Assembly: GCA_007922225.1 (NCBI GenBank)
Contig: ML679974.1
Coordinates: 1,057,657-1,121,656, forward strand
DNA length: 64,000 bases
Source of the DNA: Emydura subglobosa
Lineage: Eukaryota; Chordata; Testudines; Chelidae
Direction: 5' to 3'
Shown in pieces: positions 1 to 64,000 of the stretch; within the stretch, counting starts at the first letter, position 1, and the number at the start of each line of letters is the position of its first letter. A model generated the notes under the pieces. It was not told where the DNA came from. It worked only from the letters and a program-made list of their open reading frames with translations, and searched no databases. The position numbers were made by a program, and so were the translations under genes.

Positions 1-600
1 CTTTTGAAAAATGGGTCCAAAGTCCCCAGTACCTGGAACCACTAGGATAAAATTTAAGTGCACATCAAATTTGGAGATAAACCAAGACAAAAGAAAACTG
101 GATGTAATTAAAATTCATAAAATGCAGGCATTCTTTATTGCAATACACAGGCCATGCTCCCACTCAGTGCACAGTAACTGCCCTTTGAGGTTACCTACCA
201 AAGATACTGTGTGAACACAGGAAATATCCTCCTACATGCATACTGTGGTTTGATCCTGACCCAAACTCTCCAATTCCAGCTAGATGTTACCTCCCAATGG
301 AGCAGAGCAGAGCAGAGCAGAGTCTTGATCTCCCGTGAGTCCTGAGTGTCATTTTTTAAACTCAAAGGAAGAAGAAACACTATTATTCTCAACGCAAGTC
401 TGTGGGTGTTGCCCTGCCATTGGCAAAATGCATGAAAATCAGAGAATTCTCTAACAATCATCAATCAAACATCATCATTTCTTCAAAGACTCAAGAATCC
501 AGACAGTTAACTCCTGGAAAATGTAGTCTATAAGTAGAGGCCCAAATCCTGCATCTCTGTGCACCCATAATGGATCATAATGAGATGTTATGGAGGGTTG
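1..600. other. Non-coding stretch, nothing recognised
   Basis: No coding region, RNA gene or named repeat could be recognised. A short AGAGC tandem repeat lies at about 301-322. The open frames here are short and show no family resemblance. Confidence 0.5.
301..322. repeat. (AGAGC)n microsatellite
   Basis: About four and a half tandem copies of AGAGC are visible directly. Confidence 0.85.
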
Positions 601-1340
601 GCTCAAAGTCTCCTTGTAGCAAGGGGGCATGGCCTCCCTCAGAAACTGAGGAGGACAACCATCTGTCCCCTACTGGGTGGAGCCAGGAAGACCACGCCCA
701 CCCCACCAGAATCAGAGGGGCAGGACAGGACGTGGAAGTATAAAGGGTGGGCCTTCTAGCTCAGCTGAAAGAGAGCCGCCAGAGAAAGATGTTCACCCGC
801 TACTGGGTGTTGAACCTGAAGAGGACCTCTGCTGCACCAATGACTTGCCTGACTCATCAGAGCTGCCAGATGCCAAGGAGCTAGTGGGTCTACCACTGAC
901 GATGTATCCCAGAGAGACAGAGGATGACCCCTGGAGCCAGGTACACCCCAAGAGGAGGGGAGGAAGTGGCTCAGGGACAGTCAATTATAGTCTGGCTGCA
1001 TTGCTGCCTGAACAGAGGTCAGGATGTTGCGGCTAAATCCACTCTGCCATTGCTGGGACCCGGTGGAGCAGGGTAGGCCTGGGTCCCTCTACCCCCTTCT
1101 GCCAACCCCCCCTGGGATGGCAGCCTTTCCACATTAGGCCAAAAATCCTGCATTGGTCTATCATCCACCAGAGCTAGGACACTAGTCTGATTGCTGTCTC
1201 TGCCTTGCCTAGAGGGCCAGGGCCTCAGAGACAGCTAATTCCCTGTTTGATCTTGCCTCCATAAGTGTGACAGTGAGGGGGCATGGCCTCTCACGGAGAC
1301 TGACAAGGAGGGACGGCCATGCAGTCCTACACTGCTGCAG
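600..1340 (+). repeat. GC-rich interspersed repeat with TATA-like box, LTR-like or unclassified
   Basis: This stretch holds a TATAAA-like box at about 738. A segment near 1056-1100 containing GGGACCC then GGGTCCCTC closely resembles 60146-60185, where another TATAAA-like box (CATAAAA) lies about 280 bases upstream, against about 320 here. The two sites therefore look like copies of one repeat family. The motif GGGGGCATGGCCTC occurs at about 623 and again at about 1274, each followed by similar sequence, so one unit may be partly duplicated in tandem. An LTR is possible because of the promoter-like box, but no terminal TG...CA pair, primer-binding site or target duplication could be fixed. The 119-codon open frame inside it has no recognisable domain and is not called a gene. 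Confidence 0.45.
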
Positions 1341-3919
1341 ACTTAGGTTCCAAGTAGCCTTTTGAAACAGGAAGAGAAGGGTGATTACACGTGAAAGGCC
1401 AGCTAGACTTGGTCACAGAGGGGCATGTGCCTGCAGCAATTGTCAGGGAGCAGTTTTGACATTACACACACAGTGATGAAATGGGCTGCAGCTCCCAGAA
1501 CACAATCATGGTCTCACGTGTGTCAACAGGGTGGCCACCTGTTCTGCTCGGTCTCAGTCCTCACTACTGGAGGAGAGGAGAGGGCGGAAGAGATGTTGCC
1601 TAGTGAGATTTTCCTTCACTGTCCGAGGAGTAAATTCTGGCCCAGTAACTGGTGGTCTGTTTGCCCCAATCTGTGCAGATCTGGTATGAATCTTGGGGCG
1701 TACTTGCCTATGTGGGTGAGAGGAAGTGCAGAGCTCTCCTGTTTGAGGAGAGGAGGAGAGTGGTTTAATGATGAGATCAACATTGTAAAAGAGGCTGCAG
1801 AGAGAGAGACCTGAAGGCAATGAAAGTTGGAGAGCTTTAGAGCTGGACATGATGTTTCTAAAATATCTGTAACAATTCACCCTGAAGACCTTGCGAAAAT
1901 GATGCTTTGGGGCTCGCCTGAGCTTTGCTGACTTTTGGCAGCTATGCTGTGCCCTGGAATCAGCTATCAACTGTGCTACAAGAGCAGCAGATTCTCTCCT
2001 GCCATAACAGAGCTGAAGCAGTGCAGTTGAGCCTCACTCATGCATGTCCCCATGAAACCAAACGGCCATGTTTTATGTCGCTCATGTAGGAGTGAAATTA
2101 GTCCCCTTCCTGGCGAATGGGTATGCCACAAATGATCCAAGTAGCATGCCATCCACACCCTGGGGCAAATCTGAGCTCTTATTGCACACTTTGGGAGGAG
2201 GTTGTGTGCAGCTGGTCATGTATTCCGAGTCCCCACATGATTACTGTGCTTTGGTGGGTGTCTTGCCAGTGGAGTCTTTCACTGATTATTTATAGTCCGT
2301 CCAAATGAGAGATGAGGACTCCATCTTATAAACTCCCCATTAAAGGTCCTTCTCCAGAGAAGACCCTGTTTCATAGTAACCTGGGACCCCACACCAAGGG
2401 CAGGAAGGGACTCTCTGAAGAACCCATGAATGGTGTTTGTTTGCCCAGAGGGGGAGAGATGGAGATTCCTACTTATACTGCCCATCAGCTAACAGCATTG
2501 GAACAGGCAGAAGGATCTTTCTTCAGCTGCCAGTCTATAATGAGAATATAAATATGCTTTGCTTGGTACTTGTCTTGTCCCTTCCTCTTCCCTTTCCCAA
2601 CACAAAATGGTGTGGTGTTCCCTGGGAGGGGAGACTGTGGATTGACCAACTCCAGAGCTGCCCTGATCCCCATCATACACAACGCCCCACTGAGCTTTCC
2701 TTCTCCCTCTGTCTCCAGTTTGATTACTCCATGGAAAACAGCCCTGGAGCAGAGGAAGGGAAGTTAGTGCCCAAGGGAGCAGCGCTGGGAAGGGAAAAGG
2801 CACAGGTCTGGGATGGGCAGTAGTGGCTCTTGGGGACAGAAACCTGGCACAGGGCTCAGAGGGAAACGGGAGCTCAGCGCTGACTGCTGAGAAGCAATGG
2901 AACAAGGCACGCCCCACTATTGTATCCAGAGGAGCATGGCAGCTCCCGAGCAGCACCACATACAGGGAGTGACCAAGGCAAACCCTAACCCTTCCCTCTC
3001 CCCTCCAGCACAAGAGCGACCCAGTGTGATCAGGAACTGAAATGTCTCCCAACATTCTTCCACACACTGTTTTCTTCTGTGCTGGAAAGTTCTTAACACT
3101 CCTGTTGGAGAGCATCCCTGCGGCATTGCGTGGCCAAGTGAGACTCTGAGTGATTGCATGGTGTTTTCTAATCCTGGGGCAAGTGGAGCTTCCCACAGCA
3201 CTGAGTAGCCACAGGTCCTGAACTCCCTTCTCACCCCGAGGTGAGGGCTGAGCCATGGCGCTGGGGGAAGGTTGCCCTGCTGAGAGACTTATTGGACACC
3301 ATTTATATGTGCCTAGAACTTTACAGATATTGCAAAGACTTGGGGACAGATCCTGAACTGCTGTAACCCAGCATAACTCCATGGACTTCTTCCTGGTCTA
3401 TAGCAGATGAGGATCTGACCAAGGACCTTGCCCTGACACCTTTACACTCTACCTTAGAAAGACTGGGCGACCATACACCCTGGGGGAGGAGCAGGAGGGA
3501 GGTCGGATGTGGAATGGCTTAGACAGCAGCAGAGTCCTGACCCTGGGGTTTTGACAGATCATAGGTCTTAGTGGGGAGTTGTCTTTGTTTCACCACTGAA
3601 ATATTCTGACTTTGGTGGCTCTCCCTTGGAAGGCTTCATGGGAGATGCTCAATTTGAGTGAAGAGAAAGGTGCTCAGGTGGCACCCAAGAGACGAGGGAG
3701 AGCTTCAAGTGCAGAGGGTGCAAAGAGAAGGGAGGAAGCAAACAAAGGAGACAGGATGCTTGAAGGCAGTGAGAGGGGAAGGGAGGAGAGAAAAGACACG
3801 GGTGGAGCTGTGCAGGACCTGGATGGGGAAGACTAGATGCTTGTGCTTGATACATAAGGTGAAGGATCTGAATGGAGGAGTGATGTGGTCTGAGCAGCTG
3901 GAGAGGAGGCAGGCTTTGT
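1341..3919. other. Non-coding stretch, nothing recognised
   Basis: Several open frames of up to about 300 codons overlap on both strands, but none shows a recognisable domain, a plausible splice structure or a repeat-family protein signature. No repeat was identified with confidence. Confidence 0.45.
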
Positions 3920-3927
3920 TAGTGAAT

Positions 3928-4399
3928 CAGTGGCGTACTGTGGGTCTCCGGTGCCTGAGGGCCAGTGCTTGCATTTGTGCCCCCCCATTGGCAGCAGCAC
4001 CTTGTGAGAGGGTCTGTGGGGGTGGTGGGTGCAGGTGGGGAGCAGGAGTGATGGGGCAGATGCCTCTGGGCTGCCTGGTGGCGGGGGGCATGACGAGCTG
4101 TGCCCCGGAGCCCCGCCATTAGGTTGGCTCCCTGGCCCCTGCACGGCCGGGGTCCCGGTGGTTCCCTTGTTGCGCCCAATGCAGGGGTGGAGGGGCTGGG
4201 AGGACGCTTGCTCCCCCCACAGAAGGAGTTCTTGGCTGCCAGCAGGCCTGAGCTGGGGTCTGCGCGGCTACTGGGTATTTCAAAGCCCAGTGGCTTCTGG
4301 CTGCCTGCAACAGCTGGGGGCGGCTCTGAGGAGGAGGGCCCAGCTGGCGCTCCTCCCCTCCCCCCAGGCCAGCCCCCTCCACCCGTCAGTACGCCACTG
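3928..4399. mobile_element. GC-rich hAT-type MITE with perfect TIRs and TSD
   Basis: The element begins with CAGTGGCGTACTG and ends with the exact reverse complement CAGTACGCCACTG. It is flanked on both sides by TAGTGAAT (3920-3927 and 4400-4407), a perfect 8-bp target-site duplication. Ends starting with CAG and 8-bp duplications are the hallmark of the hAT superfamily. The 472-bp interior is GC-rich and carries no transposase, so it is non-autonomous and must have been moved in trans. Open frames across it (such as 4029-4409) are composition artefacts. Confidence 0.9.
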
Positions 4400-4407
4400 T
4401 AGTGAAT

Positions 4408-5024
4408 AGAGAAGAGCGAAGGGAGAAGTGGGGAGGAGGAGGTGTCAGAGGTGAATGGGGGAGATTATCAAGGCATTTGTGGGTGGGAATGGTGAGAAGA
4501 CGGCAGGTTTTAGAGAGGTTGTTGAGGGAGAACTGGGTGGCATGTGGAGAAGACGAGGTGTTGAACATGGCACTGAGTTTGCTGGGGAGGAGACACGAGT
4601 TACAGACAGTAATGGAGGGCTAGAGGGAAGTGAGTTTCAGTTTTGCGTTGGAGTTGGTGGCAGCACATCCAGGAAGAGCAGTAGGAAGATGGTCTGAGTT
4701 GTGAGAATGGGCAGAGAGGGCCAGGTGAGTTCACTCTCCAGAGCTGTCAATCAGGTCCTTGTCAGAACCATCCTAGACAATGTCACAAGCTCATCCAAAG
4801 CTGCAGGCTGCTACTGTTGCTCAAAAAGGTGCAAAGAAGGGGATGGCAGCCAGGGTTGTTTTCTCACTGTCCCTGTTATGTTGTGTGTACTGGGGGAAGC
4901 AGAGGACTAATTCTTTGGTGTAAGTGGGAGATAGCCCCAAACCAGAGAGAGCTGGAACAGCCAATCCCCAGCTATTGTCAGCTTCAACCAGCTGTGGCCA
5001 AACTCCAAAACTAGAAAGGAACCA
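4408..5024. other. Non-coding purine-rich stretch
   Basis: The first part (about 4400-4700) is G- and A-rich. No gene or known repeat was recognised. Confidence 0.4.
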
Positions 5025-5325
5025 TCCTTGTATAGAGCGAGATCTATCGCTGACTCACTGTGTGACTTTGGGCAAGTCATTAGGGCCTGATCCAATGCCC
5101 ATTCAAATCAATGGAAAGACTCCCATGGGAAAGCTAGTGAACTTTTGATCAGGCCCTCCATCTCTCCGTGTCTCAGTTTCCCGTCTGTAAAGGGAGGTGA
5201 TAACACTGCCTTTCTGCTAACTCTTGTGTATTTAGGCTTCTCTTGCTATGGATATCTACAGCAGCTAGCACAAAGGGGCCCCGATCTTGGTTGAGGTGTC
5301 TAGGTGCTGTAATACAGATAAACAT
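5025..5325 (+). repeat. MIR/CORE-SINE copy with L2-like tail, split by a MITE
   Basis: The segment GTGTGACTTTGGGCAAGTCA matches the classic MIR phrase, and the core resumes at about 5161 with GTCTCAGTTTCCCGTCTGTAAA. The two halves are separated by a short palindromic element at 5083-5156. Downstream, the segment with CTAGGTGCTGTAATACAGATAAA resembles the 3' tail common on sauropsid MIR/L2-related SINEs. The boundaries are approximate. Confidence 0.75.
5083..5156. mobile_element. Short palindromic MITE inserted into a MIR
   Basis: The insert starts GGGCCTGATC and ends GATCAGGCCC, a perfect 10-bp inverted terminal repeat. The interior includes ATTCAAATCAATGG, as in the abundant sauropsid palindromic MITEs. 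It interrupts a recognisable MIR, which marks it as a younger insertion. Related copies lie at 15263-15395, 61553-61610 and 62963-63104. Confidence 0.75.
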
Positions 5326-5329
5326 ATAT

Positions 5330-6100
5330 TTGCTCTCTGCCTCCTTGCTTACTGGGGGAGTGTTCAGATGTCAGCATCTGTACCAGAGAGAGGCAAGGTT
5401 TCTCAGTCTAAGAATGGTTTGTCTCTCCCCATCAGGTTAAAAAAAGCAAAACCAAACCTTTCCCATTAACTTTCAGGGGCTCTTTTTTCCCATCTGAAGG
5501 TATTTTTAACTAGGGCTCTCAGGAGTATTTCACTATGTCAGCTTGGGAAGTATGTAGCCTGGGATCCAAGACTTCCATAATTGTTTGTTGGGAAGCAAAT
5601 GGCTGCAGCTGCTATTAGCGTGGCATGCCTGCAGGCTCACTCACTGATAACCCTCCACCAGGTACCTCTGCCAGCCAGGGGCACCGCAGGGATCAGCAGC
5701 ATGAAATCCTTCCTTAGTAAATGTAAATGCACGTAAAGAAATATGCTGGCTTCTGTTCCCTAATGCTGGTCACAATCCGAAGCATGGATTTGCCCCTCAC
5801 ACACAGGGTCTCCCTTGCCATTATAAACTGGTGCCAGGAGCTTTCGTCAGTGCCATTTACCTGTGACTGAAGATGCCGATAGTGGTGTTGCCCATATCCT
5901 GTACCACTGAAGTCATCCACAGAGAGGGGTCATCTCCATGCAGTGCTCAGGGGAGCTCAGTGAAATCTCCACCTGATCCCCACATTGAGAGGAAAGCATA
6001 CTGCAGAACTGGCTATATCTAGTGGAGGGGCTAATTAAAGACCAAGGATCGCAATATGATCTCACACTTGTCCTAATGGCTCAAAATTCTTCCAAGTTCA
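5330..6100. other. Non-coding stretch, nothing recognised
   Basis: No gene or repeat family was recognised between the MIR copy and the LINE remnant that follows. Confidence 0.4.
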
Positions 6101-6149
6101 ATGTGCTGCTGGGAAGGGTGTCAGTCATCTCCATGGTATTCCTCCCTCT

Positions 6150-7830
6150 CTTCCTGAGAATCTGCGGAGGCTGAGGTGCCAGGAAGCTGAGCAGGGGATT
6201 ACACAGATGGTCCTTTCCTCCTGTGCGTTTTAGCCTGCTGCTAAATGCACCCCCAATTTCTTTGGACCCTGATATTAAGGCCACTGCTGAGCTGACCCAT
6301 TCTGCACAAAATGATCCTGGGGATTTCACTATGGATGAAATCCACAGAGCTGTAAAGAAGCTTAAGGGAAACAAGGTGTCAGGAATCGGTGGAATTCCTG
6401 CGGAACTGTTAACAAGTGCTGGACTAGCTAGTCTTTTGTGGCTGCAGATGCTGTTCAGTATCATCTGGAGAACAGAGCTGGTCCTGTCCGATTGGCAAAA
6501 GGCACTGTTTTACTGCTTTGGCAGCATAAAGGCAGCAAATGAGATTGTTACAAACTATTGCAGCATTCCTCTTCTATCATCCCTGGGAAAGTTGTTGTTT
6601 TCTTCTTGTTGGCCTGAGCTGCTGCTAATGAGCTAGAGAATACAACAACAAGCTGGCTTCATGCCTGGCTGTTCCAGGTGGAGCAAATCTTTACAGCGCA
6701 CTGAGAAGGCCTGAGAATTCAAACACTGGCTCACATTTCGTTTGTAGATATCAAGGCCACATCTGACTGTGTTGACAGGGAATCACTTTGGCTGATTTTG
6801 AAATTCACAGGCCTTCCTGACAAGCTTTGTAGAATGTTCTGTCTTCTATATGATGACTCCTCAAGCTGTGTTCTTGTAAATAGGAAAAGAATCGTCTTCT
6901 TCTGAATTAGGTTGGGCATTCAACAAGGATGCATTGCCACCCCAGAACGCTCCAATACTGTCATAGACTGTGCTTGACCAGACACTAAATAAATGCATTT
7001 TAAGCATATGCCTGGATGATAAGAACCTCACCAACATTGATTTGTCTGATGTTATAGTGTAGTTGTTGAACCAATGGATGAGATAGTTGCAGTATTGAAA
7101 GCCCAGGAAAGCTCAGTGGCAAAAGTCAGTCTGAAAATTACTTGGGGTAAAACCAAAATTCTTCCAGTTGGCGATTTCGAACACTCTGCATGCTCTAGCA
7201 TCAATCCAGACTGTCTGTGATTTCTGTCTGTTGTTGATAACGTGGGCAGCCTCGAGAAAGAACTTGAAGTCCACGCTGCAAAAGTATCATCAGGGATGGG
7301 GTGCCTCATTAAGAATGTCTTTCACAAACCAATCACCCTGATGAGTAGAGAGATGAAGCTGAAGATATATAATGATCTGGTGTTCAATATCTGACCTACT
7401 GGACTGAAACATGACTCCCCACCGTCAAGACTAAAAAGAAGTTGGACTTCATGGAGATTAAACCTCTCCGAATGACCGAAAACACCAAATGGTACAAACT
7501 CAAGTTGAATTAAGAGATCCGTTTTCTAACTAAACAGATCCCACCCTCTCAAACAGTTGCCCAGCGCTCTCTAAGATGGTATGGTCATTTGTTTCAAATG
7601 CCTGCTAACTTCCCTGAGAGAATCATCTTTGACTTTGACCCAGTGAAAACACGATGGAAAACACCTCTCCCCCGAAAGACCTTAAACATGATGGCGGATG
7701 ACATCAATTGATACCTGTCCCTCACAGGCATCGTACATCGTAACATGCAAGATTTGGCTCAGGACAGAACATCATGTAAGCAAATAATGTATTCTGTGAC
7801 CTGTATGATGTCCAAACAGCAGCACTAGAT
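6150..7830 (+). pseudogene. Decayed non-LTR retrotransposon (APE-type LINE) reverse transcriptase
   Basis: The longest fragment, at 6223-6636, reads EIHRAVKKLKGNKVSG then GIPAELL and DWQKALFY, which is the start of a LINE reverse transcriptase (normally AIKKLKN-K..G.DGIPAELLK and DWK.. motifs). In shifting frames downstream come QQAGFMPG, FVDIKATSDCVDRESLW (the first catalytic-aspartate region) and LGIQQGC. Near 7570-7640 the C-terminal phrase RSLRWYGHLFQMP appears, typical of this class. The element would normally encode an endonuclease/RT that copies its own RNA at a nicked target. This copy has many frameshifts and stops and lacks a recognisable endonuclease part, so it is an old 5'-truncated relic. 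I place it among RTE/Jockey/L2-like clades and cannot choose between them; it is clearly not CR1 like its neighbours. Confidence 0.75.
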
Positions 7831-8589
7831 CTAACCATTTCAGTGTATCAACCGGATTATGAGAGCAGTATATACCTCATTCAATGGGAGTCGAATCCTC
7901 ACCCAGATTTCTTTCTCCTAGCCCTTGTCTCACTGGTATTTCTGCATGACGAAGAGATGCATGGGAGCCTAAGGCAGCAGGAATCTAGACTCAAATATCC
8001 AAAAGTGGCCTCTGACTTTGAGTGCATCGGTTTTGGGTGCTCAGCTTGACACACCTTGGTGCTAGTTTTCAGAGGAACTGAGCATTTACCACTCCTAAAC
8101 TGTTACAAATTAAAGTGTCACATTCAAAAGGCAGCCCTTAGTGTTTACAAGCTTCCTACTCTGAGGAACTGGATATTCGAAAGCTGAGAGAGGGGAATGG
8201 AGGTTAGATCAGCTGGAGTCACGCTAAGTCAGAGTTCCTTGGGAACGTCAGCTTGGATGGGGAAATCAGAACCAAGCATGAAATGGAAATAAACAAGGTG
8301 GGAAGGATCAATGGGAAAGGCTAGTGGGCTGAAAATGAGTGCCAGGTGCCAAAGCGATGTTGGAGAATAAGAAGGACTTTAAAGGACACATCAGGAGAAA
8401 AAGAAATACCACAGTGAAAGCAAGTCCACTGATGATCAATAAAAGGGTTGAAACCCATGATCCTGACATTGAATCCCCCCATGCTGTCCCTTAAGCCCCA
8501 CTGAAGTCAATGGGACTTGCAATAGATGCAAGGATTCTTTTGCAGAGATCTGATTACAGAGATCAGGGTCTGCTTTTGAACTCAGTCTT
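7831..8589. other. Non-coding stretch with a possible decayed palindromic MITE
   Basis: Around 8490-8580 the sequence CCACTGAAGTCAATGGGACTTG followed later by GAGATCAGGGT resembles the interior and end of the palindromic CAGGGCC-type MITEs. Nothing else was recognised. Confidence 0.35.
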
Positions 8590-8877
8590 TAACCAGAAGG
8601 ACAAATCATGGAGCAGGTCCTTAAGGAATCCATTTTAAGGCACTTGGAAGAGAGAAAGGTGATATACCTTGACTTTAGCAAAGCTTTTGATACGGTCTCT
8701 CACAGTATTCTTATCAGCAAGTTAAAGAAGTATGGGTTGGATGAATGGACTATAAAATGGATAGAGAACTGGCTAGAGCAGGGGTTCTCAACCGGTGGTA
8801 CGCGGAAGTCGGCTAGGTGGTACGTGAGGGAAAACTCGCCGCCGATTCCGCCGCCGAATCCCCCTCTCACCTCCGCC

Positions 8878-9120
8878 GATAAACCCTGCCGCTGCCGAAT
8901 CCCCCCCCTTGCTGCCACCGAAAAACCCTGCCGCCGCCGATTCCCCCCCCTTGCCGCCGCCGATAAACCCCTCCGNNNNNNNNNNNNNNNNNNNNNNNNN
9001 NNNNNNNNNNNNNNNNNNNNNNNNNNNNNNNNNNNNNNNNNNNNNNNNNNNNNNNNNNNNNNNNNNNNNNNNNNNCCCCCCCCCCGCCGCGAAACCCATT
9101 TGCCGCCGCAGAGAAACTGC
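8878..9120. repeat. 42-bp GC-rich tandem repeat running into an assembly gap
   Basis: The block AAACCCTGCCG recurs with starts near 8881, 8923 and 8965, an exact spacing of 42 bases. Similar CCGCCG-rich sequence continues past the gap to about 9120. Because 42 is a multiple of three, the array keeps an open frame on both strands, which explains the spurious proline/arginine-rich open frames across it. Confidence 0.85.
8976..9075. other. Assembly gap of 100 Ns
   Basis: Exactly 100 unknown bases are given, a customary placeholder for a gap of unknown size. It sits inside the GC-rich minisatellite, the likely reason assembly failed. Confidence 0.97.
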
Positions 9121-9933
9121 GCCGCCGCCAAAAGTCCCATCCTCTCTGCCGCCGAAAACTGGGAAACGGCGGCAGGGTTTCGGCGGAGGGCATCGATCCC
9201 TCCACGCAACCCCGCCATTTTACCGAGTCCTACTCGGGCCAGGTACAGTCAGGTGAAGCGGTACTTGACCCAACTGTACCTGACCCGAGTGGTACTCTGT
9301 AAAAAAAAAGGTTGAGAACCGCTGGGCTAGATCATAGGGCTCAACGAGTAGTGATCAATGGTTCCATGTTTAGCTGGCAACCGGTCACAAGCGGAGTGCC
9401 CCAAGGGTCGGTCCTGGGGCCGGTATTGTTCAACATCTTTATTAATGATCTGGAGGACGGGGTAGATTGCACCCTCAGCAAGTTTGCGGACGACACTAAG
9501 CTGGGGGGAGTGGTAGAAACCCTGGAAGGTAGGGATAGGATACAGAAGGACCTAAACAAAGTGGAGGATTGGGCCAAAAGAAATCTAATGAGGTTCAACA
9601 AAGATAAGTGCAGAGTCCTCCACTTAGGAAGGAAGAATCCCATGCACAGCTATAGACTGGGGACCGACGAGCTGGGCAGCAGCTCTGCAGAAAAGGACCT
9701 GGGGGTAACAGTGGATAAAAAGCTGGTTATGAGTCGTCAGTGTGCCCTGGTTGTCAAGAAGGCTAATAGCATATTGGGCTGCATTAGGAGGGGCATTTCC
9801 AGCAGGTCACGGGAAGTGATTATTCCCCTCTATTCGGCATTGGTGAGGCTGCATTTAGAATATTGTGTCCAGTTTTGGGCCCCCCACTACAAAAAGGATG
9901 TGGACAAGCTGGAGAGAGTGCAGCGGAGGGCAT

Positions 9934-11311
9934 CGGTTCAAACCCAGCCCAATTTGACACTGATGGCATCTATTGCCTAGGTAAAAGGAGTTGATGGCCT
10001 CCATCCACTTTCTTGTGCACAACAGCCAACATCACAAAAGCTATTATGACAACTGTCATTCTCATTAGCAATCTTAGAAGAGAATCTAGAAATGAATGAA
10101 CCTGGACGAGCTAATGCTGTATCTGGCCTGTGGATAATAGAAAGCGTAATTCTCTAGGGCTGTCAGAACCTTGCAGTGGAACTAAGCTGACTCTTTACAA
10201 ATGGTTAATTACAAAAATCTCAACTCAAAACAAAAGGCACAGCTTGAGGGTACAACTCATCAGCTCTTGGATCTGTACTTTTCAAAACCAAACACTATCA
10301 GTTGATGTACCATGTATATCAGCTCCTTAGAAGGTGACTTCATTAAGCACCACCTCAGTCAACTCAGTCAGTCACCTCAGGATTGGAGCTGGAAGCCTTG
10401 GTAATGAGGGAAGGTAATGAGGGGGGTTTTTGTAGTGAGGCATCAAAGCATGTACAGTCATTTTATATCAGGGAGAAAAAATAGCCTTATAATGAAGGTG
10501 CAGTCATTGAAGAGTAACATAGATTGCCCAGAGGCTGTCACTGGAAGCTGAGTGGGTGTATCTCATAGGATGAGCTAATACCACCTGGGCTGCGATCTTT
10601 GACTGAGACCAATACAACCTGTGTCTAAGGTATGGTAATTGTAATGTACACGCCCTAATTTTCTTAAAATAGGTCTCCCATCTTTAAACCTACACACACT
10701 ATAAGGCTGGTGTATGCCAGGCTTTCCTTTCACACCAAGCAAATTGCCTCCTTTTGCCTGTCCTTCAATGCAAAATCCCCCTTCGAACTTCTGATTAGTG
10801 CCATAGAAATCAGACCATCATTTTAAAATCAAGGACAGTATGTGCCAAAAAAAGCAGCAACAACAACAACAACAACAACAAAAGGCTTTTAAGATTCAGG
10901 GATATAAATAGCTCTAGCAAAAAGTTTTCTTGGCTGACATTGGCAACTATGCAGGGAGATTCACTCCAGATGCAGGACTGATAGATAGGAGGACCATCTT
11001 TGCTACACAGAAAGCAGGGAACTCCCGGACTGTGCTGAGGAGAGCATGGTGTTGCTGAGAGCTGCTGTTGAGACATTTGCAACTTGCTAAAACCGTGCCA
11101 ACAGCCAGTGTTGTTGTGCACCTTGTGCCAGAGGCAGTACATTGCTGCACTGATCACTGCAGGCAAACGCCTTTGAGAAGGGAGCCCAGGATGGAACGTG
11201 ATTCTGCTGATGACAAGTTGATATTTTAGGGCTCAGGTTCCTTTTGTTGGTTACCCTAGGACAGATTCACCAAGGAGATGTGATTCAGCCTTATGGGTCT
11301 GAAATAAAAGG
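9934..11311. other. Non-coding stretch with one microsatellite
   Basis: No gene was recognised. A (CAA)n run lies near 10854-10883. The junction with the CR1 fragment at about 9934 begins GGTTCAAACCC, which resembles a pol III B box but has no matching A box or tRNA fold. Confidence 0.4.
10854..10883. repeat. (CAA)n microsatellite
   Basis: About nine tandem CAA/CAG triplets are visible. Confidence 0.9.
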
Positions 11312-11319
11312 GGCTAAAT

Positions 11320-11501
11320 CAGTGGTTCTTAATCTTTCCAAACTACTGTACCCCTGAAGCCTGAGTCCCACCCCCACGGGGCTGAGGCATGTAACTTAGT
11401 TTCATGGCGCCCCTGTGGCACCAGGCAATTGCCTTTCTTGCCACCCCCAATACCAGCTCTGCATTTGCGACCCCTCTAAACCCCCAGGTTAAGAAACACT
11501 G
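11320..11501. mobile_element. Short hAT-type MITE with perfect TSD
   Basis: The element begins CAGTGGTTCTTAA and ends TTAAGAAACACTG, near-perfect inverted ends. It is flanked on both sides by GGCTAAAT (11312-11319 and 11502-11509), a perfect 8-bp duplication. The 182-bp interior has no coding capacity. Its ends resemble but are not identical to those of the element at 8779-9324, suggesting related families with a common transposase source. Confidence 0.9.
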
Positions 11502-11790
11502 GGCTAAATGGAGACAAATTCCATGCGAACTGAGAGATACTAATCATCGGGGCAATTATCTTGTGATGAATATAGTGATAATGAAAGGTGCTAGTTTAAC
11601 AGCACTGAGATATCCTATATTTATCCAATCCTATATTTATCCCCGACACAGACAGTGCTTCTCCCACGCAACAGTAATGTGTTTTAACTCTGATCACTGA
11701 AGAGCTCCTGTCCATAGTCCACTCCTTGGATTGTCTGCTGAGATTAAAAACAATGGGACTGCTTTAGTGCCAGTTGTGCAAACATCCGTT

Positions 11791-12835
11791 AGACTCATAG
11801 ACTTTAAGGTTAGACGGGACCATCATGACCATCTAATCTGACCTCCTGCGCATTGCAAGTCACAGAACCTCACACACCCTCTCCCGTAATAGACCCCTAA
11901 CCTCTGGCTGAGGTACTGAAGTCCTCAAATCATGGTTTAAAGGCTTCAAGTTACAGAGAATTCACCATTTACACTAGTTTAAACCTGCAAGTGACCTGTG
12001 CCCCAAGCTGCAAAGTAAAGTGAAAAACCCTGAGTCTGCCATTCTGACCCAATGGAAAATTCCTTCCCGACCTCCAATATGGTGATTATTTAGACCTTGA
12101 GCATATGGGCACGACCCACCAGGCAGATATCTGGGAAAGAATTCTCTGTAGCAACTGAGAGCCCTCCCCATCTAGTGTCCCATATCCAGTGGTTGAGGAT
12201 TTTTGCTACTGGCAGTGGCTGATGGGCCACATGATATCATAGGCTGTCCCATCATACCATCCCCTCCATAAATTTATCAAGCTCAGTCTTGAAGCCAATT
12301 AGGCTTTTTGCCCCACTCCTCCTCTTGGAAGGCTGCTCCAGAACTTCACTCCTCTGATGGTTAGAAACCTTCACTTAATTTTGAGCCTAAACTTGTTGAT
12401 GGCCAGTTTATATCCATTTGTTCTTGTGTTCACATTGGTGCTTAACTTAAATAGCTCCTCTCCCTCCCTGGTATTTATAAATTCTCTATAAATCAGAGGG
12501 CTAGAGAGCAATCATATCTCCCCTCAGCCTTCTTTTAGTTAGGCTAAATAAGCCAAGCTCTTTGAGTCTCCTCTCATAAGGCAGGTTTTCCATTCCTCCG
12601 ATCATCCTAGTTGCCCTTCTCTGCACCTGTTCTAGTTTGACTTGATCTTTCTTAAACATGGGGGACCAGAACTGTGCACAGTATTCCAGATGAGGTCTGA
12701 TTAACGCCTTGTATAATGGTACTAACACCTCCCTATCTGTACTGGAAATAACTCACCTGATGCATGCAAGGACTGCATTAGCTTTTTTCACGGCTGCATC
12801 ACATTGACAGCTCATAGTCATCCTGTGATCCAACC
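11791..12835 (-). pseudogene. CR1 LINE 3' part (ORF2 C terminus and 3' UTR), minus strand
   Basis: On the minus strand, about 12840 to 12500 encodes [39 protein letters not shown] and [17 protein letters not shown], the conserved C-terminal end of CR1 ORF2. The 12500-11791 part corresponds to the 3' UTR, ending in the segment that reads on the plus strand CATAGACTTTAAGGTTAGA, typical of turtle-type CR1 3' ends. An in-frame stop precedes VISSTDREV. This is a 5'-truncated, dead copy, as is usual for CR1 because reverse transcription often aborts. Confidence 0.93.
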
Positions 12836-13829
12836 ACTACACCCTTGTTTGCAGGTAATCTGATGGACACCACTCATCTTATTTCACCTGGACCACTAAA
12901 TCATCTGGAATACAAATACCTTACAATTATATGAATCTTTCAATCCAAAGAAGCCCGCGAAGTGCCCGCTTTGGACATGACATAATTTACGTGCAGGGTG
13001 CGGATTCTCCCTATGCAAGGCAAGATCCCTCCATGTCACACTCCAGCATGCTGGGAAGCTGGCTTGGCTAATATGTCAATTACATCCCTAAAGGGGTGTG
13101 GTCTGCAGGTTAGGGAGTAGGGATAGCCCTCCAGCCCAGCTAACCTGTGTGCTGCCCATCAGCACCAAGCCCAGCTGTCAGACCGTGGGCATGCACATTT
13201 CAGCAAGGTCTGCCCACAGTGGAGTGCTTTCGCCCAGCCTGTGCTGGCAAGATCTTTGTGGCAATGAGCAGACTGCCTCTCTGCTCTCCAGTGCTGTGCT
13301 GGGCAGGGCAGGATTGGCCCTACGCTTGTACCATTTCAATGAATAAGTGGGTGTTGTTATTCCTTTTTCATCTGCATTCACATGATTTAAATCATAACCT
13401 GGCACCCCAACCCTGAAAATGTAGCAGATTCTGAAAAAGTGTTACTGCTGCTGTCTCCTCTGGCCTCCCAGCATAGAATAATTGCTGTTATGAGCTCAGA
13501 GCGACCAGGGCGAAGGAGACTATGGGCATTATTCACTGGTTATTTTTCTCATCGCCCATCATTTTATAGCTGAGTTACAAAGAGGTGAAGGGCCCTTTTG
13601 TGTTATTGTGTGGGGAGAGGGCCTAACAAGATACTAATAGTACGGTGGGAGTGGGTGCTGGTGACATCTGAACCAGGCTGCCACTCTCTTCCCAGCAGCT
13701 CCTGGCTATTAATCAAGCCAGAATGGAGAGCTCTACAGAGATCAAGGTTTCTTGTGGGAAGACAGGAAGACGTGTGCGAGAGTTAATAATACTACTACTG
13801 TTCTTTTGGTCTCTGTGGACACTGGACAG
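12836..13829. other. Non-coding stretch, nothing recognised
   Basis: No gene or repeat family was recognised between the CR1 copy and the GC-rich element that follows. Confidence 0.4.
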
Positions 13830-14321
13830 GAGGCCCACCCGCCAACAGCAATTCCAGGCCCCAGGGCAGAACATTCCCGTCCCGCCTCTTCTGCCCATGG
13901 CCCCCCCCACAGTCCACCCTGCTCCACCCCAGCCCCCCTGAATCCCCCTCCCCAGCTTGACCTGCTTGCCGCCACGTCCCTCCCCCCTGCTTGGTCCCCC
14001 TCCTCTCTTCCATACTCCCCTTTCCCCCAGATGGTGAGCAATAGCTGGGGGAGGTTGAGCAGAGGGGCGGGATGCAATGAGCAGTGCCGGGGGGGGGGGG
14101 GGGGGGGGGGGTGAGTAGGGGAGGAGAGGAGGGAATGCAAGGGACAAGTGACAACAGGGAGGCCGAGTGGGGAGTGGGTGTCGCGGAGAGTGGCGGGACC
14201 AGGCCTGGGGTGGAACGAGGGTGAAGTGTGGACAGGGCCATGGGCGGAAGAGGCCTGGACCCTTTTAAATTGCCACGCTCCTGGGCAATTGTCCCCTTTG
14301 GTCCCCCTGTCGGCGGCCCTG
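13830..14321. mobile_element. Probable GC-rich non-autonomous DNA element
   Basis: The right end reads CCCTGTCGGCGGCCCTG, whose reverse complement starts CAGGGCCGCCG, typical of sauropsid hAT MITE ends. Immediately outside it is CTGGACAG (14322-14329), and the same octamer occurs at 13822-13829 just before a GC-rich start reading GAGGCCCACCCGCC. The octamer match supports an 8-bp duplication, but the left end does not form a clean inverted repeat with the right. The long open frames here follow from C-rich composition. Confidence 0.5.
14089..14111. repeat. Poly-G run
   Basis: An uninterrupted run of about 23 G, a site where length may be misread and where a G-quadruplex could form. Confidence 0.9.
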
Positions 14322-14329
14322 CTGGACAG

Positions 14330-15052
14330 CTTGAGCCACAGAGCAGATGCTGGTGTTCTTTGACTTCCTTCTATCAGGCATTGCACCCCAAGGTACTTGG
14401 ACTTTTGGAAGTTCTGCCAGTACACCTCAGTGCTGAGCTGCAGCTCCCCTTTGCCTTGCGGAATTGCCAGTGCACCTCCATCTTGAGCCAAACTAACACT
14501 CTGCTATTCTAGACTTTTACTCCACAGAGCTCAGAAACCATAGCTGAGACCCTATCTCCCGATCCCTGCCATTCTAGTTCTGCTAACCCCCTTACAGTTC
14601 TGCCAATGCACCTCAATCCTGATGTATGGAATCCCTATCCTTCCAGCTCTGAGCCTCCTTAATAGACTATTGGTTGTGCTGAGTTGTATTGTGGTGTGGA
14701 TGAATATTCACAGAGGACTAGATTGAGACCCACTTGTCTCAGCTGTAAGCAGAAATGCGATGACATTGATAATAGGAATCTTCAGCATGGGGAAATGTAT
14801 CTATAAGCAAGTGGGGTTCCTACATCTTCCCCTGTTGACAGATAGTACTTCTGGCAAGGGTGATTTCAAAATATAAGCCAATTAGCATCTTCAGATACAC
14901 TTTTGTTATTTCCAACCATGCTGTTTTCGGAGGTATGAGAGGAAAGATAATCTGGGTGTTTCCACTGTGTTAAGAATTTAAGCAGGAATTAACTATATTC
15001 ATAGCCCATATTAACACGTCTGAACTTGTTTGATGTGTCTCTATAGGAGAAA
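14330..15052. other. Non-coding stretch, nothing recognised
   Basis: No gene, RNA or clear repeat was recognised. Confidence 0.4.
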
Positions 15053-15262
15053 GTGTGACCTAGTGGTCACAAGAGGAGATTAGGAGTCAGGATACCTGGG
15101 CTCTATTTCTATATCTAGCACTGAATCCTGTGACCTTGAGCAAATCACTTCACTTTAATTGCTATGTGCCTCAGTTTACCCACTTGTAAAATGGGTAGTA
15201 TACTACCTCAGAGAAGTGTTGTGAAATTTAACCAATACATTCTTATAAAACACTTCAGAGCC
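15053..15262 (+). repeat. MIR/CORE-SINE copy
   Basis: The copy holds the MIR phrases TGTGACCTTGAGCAAATCAC and CCTCAGTTTACCCACTTGTA, followed by AAATGGGTAGTATACTACCTC and the L2-like tail GTTGTGAAATTTAA. Its orientation is plus. Confidence 0.85.
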
Positions 15263-15395
15263 TTGGATCAGGAAATCTCAGAAACATGTGCCTACCTTTA
15301 ATTTCCATAGAACTTAAGCACATGCTTAAAGTGAAGCACCTGCTCAAATGCTTTTCTGAATCAGTAATGAGTGTTTGCAGGACTTGGCCTGGAGT
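15263..15395. mobile_element. Palindromic MITE relic
   Basis: The segment runs from GGATCAGGAAATCTCAG through AACTTAAGCACATGCTTAAAG to CTTTTCTGAATCAG. The internal inverted phrases are typical of the abundant sauropsid MITEs that start CAGGGCCTGATTC. The ends are diverged. Confidence 0.6.
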
Positions 15396-16127
15396 CTAAT
15401 AGCAGACCCTTCACACTCATTCCACTCTCATGCCAAAGGTAAAAAATTTCCATCACAGTGAATCCCTCCTTGTGTCTGGTCCCTTAGTTCAAGGGTCCAC
15501 TTTGTCATGAGGGAAAGAAGATTGTTATTCAGAGTGTGCCTAGAGCATTTTGGCTGTGGAGCTCAGCACACGCCACTGCTCCCCTGCCAGATATAAGCCG
15601 GTCTAGGAGTTTGTTTTTTTATTTTCATGCACAGCAACCATTTTCTCTGCAATATCATTGCACAGAGATCTCTTTCATAATTCTGGGGTAATATTTTCCT
15701 CTGGTGAATCATGCTTTTTTCTTTGTGTGTTGTTTGTGTCCATGTGTTGTGCCAAATGTGAAGCTTGAAGATGACAGTGGCTTGGAGGGAGGAGGAGGTG
15801 GGAACTCTGTGCCACTCCTACCAAGTCCTGAAAACACGTTCAGTCCTTCAGGGTCCCAGCCTCACTGGAGGCTATGGCAAGCTGGACACCCCTGAGGCTG
15901 TACATACACATATATATATTTATAGCTCGAAATTATTCTGGGTGACTGGGTTGGTAGACCATGAGACTGTTCATTTCAGTCATGGGTTTAAATCTGATAT
16001 TTGGCTCATTCCTTCGTTACATTACTGGTGCTGGGCAGAGGTATAAAACCTATTTTCCCATGCAGATTGTCATTGAGCTGTGTTAAAATTCTTGCAGTTG
16101 AGTGTGAAAGGGTGTGTGGGACAGGGG
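15396..16127. other. Non-coding stretch, nothing recognised
   Basis: No gene or confident repeat was recognised. A short TATATAT run lies near 15910. Confidence 0.4.
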
Positions 16128-16192
16128 TGTGAGTAGGGGGTTGGACTAGATGACATCTTGAGGTCCCTTCCAACCCTTATCTTCTATGAAAG
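16128..16192 (+). repeat. CR1 LINE 3' end fragment
   Basis: The sequence TTGGACTAGATGACATCTTG followed by AGGTCCCTTCCAACCCTTAT is the canonical 3' end of CR1 on the plus strand. Confidence 0.9.
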
Positions 16193-17640
16193 AAACTGCA
16201 ATAAAAACAGGATTCCCAGTTGTCTTACTTCAGAGTAAATGCCCTTCAGAGTACTAGGTGCCTTATACCCTTTAGATTCCTCATAGAATAATCTTTTTCT
16301 TAAAGTAGCTTATGGAATTATGCCCTTCATCAATTCCCCCCTGTTCCCCAATCACGTCCCGAGACTTCTCCTCAGCTAGTCTCTATGCAGACTGGGGGAG
16401 CATGGCTGGCCAAGGTAGGAACTGCATTGAGGGAGCTTGTTCTGGACTGATAAAACCCATCAGTGCTGCAGCTGGAACAGGCCATTCCCTGAATTGGGCT
16501 GAAACAGAATAGCTGGGTGGAGCAGCTTTCTGGACTGGATGAAGAGGCTAATACAAAGGGCCTGATTCTGCTTCAATTTATGCCAGCGTACTGATGAAGT
16601 AACTCTGCAAACTAATCTGGATTTACACAGGCATAACCAAGAGCAAACTTTAGCCTGTGGCAGAACAGATTTGCACTGGTGAGAAGGAGTGGCTACAGTA
16701 CCTTTAGGCTGAGGTGGAGAGGATGGGCACAACACCCCATTACACTGGTTGTCAGGATGAGGGACACCGCAGCATCTCAGTAATATTACTTAGCTCTTAC
16801 AAAATGCTTTTAATCACTAGATCTCAAAGCCCAAAGACATGTAGAGCAGCAGGGCAGCCCTTAAATGAGCCAGCTACAAACAGTTTAGTCTCTTTGTCCT
16901 TATTCCTTTGTTTTTCAGAACATTTTGTGCAGGTACGCTTGTGTTGGGGGGAATCAGCAGCAGCTTGAGGGCATTCTTGGGAGTGGGTGGTTCAGGGTCA
17001 TATATAATGGCAATCAGTGTATGTGTGTAAATCCCCAGCTAGCAGTGGAGTAGGAGTGGGATTGAAGCACCATGGTGTACAGCAGGAGCTGGAGAAACTG
17101 GGGTACTGTGGGATGCAGCTGGATAGCATGTGACTAGCAGATACAGCTGGCTAGCCAAGGAGAATTGCAGCTGAATTCCAGCTGACAAGTCCAAGCAGGT
17201 GAGTGCTGGCCAGCAGGGACTAGGGGAAAGGGAATTGTGGAGGGGAAGCGGGAAGGCCCAGGTACATCTAAAGAAAATGTTGCAACAGGGTGGAAGCACA
17301 GCAGTCCTTTGGGCCTGCAAGTATGTATGGGGATGTCAGGATCCCCAGATCTTTGAAAACAACAGTGCTGTGCCCTGAGGTACTTCCTATTAGATGCACA
17401 TGAGACCTGAAATATACATTTACATTACCGTGCATGTGAATGCGTCTTTTGTGTCTATAAACATGCAGTACATAAAATCAGGCATTTGTATGTGTTTTAA
17501 TATAATATTTTTACGTGATTTAAAAGTGACATTTAACTTAGTACATCTCTCTTTTTTTTCTTTCTCTGCTGCTCTATTAAATACAAAAGCTGACGCTGAG
17601 GTTACAATTGTAAACACTCAAAAGCTGGGAAATGAAAAAA
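16193..17640. other. Non-coding stretch with possible SINE-tail fragment
   Basis: Around 16785-16840 the phrase ACTTAGCTCTTACAAAATGC followed by CACTAGATCTCAAAG resembles the minus-strand tail of MIR/L2-related SINEs. GGGCCTGATTCTGC at about 16558 resembles the start of a palindromic MITE. No gene was recognised. Confidence 0.4.
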
Positions 17641-18211
17641 AAGGTTCTCACACACGGCGAGCCTTAGAGGAGGGTGACATGGGTGACTTCCCAGGGCGCC
17701 ATGACCTGGGGGGTGCTGTGGCCAAGAGGCAAGGAGTGGGGCGGGCCTGGGGTGCAAGGCTGTGGAAGGGAGCTCGGGGCAATGGGGAGGGCGGAAGCAG
17801 TGTGTTTAACTTGTGCTGGGGCTTGGCAGTTCATAGCCCTGGCACCTCTGGTCCTGGCCAGCAGCCACCACTCTCCAGTTGCTCAGGGCTGAAGGCAGCG
17901 CTGCTGCCAGCAGCAGTGCAGAAGTAAGGGTGGTGTGGTATTGCCTCTTACTTCTGAGCTGCTGCTGGCATCAGTGCTGCCTTCAGAGCTGGGTGCCCGG
18001 CCAGCAGCCCCCGCTCTCCTGCCTCCCAGCCAGTGCTTCATTTGTGCAGGAGCTTGCCAGGGCTGAGCTCCGGAACCTCTTTCATTACAAATTAAGCATG
18101 GGGGGAGGCAGCAGGGAACCTGGGGCAATGGGGGGGTTGGAGAGGGAGACAGCAGGGGCCAGGGGCACCAAAATACGAGTTTGTCCAGGGCCCCATTTTC
18201 CCTATGGCTGG
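17641..18211. mobile_element. GC-rich putative non-autonomous element(s), boundaries unclear
   Basis: The block is sharply more GC-rich than its flanks. It ends CAGGGCCCCATTTTCCCTAT then GGCTGGCCTG, whose reverse complement resembles CAGG-type hAT MITE ends. Inside it, 18031-18101 forms a small palindrome with ends CAGTGCTTCATTTGT and ACAAATTAAGCATG, so at least one element is nested. No clean target duplication was found. Confidence 0.45.
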
Positions 18212-18523
18212 CCTGCTCAAACAGCAGCCTACACACTGTACATAGGGAGTGTTCTGGATTACTGGGTATGCTGTTCAATGTATAGTGGGCCCAATTTTGC
18301 TTGCATGTAAGATTACATTTAACAGCACCACTAGCAAGTCAGGTTACTCCAGATGTGTGATGTGGGCTGGCTAAGGTTACTCTGAGAACTGTAACTTCCC
18401 CTCAGTCTACATACAGTCCCTCTTATGTGCCTTCCAATATGCCCAGTTTGCTTTACTCCTCTACACATGCCTTTGGACTGATTTAACTCAAGGTGTGATT
18501 TTAAACCAGGCAAGAGGCTGCCT

Positions 18524-18609
18524 GGATGCTCTTACATTAATTTAAACCAGGCTTATTTCAGTTTCTTATGTCAATCAAGGTTTAAGCTGAACTGAAGTAA
18601 GAGCATGGG
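18524..18609. mobile_element. Short palindromic MITE
   Basis: ATGCTCTTAC at about 18526 is matched by GTAAGAGCAT at about 18597, and TTTAAACC and GGTTTAA occur inside in opposite orientation. The structure is that of a foldback MITE. Confidence 0.5.
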
Positions 18610-18659
18610 CACAAGGTGTGCAGCACTGGTTTAAGTAAGCTGGAGTATAAGTAGTAAGT

Positions 18660-19700
18660 GTGTGTGTGTAGCCAACATGCAGTGCCCTGCCCCTCCGACT
18701 CTCCTGCCCTTGTCCCCAGCGCCCCCCTCGCCGCTTGGCGCTCGCAGCAGGGGATGGGCGGGGCCGCCCGCCTCTTGCTCCCTCAGAGAGGCCGGGCCGG
18801 GCCTGGAGGCAGCCGCCGGCCGTCCAGTCTCCTGCTTGTTTCGGTAAGGGGCTGCTGGGCGCTCGGGGGGCAGCCGGGGCGGGGAGGCTGTGTGGGCAGG
18901 GGCAGTTGGGGAGGGCGCGGAGCGAGGCAGGGCACGGGGCTGAGGACAGACGGCGGGCGGCTGGCAGGCAGGCAGGGTAGCTGCGCGCGGCATGGGACGC
19001 AGGGGGCAGCATAGCTGGGCATGCCGCGCCGGGCACCCTGTGAGTGGGTGGGCACCGCCCCGCCCCGCCCCGCCGCGCATGCCTGGGGGCCGGCCCGGAG
19101 AGGGGTGGGGGCTGTGTCTAACTGTGGCCGTGACCCGCAGCCCTGCTCTACTCTGCTCTGCTTTCTAGCCCGGCGCGGGGCGGGGGAGTTGAGAAGCCCG
19201 CAGGCAGGATCGGGAGCCCGGGGAGACAGAGGGAGCCGCTGCGCTGCCCTGGGGTTGGAAGCGGGGCGAGGCTGGAGCAGCGTTTCCGATCCCTACGGGC
19301 GGCTCGGCTCGGCTCGGCGCCTATCCCGGCCGAGGCAGCTCCTGCTGCTTCCTCCCCTCGCTGCCGCTAAGGCGTCTTCCCACCCCACTCTCAGCCGCAG
19401 CTCGGAGCCGTTCAGAGCGCTGCCCAGTCTGGCTCGGCTCGGCCCGGCCCGGCCGGCCCGGCGGCTGTGCTTGCTCGGGGCACGATTGTGAGCCCTAGCT
19501 CTCGAGCCCCAGTGCAGACAGGAGCACGGCGTTTTGGTCCCGATCCCGGTCCCAGCCCTGCTCTCGGTTCGGCAGCAAGTCTGCGCTGCGGAGGGTTCTT
19601 GTGGCAGGACAGGTTTGCTGCCTCCCAGCCCAAACCGTGCAGCGGGGAACATCCCGGTGGCCAGGCGGCGGGACAAGTGAGCAAGGCTGTCTGCTGTAAC
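18660..19700 (+). promoter_or_regulatory. CpG island: probable promoter and untranslated first exon of an unknown gene
   Basis: CpG density rises abruptly at about 18700 and falls by about 19700, against strongly CpG-poor flanks. It holds consecutive CCGCC GC boxes at 19055-19074, an NRF1-like GCGCATGC at 19075-19082 and repeated GGCTCGGCTCGG blocks near 19304 and 19432. Candidate plus-strand splice donors are TTCG/GTAAGG at about 18844 and ACAA/GTGAGC at about 19677. Unmethylated CpG islands mark most vertebrate promoters. Open frames cross the island on both strands but look like composition artefacts, without a recognisable protein. I infer a 5' untranslated exon of a gene whose coding exons lie beyond the window or in exons too short to recognise. 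The direction is uncertain but donors favour plus. It does not resemble the GC-rich MITEs, because no terminal inverted repeats frame it. Confidence 0.65.
19055..19082. promoter_or_regulatory. GC-box cluster and NRF1-like site
   Basis: Three overlapping CCGCCCC boxes (Sp/KLF-type sites) abut the palindromic core GCGCATGC, an NRF1-type motif. This arrangement is typical of TATA-less housekeeping promoters and is the strongest local candidate for a core promoter. Confidence 0.5.
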
Positions 19701-22700
19701 GAGCAGGGGGGAGGGAGATGTCGGCAGAATTTTACAGCATGTGTGGATTTTTTTGTTTGTTTGTTTGTTTGTTTTTTTACCATCTCTGACTCTTTTTAAG
19801 CGGGGGGGAAGGAAAGGAAGAGCAGCAGAAGGCATTTCCAAACTCTTCTGCACCTGAAGTGCTAATGTGGATTCCCTGATTTTCAATCCAAAACCAGATT
19901 CCTTTGGTCGCGGTACAGTAACTTACTGTTCATTGCTCTGGCATTCATTATTTTTTTTTGGATTTTTTTAAAAAACCATGGTGCATGTATTCCAATAGGC
20001 CATGCATTGCAAATATCTTCTGATTTTGGACTAGACTTTGCCTCTTATGCTTGGACTAGCTAATTGGACAGCAAAACGGCAAACTGCAGGGGTAGGATTA
20101 CTTAATGCTCTTGTAATGCTGTTTTGCTGTTCAGTTTCAGCTCTTTTGCATGAAAAGAATCTGCCCTGAAATAGCTTCTCACCCCATCATCCCAGTGTGG
20201 TAAGCGAGGAGGTGATCCCCAGTGGATCCCTCTGTGTAGAAGTCAGGATGCAGGCTGTGCAGTGAGTTTATTCCTCAAACAGCTTTATGCTTATTAGGTT
20301 TTTCGTTTTAAGAAAGGTTTCATTGTCTATACAACTAAATTGACATCACAGCAGATTTGCTTATTTGAGTGGCTTCTTCAGGAGGTCCTTAATAATTACA
20401 ATGCGGCGTTTAGCACACTGGAATTTTTATTCATCTGACAGGTTAATTCTATCATTGGGGCTTAAATTTTTTAAAAAAGGATTTCCCTACAAAATGCAAG
20501 ATCTGTTGAAGAGACAGTTCTGTAGTAAATGCTTGCTGGAAGCAAGCTGCTTTTTCATTCTTGTGAATAACTGTGATATTTTTTTTCAGGGTGTCTTATG
20601 TGAAGGGGAAATGTGGATTCTAGGGTGAAAAAAAGTTTACCTTCTACCTCAGTGTGATGAAGCATTTAGTTCTGTCTGGTTCCAGTGCAGGCCTTTTCTT
20701 TTTAATTTGAGGTTGGATTGTTTTTAGGGTCTGTCTGAAACTTAGCTAGTCAAAACAGCAGAAGTGGCTTTCCTAGTAGTAGAATATGTTTAGATGCTCT
20801 TTCAAGAAGGCTGATTCTTGGATTTAGACAAGAAGATCTTAACATGTCTTTCAAAAAGAGGGGGTGGGAGAGTCTTAGAGCTTAGTTCCTTTAGGCTGCG
20901 ATTTCATAAGATATTTAAGCACGTGCCCAATTTCAAGAAGTCCCCTTGGCCTCAGTACTTGGAGTTAGGCATATGCTTAAGAATAATGCTGAATGGGGTT
21001 CTAAAGGAACAATCAGTTATTTTGCAACTTCTTCTTCAGTTAATGCCAGTCCCTTATACAGGGTAGTTCAGCATTTCTTTTCTCTTGATTGCAGTATCTG
21101 GGCAAGAAACATTGCCCATGTTCTACAGAACCTTTATCATGACAGCAGGGGATTTTCTCATCCTTTCCCCTCCCCCTTTCAAACTTTCTTTGTCTCTGGG
21201 TGACAATTACTGTATTTAGGTAAGGAGGGAAGTCTTTCTCTCTCCTCCCCTCTCTGTATTGTAAATATTTTTACTCCTTTCTAACTCGTAACCCTAGAAA
21301 TGATGGCCAGGACTGAGGAACATTGCCTTGTATGGTTTAATCCTGGGTTTCTCCTAGTTGTATCACTCCTACTTTTTCTGCATGGAGAATAGTTTCCCTG
21401 TACTCTACTTCTATAAAGTTTTTATTACCATGTTTAAGAAACTTGGAACTTGCTTTGTAGCCTTCCCTCCATCCCCAACCTGCCTCAAATGGTGGAGCTG
21501 TCACTAAGTCAGAACTCTTTTTCCTTAGCTGGTCTCCATAGAGCTAGAGATGGGTCTAGCTGTGGCTTTTGCCCAACCAACATGGGTAATAGCAAAGAAG
21601 TTTGTGCAAATAACATTCTTGGATAATCTATTTGAAAAGTTTGTGTGCATGTGTTTGTGCCTAATTGGAGTTCTGAGGACATGACATATTCCATTGCATC
21701 CATAGATGGCAAAAAACCCCACAGTTATAACTATCAACCAAACGTTCCCCAGAAGTAGGAAGCTTGCAGCATTGGATATGTCCAGACACTGCTGCAGGGT
21801 GTCTGCACTGGAGAAGATATCACTTGCGCATCAGTAAAAGCCAATAGGATGAAGTGGAATTCAGTAGAAGGGCTATAGGGTTTAGGGGAGGATAACAAAT
21901 CTTGGGGAGAAACAGGAGCTTCTGTAGGAAAAGTGATGTGCTTTCCCAGAGAGAACAATTTCCTCACCTAGCATCCCGGTGCTGTACAAATAACAGTAGT
22001 TTTCTCAAATGAAAAATGCCAGCTGATATTGTTAAGGAGGAGCAAGCTGTATTTTCAATATTCACGTGAAAAATCACAGGGCTGTTAATGTTTTGTGTGT
22101 CCCTCAGGGATGATTAAATCAATAGCTAGAAGATATCCCTGGCATAACAGTTGTTGAGGCAATCAGTATTTTAATTAGAAACCCTTTCCTTCCAGTGATT
22201 TATAGCCTGAGGAATAAATTCTTTTTGGCTTTAACAATCTAATTTTAAAGAAGAGTAGTTGTCACTTGTGGGAGCGCTGTAATATTTTTTTATAACTGTC
22301 CACCTTGCAGCATCATTCATGTTGTGGATTGCTGTAGCACACTGTAGGGTATTGAATGGACACCAGCTCTGTAATACTCTGTATTTTTTAAATGGAGAAG
22401 GGAGTATTCATCCACTGTTCTATAACAGATCAGAAGGATCCATAACAGGTTTATAAATATAAATGTGGATTTTGTGGGGAGGAGGGGGACACATCACTTC
22501 TAATAGAAAACTAACCAAAAATGAAATGGACAAGCTCATCACTATCTTGCTGGACCTTGACTTTTAATGAAGCTGGCTGTGAGAACCGGGCCTGATGAGA
22601 TGTGGAATTGTTGCTGGTGGGTTGCATAGCTGATGAGCTAGGATCTCAAGTGTTATGGCAGCCCTTTAATAGCTTTCATTTGTGAGATGGTTTAAACTTT

Positions 22701-24575
22701 AATTCTTCAGGGGTGGGATCCCCTTTCATGTCTGTTATCCTTTCCATTGTCCCTTTTTAAAGACATGTAACATGGGCCATTTAACCAATATGAACATGAG
22801 TTTCCTTTGTCAAGGTGGGTAGAAGGTGGGTGGGATTCGGAAGTTGGGGATGTTGTTTCCACTGCATCACATTTCAGATCTGCTCTGGTTCTTGCTGATA
22901 TTCTCTACCTTTTTCCAGTCCCGCCCCATCCTCAGGTGATAGGGCTTTTTATCCCCTGAGGCTGGGGAGGGACTGGAAAAAATTAACATCAAGCTGCTGT
23001 CTAGTTGTACACGTTGTAGTATATCTTTCCCTTCACCTAGAGCTTGTGTTGTGGTTGAAATAGGAATTCTTGGGCCTAGGCAGTGCAGGAGGGGTGGGGA
23101 AAAAAGATAGTAAGTCAGAGATGCACTTAGGTGTGCCTCATACTCCTTATGCATATAAACCACCTCCTGTATACAAGCCTTAGGTCACCAGGAATGCGGC
23201 AGTCCTCCAAGCAGGACTGAATGGGAGCTCTGAGTTGGGTTACCCTGAGATGTTGAGATCATCTTGAAACTGCCCAAGTGTCCCCATTTAACTGTCATGC
23301 AAATATGAAAGCACTTCCTTCTTAAAGGAGGAGTCACAAGGCAGATAGATCCATACTCCTGCAGGGCTTGAAAAAATTAACTGATGCCTTTTAACAGGCT
23401 GTTACCAAGTTGAGGAGGAGGGTCCCCAGCCACATCCGAATGCACGGTTTTGGTGCCATGTCTTCTGCTGAGAACTTTCTCAAACAGCAGTAGCAGTATG
23501 AAATGGATGCGATTCTTGGGAGTTTCAGTGCTGTTCTTGGGTTCCCAGTGATATCTGAAACTGAAGATATCTTGGTCAGTTTCATTTTTGCTGCTGGACA
23601 AAGCTAGGAGCTGCAGCAGAGGCAATGAAGCTGGGAAGACAGTTGCAGACTTGGGAAGTCACTTCTGACTGTCTGGCTTAGTCTATTATTGAATCAACTC
23701 ATGCCCCCTCTGCTCTGCCAACTTTAACATAGTAGTATGAATGTCCTTATTTTACTGGGTGCTGAGTGGTCATTGCAGTGAAGTATCTGAAAAAGAGAAT
23801 GGGAGAAGTATTGAAATTATCGGTGGTCACTAAGTAAGGTTACCGCCCCCCTTCGCCATACAGTTCCTAGCTCTCCATGCCATGGCATTGTAACTTCCCA
23901 ACACACCTCATTCCTGCTCTAGCAACCAATGTAAGAGCTGATATTCAAAGCAGTCTGTGATGTTTTAGCTGAGTCTCAACCAGCTGCTGCATTTGCCTAC
24001 GTAATTGCGGCACTGTTTCTAGCTTAGCACTCTGTAAAGTGCTTTGGGGTTCCTGGAACATGGAAATTTTAATATCAAACCAGTTCTTATTCTATTGTAT
24101 CTCCAGCTCACGACTGGCTATGACATCTCCTGGAGGCACCTAGTGCTCACTGGATGGATGAACTTCATGACTATGGACTGAAGAGTGATCTCCTTGGTGG
24201 AGCATGAAAAGCAGCCCTATAGAGAACTGCATACCTACTCTATCCCGCTGGCGGTAAGACTCCAGTTGAGTGGCTGCCTGTATTGCATTGTCTGTGTAGC
24301 ATTAACAGTATGCAAGACACTTAACACAGGCCTTCAATTAATCTTTCTGTACTACTTCTTGGTTCCTCTGTTTATGAACTGGGTTTCCTTTTGCCTGCCA
24401 TGTGCTGAAGCCTTGATAGAGTTGGAAGGCTGAAGTCAGCCAGTTCCCGCTGGAACTGGGACGGACTGGAACATCTAACCACTTTCTATGGAGGCTCACT
24501 GTGAAGGAAATTCAGGGACCTAGCATCACTGGTTATTGATCCTGAAGAGTGACAAATCTGACTGTTACTGACTGG
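19701..24575. other. Non-coding, intron-like stretch with little repeat content
   Basis: About 4.9 kb with no recognised coding exon. A diverged palindromic MITE may lie at about 20890-21000 (ATTTAAGCACGTGCCC and GCATATGCTTAAG). A MIR/L2-type tail (CTGTAAAGTGCTTTGGGG) lies near 24030. The paucity of transposons next to the CpG island is compatible with a first intron. Confidence 0.4.
19748..19778. repeat. (TTTG)n microsatellite
   Basis: Five tandem TTTG units are flanked by T runs. Confidence 0.85.
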
Positions 24576-24599
24576 CTAGGGATTGTGCTTTGATGTGTT

Positions 24600-26120
24600 T
24601 GGCTGGAAGGTGCTACAGAAAAGCAGAGAATTATTATTTAGTGTTGTGGTAATGTCCAGAGGACCCACTGTGCCAGATGCCTTACAGACACAGAGGAAAG
24701 CATGATCAATTTGTAACACACCATTTGAAAGAGTGAATGCCTTTGCTCCTAAAGATATCTGTTTCACTGGTGGTTCCATTTGTCGTCCTTTTCCTGAAAA
24801 TGCATCAAATGTTGGCTTTAGATGATCCTGTTCCCATTTAGGGTGAGGATAGCATTGGAACTTCCCAGTCACTGTTACAGCCCTGCTCTCCAGTTCCACA
24901 TACCTATCCCGTATAAAGGATCTGGCCCCATACCTCATGAGGTCTGTGAAACTGAGAGGAATGCTGCTTGCACTAGGGAGCTGGCTTGGTGTACCAATCC
25001 TGTGCTGTTCCATTACAGTGGGGTACAGTGATACATCTCCCCAATCCAGCCTCCTGGGAACCTCAGTTGACATGATATGTTGTTGTATATTTTTTAGACC
25101 TGGGAAGGCGCAGCCTTCTTTATCAATGGGGACATTTAATTGCTTAGGAATTGTTACACGGACGTTCCATATGAATTCCGCAAGGCTGTTTTCTGTTGTT
25201 TAGGATTATATGCAGCGTTTGCATGTAACGGTGTAACTGAGGCAAGATTACTGTTTTAATCAGGCTAATCTTCCAAGGACCAGAGGAGAAGTAGTATAAT
25301 CTGGAGAGATGTCTCTTTATTTTAGTAATTAGAAAGGGATTGTTACCCTTGCACAAATCCTTTACATGTGAGAGGATTTTGACTCCAACATATCTGATAC
25401 TTTTTTTATATTGTGCCTGATTGAAAGGGGGAGTAGGAGAGCACTGTGGAATGATCAGCCTGACTTTGCTGAGCCTTTTCCCAGAGCTATTGGCAATGGT
25501 GTGAAAACCTAACGAATCCCTAAATGGAAAATATCCAATCAGATTTGCAGGGTCTGGTACAATTTTGAAAAATATCTTCTGTGCCAAGAGTCACCTTGTT
25601 TAAGTCCTGTCTAGTGTTGTCCCCTCCTCCACTGACTCAGCACAGAGCTCTACTGGGATGAAGAGTTGTCATGAGGGCAGCCTCAGTTGGTACCCACTTG
25701 CAATTCAGAGTGGCAAGTGTTGTTTCCATTTACTGTGAGAGCTGCTTTTGGTGAGGAATAGATCAATGTCTCCTAGATGAAACCACTCCAGCACTTTGAA
25801 CAGTTAGTTCCTCCTGGTTTGCTCGATGCTTTCTCTGGTCTCAATGAGAGCACCAATCCTGGCTGCCTCCCAGAAGCGTAAAAGCCAAGAGATGCATAAG
25901 TTGCATGATGCTGTTGTAGGGTTATTCTGTAATGAAGCCAGTCTGATCTGTGCTAATTAGCCAGGGTATTCAATAGCTACTGAAATGTCCACAATAAGGA
26001 GATGGAACAGTATGACTGACCACAGTTTTCTCAGGGGACTTCTCTGGCTTCAGAATGAATAGTTTAAGTGGCTTTGAGGACTTTCCCTTCTGGAAAGATG
26101 CATTGTACATCCGGAGCAGC
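24600..26120 (-). pseudogene. Decayed L1/Tx1-like LINE ORF2, minus strand
   Basis: The minus-strand frame at 25144-25587 reads RYVGVKI, VKDLCKGNNPFL, KIKRHLSRL and KISLIKTVILPQL, then MQTLHII. This follows the order of the region after the RT domain in L1/Tx1 elements (YLGI, KIK..L..W, GRI.LIK...LP). Further upstream on the minus strand (about 25700-25950), QTGFI and LFKVLEWFHLG match parts of the RT core. The frame at 24576-25073 plausibly continues as the diverged C-terminal region. The copy is broken by stops and frameshifts, and the boundaries are approximate. It is distinct from the CR1 family that dominates here. Confidence 0.6.
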
Positions 26121-27471
26121 CTTGTTGAGACAAGAATTTTTAAAATCCCACTCAGAAATGATCAGGGCTTTGACTCTTTTTAAAGGGACACTGACAACTT
26201 CAAAAATGAGTTTAAAGCAGTTCCAGGCCCTCCCCCTGCCAATTTCTGTGGTTATATGATCACATTTTCATACCTTAAAATTGCCCAAACTGCTTTTCTC
26301 TGTCTCCTTTTATTGTCAGAGTCCCACACAAACAGGAAAATGACTACATAAGGGAAACCATGAAAATGACTAGATGCGAAGTGCTGTCAAATGCACAAAC
26401 TAGATCTCCAGATAGAGACCTTCCCTCTTTTTCCTTCTCTTTTCCTTACTTTTTTTAGGTGTTGCTTGTAACACTGGTATAGTTGGTGTTTCTCTGTTTT
26501 TTGTTTGAAGTTGATGGCATGTCCCTTTAAAAATTCCCCCTATGATCGGTATCATCTTGTAACTCCAGCGGAGTCCAGTACTGGCTTCCTTCTTGGGGAG
26601 TTTAAGGAACTCACATAGGGTCAATTAGGAAGAGTCATCCTGCTTTCTCACTCGCAAGGTGTACTGTTCTTCATAGGAAGTTCTGATTGATTCAGGTTCT
26701 GATTAATGCTTTTGTTACCAGGTCTCTCTCCTTTCTAGTCTCTTTAATAGCTGATGTAATTGTGGGAGCCACATGGCCCTTTATCAGTGTGTGCCACTGA
26801 CCGACCAGTATTATTGCCTTGGGTCCCATCGTGCCCCCCCCTCCCTCCTCTCCCCAAATTTACAAGTGGAGTTTACTGTAGATAGGGTCCAATCCAAAGC
26901 TTACGGACATCAATAGGCTTTTGATCTGGCTCTTGGTACATATGAGTGAGTTATATGGAGTCCTGGCTGTGTCCTTTCCTTGTCAGGATCCTTAAGTGTC
27001 TAAATGGAATATTTGGTGTAGTAGTTAACCAGGGTGTCTCTTGCACTTTACCATGCTCTGTGAAATACTGTTCCAATGAAGGACTGTGTCTTCCATTTCC
27101 CAGTACAACTCAGGAGGTCTCTATGTTGTTGAATTAGTCCAAGAGAATTGATCCAACTGTTTTCAGGAATTAGGTGAGTGGTGTATCTTGGCAGGCCTGT
27201 GAATGCTCACTCTGAAGTCCTACCTACTTTGCTGAGGTGCAACATCTAGGGTCGCTAAGGCCGTGGCACAAAGCAATGTCAGGATGCTCCTAACGTTGCA
27301 TGTATCTGCCTGCCCACCTAGTTAGAGGGTAAATGAGGAAACTCTCTCACTTGGGTTTTGAACGCCTGGAACCTGAATTTGGTTCCTTATTTTAGGAATT
27401 CTTTTCCTTTTAACCAGTGCAGGTTGAATCTTCACTGTTAAAACATAGGTGGCATCTCTGTGGTCACAGAA
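26121..27471. other. Non-coding stretch, nothing recognised
   Basis: Part of this could belong to the 5' region of the LINE remnant on the minus strand, but no motif supports that. No gene was recognised. Confidence 0.35.
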
Positions 27472-27756
27472 GGTATGTCTGCACTTTGGTCATCGGTGAT
27501 TGCAGAGTGTGTAGACACACCCATGCTAGCTTTCATTTAGTTACCATGGTACTGAAGCAGTAAAGCTGGGCCAGCAGGTGTGTCAGTGAGGACTACACAA
27601 GCCCTCCGGAACCCCAGATAATTTCTCAGGCTGCTGGCCCATGCTGCTGTGGCTGTCCTGGTCCAGCACCTGAGCTAGCTGGACTGAAGTTGGCTTGGGT
27701 ATGTCTATGTGAGCTTCAGTCGCTCTATGATTGTGGTGTAGGCGATTAGGCATACC
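27472..27756. mobile_element. Probable Harbinger-type MITE
   Basis: The left end GGTATGTCTGCACTTTGG and the right end GTGTAGGCGATTAGGCATACC are imperfect inverted repeats of the GGNATGTCTACACT type. The internal phrases GTGTGTAGACACACCC and GGGTATGTCTATGTG suggest nested or rearranged copies. No clean 3-bp duplication was seen. Confidence 0.5.
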
Positions 27757-29678
27757 AAGAGAAGCAGCTGCATTGGCGAAAGGCCCTCTTTACCAGGTTG
27801 CACTAACTGAGACAGAGCTAAGCATAGTTCGTATTTTCAACAATGCAAAGCTAAGTGTTGTGAAGTGTTTGCTTTCCCTTAGGGCAGTGCAGCAATGCTG
27901 ATTACTGGTAGCTGACATGCCAAACCCAGATGGTATATGGAATAGCTCTTGCTGGTGCTACAACTTTGCCTTTTGTGTCTTCTTCTGATTCTGCTGGGTG
28001 TGGAATGTGAATTAGGAGGCTCAGATTTAAAACGCCAGCTAGAACTTCAGTAGCTGAGAATACTGGGCCAGGGAAGCTCAGAAGTACATGTAGATTCCCC
28101 ATCTCTGTCTCGTGAGAGAGCTCAGTGATGTTTCTCAAGGAGACGGTTTCTTGCTGGAATCTTCTTTCCCCCTCCTGTTCTGGTTGAAAACTCCTGAGAA
28201 TATTTCTGCCAAGATCTGCTCCAGTGGAACACTTGTCTTTTTGCTTGCCTAGCGGCCCTGCCAGTCTGGTAAACTCCTGCTTTGGCTCAGTTTAGCCAGT
28301 TGCACCCCATACTGAATTAGAGGAATGGAGTATGGGGTGTTACTGGGGTCTGTGAACTGTCCTCAAAGTTCACATGGGTTGAACTTCTCTTCTGTGGGTT
28401 TACAAGGCAACCAAGACAGAAGGCCACTTTCAGCTTCAGGCTAGGGGTGCTGGTCAGTCAGTTCACCCAGGGTTTTGCTTGTCCAATAGGCAATAAGTAG
28501 TGAAATGTAAGTTGTCTAGGAAAATCCTGTTGCCCAGCAGACCAGTCTAATTTGCTTTTCAGCAGCCCCCAAGGCTGTGAAGCTCACATTGCTGTTGCCC
28601 ACACTTAGTTTAGGGTGTCCATAGGAGGCTGTTTGTGAGTCCTTTAGTAGCAGATGTGCCAGTATTCCATTGGAAAGAGAAAAAATACCAGTTAGCTGCA
28701 TGACAAAAGTCATACGTGTTAGGAGATGCAAATCCAACTACAGGGATTTTACTGTCATGCAGACTTGCTCCTTTAATACTGCATGTCTGTGTTATAAAAT
28801 CTCATTGAGAAGAAGAAAAAGAACTAGGGCTGAAAGCTCTGAAGAGACTTAATGAACAGCAGCTGGATCAAGTCAGGACTCTTGTGCTTTATTTAAAACT
28901 GTATGTAAATGGTGGAGTGAAGGGAGCTGTCTAGTTGCTTCACTGTGAGTGTGATGTTCCTGCCTTTTCTTCTATGGATCCACAAATAATTAAAGCTGTA
29001 TATGTAAGAGGGAGAGAATCCTCTAGAGGTAACTGTGAGCTGTAAGGAATCCAATTTTAGTGATGCAATATGGCAGTTGCCAATTGCTCACATGCATTTC
29101 AGTGGACTTGCACTCCTTTTATAACGAAACTTCATTTCACAGCAATGGTTCCACTGTTCTAATCTCTGATGAATGCAGTGCTTAATATACACCATTCGGT
29201 GTTAAATGCTGCGTTCCATGGGGATTATCACGTCCTCCATCACCCCTCTTTGACATGTCTATACACAAGGTGTACTGCTTTAACTATAGTTAAATCCACT
29301 CCATGGAGCCGTTGCAGTTATATGGGTATAAAGGAGCTTATATTGGGTAAAGTTGTTTCCACATGAGATGGAATTGGTTTTTTTGTTTTGTTTTTTGTTT
29401 TGTTTTTTTTTTTAAATCAAAAATGACACATGAATGTTTCCTCCTTTCCCAGCCCTTCTCATCCTTTTGTGGCCCAACTTGATGCAAGGATTTAAAATCA
29501 CACTTAATGTATCCCTAGTCCGGGAATTAATGTGTCTAAGGTCAGATATCCTGAGCCATAAATAACTACATATATACTTTGTCATTACAGAGCTAGGATA
29601 CCAGCAATTAGAGAACATTTGTGTGTAGCACTGGTAGGTTGTGATATGTTAGACCTTAAATTTATGATGTTGTTGCAT
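27757..29678. other. Non-coding stretch, nothing confident
   Basis: A weak palindromic MITE-like segment lies at about 29249-29355 (TGACATGTCTATACACAAGG onward). A T/TG-rich low-complexity run lies at 29378-29413. No gene was recognised. Confidence 0.4.
29378..29413. repeat. T-rich (TTTTG)n low-complexity run
   Basis: T runs are interspersed with single G. Confidence 0.8.
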
Positions 29679-30112
29679 AGGAATTGCCATACGGGATGAG
29701 ACCCCCAGGTCCGTATTGTCTAATAGTGATCAGCACCGGCTGCTTCAGAGGAGGGTGTAACCCTGCAGTAGGCTGATGGAGTGGTTATCTGCTCAACAGA
29801 TTAATTTCCATCCTGGTCTGTAATAGTTAGAGATGGACTTAACAGCTGAAGCATGAGGTATCCTATCCCTTCCAGAATGTTTGTTACTAATTACGATAAT
29901 GCTAGATTTTCTTGATGTCCTTAGAAATGTTCAGTCCTGTTATGAATCATAAGTTCTTGGCTTTAATAGTGTCCTGTGGCAATGAGTTCCACAGTCTAAT
30001 TGCACATCATGTGAAAAAGTATTTCCTTTCATCTGTTTTGAATTTCCCATCTTTTAATTTAAGTGACTGTCCCCTTGTTCTTGTGTTATGTGACAGGGAG
30101 AAGTGTGCACAA
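29679..30112 (-). repeat. CR1-like LINE 3' UTR fragment, minus strand
   Basis: The phrases GGCAATGAGTTCCACAGTCT, AAAAAGTATTTCCTTTCATC and GTCCCCTTGTTCTTGTGTTA are characteristic of the antisense 3' region of a CR1 subfamily. No ORF2 coding part remains. The left end (ATAGGAATTGCCATACGGGA) corresponds to the 3' end of the element. Confidence 0.8.
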
Positions 30113-31200
30113 TAAAGCAAACACTTTATGGCTTCAATTTTCTGGTCTGCACACAGTTATACTGATTTAATTAAAAGTTGTGATATTTTTTTAAACCAAC
30201 ATAATAATAAATCAGTGCAACTTTGTATGTGGGTACTGTTAAATCAATGTAAAATTGATTTGTATCAGGTTTTCTTGTCTCTACAGTGATAATTAAAATG
30301 ATGTAAACCATAGTATGCTGATGTCTGTCCACACAGTGGTTTTCACTGGTTTAACTAATCTGATTAAATACACTGATGCAAGCTTGTGTGTAGACAGACT
30401 TGATGGAATGTGGAGACCTAAAATTTTGTAACTCATTAGTGATACCCGCGTAACTGTTTCTGCTGCTTGTGAATAATGTAGCCATTGCAACCAGGGTGGA
30501 TTGATTTTCAACCAAGGCATTTTAAATCATCATTTGAATCACCAGGTGGAAAGCCTTGATTTAAATAATCAGTTGTAACCAGCTTTTCCATTTGTACTTC
30601 AGTTATTTTCTAAAGAGAGATGCATTCTCATTGGTAGATATATAACCATTAAAACATGTTCATTTGCAACTAAATAGAGCCTTTATGCTATATTTGGTAC
30701 ATATTTGCTACAATATACATTTATTTAAGCAATTATATACCGGTAGCTTAATATTGTTAGTCTTAATGATTGTACATTTTTAGTATATTAGAAAATGGTG
30801 AGTGATATTACTTATTTACTAGATAATTAACTTTTTGCTCATGAGTTGTCAAGCTGCATTAGTATGGTAAATGAAATTTAATGAAATAAAAACAGCTTTT
30901 ATTTTTTTTATTTGTATTCAACAAAACAATTTTAAATACATTGGATACATAAACTTCTCTTATCAAAATATGTTTCAACTAAATTATAAGACGTTTAGGC
31001 CTTAACATATTTTGTATTCAATTCAGATTTCATCTTAAACAGATTTATTTTTAAAAAGAAAAACTCTTATTATTTTAAACTGGAATTATTTTATTATTTA
31101 AATACAAAAAAGTCTTATTTGGGGGGAGGGAGGGGGGGAATCATCAGTTTTTACCCTCCCTGGATGAGGATCTCAGCAGAAGAAGCCTCATCCGATTTAA
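30113..31200. other. AT-rich non-coding stretch with palindromic MITE relics
   Basis: Two degenerate palindromic MITE-like segments lie at about 30120-30290 and 30290-30420 (TGATGTCTGTCCACACAGTG and TGTGTGTAGACAGACTTGATG). From about 30540 to 31110 the sequence is strongly AT-rich. No gene was recognised. Confidence 0.4.
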
Positions 31201-31549
31201 GGCCATGTTTACACTACAAAGTTAAATCAACTTAAGTTACATCTATGATCATAAGCACTTTAATTACATGGGTTGTGCACATCCACACAACGCTCCTTGT
31301 GTCGGTGGAGCACATCCATAGTTGTTGCTCTTGCATCGACAGAGAGCACTGCATTGTGGGTAGCTATCCCATTGTGCAACTCGTCACCATCTGCAACTGG
31401 GAGCTCTGGGGATCGCAATGTATCATGGGGGTGTGCTCACCATCCCGTAATGCATTTCTTTCCATCCCATTATTCCATGGACTTCCAACTTCATTTTGCG
31501 CCTCTTTTCAACAGCCCTTGTAAACTGTACATCCGCCATCTCTGCCTGA

Positions 31550-32660
31550 CAGCATGGATCCTGAACTGCTGACCAATCCTGTGAGAAGCGTTATGAGCAC
31601 AACATGGCTGGTTCTGCTGTATTTCATGATCTGCACAATGGAGACTGATTCAGTGATGCCTGCCCTACTGTCTGCCATGGAAAAAAATAATTCAGGATTG
31701 CTACTGGCATTCATGAAGCAGCTGCACATGGTAGACCATTGGTACTGGGCTTGAATGGTGGAATCGCATCATGATGCATGTATGGGATGATGAGCAGTGG
31801 CTGCAGAACTTTCAGATGCGCAAATGCACCTTTCTGGAACTATGTGCAGAACTCACTCAGCGTTGCGGTGCAAGGACACCGGAATGAGAGCTGCCCTCTC
31901 TCTGGAAAAATGAGTGGGAATCGCTGTGTGGAAGCTGGCGACTCCACCCTGCTACTGGTCAGCTGCTAATCTCTTTGAAGTTGGAAAGCCCACCATGGGG
32001 GTTGCGGTGATGCAAGCGTGCAGGGCCATTAATCGCCTTCTGCTACAAAAGACTGTGACTCTTGGTAATGTTCAGGAAATAATTGATGGCTTTGAAGCAA
32101 TGAGATTCCCTAACGGGAGGAGAAAGTGTAATGCAGGGCAGGGAAGTGGCAGCATAAACTGTGGTGGGGGGATAGATGGAACACATTTCAATTTTGGCCC
32201 CAGACCATCTTGTGACAGAGTACATCAGCCGAAAGGGCTATTTCTCTGGGTCGTGCAGGCACTGGTTGATCACTGGCCCATTTTGCTGACATCAGTGCAG
32301 GGTGGTCAGTAAAGGTGCATGATGCATACATCTTTTGGAACACTGGAGTGTGTAGAAAGCTGCAAGCAGGGACTTTCTTTCCAGATGAGAAGATTCTAGT
32401 GGGGTATATGGAAATGCCCCCAGTGATCCGGAGGGACCCCGCCTACCCTTTACTTCCGTGGCTAATGAAGCCTTACCCTGGGAACCTGGACAGCAGCAAG
32501 GAGAGCTACAATAAAAGGCTCTGCAGGCGCTGAATGACTGTTGAATGTGCTTTTGGCAGATTAAAAGGCTGCTGGTGTTGTCTTTTTGGCTGTTTAGACC
32601 TCAGTGAGGAAATATTCCGATGGTCGTTGTGGCCTGCTATACTCTGAAGTGAAGGGGCAA
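31550..32660 (+). pseudogene. Harbinger (HARBI1-like) transposase, frameshifted
   Basis: The transposase of PIF-Harbinger elements cuts and rejoins DNA with a DDE-type active site. Recognisable blocks in order are MGIAVWKLATP (31914), GGIDGTH with the first catalytic aspartate at 32175-32177, KVHDAYIFWNTG at about 32315 (normally HDARIFRNS), DPAYPLLPWLMKPYPG with the second aspartate at 32435, and ECAFGRLKG with the catalytic glutamate at 32543. All three catalytic residues are still encoded, but in different reading frames and separated by stops. The N-terminal part from 31554 has several in-frame stops. Domain order and spacing match a roughly 350-residue family member. The protein normally needs the Myb-like partner encoded on the opposite strand. 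Confidence 0.9.
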
Positions 32661-33199
32661 ATGTTTCCCCAGGGCTGGAGCACTGAGGTTGATCAGCTGG
32701 CTGCTGATTTTGAGCAACTAGATACCAGAGCAATAGAGGGGCACAGCAGGTGGCTATTTGAATCAGGGAGGCTTTGAAGGAACATTTTGATAGACTCCCA
32801 TTAATGTGTCTTTGTATAATGCATTTGGCCAGGCAATGTTTACTGCTGCCTATAATGCTTGTTTCCTGAGTGTTAATTGTACTGAGCAAATACTCCTATC
32901 TGTGTTTGAATGTTAGCACTGACCAAGGCGTGTGTGACACAAATAAAGACTCATTTTATTTCAAAGACTCAAGTTTAATAACAGGCCAAAACACAAATGT
33001 TTGGTTAAACAGGGGACATGACAATGAGGAACAGTCTTTCAGTTAGGGCTCTCACAGTTGTGTGTAACTCCAGCTTTCATTGTGAAACCAGTCCCTAGGC
33101 GTGGAGTGCATGGGGTACTATGAGGGACTGGGAACACATGAGGAATGTGGTGGAGGAGTTTGGGGAAGGCATGGAATGGAGTTCTGTATTGGCTGCAGG

Positions 33200-35480
33200 G
33201 GGAATCATGCACGGATGTGCTCAGATTGCAGTGTAATGAGATACTTTAGCATCTCTGTCTGGTCTTCCAGGAGTTTTATCATCTGCTGTTGCCCTGTGTC
33301 CTTTCCAGGCTGTCCAGCCTGAGTCTTTCATTAATTATGTCCCTCCACACTGTTGTTTCACTATGTGCTGTATCTGTTGACTGCAGGATTTCACGGAACA
33401 AATCCTACTTACTCTTCCTGGTTCTCTGCCTTAAGTGATGAAGACACTCTGCCAGTGTGGAGGAGTGGGTCCTTAAGGGCACATGTGTAGGAGCCACATC
33501 CCTTTCTTTTCTCTATCCCATCCCACTTCCTCTTCCCATTCCATCCCCTTCTTTCCCCTGCCCCATCCCACTATCCCTTCCCCCGGCCCCACTCCACCCC
33601 TCCCTTACCTTGCCCCTTGGTGGGTATTCACCCTTCTACAGGATAGGGGCAGGCACTAGGACCCAGGAGGCAGTGTCCAGCTGTGACCTACAGCACAAGG
33701 GAAAAGCTGCTTCCTCCAACTCCCTGGGAGCTGAAATGGGAGGGGGGGGGCGGGAAGGGAGGGCACAATATGGGAAAAACATTCCCCCCCCCTCCTGGGC
33801 AGAGGAGCAGAGCAAGCCCTGCAGGGCAACTTGGTGCTCTCAGAAATGGGGGGAGTGGCATCTGACACTGTGTTACTCCCCCCCCCCCCATGCCTTGCCT
33901 CTGTTTGGGGGGGCAATGCCCCCCTGCAGCCCTCAAACTATGCCATGACTAAATGTCAGCTTACAGGGGTAACCACAATCAGCCCTCCTGCCAGGTGCGT
34001 GGGAAGAGCTTCAGCTCAGTTTCAGAGAGAGAGAACTGGCTCCCAAGGACCCACACTGCCCCGGGGATGGGGGGGGGATCCTGTCTGCCCCTGCCCCCAC
34101 CCCTCTGTGCTTGCCCCCAGCCCCTGCTTAGCTCCAGGGACCATCCCACCTCCATGCTCTTGCCCCCGGCTCCTGACCTGCTTAGGGCCCGACTCCTTTC
34201 CCCATTATGCTCTGCTGTGGGGCCCACAAATATGTTTGATGCCAGGCTCACAAAAAGTTAATCTGGCCCTGGCCAAGATGGGACAAAGAGTGGTTTGTGA
34301 AAAGACTGTTCTGAAGGTTGGTCCCCTTTTCCCCAGGCTCAGGCAATCAAACCTGGTATCTCACTCCTAAGGGTAATCCAGGATGCAAGGGCACATCTTC
34401 TGCATGAGTTTGGCTTCTGACCGGCTTCATCTCCTGCTCACCTGTGTGGTGCTCTGGTCCCTGTAGAAATAATTGCCAGGTGATGCATCAAACGTCCCTA
34501 TAGCAGGGGGAAAAATAAGGCAGCTCTGCCAAGGAACCTTCGGCAGGTGATTGCACAAGAGGAAACCTTCCTGTAGGTAGAGATCTCTATGGAGGATTCC
34601 TGGAACATCCCTGTGTACAATAACAAACTTTTTTCCACCAGGCCCCCACTGCACAGATGCACAGGCTCTGTTAATTTTTGTCCCTTATCCCTCCTCTACC
34701 ATATAACACTGTATGTGAGAGCTCAGTCGCCTCTCTCTGTGCCGTATCAAAGCAAAATGAGCGCTGGTTCTTTCCTCTCTTGCGTCGTGGACGCTGAAGT
34801 GCTGGGACTTACTAGAGTCCTCTGGAGTAGAAAAGAGATCCTGACTTGCCATGCCACCAGCTCCACATCATCCTCCAGCTCCACTTCCTCGACCACCACT
34901 TTGTCGTCAGGGTTGAGTCTGCCGATAGCTGCTTCCAGTCCCCTGAAACATCCACAGGGCGCTTGGCAGTGGAGGTGGGGTCTCTGCCAAGGATCTGTGC
35001 AGTTCCTTACAGAAGTGGCATGTCTTCGATGCGGCACCAGAGAGACAGTTAGCCTCTCTTGCCTCCTGATATGCCTGCCTCAGTGCCTGGATCTTAGCAT
35101 GGCACTGCTGCATGGCCCTTTCGTGTCCCTTCTCCACCATGCCACTAGCAACTAGCCTGTAGGTATCAAAGTTCCTACCGCTGGTGCAAAGCTGTGACTG
35201 CACAGCCTCCTCTCCTCATGGACTCAGCAGATCCACTACAGAAAGCCGGCATGGGGTCAGTTGGGAAGACGTTGTGTAAACCTGCCTACCGAGCAAACAG
35301 GAAGAGGAATTTCAAAAATTCCTGGGCCTTTAAACAGGGGAGGGCCACATACTATGTACCTTCAGGACAGCGGAGTTCAAACTGCTGAGCAGAGTGGTCA
35401 GGATGGGCATTGTGGGACAGCTCCTGGAAGCCAATTAGAGCGATATAACCACTACACTGACGCTGCTTCGCTCTCACTAC
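33200..35480 (-). pseudogene. Harbinger Myb/SANT-like accessory protein, decayed and split
   Basis: On the minus strand, 35203 to 34907 encodes RNFDTYRLVASGMVEKGHER then CHAKIQALRQAYQEAREANC, and GAASKTCHFCKELH, the trihelix Myb/SANT-like domain found in the second gene of turtle Harbinger elements. An acidic linker follows at about 34860-34930 (VVVEEVELEDDVELV). The C-terminal region reappears far downstream at about 33440-33250 in another frame as DLFREILQSTDTAHSETTVW and RDIINERLRL, typical of the conserved C-terminal part. Between them lies the GC-rich insertion. The partner normally binds the subterminal DNA and brings the transposase to the nucleus and to the ends. This copy is non-functional. 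Confidence 0.75.
33460..34272. mobile_element. GC-rich element nested in the Harbinger transposon
   Basis: This C-rich block interrupts the Myb-like gene. Its right end AGTTAATCTGGCCCTG has the reverse complement CAGGGCCAGATTAACT, a typical start of sauropsid hAT MITEs. The left boundary and an 8-bp duplication could not be established. Long open frames inside result from C-rich composition. Confidence 0.5.
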
Positions 35481-35672
35481 GCCGCAAAAAGCGCTCTGCT
35501 GCTTTCTAGGGGCTTTCATTTTGTTGGCATAGTGGGAGAGTTAAATCAACAGGAGGAGCGTTGCAGTGTGTACACCTCCACTGTTTTGTAGACAAAAGCT
35601 GACTTTTGTTGACATGACTTTAATGTAGACAAGGCCTAAGCAGTATTGGTGACAGCGGACATCTGTCTAAGG

Positions 35673-38146
35673 CAGGGGTGTCCAAACTTTTTTCACCAAG
35701 GGCCATATGCGATAAAATACACAAACAGCCGGGCCACTCACTCGAGATGAAGTACGTATTGCCTCACCTGGTTTATTTAAGTAAACTAAATCAATCAGCC
35801 TACAACACTGCTTTTCATGAATGGGATTTTTTTTTTAGAACAAAAAAGGTTGGCAGTTCATTCTCAAAACAGCTGCCTCTGATTGCTTCTGGATGGTGGT
35901 CCTTCTTGACAGACCTGGAGGGGGTGGGGATATAAAATAAATTATATACTATATTTCAAGCTTGTTATGCAAATAAGTTTGGATTGTCAACAGATCAACT
36001 AATATTTGTTTTAAAAATGCTATCAACATAAAATGATTACATTTATTAAGTAATAGCGCTTAATAACACATGGAACGTGTAATATATTTTGAACTCAGGG
36101 GAACACGGTTGCGCTCAGTGGGAACAATGAAGTTGCGCTTTGGCCTGCAGGATTGCTGGCAGGTCCGGAGTCAGTTTTGTGGTTGAGATGCGAAGAACGT
36201 CACAGAGATGGTCGTTGGTCATTTTGGTTCTCAATCTGCTTTTGTTCAGCGTCATCAGAGAAAATGTTTGTTCACATATGTATGTTGAGCCGAACAGACT
36301 CATCATTCTTTTTGCGTGGCGTCTCATCAGAGGAAACTTGGCTTCTTCCAAGCTCCGGTAGAAGTCAGGTAAGGAGAGAAGCTGATGTTGATTCTTCAGA
36401 GAATCATCACACTGCATTTCTATAAGTTCTAATTGCAGACTCTCTTCCACTTCTTCTTCATTTATCATGAAGGGAGTCGCGAACAGCTTGATATCGTTCT
36501 CAATGGTAGAAAAATCTTGGAAGCGCTGAGAAAATTCTGTCATGAGAGATGTGATCACAGACACATATTTCCCCTTTTTATCAGTGAGATCGGCCTTTGG
36601 AAACGCAGATCTGATTTCGGACAATGTGGGGAAGTGCGCGACATTGAAGGTGCGCAACTGTGCCTCAAACAGTCAGAGCTTCACACAGAATGCTTTCATG
36701 TGTGCGTGAAGCTGCGGTACGAGTTGGTCTTTGCCTTGTAGGTTTTTGTTGAGTGTGTTGAGGTGTTCAGTGAGATCAACTAAAAACGCCAGGTCTGCCA
36801 ACCATAGAGGGTCACTCAGCTCGTGAAGAGGTCGGTCCTTTTCTTTCAAAAACTGGTCGATCTCTGATCTCAGAGAATAAAACCGCCGAAGCACGGAGCC
36901 GTGACTTAGCCAGCACACTTCTGAATGGTAGAGCAGGTCCCCATATTCAGCATCAACGTCAGTTAAGAAAGTTTGAAATTCTCTGTGGTAGAGTGCTCGT
37001 ACTCGAATTATGTTTACCGTTTTCACAACAGTGTTCATCACATCGCTAAGCTGTACTGTCTTGGCACAGAGTGCTTCTTGGTGGATGATACAGTGCATTT
37101 TAACTGCCTCACCTCCGCTCTCCTGCACCTTGGCACACACCATAGAGGCCATTCCTTTGCGCTCACCTGTCATAGCTGGAGCTCCATCTGTTGTAACTCC
37201 ACACAACTTGTCCCATTTAAGTCCTATCTTGTCAATTGCATTTGACACAGCTTCAAAAATGTCTTTACCTGTTGTTGTGGTATTTAGACTGCTGAGATCA
37301 AGCAGCTCCTCTGTAACGCAAAACTTATTGTCAACTCCCCGCAAAAAAATTAATAACTGTGCGGTATCTGTGGCATCTGTGCTCTCATCACATGCAATGG
37401 AGTAGAAATCAAAAGCACACGTTTTGTCTGACAGTTGATGTTTTATGTTGGCTGACAAGTCTTCGATTCGCTGCACAACTGTGTTTCTTGATAGGCTAAC
37501 GCTGTCGAATTCTTGACTTTTTTCTGGGCACATTATTCCTGCGACTTTAGTGAGGCACTGTTTTATGAATTCACCATCTGAAAAAGCCTTCCCATGCTGG
37601 GCAATGAGTTGAGCCACCTCATAGCTGGCTATTGTGGCATTTTCTTGAGTTTTTTTGGCACAGGAAAAATACTGTTGTTGAGCTAGCAAGATAGTTGTCA
37701 TCTGCTTAACCTTCTGTTCTCGTTCCACACCAGTGTAGGACATGTAGGTCTGATGTTTGGTTTCGTAGTATCGTCTTACATTGTACTCCTTCATCACTGC
37801 GACACTCTCATTACAAATCAAACACACACACTTCCCCTTGACTTCCATAAAGAAGTATTCATTTTCCCACCGTGTCTGAAATTTTCTACACTCGCTATCT
37901 TGTGTTTCTTTGGTGTTGTCATTTTCAGTGCGCTGTGGCAAAATTTTTCTTTCCTTAATTTTGTTTTGTAGAGGAACTGCCTTGATCAACTCAGTAGCTC
38001 CACCTAGAGTTAAAACCAAGAAGTGCAATACCGCCAGGTTTCATGTGCAGGCCATATTCTGGTATATTTTTGGAATTTGCTGCGGGCCAATTAAAAATGG
38101 ATCGCGGGCCGCAGTTGGCCCGCGGGCCGTAGTTTGGACACCCCTG
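35673..38146 (-). mobile_element. hAT DNA transposon, full length, with perfect TSD
   Basis: The element begins CAGGGGTGTCCAAACTTTTT and ends GTAGTTTGGACACCCCTG, giving terminal inverted repeats of at least 16 bp. The octamer GTCTAAGG stands on both sides (35665-35672 and 38147-38154), a perfect hAT duplication. The right subterminal region has repeated CGGGCC/GGCCCG words, of the kind transposases bind. Its 2474 bp hold one transposase gene on the minus strand. Structural integrity suggests one of the younger insertions in the window. Confidence 0.96.
36115..38043 (-). pseudogene. hAT transposase (GTF2IRD2/Charlie-like), one in-frame stop
   Basis: The protein cuts and pastes hAT elements. 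One continuous minus-strand frame runs from an upstream stop at 38043 to TGA at 36115, broken only by a TGA at 36673-36675. Counting from 38028: a BED-like zinc finger at residues 67-92 (CVCLIC...ETKH), first catalytic aspartate in ACDESTD (214), second in TTDGAP (281), the HCIIH motif (312-316), CWLSHG (tryptophan 373). After the stop come LFEAQL and the C-terminal hAT dimerisation region (LMRRHAKRMMSLFGSTYICEQ). No ATG lies before codon 61 (37848), so a start codon may be lost or lie in a spliced exon. The nonsense codon fits CGA to TGA decay. The sequence resembles the lineage that gave rise to GTF2IRD2 and related domesticated genes, but intact ends and target duplication argue for a transposon. 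A possible AATAAA signal lies at 36042-36047. Confidence 0.93.
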
Positions 38147-38206
38147 GTCTAAGGATAATGGCTGAATCAGCAGAGTAGAACTGTAGAGCCGAACAGTAGA
38201 GACCTA

Positions 38207-38597
38207 GGCTATGTCCACCCTACCACTTATGTCAGTATAACTTATATCGCTCAGGGGTGTGAATAAGCCACTCCCCTGCATGACATAAGTTACACCGACC
38301 TAAGCACCCGTGTAACCAGCACTATGCTAGTGGGAGAGCTCCCACCGATATCGCTACCGCCACTCATTGGGGTTAGGTTAACTAAGACCTTGTCTGCTTT
38401 AACACTTATGCTGGCAAAACTTTCATCGCTCATGGATATGAAAAAACACATCCCTGGGCGACACAAATTTTGCCGGCATAAATGCTAGTGTGGACAAGGC
38501 CTAAGTTGATGGGAGAGCTCTCTCCCCTTGGCATAGAGCGGCTATACTAGAGCGCTTACAGCTGCATCGGCATAAGCTCTCTAGTGAAGCTGTAGCC
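38207..38597. mobile_element. Harbinger-type MITE, interrupted by a second MITE
   Basis: The left end GGCTATGTCCACCCT and the right end AGTGAAGCTGTAGCC are imperfect inverted repeats. They are flanked by CTA and TTA. The copy is split by the 116-bp element at 38386-38501. Confidence 0.65.
38386..38501. mobile_element. Harbinger-type MITE nested inside another MITE
   Basis: The left end GACCTTGTCTGCTTTAACAC and the right end GTGTGGACAAGGCC are flanked by TAA on both sides (38383-38385 and 38502-38504). The ends resemble those of the autonomous-type Harbinger at 31201-35636. Confidence 0.8.
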
Positions 38598-39201
38598 TTA
38601 AATTTAAGAGTCTCTCAATGTCCCTTACCACACAAGGGGCTCCAAAGTGTCCTGTGGTCATTTGCTGCCCCTGCCCCTTTTAAATTGGCTGGTCAGTGAC
38701 AAATCTGCAGCTGTGTTGATAAGAGTTTGGGGGGTGGGGGAGAGGATGTTAGTTCATGGTTGAGAATCGCACCAGGATTACAGATGCCGGATGCAAACCA
38801 GAGGTCTGGGTCCAGGAAGGAAATGGAGGTAATGCAGCTGTGCTTGAGGATGCTATGCCTGCCTTTGAAAAGCACTTGTGTCTCCTGAGACATTTAGGTG
38901 CAGGAAGCAGCGATGAAATCACAAGTTTACTTGACTTGGTCTAGGCATCGAGTAGTCAACAGTGTCAGCATGAAAGGGTAGTTCAGATTAAAGGTGGAGA
39001 TAAGACAAACAAATGCTTTTATCGTGTATCTCCTATAAAGCAGTGGCTTGCTCCGATACATTTATAGAGTGCTATTCAGCCTGCATGCCAGCTGCCATGC
39101 AAATGAGCTGGTAAATATTTATTTAACACAAACAGCATTCATGCCTGAGCTTCCCTGTTGCTGAGACTGGGGTCTTTCCCTCTTATTGAGCATGAACCTA
39201 A
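38598..39201. other. Non-coding stretch, nothing recognised
   Basis: No gene or repeat was recognised between two MITEs. Confidence 0.4.
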
Positions 39202-39519
39202 GGCCTTGTCCACATTCAAAGTTCCGCCAGTTTAATGAAGACCAGATCTACACTGTAAACTTCTGCCAGGATATCTCTATCAGTGAGGTGTGATCTGTGG
39301 CCAACATAGCTGTGCTGGCAAAATCCCCTAAATAGATACGGTTAAATCAGCAATGCTGTACTTTTGCAGGGATAGTTTATTTCACTCAGCGGAGGGCCCG
39401 GAATAAGCTAGACCAGCAAAGGTGCAGTTTTGCTGGCGTAAATTGGGTCCACACTAGGTTTGTGAGTATCGTATACCCGTATGCTATATTGGCAAAGCAT
39501 TCCTAGTGTAGACATGGCC
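39202..39519. mobile_element. Harbinger-type MITE, possibly composite
   Basis: The left end GGCCTTGTCCACATTC and the right end GTGTAGACATGGCC are inverted repeats preceded by TAA and followed by TAC. The internal phrases ACCAGATCTACACTG and GGGTCCACACTAGG look like the ends of a second, nested copy. Confidence 0.7.
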
Positions 39520-39530
39520 TACGGATGTGG

Positions 39531-39549
39531 TTTTTTTTTTTTTTTTTTT
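39531..39549. repeat. Poly-T run
   Basis: About 19 consecutive T, followed by a palindromic MITE-like stretch rich in GGTTTAA words (39555-39715). Confidence 0.8.
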
Positions 39550-39715
39550 AAACCGATTTTAATCAGTCCAGTGTAAAAAAACCTTGTGTGGATGCTTTTA
39601 ATTTGGTTTAATCCTGGTTTATATCAATTTAGCTTAACTTGACAAATCTGATTGTGTGCAGGCAGGGTTTTACCCAGTTTAACTAAGCTGTTTTAATATT
39701 TAGACTGTGAAAGTT

Positions 39716-41279
39716 TGAAATTAGGCAGGGCTTCAGGCTCTGAACCCATGAGGGAGCCCCAGGAAAATCTTGGACGTTTGAAACACCAAAGCTGGCTGGT
39801 GGATGCTGGTGCCCGTGTGAGAGTGCTGCGCCACTTCTTGGAGTTGTTTGTTCATGGCCACCGGATTAAGGAAGGCTCGCTTTGCCCATCTCTGTAGAGG
39901 GGTCTCGTGCAGCCCTGAGATGTGATGGGGTAGAAATCCTACGATAGTTAACTGTGGCTTAACAGGAGCCAGAACCCAGGGAGCCACCGGAGGGGTGTTG
40001 GGCATAGTGGTGGGGAGGAGTTGGCCCTTGTGAAGGAAGGTGCACAGGGCAGTGCGAGAGCTGCCTGAGGAAGGCCAGGGAGATGACTCAGGAGAAAGGG
40101 AGCTGGGAGTTTCTTCTCTTGGGCTAAAGCCTGAGGGAAGCCTGAGAGTCCTGGGGCAGAGGCAGGTTGTCCCAGTCACAAAGGAGATAGAGGTTGTGAA
40201 TCCCCAGAGGCTTCGCTGTCACCGCCAAATGGGCATTTGAAGGGCTTCAGGAAGAGTGGGAAGCACTCTGCAGTCCCTCTCTGGGCATTACGAAGTGGGG
40301 ATTCCCGGATGCTCCAGGATTGGTGCAAGGGCCTGTAGCTGACCCTTATACAAGAGGAGTGACCAGGTCTCTGGGAAGTAGCCCTGGGAAGTGTTGCTCT
40401 TTCTAGAGAGCCCGGGAAAGGTCTGGGAAAAAGGTCTGAGGAAAGACTGATGGTAGTAAAAGGTCCATGGAGGCAGCAGCAAGTTGTCTGATGGAGCAGA
40501 CTTTGCTGCTTGTCTTAGGGTCCTTGGACCGAAGTGCAGTTTTGAGGGCAAATTTCTGTTCCCCTACCAGCCCCTGGGAAAGGTGATGTGAAGTCCCCCA
40601 GTGTAAAGAGATAAGGACAATTCAGCATCTGGAGAGTTAGGTATAATGACCACTGGGCCCAGAGTCGGAGGCCAGAGACCTGACACAAGCTCTTTGAATT
40701 ATGTGCTGAACGTTGTTACCCCAAAAGGGGTGGAGAGCTAAATCAATGAGCTGGCCAGAAGGCTTAGGCGTGAGAAGACATGGCCCACCCAGAACCAGCA
40801 CTCTAGAGGAGAGATGGTATGCCTGGCCACGAAGGGGCACACTCGCAGTGAGTCTGTGCTTCTGCACTGGCTTTGCAGGGTTCTCTGTGAAGACCTGTGG
40901 GGCTCCATATCACGACTGGGAGAGACTGTTTGGTATCTGGGTATGGGAAAGGAGAGCTGAGCTTATGGGAAATTGGAGGAGAGACAAAGGGACTGAATAA
41001 TTCAGGGAGTCTAAATAGAGCAAGGGAGAAAAAAGGGAAAAAGGGTCAAAACAGTTGCACCTCAGTGTTCATGGCCTTTTCTGGATTCTTTCCTTATCCT
41101 TTCACTGAGGACTCCTCCATACGGAAGGCTATGCTGCACAGCATCCCCTGAAGTTATGGAGGATATGCACCAAAAGCTCTGTACTAAGATAGAAATGAGC
41201 TGGTGTTTGGCCCATGGTGTGCACTTCTTGACAGGGGAAGGTTGTGTGCTAATGGCTGGCTAAGCTTTGTTGTAACAAA
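39716..41279. other. Non-coding stretch, nothing recognised
   Basis: The open frames on both strands are short and show no recognisable protein family. No confident repeat was seen. Confidence 0.4.
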
Positions 41280-41957
41280 GGGCATGTCTACGCTGCATTG
41301 TAATCCTGGGTCTGTGTGACCCAAATTGGGGACTCAGGCCTGGTCTACACTGCCAGTGAAATTTGGTGGCAGTCAACGGGAGTGAGGCAAGCTATGCAGA
41401 GTAGCTTGCGTAACTCCCATCGACTTTATAACTTCTGTTTAGCATGCCGTCCCCACTGTGCTGTGCTGATGGGAAGTGTATACCCGTCGATGCAGTCCTC
41501 TGCTTTTTGGGGAGGTGGCTTTATTAAATCAACTTCTGGATCGATTGAGCGTGTCTTCATTGCCGCTCCGTTAAACTGGAAAAATTGATCTGATGGCGAT
41601 TTGCCGCTGTCAGTGAGGACATAGCCTATGTATTTCAAGCCTGCACCTGAAGGACCACATTGCATTGTAAAACTTGAGTCTACAATTGCCAGATGCGGGT
41701 CCCCCAGCCATGCTAATGCATCCATGCTGCACTATGGAGACCATCTGACTCGGATCTGTGGTTTGAGCTATGTCCAGGCTGAAGAATGATAGGGCTTGGA
41801 CCCGAGTCGCAGCGGTACTTGGGTTCTGACCCCTCCCCATCAGGGTTCTAGGACCTGCTGACCCAAGTGAGACTGATTTTTTGTATGGACAGAGAAGGGA
41901 TGCTTGAGCTCAAAACTCAGTCTGAGCTCAGGTTTAGTGTGCAGTATAGACATGCCC
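41280..41957. mobile_element. Harbinger-type MITE interrupted by a second MITE
   Basis: The ends GGGCATGTCTACGCTGCA and TGCAGTATAGACATGCCC are inverted repeats of about 18 bp with two mismatches. The copy is split by an element at about 41337-41627 that starts GGCCTGGTCTACACTG and ends GTCAGTGAGGACATAGCC. The exact 3-bp duplications are unclear for both. Confidence 0.75.
41337..41627. mobile_element. Nested Harbinger-type MITE
   Basis: This is a typical GGCCTGGTCTACACTG start inside another element of similar design. The right end is less well conserved. An internal stretch (TTTATTAAATCAACTTCTGG) is typical of turtle copies. Confidence 0.6.
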
Positions 41958-42044
41958 TTGCTGACCTTCAAGGGCCCCAATCTTTGATCCCTTGTTTTTG
42001 GTAGGAGCTGGAATGGCCATTAGTTTATAAGAATGAAGTTACTT

Positions 42045-43222
42045 AATTACTGTGGAAGCTCCACAAGATCTACTCTTGTGGCTGTCTGGTTAATTTGTAC
42101 TTCCTACACTAGATCCTGTCATCTTAGCTTTAGAAAGGCTTCTGACACACTCCCAAATGACATTCTCATATGCAAAATAGGGAAATGGGGTCTAGATTAC
42201 TATGAGGTGGGTGCACAACTGGTTGAAAGACCATACTCAGAGTGGTTATCAAAGGTTTGTTGTTAAACAGGGAGGGAGTATCTGGTGGAATCCCACAGGG
42301 TCACTCCTATGTCTGGTACTATTCAATATTTTCATTAATTTACTTGGATAGGGGAGTGGAGAAGATGCTTATAAAATTTGCAGTTGAAAAGGATTGCAGG
42401 CACTTTGGAGGACAGGATTGGAATTCAAAACAGCCCAACGAATTGGTCTGAAATCAACAAGATGCAGTTAATAAAGACAAGTGCAAAGTATACACTTAGG
42501 AAGGAAAAAAATCAAATGCCCAACTATACAACGGAGAATTATTGGCTAGGTAGTAGCACTGCTGAAAAGGATCATGGGGTTATAGCGGATCACAAATTGA
42601 ATATGACTCAACAGTGTGGTGCAGTTGTGAAAAAGGCCAGCAGGGTTATATGTAAGACATGGGAGGTAATTGTCCCACTCTGCTCAGTGCTGGTGAGGCT
42701 CGAGTGGGGGTACTGTGACCAATTCTGGGCTACACACTTTTAAGAAAGATGGGGACAAATTGGCTGGAGTCCAGACGAGAGCAACAAAAAGGATAAAAGG
42801 TTTAGAAAACCTGATCTGTTAGGAAAGGTTTAAAAAAAACTGAGCACATTTAGTCTTGAGAAAAAGAAAAATGACTGAGGGGGGATCTGATGAGTCTTCA
42901 TATAAGTTAAGGGCTATCACAAAGAGGACAGGGGTCAGTTGTTCTCAGTCTCCACTGAAGGTAGGACAGGAAGTAATGAACTTAATCTTCAGCAATGGAG
43001 ATTTAGGTTGGACATTGGGAAAACTTTCTAGCTGTAATGGTAGTTAATCTCTGGAATAGACTTCCAAGGGAGGTTGTATAACTCGGTCATGAGAGGTTTT
43101 TAAGAACAGGTTGGCCAAAAACTTGTCAGGGATGGTCTAGGTTTATTTGGTGCTTCCTCAGTGCAGGGTCTGGACTAGATAACTTCTTGAGGTCCTGTCC
43201 AGCCCTAAGTTTCTGTGCTGTC
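42045..43222 (+). pseudogene. CR1 LINE ORF2 and 3' end, heavily decayed
   Basis: Fragments in shifting frames read SFRKASDTLPNDIL, GIPQGHSYVW, WLGSSTAEKDHGVI and MTQQCGAVVKKASRVI, then a diverged YSALVRPHLEYC region (CSVLVRLEWGYCDQFWA), and finally DLGWTLGKLSSCNGS. This is the order of the CR1 reverse transcriptase C-terminal half followed by the 3' end (GTGCAGGGTCTGGACTAGAT at about 43161). Frequent stops and frameshifts make it one of the oldest CR1 copies in the window. Its 3' end at about 43222 lies 0.4 kb before the DIRS element. Confidence 0.88.
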
Positions 43223-43603
43223 TCTTCTGTACATATTCATGGCACAAATCTGGCTGCTATTCTGTTGCTTCTTATTGTAACATAGTCTTATTTGTTTCCT
43301 GCAAGGAAACCCATCAGCATTTTGAGTTTGGTCCTGTAAGATATCCAATACTCACTTTTTTCAGAGGTCTTGTATGCATCCACCATTTCCCCCTCTCTCT
43401 GTTTTCTTTATTTGGAAAACAGCAGAAGTTTAAAAATTAGCCTTGTATACTTTTCCTGTTTCCATTCCTGCTCCATCCCCCTTTCGCAGTGTCCTGTGAT
43501 TTGATCTTGTCTCTTCAAGTATACATACTCTATCACAGATACTTCCTGCTTGGGCTGGTGGGGGATGGGATTTGATCAGGGGTCAGGGAAGAGGCAGCAT
43601 AAA
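43223..43603. other. Non-coding stretch, nothing recognised
   Basis: Sequence between the CR1 3' end and the DIRS left end, without a recognised feature. Confidence 0.4.
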
Positions 43604-43616
43604 GAACTACTGTTCC

Positions 43617-43836
43617 TTATCTGTAAGATAGGCACATTATAGATTCTCCCTTTGAGTGATTGCTCATATCCATTCCATTATAGGTGAGTGCGTGCCCCGT
43701 GCACAGATTCCCGGAACTTTTTTCCTCTTAGCAAGCCCTGTAGGGTCGGCTCAGGTGCCCCCTGGAGTACCGTGCTCATGCCGTGGTACGTAGGGCGCTG
43801 CCAACCCCGCGGGCCCTCAGTTCCTTCTTTCTGCCG
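43617..43836. repeat. DIRS left inverted terminal repeat
   Basis: This matches, in reverse complement, 49493-49712. Shared phrases include TGCTCATATCCATTCCATTA, CCCGTGCACAGATTC and GGTGCCCCCTGGAGTACCG. The match ends at TTCTTTCTGCCG. The outermost 40 bases are more diverged than the rest. Confidence 0.93.
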
Positions 43837-43963
43837 TTGGCGGTTGCTGGAACATTGCCTCTTGCTTTGCAAGTCGCAGCCCCTTAGTAGTTAGTGTTGT
43901 TTAGAAGCAGTTAAGTAATTAGGTAGTTAGGAAACCCTTGGGGGGTTTTCTTCGCGTTGGGCC

Positions 43964-46397
43964 ATGCCTGGCTCAACGGGTTTCAAACCGTGCACCAAGT
44001 GTGCCAAACCTGTCCCTGTGAGCGACCCTCACGATTGCTGCCTCCAATGCCTCGGGGAGCAGCACCGGAGGGACAAATGTAAGATCTGCAGAGCCTTCAA
44101 GCCCTGCACCCAGAAGGAGAGAGAGGCGCGGCTGAAGGCTATCCTCATGGAGTCCGCCCTCCGTCCTGACTCTGAACTGGCGTGTTCCCCTGCGGCACCG
44201 AGCGTATCCTCGGTGTGGAGCGCTCCTCCGGCACCGGCGTCGTCGAACCAGGGCCCGGCACCGAAGTGCCGCAAGGACTCCGTGCGCCGAGACTCCCCTG
44301 GACAGCCTACCCGGCCCCGGGGGAGTCAGGAGATGTCCCAGCCATGTGCTATCAAGATTACTCCGGCACCGGCATCTCCACGCAGGGAGCCTTCCCCGAC
44401 TCTGTGGAGTGGGGTAACGCCCTTGCAAGGGCCGTTGATGCCAGAGGCGTTCGCCGCGGCACGCGCCCTCATGGGCCTGCCCACGCCTCCGTCCCCCCCC
44501 TCGGCCGAGGGCTAGGGGACCTGCGTCTCGGGGTAAACCTGCGCTGGCTGCCCCTGGTGGTTGGCGGAGACAGGAGTCCAAGTCTCCCCCCAGACGGTCA
44601 AGGAGGGTAGAGAGTGCGGGCTCCCCTCCCAGCTCTGGCACTGAGTCCTTGAGCTCCTCAACACTGCGGCACCGAGGGCGGTCAAGGAGCTCATGGAGGG
44701 CTTACCTCCCAGTCCTCTGTGGAGAGCCCATCTCGGCACCGCAGCTCACGGCACCGGTCTCGATCCCTGGCACCCGGTGCGGCGCGGATCCCAGTGCCCT
44801 ACATCTCGATACTCACGATGCCGCCTCCGGCACCGGCTATTCCTCTGGCCCCGGCCCGCGCGACATCTCGTGGACGGTCCCACACCTCGCGGTCCCGTTC
44901 CTCTGGTCGGCACTGTTCTTCACGGTCCCGGTCTTCGTGTTGGCACCGGTGGCACCGCTCCCGCAGTGGGAAGTGTTGACGCAAGTCATTGAGAGGAAGA
45001 CATTCCAGCTCCAGTAGCTCCTCTCCACGCCGGCACTGGCATTTGCCTTCGTCATCCTCCAGGAGCCGCTCCCCCGCGAAGGGAAGTAAGTGGAGATCTA
45101 ATGGCTCCACATCCAGATCTCTGCACCGGGTGTCCCAGTCGGCACCGATGCCAACTTCAGCGTGGCCTCAGGGGCCTTGGCAGTGGCCATATTGGGGTCC
45201 CTGGGGTACACAGGTGGGCCAGGCTACCGCCTCGCTGCACTCTTCAGTGGCCCTGCCACCACCTTCTCCTACGACCCAGCAGGACAAGGGCCACCCCTCC
45301 GAAGGGGGATCAGATCCAGAGGAAGACCCCTCCACAGGGCCACTTCCTCAATCCTCCTCCTCATCCCCTGATGACGTCACCTCCCGGGACCGTAAGACTC
45401 CATTGCCTGACTTCAGAGCTCATCAGGATATGCTAAAAAGAGTAGCTAGCAACCTGAATCTAGAACTAAAGAAGTTCTCAGAGGAGGAGGACCCCCTATT
45501 CGGGGTTTCTGGGATGGTAGGCCCATCTAGAGTAGCCCTCCCCGTCCACGAGAGGGTGCTCAAGTTAGCAAAATCCCTTTGGCAACCCCCCACCTCGGTT
45601 TCCCCCTACTGCCAAGGGAGCCGAGAAGAAGTACTTTGTATCCACTGAGGGGGTTGAGTACTTATATAATCACCCTGCGTCATGCTCCTTAGTGGTGGAT
45701 GCGGTGAACCAGAGGGATAGACGGGGCCCAGGGTAACACCCCCAAGAATAAAGAAGCCAAAAAACTAGACCTGTTTGGCTGCAAGGTCTATACAATAGCG
45801 ACTTTGCAGCTGAGGATCCCGAACCCCCAGGCGCTCCTCGGGAGGTACAACCTCAACCTCTGGTCCTCACTGCAGAGACTTGCTGAGATCCTCCCGCAGG
45901 TTTTACCCCAGGATAAAGTGGCAGACTTCTCAACTGTCCTCGAGGAGGGTGCTGCGGTGGCAGGAGTGGCCTTACATTCCTCCAGCGACGTGGCGGACGC
46001 TGCCAGCAGAGTGATGGCCTCAGGTATAGTCATGAGACGATCCTCATGGCTCTAGTCGTCGGGGTTGTCCCAAGAGGCCCAGCAGATCATACAAGATCTC
46101 CCATTCGATGGTGCTGGCCTCTTTTCGGACAAAACCGATGACAAGCTGCATGCCCTGAAAGATTCTAGGGCTACGCTGCGGTCCCTAGGGCTCTGCACCC
46201 CACAGACCTCGAGGCGTCAGTCTCGGCCTCAGGCCCAGCGGCAGCCTCAGCCGCCTCCAAGGCAACCCCCCAGACCCGCTCAACCCAGGAGGGGTCGGGA
46301 GAGGTTGCGAGGTCCTAACCGCCGTGACCGCTCAGGTTCTTCGGCGGGGGCCCAGCAAGGCCCTAACAAGGGTCAAAATAATAAAAAATCCTTTTGA
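43964..46397 (+). pseudogene. DIRS gag-like gene, frameshifted
   Basis: The protein coats the element RNA. The frame opens at ATG 43964, about 130 bases after the terminal repeat. The N terminus has a cysteine/histidine cluster (CTKCAKPV, SDPHDCCLQCLGEQH, CKICRAF) at residues 12-46, a putative zinc-binding module typical of vertebrate DIRS gag. The first frame closes at 44515. A proline/serine- and basic-rich middle follows in several frames. The conserved downstream part reads MLKRVASNLNLELKKFSEEE (about 45430), IPNPQALLGRYNLNLW with LPQDKVADFSTVLEEG (about 45810-45950), and SQEAQQIIQDLPFDGAGLFS (about 46065), closing with an arginine/proline-rich tail at 46397. At least three frameshifts and one stop (at 46053) break it. 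Confidence 0.85.
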
Positions 46398-48318
46398 CAG
46401 TGCGCACGAGGGTGGCACTCTTCCTTTCCTCCTGGATCTCAACCGGCCCTTTGCCCACAGACTCAGGCTGTATTATGCCCACTGGCAAAGCATTACTTCG
46501 GACCGATGGGTCCTTGGTATAGTCCGCAGGGGCTATGCTCTACAGCTGACGGCCTTCCCTCTAGACTCCCCTCCTACCCAGTCCCTCTTCAGGAACCCCT
46601 CTCACGAGCAGCTCCTCACTCAGGAAGTCTGCTCCCTCCTGCAGCTAGGAGTGGTGGAAGAGGTTCCCCCACGGGAAAGGGGAAGGGGTTTTTATTCCCG
46701 GTATTTCCTAATCCCCAAGGCCGAGGGGGGTCTGAGGCCCATTCTAGATTTCTGCCATCTGAACAAGTTCATCAGATGCCTCAGGTTCCGGATGGTCTCC
46801 CTAGCCTCTATCATTCCTACCCTAGATCCAGGGGACTGGTATGCGGCCCTCGACTTAAAGGACACATACTTTTACATTTCTATCCTCCCAGGACACAGAA
46901 GGTTCCTACGGTTTATGGTATCTGGTGGCCACTACCAGTTTTCAGCCCTGTCCTTTGGCCTTTCATCCGCTCCCAGGGTATTTACAAAATGTATGGCGGT
47001 AGTAACGGCTCACCTGCACCGCAAGGGAGTTCAGGTATTCCCATACCTGGACGACTGGCTGATCCGGGGCAGGTCCAGAGCCCATGTCAGGAACTGGAGC
47101 TCACGTGCGCAGCGTGCACCAACCTGGGGCTACTCATCAACAAGCAGAAGTCCATTCTCACCCTGGTGCAGCGCATAGAGTTCATTGGGGCCACACTAGA
47201 TGCCACCCAGGTCAGAGCCTTCCTCCCAAGGCCTCGCTTCGAGGCAATGGCTGCCATAATAGACAACCTCCACAGGTCTCCCACGACAACAGCCAGGCGG
47301 TGCCTCCAGCTGTTGGGACACATGGCAGCCTGTATGTACGTGGTGAGGTTAGCTCACCTCAAACTCAGGCCTCTCCAGCTGTGGCTAGCATCAGTGTACA
47401 CCCCAGTCAGGCACCCTCTCAACAGGTTGGTCACATTGCCCACCCAGATATTGGCTTCCCTACTATGGTGGAAGGACCAAAGGGAGGTGTTGAAGGGAGT
47501 TCCCTTCAGGGAAGTACGTCGGTGACTTCGATCACAGATGCCTCAGATGTGGGGTGGGGAGCGCACATCACTGGCAACCTGAGCACCCAAGGGTGCTGGT
47601 CACCAGGCGAGATGTCCCTCCACATCAATGTCAGGGAACTCAGGGCAGTCCGCCTGGCATGCAAGGTCTTCCTCCAGTTCCTCAAGGGCAGAGTGGTACA
47701 GATCCTAACGGACAATACAGCAGCCATGTTCTACATGAACAGGCAGGGGGGAGCGCATTCCTCGGCCCTCTGCCAGGAGGCCATACAACTTTGGGACTTG
47801 GCGGTGGGACACGACTTTCATATATCTGCCTTTCACCTGCCGGGGGTCAGGAACGACGAGGCGGACCGCCTCAGCAGGTCGTTCCTTCCCCGACACGATT
47901 GGTCACTACACCCGGAGGTGGTAGCTTCCGTCTTCCGCAAGTGGGGTGTTCCCCAATTGGACCTGTTCATGTCGTCCTGGAACAGGAAATGCCAGAGGTT
48001 CTGCTCACTCCAGGGTCGCAAGCTGGGCTCCATCTCCAACGCGTTCCTTATAGACTGAACGGGGACCCTCATGTATGCGTTTCCCCCCATTCCCTTGCTA
48101 CCCAGAGTCCTCTTGAAGATCAAGAGAGACAAGGCAGATATCATATTGATCGCCCCAGCTTGGCCGAGACAGCACTGGTTCAGCATGTTGCTGGACCTGT
48201 CCATAGCCACGCCCCGCCACTCCTGAGGCGTTATGACCTGCTCTCCCAGGACCAGGGTCGTCTGCTCCACCCGGACCTGGACTCCCTCCACCTGACAGCT
48301 TGGAGACTCTGTGGCTGA
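46324..48318 (+). pseudogene. DIRS pol: reverse transcriptase and RNase H, frameshifted
   Basis: It copies the element RNA into DNA. It overlaps the end of gag in another frame. RT motifs include FLIPKAEGGLRPILDF (about 46707), YAALDLKDTYFYI with the first catalytic aspartate near 46853, FSALSFGLSSAPRVF, and the YLDDW active site at 47043-47058. The frame shifts once near 47085 and again near 47515. RNase H follows: ITDASDVGWGAH (about 47535), ELRAVRLAC, LTDNTAAMFYMNRQGG (about 47706) and NDEADRLSRSF (about 47852). A TGA at 48056-48058 replaces a codon in a conserved stretch, then GTLMYAFPPIPLLPRVLLK continues in the same frame. The last conserved block (HPDLDSLHLTAWRL) ends at 48318, overlapping the recombinase start. 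All catalytic acidic residues looked for are present; the lesions are two frameshifts and at least one stop. Confidence 0.93.
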
Positions 48319-49330
48319 CGGAGGGGGAGAGAGCCTGCTCCATGCAAGGACAGCAGGTCCTGCTTAGCAGCAGGAAACCTTCCACACAGGTGGTGTACCG
48401 AGCCAAGTGGAAGCGTTTTATGGGTTGGGCTCAGTCCGGGGGCATCCTACCAAGCTCCTCTCCAATACAGGTGATTTTGGAGTACCTTCTTCACTTGAAG
48501 CTGCAGGGCTTAGCCCTGGCCTCTCTTAGGGTGCACCTGGCGGCCATCTCGGCCTTCCACCAGCTGATGGAGGGCAGATCCTTATTTTCACACCCCATGT
48601 CAGCTAGGTTCCTCAAAGGGGTGGAGAGGCTATATCCCCAAGTCCATGACCCGGTGCCTCCCTGGGACTTGAACCTGGTCCTCACCATGTTGACAGGACC
48701 CCCCCTTCGAGCCCATGGCTACATGCCCGTTGCTCTTCCTCTCTTAGAAGGCATCCTTCCTAGTGGCCATTACATCGGCTAGTAGGGTCTCTGAGATAAG
48801 GGCTTTAACCTTGGAGCCCCCCTACACAGTCTTCTACAAGGATAAGGTCCGACTGAGGCCCCACCCGGCTTTCCTGCCTAAGGTGGTGTCTCAGTTTCAT
48901 TATAACCAGGATATCTTCCTCCCCGTGTTTTTTCCTAAACCGCATGGTTTGGAGGAGGAGCGGAGATGGCATTCGCTGGATGTCAGACGAGCCCTGGCCT
49001 ACTACATCAAGAGGGCCAGGCCATTCCGGAAGTCAACGCAGCTGTTCGTGGCTCACCTGTCTCCAGAGCATCTCCACCTGGATCACTGCCTGCATCAAGA
49101 CCTGTTATGAGCGGGCGAAGGTGCCGCTTCCAGGAGCTGTAACAGCGCACTCAACCAGAGCCCAGGCCTCATCGGCGGCCTTCCTGGGAGGAGTGCACCT
49201 GCAGGACATCTGCAAAGCAGCTATCTGGTCGTCGGTCCACACCTTTACATCCCACTATGCCATCGTACAGCAGGCGAGAGAGGACGCAGGATTCGGCAGG
49301 GCCGTCCTGGCAAGGGCGGTGCAACGCTGA
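48300..49330 (+). pseudogene. DIRS tyrosine recombinase, frameshifted
   Basis: The recombinase inserts the circular DNA copy; it belongs to the lambda-integrase/Cre-like family. The N-terminal SAM-like core domain reads STQVVYRAKWKRFMGWA and ILEYLLHLKLQGLALASLRV then HLAAISAFH (48390-48560). The catalytic domain starts near 48765 with ITSASRVSEIRAL, whose arginine is the first catalytic residue. AHSTRA at about 49147 supplies the H-x-x-R pair. IWSSVHTFTSHY at 49223-49258 carries the tryptophan, a histidine and the candidate nucleophilic tyrosine (49256-49258). The parts lie in three successive frames with shifts near 48765 and 49090. All canonical catalytic residues remain encoded. The gene ends 46 bases before the internal complementary region. 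Confidence 0.92.
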
Positions 49331-49375
49331 CTCCTACCCACCTCCAAGGTATGGCTATTTAATCACCTGTACTGG

Positions 49376-49462
49376 AATGGACATGAGCAATCACTCGAAG
49401 AGAGAAAACATGGTTACTTATCAGTAACTTGTTCTTTGAGATGTGTTGCTCATGTCCATTCC
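49376..49462. repeat. DIRS internal complementary region
   Basis: The first part (TGGAATGGACATGAGCAATC then ACTCGAAGAGAG) is the reverse complement of the outer part of the left terminal repeat (43647-43675). The second part (AAAACATGGTTACTTATCAG onward) is the reverse complement of the outer edge of the right repeat (49660-49712). In DIRS1-type elements this region is thought to serve as a template that joins the two ends into a circle. Confidence 0.88.
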
Positions 49463-49492
49463 ACACTCACCCTCCGTCCCCGCTGTCGGAGT

Positions 49493-49712
49493 CGGCAGAA
49501 AGAAGGGACTGTGGGACCGCGGGGTCGGCAGTGCCCTATGTACCACGGCATGAGTGCGGTACTCCAGGGGGCACCTGAGCTGACCCTACGGGGGTTGCTA
49601 AGGGGAAAAAAGTTCCAAGAATCTGTGCACGGGGTGCACACACACCTATAATGGAATGGATATGAGCAACACATCTCGAAGAACAACAGTTACTGATAAG
49701 TAACCATGTTTT
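49493..49712. repeat. DIRS right inverted terminal repeat
   Basis: This is the reverse complement of 43617-43836, from CGGCAGAAAGAAGGG to the edge near GTAACCATGTTTTC. Similarity is high over the inner 180 bases and weaker at the outer edge. Confidence 0.93.
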
Positions 49713-51782
49713 CCCTCTTGACCTTTCTTCTTCCCATGAAATTAAAATTAATTCAGGTTAACTTTCACTTAATTAATGTGCCTACTGCAAATGAATGGAC
49801 TCATGCAATTAACTTATCTTGCAGCATTTGAGATTCTTTAAAATTACTTGGAAATGTAGCTGTGTATGTGGCTTGAATTTTTAATTTATGTTAATAGTTC
49901 AGTTCTGAATTAATTAATTTTAAACGATGGGCCTTTGCTTCTTTAAAATAAAACACTTCTGTTTGTACAATTTAAAATGTACCTTTTTCCTTTCTAGCAA
50001 TATTGATTTTGAACCAAAAAAGGCATAAAATGTACTAAAAACATTGAAACATAGGAATAATCCCTGCCCCCCTGTACCTCCTCCAGTGCCTTATTTGTCG
50101 CAATGATTCAGGGGCATCGTAGGGTGTTTTGCATCAGTTCCGGATGCTCTCCCCAGATTGGGGGAGGGGGAGGGGGAGGGAAGGGGAAGGAGAAGAATTC
50201 TAAAGGCACCAGAATTCTAAAGGCAAATGATTATAGTGTGTTATATGGGCTTGGAGGAGCAAAGGCCACACTGTGGCTCTTTGCATGCCTTGTTTAGGGA
50301 TTGAGAGTGTGTGTTTGTGTGTAAAAACATGCCAAGGGATGCATGGAGTAAATACAGGTAGCAATCGTTCTTGAGTGTCTTGAAGATGGCTTCCTGCTTT
50401 CTAGGTAGGTAGCCTTCCAGTACCTAACTTAACTACTGCTCTCTTCTAATGTCCAGATGAGGCTAAATGATTCCATTTGTTTGGTATGTTTAGTGGGGAG
50501 GATTCAGACACCTTTGGGAAAATCAAGAGTGATTCTTGAATATTAATACTGATTTTTTTTACCTGTTTTTCAAAGACTTTTTTTTAATACATCCTTTTAA
50601 ACTGGGTTTAAAATGTTGTCCCCTGGGGAGCCTTAGCCACTTAGGAACCCAGGCAGCAGGTGCTGGGATCTGGATTAATGCTGGGATCTACGTAAGGTAT
50701 GGAGTATGAATTTAAGGCCCTGTTGGGGCTAGGGTTTGGATTAGACAGAATTGAAGTAATGGTGATTTGTCCTTGCAATGTTTAACCTCAAACCAACAGA
50801 AAACTTTTCATGGGCTGACCTCTTGTGATTTCTGCCATGGCATCGCTCGTCTAAGGTAGCCTCCATCTGAAGCCATAGCTTCCTGAGAATGGCTGTTCTT
50901 GGGTTGTTTAGGCAAGATGTGTACTGAAAACTGAACTGCCTTTCACTTCTGGCTCTGGCCTTGAAGCCCATACTAGAGGAGCACGTTGAGATCTAGGCAT
51001 GCAGATCCAAGAGCCTCTCCCCACTGAGATCCGAAGAGGTTCCAGTTTTGGCTCACCCCTACATGGGGTGGTTATTGGTGATGGTGGTTGAATATTCCTC
51101 TTGCAGTGTGCTGTGGTGAGTTCACCTAGTGCAATATAGGGTTCTGCTGGGGCATGGCGAGGTGCTGAACAGTTGTACCACCCATCACTTGCCCTTCAGA
51201 TAGGGGAGAAGAGGTTCTCTTTCATAACCAAACCTCTACCATCTCTGCCTTTGTGCTGAATCTCATTCTGAGGTGCAGCACTCTTTTTACACCCACATTT
51301 CCTGCTGTTCCCCACACACTTCATTTTACCTCAGTGTTTGAGTGTAAATAATTGATGCTGAACTTTAAAACAAGATTTTTTAACAGAATTCTCAGTGTGT
51401 CTTAAAGAAATGAACCTTGCATCATTTTATATATTTTCCTCCATTTGTTGTGTTTTTTTTATTCCTTAGCTTTGAGTCTTGGGGGGGGCGAGGGGGGAAA
51501 GGAGCATCTATTGACTTATTCTTCAGCAAGTGGCAGTAACTCAGTAGTTGATTCTGAACCAGTGAAAAGGGAAAACTCAGTCCATTATTTTTTTTAAATA
51601 GAGCAGGCAAGGAGGAGAAAGACTTAAAAAATATATATATATTCCTGTGGTGGAACTAAATATTTCAGATGTTCAGAAATTTTAGGGTTTTTTTTGAAAA
51701 AAGAATGTATTTTTCCTAAAAATGTGTTACTTATTATTACTATCTATTTTCCAAATAGGTTCCTTTCAAAATCAACTCAACT
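49713..51782. other. Non-coding stretch, AT-rich, nothing recognised
   Basis: No gene was recognised. It contains a purine-rich GGGGGAGG run at 50160-50190 and several T runs. Confidence 0.4.
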
Positions 51783-51855
51783 AAATTACACTTAATCCTG
51801 ATTAGTGTTGGGGAGCTGGGCTGGAAACCTCTTGAGGTCTCTTCTAGTCCTCCAT
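51783..51855 (+). repeat. CR1-like 3' end fragment
   Basis: AACCTCTTGAGGTCTCTTCT followed by AGTCCTCC resembles the 3' end of CR1 just before a second CR1 fragment. Confidence 0.55.
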
Positions 51856-51889
51856 TGCTGTGAGTAGGGGACCAGGTCCCAGGGTGCTA

Positions 51890-52527
51890 GCCTCCTGAAA
51901 CATGCTAGCACAGTGGATCATGATCTTACTAGCAGGAGTGTTATAAGCAAGACACAAGAAACAATTCTTCTGCTCTACTCCAAATTGATTAGACCTCAGT
52001 TGGAGTATAATGTCCAGTTCTGGGTTCCACGTTTCAGGAAATATGTGGATAAATTGGAGAAAGTCCAGAGGAGAGCAACAAAAATGATTAAAGTCTAGGG
52101 GAAAAAAAAGGTCTAGAACCCATGACCTATGAGGAAAGATTGAAAAAAATTGGATTTGTTTACTCTGGAGAAGACTGAGGGGGGACAAAAGTTTTCAAAT
52201 ACATAGAGGATTGTTTCAAGGAGGAGGGTGAAAAATTGTTCTCGTTAACCTTTGAAGCTAGGACAGGAAGCAATGGGTTTAAATTGCAGCAAGATTAATT
52301 TAGGTTGGACATTAGGAAAAACTTCCTAACTGTCAGGGTAGTTAAACACTGGCCCAAATTGCCTAAAGTGGATGTGGAACCTCCATCATTGGAGGTTTTT
52401 AAGAACAGGTTAGAAAAACACCTGTCAGGGATGGTCTAGTTATTAAGTAGCCAAGCCGTGAGTGCAGGGGACTGGACTAGATGAACTCTCAAGGTCTCTT
52501 GCAGTCCTACACTTCTATGATTCTATG
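51890..52527 (+). pseudogene. CR1 LINE ORF2 C terminus and 3' end
   Basis: The frame at 51913-52098 reads LLLYSKLIRPQLEYNVQFWV and KLEKVQRRATKMIK, the conserved C-terminal end of CR1 ORF2. It then continues in decayed form (GLFTLEKT-like) to a 3' UTR with AGGTTGGACATTAGGAAAAA, CTTCCTAACTGTCAG and the terminal GGACTAGATGAACTCTCAAG, closing on two copies of TTCTATGAT/TTCTATG. The 8-bp terminal microsatellite is diagnostic of CR1 3' ends. The copy is 5'-truncated, as usual. Confidence 0.92.
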
Positions 52528-53734
52528 TTGCCAGCCTGTGCTAAAACACTGGATAACTGTGTTGTAAACCTGTTGCCCTGATGTGACTGTATTAGGATTT
52601 TCAGAATGAGGTTAGCAAGTGGTGGAGGGCTCACTTCTCTGCAGAGCTTTGCTCTCAGAGCTGATGTGCAGACTTTGAGGGAGTGGTAATTGCACAGAGG
52701 AAAGTATGTGCTGTTGAAGATAACTGCAGGAAGATGGATCTGAGGTAATCTTGCGAAAGGTAAAGGTGAGATCCACTGAACTCAGCAGGGCTTTTGCACT
52801 GGCGGGAGGAATGAGAGCTCTGAAGCTGTGGACAGTGCAGTGCTGAGGGTTTGGAATCTTTCGAACAATAAATCCAGCCATCCACTGTCAGGAGACAATG
52901 AATTCCCCAACTTCCCCCACACAGGAACTCACAGCAGAACACTCTCCTCTAGCCCCCACTCCATCCTCCCACACTTGACTGCTTCTGTCATATGCCTGCC
53001 CCAGGACGGTGTGGAGCTGGGGTGGGGAGAGGATGAAGCAGCTTTGAGCAAGGCTGTTCATGGTAAAAGCCCCTTCAGAGGAGGACTCTGGTGATTTGGC
53101 AGAGCCTAGGAAAACAGATGTTCCCTCTCCGAGTCAAACCCTGAACAAAAAACATAAACTGCAGAGCCGTTTTTTTCCCATGGCAGAAAGACAGACTGTT
53201 CCTTGTCACAATGGTTGACACATCGGCCTGTGGTGAAGTGAGAGTGCAGTTATCGGTGCAGACAGTCTTTCTTCTCGCTCCTGGGTGTGCTGTTTGTTTT
53301 TCGTATTCTGTTTCTTTTTATTATCTCTCGCTCCCTCCTGCTTTGCACTCACTCCCCCGTTTCTTGCAGCTGCGCAGTGTGCAGGTTTTTTCCTGTCTAT
53401 TGCTATTTGGGGTGTGTTCAGTGGGATCAGACAACAGCACGGCAGCGAGGAGCTGAGAGAGAAGGGATGTTTTCAGCTAGAAGGAGAGAGAGAAGAAATG
53501 AGAGTTGGTTCCCATCTTAGGAATGGGACAACTGTACTATTAATATAAATGCAAGGGAGATGGGTCGAATGTGAATTTTTGTTTGGCCAAAACCAGCGTT
53601 CTCCCCTTACAGCAGTTGTGTGTGTGTGTGTGTGTGTGTTTCATTTAGCAGAGGGAAAGCCAAAAGACAGCACAGTAATAATGCACTTCCATAGCCCCTC
53701 TTATTGAAAATACTTGACAAACCTGAAGTTAACT
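52528..53734. other. Non-coding stretch with (TG)n microsatellite
   Basis: The open frames at 53211-53548 are leucine/cysteine-rich but without a recognisable family. A (TG)n run lies at 53617-53639. Confidence 0.4.
53617..53639. repeat. (TG)n microsatellite
   Basis: About 11 tandem TG units. Confidence 0.92.
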
Positions 53735-53868
53735 TTGATAGCTAATTGTTCCCACTTCACAGGTGAAGAAACTGAGGTACAGAGGAGTTAAGTGACTTGT
53801 GCAAGGTCGTGCACACTGGGAATAGAACCCAAGTCCTGCTTTTCACCATTAGGCTACTTGAACCCTAC
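53735..53868 (-). repeat. MIR/CORE-SINE copy, minus strand
   Basis: CAGGTGAAGAAACTGAGGTA and GTTAAGTGACTTGTGCAAGG are the reverse complement of MIR core phrases, followed by AATAGAACCCAAGTCCTGCT. Confidence 0.85.
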
Positions 53869-54981
53869 CTGTATAAAATAGAGTGAAGGGCAGCATGACC
53901 CTACCCAGCTGGATGGCATTTAGCATGGTTGTGGCGTGTTCTGGGGTGGCGGGTAGTTGGAAGAGGAAGCTATGTGACTGATTTATTTCTTGGCTGGAGA
54001 TCGGCTGGAGTTCTCTTCAGAGTGGAGATTTCTAGCCATTGAAGTCACCTGTTCTCTCTGCTCTGGTCCTACCTCCCAGCCCATCAGGAGTAATAGCAGC
54101 ATAGCTAGCCCAGAAGGTCCATGGCAGCACAGCACCTGTCAGCTGTACCTCCCTCATGGTGAGCTAATGGCATTCGAATTTGCAGGCGGCCTGGGTGGGT
54201 AACAAGCGTCACTGAGTGGCTGTTCTTTTGACGACTCCTCACTCTGTCTAGCCATGCCCCAGAATACAGACAGATCAGCTTCCTGTGTAGAGAAGCCATA
54301 GAGAGGATAAAGGACCCCACGCAGGGGGAAGGGGCTACAGCAGAGCTGCCTGTCGTCTTGGTGGAGCCCCCAGACCCCTTTTCCATTGGTTTGACTCCTC
54401 TCTGCAGCATGCTGCAGATGGGGGGCACTTGACCTTTTTATATTTAGTAAAACTAAGCTGTCTACCGGGTTTTGTTTTCTTCTGGAAAACAAGCAGTCCA
54501 GAGTCCATTAGTGTGTTTCCATGTCAGCCTTTGGAGGCTCTCTTTCACCATGAAATAATGCAATATCAAAGCAAGCCAGAAGCAGCCTAGCTGGTAATGG
54601 CCAGAGGATCCCCAGTGCATTAGATCTGTCTGTGGTGTGTATTTGTAACAGTGAGCCCATCTGTGCTCTTGTTCTACTGCTGTGCAATGTGTCACATCCA
54701 CTCTGAATTGCACAAAGAAGTGATGTTTGGATGAGACCTAAAACACAGGTTCTAGTCACTTGGGAGCATTTAAAGATCCCAAGGTGGTGGCTTTTTTTTT
54801 CCCCTCCCCAAGAATTGGGGATTATCCCTGCCTGAATTCTATTTTGGGGGTTTGTCCTCGTTAGCTAACATTCCCCCTAGCGTTTCAACAGTCTATGGTA
54901 TTTTCCTTCATTTCATGCCCTGACGTGTTAGGTAGTGTTTTTGTGGTGTTTGAGGCACTATGGAATCCTTTCGGGTGAAAG

Positions 54982-54983
<2 letters not shown>

Positions 54984-55015
<32 letters not shown>
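54984..55015. repeat. (AT)n microsatellite
   Basis: About 16 tandem AT units, followed by an AT-rich stretch. Confidence 0.93.
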
Positions 55016-55020
<5 letters not shown>

Positions 55021-57861
55021 TATTTATTTGTAATTCAGTGTTGATGGGTTTTCCAGGCAAGTACAGTATATAAATGTGAGAGCATAACAGTACTTCCCAT
55101 TTGGGAATATTCTTCTAGAAAGAATTCCCTGCAGGGGACTCTGAAACTCTGCACCTCTCTAAAGGAGACAGCTCATGGCTTAGTTTGGGAGTCTGGGCAC
55201 TTCTTAATGACAAAGCTGCTGGGGAGATGGCTGTTAATGCTATTGGATTACTATTGGATGTTTCCCAGCAGGGGTACATTAAGACTAAATGGGGCTCAGA
55301 TCCAACCTATCCGAAGGGACAACATCCCTTTTGGTAAAGTTCTAAGCTCTCCTGAAGCCCTGCCCTGCCAATGCTACCTCCTCTTCTCCTCTCCAGCACT
55401 GCTCCTCCCGGAGCGCAGTGATCAGATCCACCGTTACTTCCCAGGTTTCCCCTGCTACCAACCTCTAGTGCAGATGGGGTATTTCCTCTGAATGGCTTGG
55501 ATTCTTCTGTTTGTGTATGTATGTGTAGAGGGGAGAAACTGGCTCAAGGACTTAGATTTATTAGGTTTCTCTTTCACTTCCTCCCCCCTCTTCCACTGCC
55601 CAGTTTGTGTAAGTGTTGGATTGAATATTTGCAAGGACAAACTTGATTAGCTCAAGGGTACATCTGGCAATCTCTATGGGCAGGAGAAAAACAAGTGGTA
55701 CAATTACACATCCTGTGTTCAAACTTATTGATCTCTTCTCTCAAAAATCTACAACTTCTTGCTCCCCAAACCATCCCGTCTCCTACTTTTGAGGACTTAC
55801 CTTAAGTATAAATATGGGGTTTTTACATCAAGATGCTTTGCAATGTAGCATCTGCGTGTTAGAGACAGAAAAATAGAACAGTTGACTACGGGTTTCATGG
55901 AGAAAGTACTCAAAATGTACTGAGTGGTGATCATGACTGTGGTCTGACATGTACATAGTAATGTGAAAAATGCTTTGAGATTCGTATGGATGAAAGTTGC
56001 TAATGGTATAGATACTTTCCTGGTGTGTGTGACACAGTTGTGCAGTGTGGTATAAAGGTTTATCAGCATGAATTTAGGATGACCATCCTTGCCACCATGT
56101 GTTCCGTAGATGACACCTGCTTGTGAAAAATTATTTTAGAGTTATAAGATGTTTTATTGTGATTGTTCCTTGTATCCTTGTAAAGCCAGTTGCTTTAGTT
56201 ACCATGAATCCAACTGTGCAGGTGTAATGGGGCGAAGCTCTCTGAGAGCCTGGAATGAAGGAAAAAGAGCTGATTGGACATACTCCAACAGAGGTGGGAC
56301 TTTCCTCCCCTCACCAAAAGGGTTCTGGGTAGGAAAACCTTCTATAAAACTCCCTGGCTTCCAGTTAAGGGTTAGAGTGGCAGGAGGAAGGGTCACCCGG
56401 AGGAACCTGGGCCTGTTGACATTCTCTTATGGAAGGTATTCTTTGTTGTGTGTGTGGTTTTTTTTGTTTGTTTGTTTTTTTTTAATAATTTTTTATTTAA
56501 AGCATTTCTTGGTATTTTTAAAACCCCTCTGAACTGGATGTTGCTGCTTTATTGGGCAACCTTGCTGAGGATTTTGTGCCGCAGCAGGGCTCAGAGGGAG
56601 GCAAACATATCATTGTAGGAAATTGTTAGAGATTTATAATTTCTAGACCTAAAAATGTCATGACTGGATTGTCTGTTCTCTGGCCTCTCCAGGGCTGGGG
56701 CTGGGTCCCTGGGAAGTCTGGGGCATCCCCTTCCCCAGTACTGCAGGATGGAGGGGTAGGTGAGTGGGCTTCTCTGCTCCACAAAAGCTTTGTGAGCAAT
56801 GGCATCAGCTCCTGCCTGGCAGGAGACAGATTGCCAAGAGGGGTCCTTGGCCACCCCACTCAGCTCTGCAGCAGGACCCACAAGCCTGCTCTGGCGGCTG
56901 TGGGGGAGGCAGGGCTTGGGGGTGAGGAGAATCAAGTTAAAAGGTGGCACAGGCTGAAAAGGTAGATGCTGTGGTGAGGGAGGAGACCCAACACACTGGG
57001 ATGGGAACAGAGGACATACTGAAAGGGATTGTGGGGGGAAGTGGGACAGGGTTTGGTGAGGGAGGGATTGGCACCTGACCTGGAACAGGTGGCTTTTATT
57101 TTGGTTTCTCCTGGCTGCTGAGGCAGTTCATTGGCATCCCTCGGCAGATTGTTGGCTGTAAGGAACTTGGCTCCCCACATTTGTCCCTCCCATGTGAAAC
57201 TTTGAGACGAGGATGTCCGCCAGGCTGTGACACTGGGTTTGAGTGCTGCCTCTGAGGGGAGAGCGCCAGCTAGGGACTTGCTAGTACCTCTGCCTGCAGC
57301 ACCTGGGCTCTTCAGGGAAACCAGGTCTTATCCTCGCAAGGGGAGCCGGAGCCTCTCGTAGATACATTTCCTTGGTGCTCAGTAGCTCTGTCCACTTAAC
57401 CCAAAGAAGAGAGGGATGTTCTGTTGACTGCCTGCCAGGGATGAGGTGGGTGGGGACTGGCCCTCTCCCCACCTTCCCCTAGGGAAGGGAGAAGGAGGTG
57501 AGAGAGGTTGGTCTCTCTCTTCCTTCTGCCTCTTCATATACAGCTGGGGGGAGGCATCATTGATGCCGCACCCCTCTCTTCTCCGTGCACCTGGAGGGAG
57601 AAGTTCACTTCTGCTGAAGTCTGTCCCAGTGAAGAAATCAGTCACCTGTCCCCACCATCTGCATGCAGGGATGGGTTCCACCCGAGTGCTTCTTTATAGA
57701 CCTGTCTTTGCATCCTTCCTCCACCCTGTTAATAGTAGTTTTGGCTGAATGCAGTTTGTTGTGCCTGTCCCAGAGTGGGAGACCCAAACAAAGCTCAAGT
57801 TAATACAATTCTGGCAATCAGCTTGAAGTCATCCCTGCTACTGATCCTCAGAAAAACAGGC

Positions 57862-57874
57862 GGGGGGGGGGGGG
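57862..57874. repeat. Poly-G run
   Basis: A run of about 13 G. Confidence 0.8.
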
Positions 57875-59131
57875 AAGGGAAAAGAGATGCTCTAAATGGG
57901 TAAATTTTCCTGTTGTGCTGCCTGTCTGCGAAGGAGTTTCAAGAGCCACATCTTTAGGATGCAAGCTGCCAGGCTTGGCTTGAAAGTCACGACTCATTGT
58001 GTCACCGATCAAATGCAGAGAGGCCAGAAATGTTGAATGCTAGGGCATTTGGGGGCTTCAGACAAGACAGCAAAGCAGTTTAGCGGCATGTGTTGGTATG
58101 CAGCAAACCCCTTCCCCTAGGCCAGCTGCCCTGCTCCCAGGTAGCCCAGGAAGGGGAGATGTCCTATACAGAGCTGTTGGAAATAGATGTATCCAGGTAA
58201 GCTGTTGACAAAGTGTTTACTGAAGTAGAGATGCCGCTGCACTTGACTTCAAAACTTTGTCCTTCAGGCTGGGAGGGCCAGAAGCTCTTTGGGCAGCAAC
58301 CAATGAATATTTTGGATCCTGCCTCACTTGGGATGAGTCGGAGCAAAGCTATGGCTGGTAGAAACAGATGAAGCTAGAGGATGCAGGAGAAATGCTCTAT
58401 GGGAGGGTGCAGTGGCCACTTCAAAAAGTGCATGGGCTCTTTGGGACGTTAAACACACTGCCACTGCTGCTGTCTAGAACCAGCATGGAAACAATACTCC
58501 CCCGGTGTTGCATATTCTTTTGTTCTGTTGCCAAGAGCCCAAACTGCTTTCTGTGTTGTGTGATGAGTTTCTGTGCATGACCGTTCAAAACAAACAAATA
58601 ACAATAGCTAATGAATCAATAAAATAAAAGGCAGGTGTTGTCAATGGGAGATGCAAGCTGCACCATCAGCACAGACTGCAGGCCTGTCTAGTGCTGCTTA
58701 CTGCCCAGCTGCATTTACTACCATGGCAGCGATTGGTGACACATGCTCTTGACTGAATGAACCAGGCAGCAGGAGGTGACTGATCATTGGAGATGGGTGA
58801 ATATTTATCTTTTGTGTTCACTGAAATTTAAATGAAATTTAAATGACACAAGAGTTCTGGGTACTCAACAGTTAACTGTTGTTACAACATAATATGTAAG
58901 GGAAAAAGTGATTTGCAAATATTTTATACTTAGCCTGATGAAATCCATGTATACTTGTGACTTATTCACCTGTTTTTCCGAGTTGGACAAACAATGAGGG
59001 AGCAGGAGGAAGGGGCAAAGATAATTTTGGATCAAAATTTGTGAAATTTATTAAAATTTATTGAATAAATGGTTTCACTAAACTTTATTTGATCACAGAT
59101 GATAGCTTCTGTTTCCACATACCTGACTCTT

Positions 59132-59337
59132 TTATATAGTGCTTTTCATCTGTAGATCTCAAAGTGCTTTACAAAGGAGATCAGTATCCTCTCCATTTTA
59201 TAGATGAGGAAACTGAGGCACAGATGTGAAGTTGCTTGACCAAAGTCACCCATGAGACCAGTTGCAGAGTCAGGAATAGAACCCAAGTCTCCTGAGTCTC
59301 TGGTCAGTGCTCTGCTAGCCCACACTGCCTCCCAAAT
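59132..59337 (-). repeat. MIR/L2-related SINE, minus strand
   Basis: The tail phrase TAGTGCTTTTCATCTGTAGA is followed by TCTCAAAGTGCTTTACAAAG, then the core GATGAGGAAACTGAGGCACA and GGAATAGAACCCAAGTCTCC, ending ACACTGCCTCCC. This is a nearly full-length, well-preserved copy. Confidence 0.88.
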
Positions 59338-59561
59338 GTCTTTGGAAATCTGTTTTTGCCCTCACTGCTATGTCAGCAAATAACAACATTTAGTGGATAA
59401 TATTTTATTTTTGAAATTCTCATAAGATGGTGTCTGTTGACAAAGTTTACTCACTATAACAAATCAACACAATTGTGAAACTGGGATTTAGTTTTTTCTT
59501 CCTTTTTGAGACTGTGATGTAATATGAACCATATTCTTTCTTGTCTTTTTGTTGTTGTAAA

Positions 59562-59678
59562 CCCACATTCATGTGTAATTGTGGAGATGTAAAATTGCTT
59601 CATGGTTGATCCTCCGCTAGTCTGTGATAACTGTCCCTTCCTCTGTGCAAGCAGAAACCGAAGTTCATAGGCTGTTAC
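59562..59678. repeat. Left arm of an inverted repeat of about 110 bp
   Basis: It matches the reverse complement of 60327-60429 through GTGTAAT, GCTAGTCTGTGATAACTGTC and AAGTTCATAGGCTG. This arm has about 14 extra bases near 59641-59655. Confidence 0.85.
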
Positions 59679-59681
59679 AAT

Positions 59682-60320
59682 AAAAGTGATTTGGGGTGTG
59701 ATATATCAAGGGCAGAGGGTGGCAGGCGAGTATGCGAAGGGAGGTATATCAACCCCAGGATCATCAGGGCTTTATTCCCTGCAGCCTAACTGGAGTCATG
59801 AGGGGGCAATTAGGAGTCAGCTGAGGCCAATTAGGGATCAGCCAGGTGCTCCATAAAAGGGCTCTGCCCCAAACACACAGGGCACAAGGTGGAGGAAGCA
59901 GAGGTGCTGTGCTGTGCTGTGCTGTGCTGAGTGGAGTGGAGTGGAGTAGCAGACTGAAGTAGCGAAGTGTGGGAGAGTGGAGGAACCCTGAAAGGAGGTA
60001 CTGAGCCCAGCAAGGGGCGGCAAGGACATAGGGCCGGAGAGGCCAGAAAGACTGAGGGGGGAAAAGTAGCCCAGGGGAAGAGACTGCGGCTTCAAAGTAC
60101 AGAGCCAGCAGTATACCGCTGCGGTTCATAGGGCCCCTGGGCTGGGACCCAGAGGAGCGGGTGGGCCCGGGTCCCTCCTCCCCTCCCCCAGGGAAGACAG
60201 GGTGACGGGCACTTTCCTGGCCCCCAACAGGAGCAAAGCACAAGATCCACTAGAGGGAAGCTGGCCATCGGCCACAGGGGTTAAAACTTTACAGGCATCA
60301 AGGTTTAACTCCCCATCACT
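59682..60320 (+). repeat. GC-rich repeat with TATA-like box, second copy
   Basis: The TATA-like CATAAAA lies at about 59865 and is followed by short tandem repeats. The segment GGGACCCAGAGGAGCGGGTG then GGCCCGGGTCCCTCC at 60146-60185 resembles 1056-1095. This is the same family as 600-1340. It lies between the two arms of the inverted repeat. LTR-like identity is possible but unproven. Confidence 0.5.
59904..59948. repeat. (TGTGC)n and (GAGTG)n compound microsatellite
   Basis: About five TGTGC/GTGCT units are followed by about four GAGTG units. Confidence 0.9.
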
Positions 60321-60326
60321 GTGTGT

Positions 60327-60429
60327 GTAGCAGCCTATGAACTTCAGTTAAGGGACAGTTATCACAGGCTAGTGTAGGCTCAGCTGTGAAACAATTGTAC
60401 GTCTCCATGATTACACAGGTGTGAGTGGG
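60327..60429. repeat. Right arm of an inverted repeat of about 110 bp
   Basis: This is the reverse complement of 59562-59678. It begins GTAGCAGCCTATGAACTTCA and includes GGGACAGTTATCACAGGCTA. Confidence 0.85.
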
Positions 60430-61552
60430 TGCCTGAATAGGCCATGCTGAGAAGACCATGCTTGGGGCAGACAGCCCCCAAACGGCTGGTTTATTCTATA
60501 ATTAGATTCACCAAGCCAGTAACGAAAGAGCTTCTGTAAACCACACTGGTTAACCAGAAGCCAAACAGTTCCCCTTAGGCATTGCAGTCATTGGCTCCTA
60601 TCTAGACAACCAAGTCCAATATAGTGAGGGGTTACTGACAACCCAGTTCCCCATACATAAAGTTCTACCAATTCCTGAGGATTCGATACTTACCCTCAGA
60701 TCCTTACCCAAATCTCATGCTGTCAGCCAATCCTTAGTAAACTAACTAAAAATGTATTAATGAAAGTAAAGGAGAGAGTTATTAATGGTTAAGGAATCAT
60801 ATACATACAAGAGACTTTCAGTATTCATAGATCAGGATCATAGCAATGATGTTATCTCCTGGCTTTTAAAAGTCTCTCTGGAATCATTCCAAAAGGTTTG
60901 AATCCAAATACAGCTTAGATGTAGAGTTTGATAGTTTTTCTATGCGTTTTTCAGGGTATTCCAAATAACTGTTTGGAAGATCTCAATCCTACGGTTTACG
61001 CTTTCCCTGTTCAAAGTTTAGCAGACTAGAGACGACAGGATCAGGCCTGAGGCTTCTTTTTTATAGCTCTATAGCAGGCTGACAAGCACCCTCACAGAAA
61101 TTGTCACAATGGGGCTTGCCTCTGAGGAAGAATAGGCAATGCATATAGTTAGTGGATCATTGCTTTGAAGTTAATCTTCTATTTCCTTGCATACACAGGT
61201 AATCTTGTTACACTATAAAACAGCCAGTCATTCATTATAACGGGGATAGTTAGTCTGAAGACAATGTAGATAATATTATTAGTTTCCTGCAGTATTTCAC
61301 ATCTTTGATCTTAAGGTTAACTGAACAAAGACATATACATAATATAAGGCAATTAAGACATGAAAAATAATTAGCACCTTAAAGCTAATTGTGTTACATT
61401 GGTAAACTTCTAACAGGATATATATAAACACAGACAAATACACTTAGCAGCTATTCTTTGATTCTTATCAATACAAAGTGAATGAGTTGAGAATTGCTAG
61501 TGTAATTAACATTTAATTACATTGGATAAGGCCCCTTACAATGTTACAAAGC
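60430..61552. other. Non-coding stretch, possible unclassified interspersed repeat
   Basis: The AT-rich sequence around 60590-61100 (such as GAGAGAGTTATTAATGGTTA and TATCTCCTGGCTTTTAAAAG) has the look of a turtle repeat of unknown class. No protein motif or boundary could be defined. Confidence 0.3.
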
Positions 61553-61610
61553 TCATTGAAGTCCATAGAAAGGCTCCTATTGACTTCAGCAGCCTTCAGA
61601 TCAGGCCCTA
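61553..61610. mobile_element. Palindromic MITE fragment
   Basis: CATTGAAGTCCATAG followed by ATTGACTTCAGCAG and CAGATCAGGCCCTA is the right half of a palindromic MITE of the family at 5083-5156. Confidence 0.6.
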
Positions 61611-62815
61611 GGTGAACATGACACTGGAGCCAGGGGAGAACATAGCAAGTTCTTTGATTCATTGCGTTGGGACTTGGAGCTGTCTTTAAAAAAGAGATGT
61701 CAAAAATAAAGTAATTTGTTTAAGGGAAAAACCATTCTGACCTGTATACTGGAACATGGTGGTCTCTCCAGAAAAAAGGTTGTAATGAGATTGCATTTTA
61801 AACATGATTTTTGACTCTGTTATAATTTTTTGATGTGAAAAAATTGGTTAAGTTTGAACATTACTGGATTTACCTTGAAGGGAAAGGAGAAGTGTCTCTA
61901 CAAAGTTTGAAGAAACTCCCTCAAACTGTTTTTGAGTTATCGGTGATTTAAATCATTCTCCACCTCCCTTCTTTATGCCATATCAAGAAGAAGAAAGGAA
62001 GAAAAAAAAAAAAGACAAAGAACTCGAATCCCTATTTTTACTCTTTTCCATTTTTTAAATCCCTCTAGCTTCAAGTGGCTTGGATACCATTCCTTAAAAT
62101 TTTTAACCATCTTGAGCAATTGTGCACTGTCTATATTGGGAAGAAATTAAATGAAGTTATGATTGCTTTTTATTGTGGGTCATTTTGACTTCCGCGGATG
62201 TTACGGTCCCAAATCCTGAAGCAACTGATAGCAGTGAAAGCTTTTTATCACTGACTTAAGTGGGACTATGATGCACAACTGTGATCCTGTTTTTCTGCAT
62301 TACCAGTGCACAGAATCCAGAACATAGATTTGACTGTCTCCTTCCTGGTTATTAATCCATGTGCAACACTTCTATACAATTGTATTAATTGCTCTTTCAA
62401 TGCAAATTGTTTTTGACTGGCTTCTACAACAGGCTGTTTTAAAGGACTGGAACAGCAAAATGTTAAGAAATTGCTATTATTTGAAAACTAGGTGTGATTC
62501 TCTGTCATTGGATCTGTTGGAGGAAAAGAAAAAGCAGGTGGACAATACATTTTATGACTGGCTTTGTTGATGTCTTTCACTGAGCAAAGGAAGGGTGCTG
62601 GGGTGCAGTGTATTCAGATGATATTTCCTGGCCCCACCCCTACTACAATTTCTAAACTAGTAGGGAATATAGAAGTTGGTTTGCAGCCATCATTGTCTTT
62701 GCCAGCTCCATTCCTTTTAATTTAATAATCTGATTATTTAAATACTGTTTGTTTAATTTTTTCCCATTTATCAACACAGAACAGAGGGAAATGGGAAGTA
62801 TTGGAATCAATGTTG
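61611..62815. other. Non-coding stretch, nothing recognised
   Basis: No gene or repeat family was recognised. Confidence 0.4.
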
Positions 62816-62890
62816 ATGTTTCATCACAGTACAACCACCTCACTCTGGACTTGTGGGTTTTTTAAAGTATATTACCACCTTGATTTTATC
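62816..62890. repeat. Left arm of a 75-bp inverted repeat
   Basis: It matches the reverse complement of 63360-63434 over 75 bases with 6 mismatches and no gaps by eye. It ends ATATTACCACCTTGATTTTA. Confidence 0.95.
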
Positions 62891-62962
62891 ATCTGTATGT
62901 TTTATTTTATTTAAAAAAAGCATTAAACACAACACAAAACCCTCCTGAAAAAGAAACAATGA

Positions 62963-63104
62963 TGGACCTGATCTGGCAAACATTTAAGCATATATAGATT
63001 TACTTAGGTGAGGAGCCTCATTGAAGTCATTGTGTCTAATCCAATGTAATGGAAGTTGGTGAGAGTCTTTTCAGTTACTTCAATGGGCTTTGGATCAGGC
63101 CCTA
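62963..63104. mobile_element. Palindromic MITE inside the inverted-repeat loop
   Basis: It starts GGACCTGATCTGGCA and ends GGCTTTGGATCAGGCCC. Internal phrases are CATTGAAGTCATTG and GTTACTTCAATGGG. It has the same design as 5083-5156. Confidence 0.7.
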
Positions 63105-63359
63105 TATTAAAGTAAAGATATGCGTGTTTTTAAGTGTTTACAGAATGGGGCTCTGTTTATGTACATGTTGAAAACACATTGATATCCTGATCAACCTCAA
63201 ATTCAAGTCCCTATAATTTGTGTTCCTCTTCCTATTAAGTTACATATACAAAACTATTCTCAAAATAAAAAATTACAATAATAGATTCTTCTGTAAACTG
63301 AATAATATATTTTAACTGACATTTCCCATGTAATAGCTTCTGTTAAAAGAAAATATAGA

Positions 63360-63434
63360 GATAAAATCAAGGTGGTAATATACTTTAAAAAATCCATGAG
63401 TCCAGAGTGAGATGGTTGTGTTGTGATGAAACAT
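63360..63434. repeat. Right arm of a 75-bp inverted repeat
   Basis: Reverse-complement partner of 62816-62890, about 92 percent identical, separated by a loop of 469 bases. Confidence 0.95.
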
Positions 63435-63453
63435 GCATCCCGCCGTGCCCGCC

Positions 63454-63465
63454 GCCCCCCCCCCC
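63454..63465. repeat. Poly-C run
   Basis: About 12 consecutive C immediately after a GCCGTGCCCGCC stretch. Confidence 0.85.
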
Positions 63466-63791
63466 ATAATATGAATAGTATGTGTGTTAATTTTGTGTGC
63501 AGTGTAAGATTTATGATCACCTAATCTATTTGAGTCAGAATTTTCCAGTGTGAGTGCCTGGTGCTAGGCATGTACATCCATATTTAGGCCACAATTCAAG
63601 AACCCCTTTAAGTTAGGGGTAAGTCAGTGCTCTTTTGGGACTGCACATACACCCATATAGAAAGTTAAGCATGTGTGTAAGTGAATTCCCAATTAGACGC
63701 CTTTCCAAATTAGGTTTTAGTCACCTAAAATAAGTGGCCTGTTAGGTTTGTCCCCAAAGAGAATGGGGGCCCTTGGTGCTCAACACCTCAG

Positions 63792-64000
63792 AATCATAGA
63801 AAATGAGGACTGGAAGGGACCCCAGGATGTATCTAGTCCAACTCCCTGATCAAAGCAGGATCAACCCCAAGTAAATCATCCCAGCCAAGGCTTTGTCAAG
63901 CCAGGTCTTAAAAACCTCTAAGGATGGAGATTCCACCACCTCCCTAGGTAACCCATTCCAGTGCTTCACCACCCTCCTAGGGAAAAAGTTTTTCCTAATA
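63792..64000 (-). repeat. CR1 LINE 3' end, minus strand, continuing past the window
   Basis: AGAATCATAGAAAATGAGGA then CTGGAAGGGACCCCAGGATG, ATCTAGTCCAACTCCCTG and CCTAGGGAAAAAGTTTTTCC are the classic antisense CR1 3' UTR. The 3' end is at about 63792 and the element extends beyond the right edge. Confidence 0.93.

What the first reader, a model, noticed from the sequence alone, without database searches (positions are those of the whole stretch)
43604..49712. Structurally complete DIRS retrotransposon with inverted ends and an internal complementary region
Seen directly: inverted repeats at 43617-43836 and 49493-49712, and an internal segment (49376-49462) complementary to the outer edges of both. 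Gag, RT (YLDD), RNase H and a tyrosine recombinase lie between them in the expected order. Established: this layout defines DIRS1-type elements, which replicate by a circular intermediate without LTRs or DDE integrase. It is the most unusual genetic system in the window. Inference: the copy is dead (several frameshifts and stops), but all catalytic residues are still encoded, so it decayed fairly recently.
Basis: partly seen in the sequence, partly recalled or inferred. Interest (0 to 1): 0.75.

Follow-up and report, generated by a model that had tools for sequence, protein, structure and literature searches.

The report
Dead turtle DIRS1-like retrotransposon copy
This is a broken but structurally complete copy of a known kind of jumping gene (DIRS1-like) in what looks like a turtle genome; it is a textbook example rather than a new system.

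Summary
Confirmed, with corrected edges. A 6.07-kb DIRS1-like retrotransposon lies at about 43650-49719. Its inverted termini match at 90% (43660-43836 / 49493-49669), and an internal complementary region (ICR, 49363-49463) pairs with both outer edges, far above chance (scores 63 and 110; null maximum 27). CTT at both ends with AAG in the ICR fits the published junction pattern, but a 9-nt overlap leaves the exact junction unproven. Protein relatives are turtle; the closest RNase H-MT one is from Emydura (75%). The copy is dead: pol, YR and gag all carry stops or frame breaks. 'Recently decayed' is not supported: ends and ICR differ at 7 of 104 sites, about 16-70 million years under assumed rates (interval 6-153). 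DIRS1-like elements with inverted repeats are already published for turtles, so this is a new member of a known kind. By-product: the MT domain is a phage Dam relative whose motif-IV Asn is Phe or Tyr in 49 of 53 aligned relatives. Host-genome searches did not complete.

The parts
43650..49719 (+). DIRS1-like retrotransposon, whole copy (6070 bp; the edges could instead be 43644 and 49713)
43650..43836 (+). left inverted terminal repeat (43660-43836 is 90% complementary to the right repeat; 43650-43659 is matched by the ICR)
49493..49679 (-). right inverted terminal repeat (49493-49669 is 90% complementary to 43660-43836; 49670-49679 assigned by position only)
49680..49719 (+). right extension (rE), about 40 nt, complementary to the ICR; its inner boundary is set by position only
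49363..49400 (-). left part of the internal complementary region (pairs with the left end)
49398..49463 (-). right part of the internal complementary region (pairs with the right end and its extension)
49398..49400 (+). putative 3-bp circular junction AAG (overlap of the two ICR parts; start CTT, end CTT); ambiguous within a 9-nt overlap
   Evidence: convention from PMC3266345 Table 3
43964..46397 (+). gag remnant in several frames: N-terminal Cys-rich piece 43964-44515; LAP2alpha-like C-terminal piece 45708-46397 with an in-frame TAG at 46053-46055
   Evidence: the N-terminal part was placed by reading the frames, not by a relative
46393..47510 (+). reverse transcriptase (YLDD at 47044-47055), broken by a frame change at about 47.07-47.12 kb and another near 47.51 kb
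47519..47878 (+). RNase H (TDAS, RELRA, TDN, EADRLSR)
   Evidence: fold of relative P0131
47879..48318 (+). Dam-like methyltransferase (MT) domain and end of pol; in-frame TGA at 48056-48058, frame change near 48.215 kb; end of pol frame at 48316-48318
48237..49330 (+). tyrosine recombinase: SAM-like domain in a frame that overlaps pol, catalytic part with R (48781-48795), HSTR (49148-49159) and HTFTSHY (49238-49258); frame changes between 48563 and 48703 and near 49.06 kb, in-frame TAG at 48745-48747

Best explanation
It is an inactivated but end-to-end copy of a DIRS1-like retrotransposon in what is probably a turtle genome. In its active ancestor, an RNA that begins in the left repeat and ends in the right repeat would have been copied by the RT/RNase H. 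The internal complementary region would have brought together and restored the two outer ends as a circle. The tyrosine recombinase would then have inserted the circle at a short matching sequence (here probably CTT), without target-site duplication. Shown here: terminal repeats, ICR pairing, right extension, junction-like trinucleotides, gene order, and catalytic motifs in broken frames. Inferred from published models of DIRS1: RNA intermediate, circle and recombinase-mediated insertion. The copy has since drifted: pol and YR are each split by stops and frame changes, and gag is split too.
For: ITRs of 177 nt at 90% and ICR pairing with both ends far above chance. Sizes fall inside or near the published table: length 6070 against 3793-6283 bp; ICR 38+66 against 40+58, 39+60, 43+61 and 41+65 in the Anolis and Xenopus rows; start CTT and junction AAG as in AcDIRS1, whose end however is CAT, not CTT. 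RVT_1 E 1.2e-9; 530 RT relatives at E 1e-3, of the 120 listed the best named ones are from turtles. RNase H-MT 75% identical to a protein of Emydura macquarii, E 2.3e-116, a side-necked turtle. YR relatives of Chelydra, Chrysemys, Mauremys and Pelodiscus align with the window's HSTR and Tyr region (the Mauremys protein reads HFAR). RT placed with turtle proteins, 99/89. Gag piece has a weak LAP2alpha match, E 0.008, below cut-off, in line with the published turtle DIRS gag (PMC4495291 passages). 43600-43652 and 49700-49760 share no exact word longer than 5 nt.
Against: No sister copy or empty site could be examined, because the genome search did not complete. The Pfam matches of the YR (E 0.0058 in the window piece; 0.0018 in relative P0125), of the window's RNase H and of MT are below their cut-offs. 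A fold prediction of P0125 was too poor to use (pLDDT 60, no match at E 0.001). The exact 3-bp junction is not unique within a 9-nt overlap.
Confidence: 0.97

Rival explanations
1. Another tyrosine-recombinase retrotransposon (PAT-like or Ngaro-like) rather than DIRS1-like.
For: RT/RNase H and a YR are shared by elements of the DIRS order; the YR pieces alone do not decide, and no curated Ngaro or PAT reference was compared.
Against: Ngaro and Viper lack the MT domain (PMC3266345 passage) and PAT-like elements have split direct repeats (that passage was cut; partly recalled). Here the repeats are inverted with an ICR and an MT domain is present.
Confidence: 0.02
2. A Gypsy/Ty3-type LTR element or retroviral remnant with fortuitous inverted repeats.
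For: Ty3 RT is the best solved-structure relative of the RT by sequence (E 6.1e-9).
Against: No direct repeat longer than 30 nt among the 20 families shown of 26, so no LTRs. A tyrosine recombinase lies at the 3' end. RTs of proteins found through the RNase H-MT search match better than Ty3 (for instance 172 bits by BLAST for P0143, against 38.6 bits by phmmer for Ty3; different programs and databases, so only a rough comparison).
Confidence: 0.005
3. A chimaera of two nested or recombined DIRS copies that only looks complete.
For: The left end differs from the ICR more (4 of 38) than the right end does (3 of 66), and left and right repeats differ by 10%.
Against: The counts are small; all domains are present once, in order and collinear with turtle proteins.
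Confidence: 0.03

Closest known systems
DIRS1-like elements of turtles (Chrysemys picta, Pelodiscus sinensis; PMC4495291, passages read)
   Same: ITRs, LAP2alpha-like gag, then RT, RNase H and phage-integrase-like YR; same host group as the best protein relatives
   Different: Different copy and probably different species; the passages read give no sequence and do not mention an ICR or MT domain
AcDIRS1 and AcDIRS2 of Anolis carolinensis (PMC3266345 Table 3, section read)
   Same: CTT start and AAG junction (AcDIRS1), length 5.9-6.0 kb, right extension only, ICR 40+58 / 39+60
   Different: AcDIRS1 ends in CAT, here CTT; here the ITR is longer (187 against 162-166 nt), the right extension is longer (about 40 against 26-28 nt), and the copy is broken
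Emydura macquarii uncharacterized protein (P0131)
   Same: RNase H-MT protein, 75% identical over 98% of the searched part; ends at the same codon as the pol frame here
   Different: Open frame there; broken by a stop and frame changes here

Membership tests
DIRS1-like retrotransposon | Inverted terminal repeats | tested here: met
   177 nt, 90% complementary
DIRS1-like retrotransposon | ICR near the 3' end complementary to both outer ends | tested here: met
   scores 63 and 110 against a null maximum of 27 in 2951 random pairs
DIRS1-like retrotransposon | Right (or left) extension complementary to the ICR only | tested here: met
   about 40 nt, 49680-49719, matched by the ICR and outside the left-right match
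DIRS1-like retrotransposon | 3-bp circular junction complementary to the terminal trinucleotides | tested here: inconclusive
   AAG with CTT at both ends fits, but a 9-nt overlap allows other registers
DIRS1-like retrotransposon | RT and RNase H of DIRS type | tested here: met
   RT and RNase H with turtle and MT-linked relatives, RNase H fold of P0131; no curated Ngaro or Gypsy sequences in the tree
DIRS1-like retrotransposon | MT domain after RNase H | tested here: met
   window piece matches Pfam Dam at E 0.011, below cut-off; 11 of 53 relatives match Dam and 15 of 53 a PHROG DNA methyltransferase at E 0.01; hhalign probability 87%, E 4e-6 against six phage Dam proteins
DIRS1-like retrotransposon | Tyrosine recombinase with R, HxxR and Tyr | tested here: met
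   motifs at 48781-48795, 49148-49159 and 49238-49258, aligned to turtle YR proteins; Pfam matches below cut-off and fold test uninformative
DIRS1-like retrotransposon | No target-site duplication | tested here: inconclusive
   no exact shared word above 5 nt between 43600-43652 and 49700-49760, but an inexact 9-nt overlap of the ends; no empty site available
DIRS1-like retrotransposon | Circular DNA intermediate and YR-mediated insertion | not testable with these tools
   needs an active copy and experiment
Ngaro-like | Split direct repeats, no MT domain | tested here: not met
   inverted repeats and ICR, MT present; MT absence in Ngaro from PMC3266345, its split repeats recalled

The most novel reading that the evidence does not exclude
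The conserved 'methyltransferase' of DIRS1-like elements is a phage Dam relative that has lost the motif-IV Asn (NPP became [F/Y]PP in 49 of 53 aligned relatives; N, D or S in none). It would then be a fixed pseudo-methylase with another job, for example DNA or nucleoprotein binding, rather than an adenine methylase.
Probability: 0.4. Interest if true: 0.4.

Novelty: new member of a known kind. Interest (0 to 1): 0.17.

Why it matters
As a single dead copy it adds little. It documents a complete set of DIRS termini in a probable turtle, perhaps a side-necked one. It also prompts one testable point about the whole superfamily: whether the unexplained MT domain can still methylate.

Tried and rejected
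Recent decay: not supported. Under the rule that extensions and ends match their ICR at insertion (PMC3266345: 'theoretically 100%'), 7 of 104 sites differ (Jukes-Cantor 0.071; Poisson range 0.028-0.153). With assumed rates of 0.5-2.2e-9 per site per year this gives point estimates of 16-70 million years and a full range of 6-153. The rates are recalled assumptions; [quoted passage not shown]

Sister copies outside the host genome: exact patterns of the right end gave 0 matches in viral contigs and 0 in genome contigs. The RT gave 4 pattern matches in viral contigs, none confirmed. The ICR-right end gave no match in phages. This is as expected for an animal element, since these collections hold no animal genomes.

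Fold search of the YR relative P0125: model too poor. Fold search of RNase H-MT: the RNase H part filled the lists, so nothing is concluded about the MT fold. Gag piece in solved structures: only Tob1 at E 0.22, no LAP2alpha. YR relative P0125 in solved structures: no match at E 1. tblastn of P0131 against phages gave 110 records; the rows listed were annotated as DNA methyltransferases but none was significant (best listed E 0.9). NCBIfam phage_N6A_met only E 0.094. Rfam: no match in the window. Literature: 0 papers for DIRS + DPPY and 0 for DIRS + retrotransposon + methyltransferase + catalytic motif; PMC2685390 was seen in passages only. Most subscription papers are not in that library.

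Full report
What is there. The window holds a DIRS1-like element at about 43650-49719. Repeat finding and gapped alignment give an inverted pair 43660-43836 / 49493-49669 (177 nt, 90%). An internal segment pairs with the left end (49363-49406 with 43644-43687, 44 nt, 5 mismatches) and with the right end (49398-49463 with 49652-49719, 66 compared sites, 3 mismatches and a 2-nt gap). Random pairs of 101-nt pieces of the same window reached a local score of at most 27 in 2951 trials, against 63 and 110 here.

Termini. The published survey of DIRS1-like elements (PMC3266345, section with Table 3 read) reports that 23 of 28 elements begin and end with NTT, in almost all complementary to a 3-bp circular junction. 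By that rule this element starts with CTT at 43650 and ends with CTT at 49719, and its two ICR parts overlap on AAG at 49398-49400. AcDIRS1 of Anolis has start CTT, end CAT and junction AAG. The length is 6070 bp, the ICR parts 38 and 66 nt, the right extension about 40 nt. The left and right ends overlap in circle register over nine nucleotides (TTCTCCCTT / TTCCCTCTT, read), so the junction cannot be pinned to three bases from one copy. 43600-43652 and 49700-49760 share no exact word longer than five bases, in line with insertion without target-site duplication, but no empty site was available.

Damage. Comparison with turtle proteins by tblastn (12 proteins) shows frame changes in pol at about 47.07-47.12 kb, near 47.51 kb and near 48.215 kb, and a TGA at 48056-48058. 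In YR there are frame changes between 48563 and 48703 and near 49.06 kb, and a TAG at 48745-48747. In the gag C-terminal piece there is a TAG at 46053-46055. The upstream part of gag lies in several frames by the ORF list, but no relative was aligned there. The change from the pol frame to the YR frame at 48237-48318 is probably not damage: P0131, P0132 and P0135 end at the same codon (P0133 and P0134 do not), so the two frames seem to overlap by nature.

Age. If ends equalled their ICR at insertion, 7 of 104 differences give a distance of 0.071 (0.028-0.153), about 16-70 million years under assumed rates and 6-153 over the whole interval. CpG observed/expected is 0.53 in the element (G+C 58%) against 0.27 and 0.19 in the flanks (G+C 47% and 44%), so it is not at equilibrium either. 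The claim of recent decay is not supported.

Host. The best named relatives by protein are turtles; the closest RNase H-MT relative is from Emydura macquarii (75%), in Pleurodira. A turtle, perhaps a side-necked one, is an inference.

Side result on the MT domain. The MT domain aligns to phage Dam methylases by profile: score 41.8, probability 87%, E 4e-6, against a maximum of 17.0 in 20 column shuffles. 15 of 53 relatives match a PHROG DNA methyltransferase and 11 of 53 match Pfam Dam at E 0.01; single-sequence searches were not significant. The six aligned phage proteins all read NPP, and hhalign pairs this N with the F of YAFPP. In the 53 DIRS relatives the position is F in 43, Y in 6, L, Q and H once each and a gap once; never N, D or S. 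The window copy reads YAFPP at 48074-48088. That N, D or S is needed there for adenine methylation is recalled knowledge. The function of the DIRS MT is stated to be unknown in PMC3266345 (passage). Two searches of the held library found no paper on this point.

Verdict. The element is an ordinary, inactive member of a known superfamily in a host group where it is already reported.

Noticed in passing
48074-48088 and relatives: Motif IV of the Dam-like MT domain reads [F/Y]PP instead of NPP in 49 of 53 DIRS relatives (N, D or S in none).
   Followed up: partly
36118-38040, minus strand: hAT-like transposase remnant in two stop-separated pieces of 455 and 185 aa (zf-C2H2_12 E 9e-11, DUF4371 E 2e-6, hAT dimerisation E 5e-4, the last two below cut-off).
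   Followed up: partly
8593-9977, plus strand: LINE reverse transcriptase (RVT_1 E 2e-14 in 9303-9977; CR1-like by recall) next to a GC-rich tandem repeat (8848-8970) and a 100-base N gap at 8976-9075, perhaps an assembly gap at a hard repeat.
   Followed up: no
42703-43217, 51998-52509, 63794-64000 (minus): Related repeats of about 70% identity that look like CR1 3' ends (recalled, not tested); the first ends about 430 bases left of the DIRS element.
   Followed up: no
17889-17986 and 22910-22981: Imperfect self-complementary stretches (79-81% self-inverted match), possibly short DNA-transposon relics.
   Followed up: no
proteins P0047, P0122, P0128, P0185: Turtle gene models named serum response factor, NADH dehydrogenase iron-sulfur protein 6, ZSCAN29 and glypican-1-like contain stretches similar to the DIRS RT, YR, YR and RNase H-MT: perhaps annotation chimaeras or exonised elements.
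   Followed up: no
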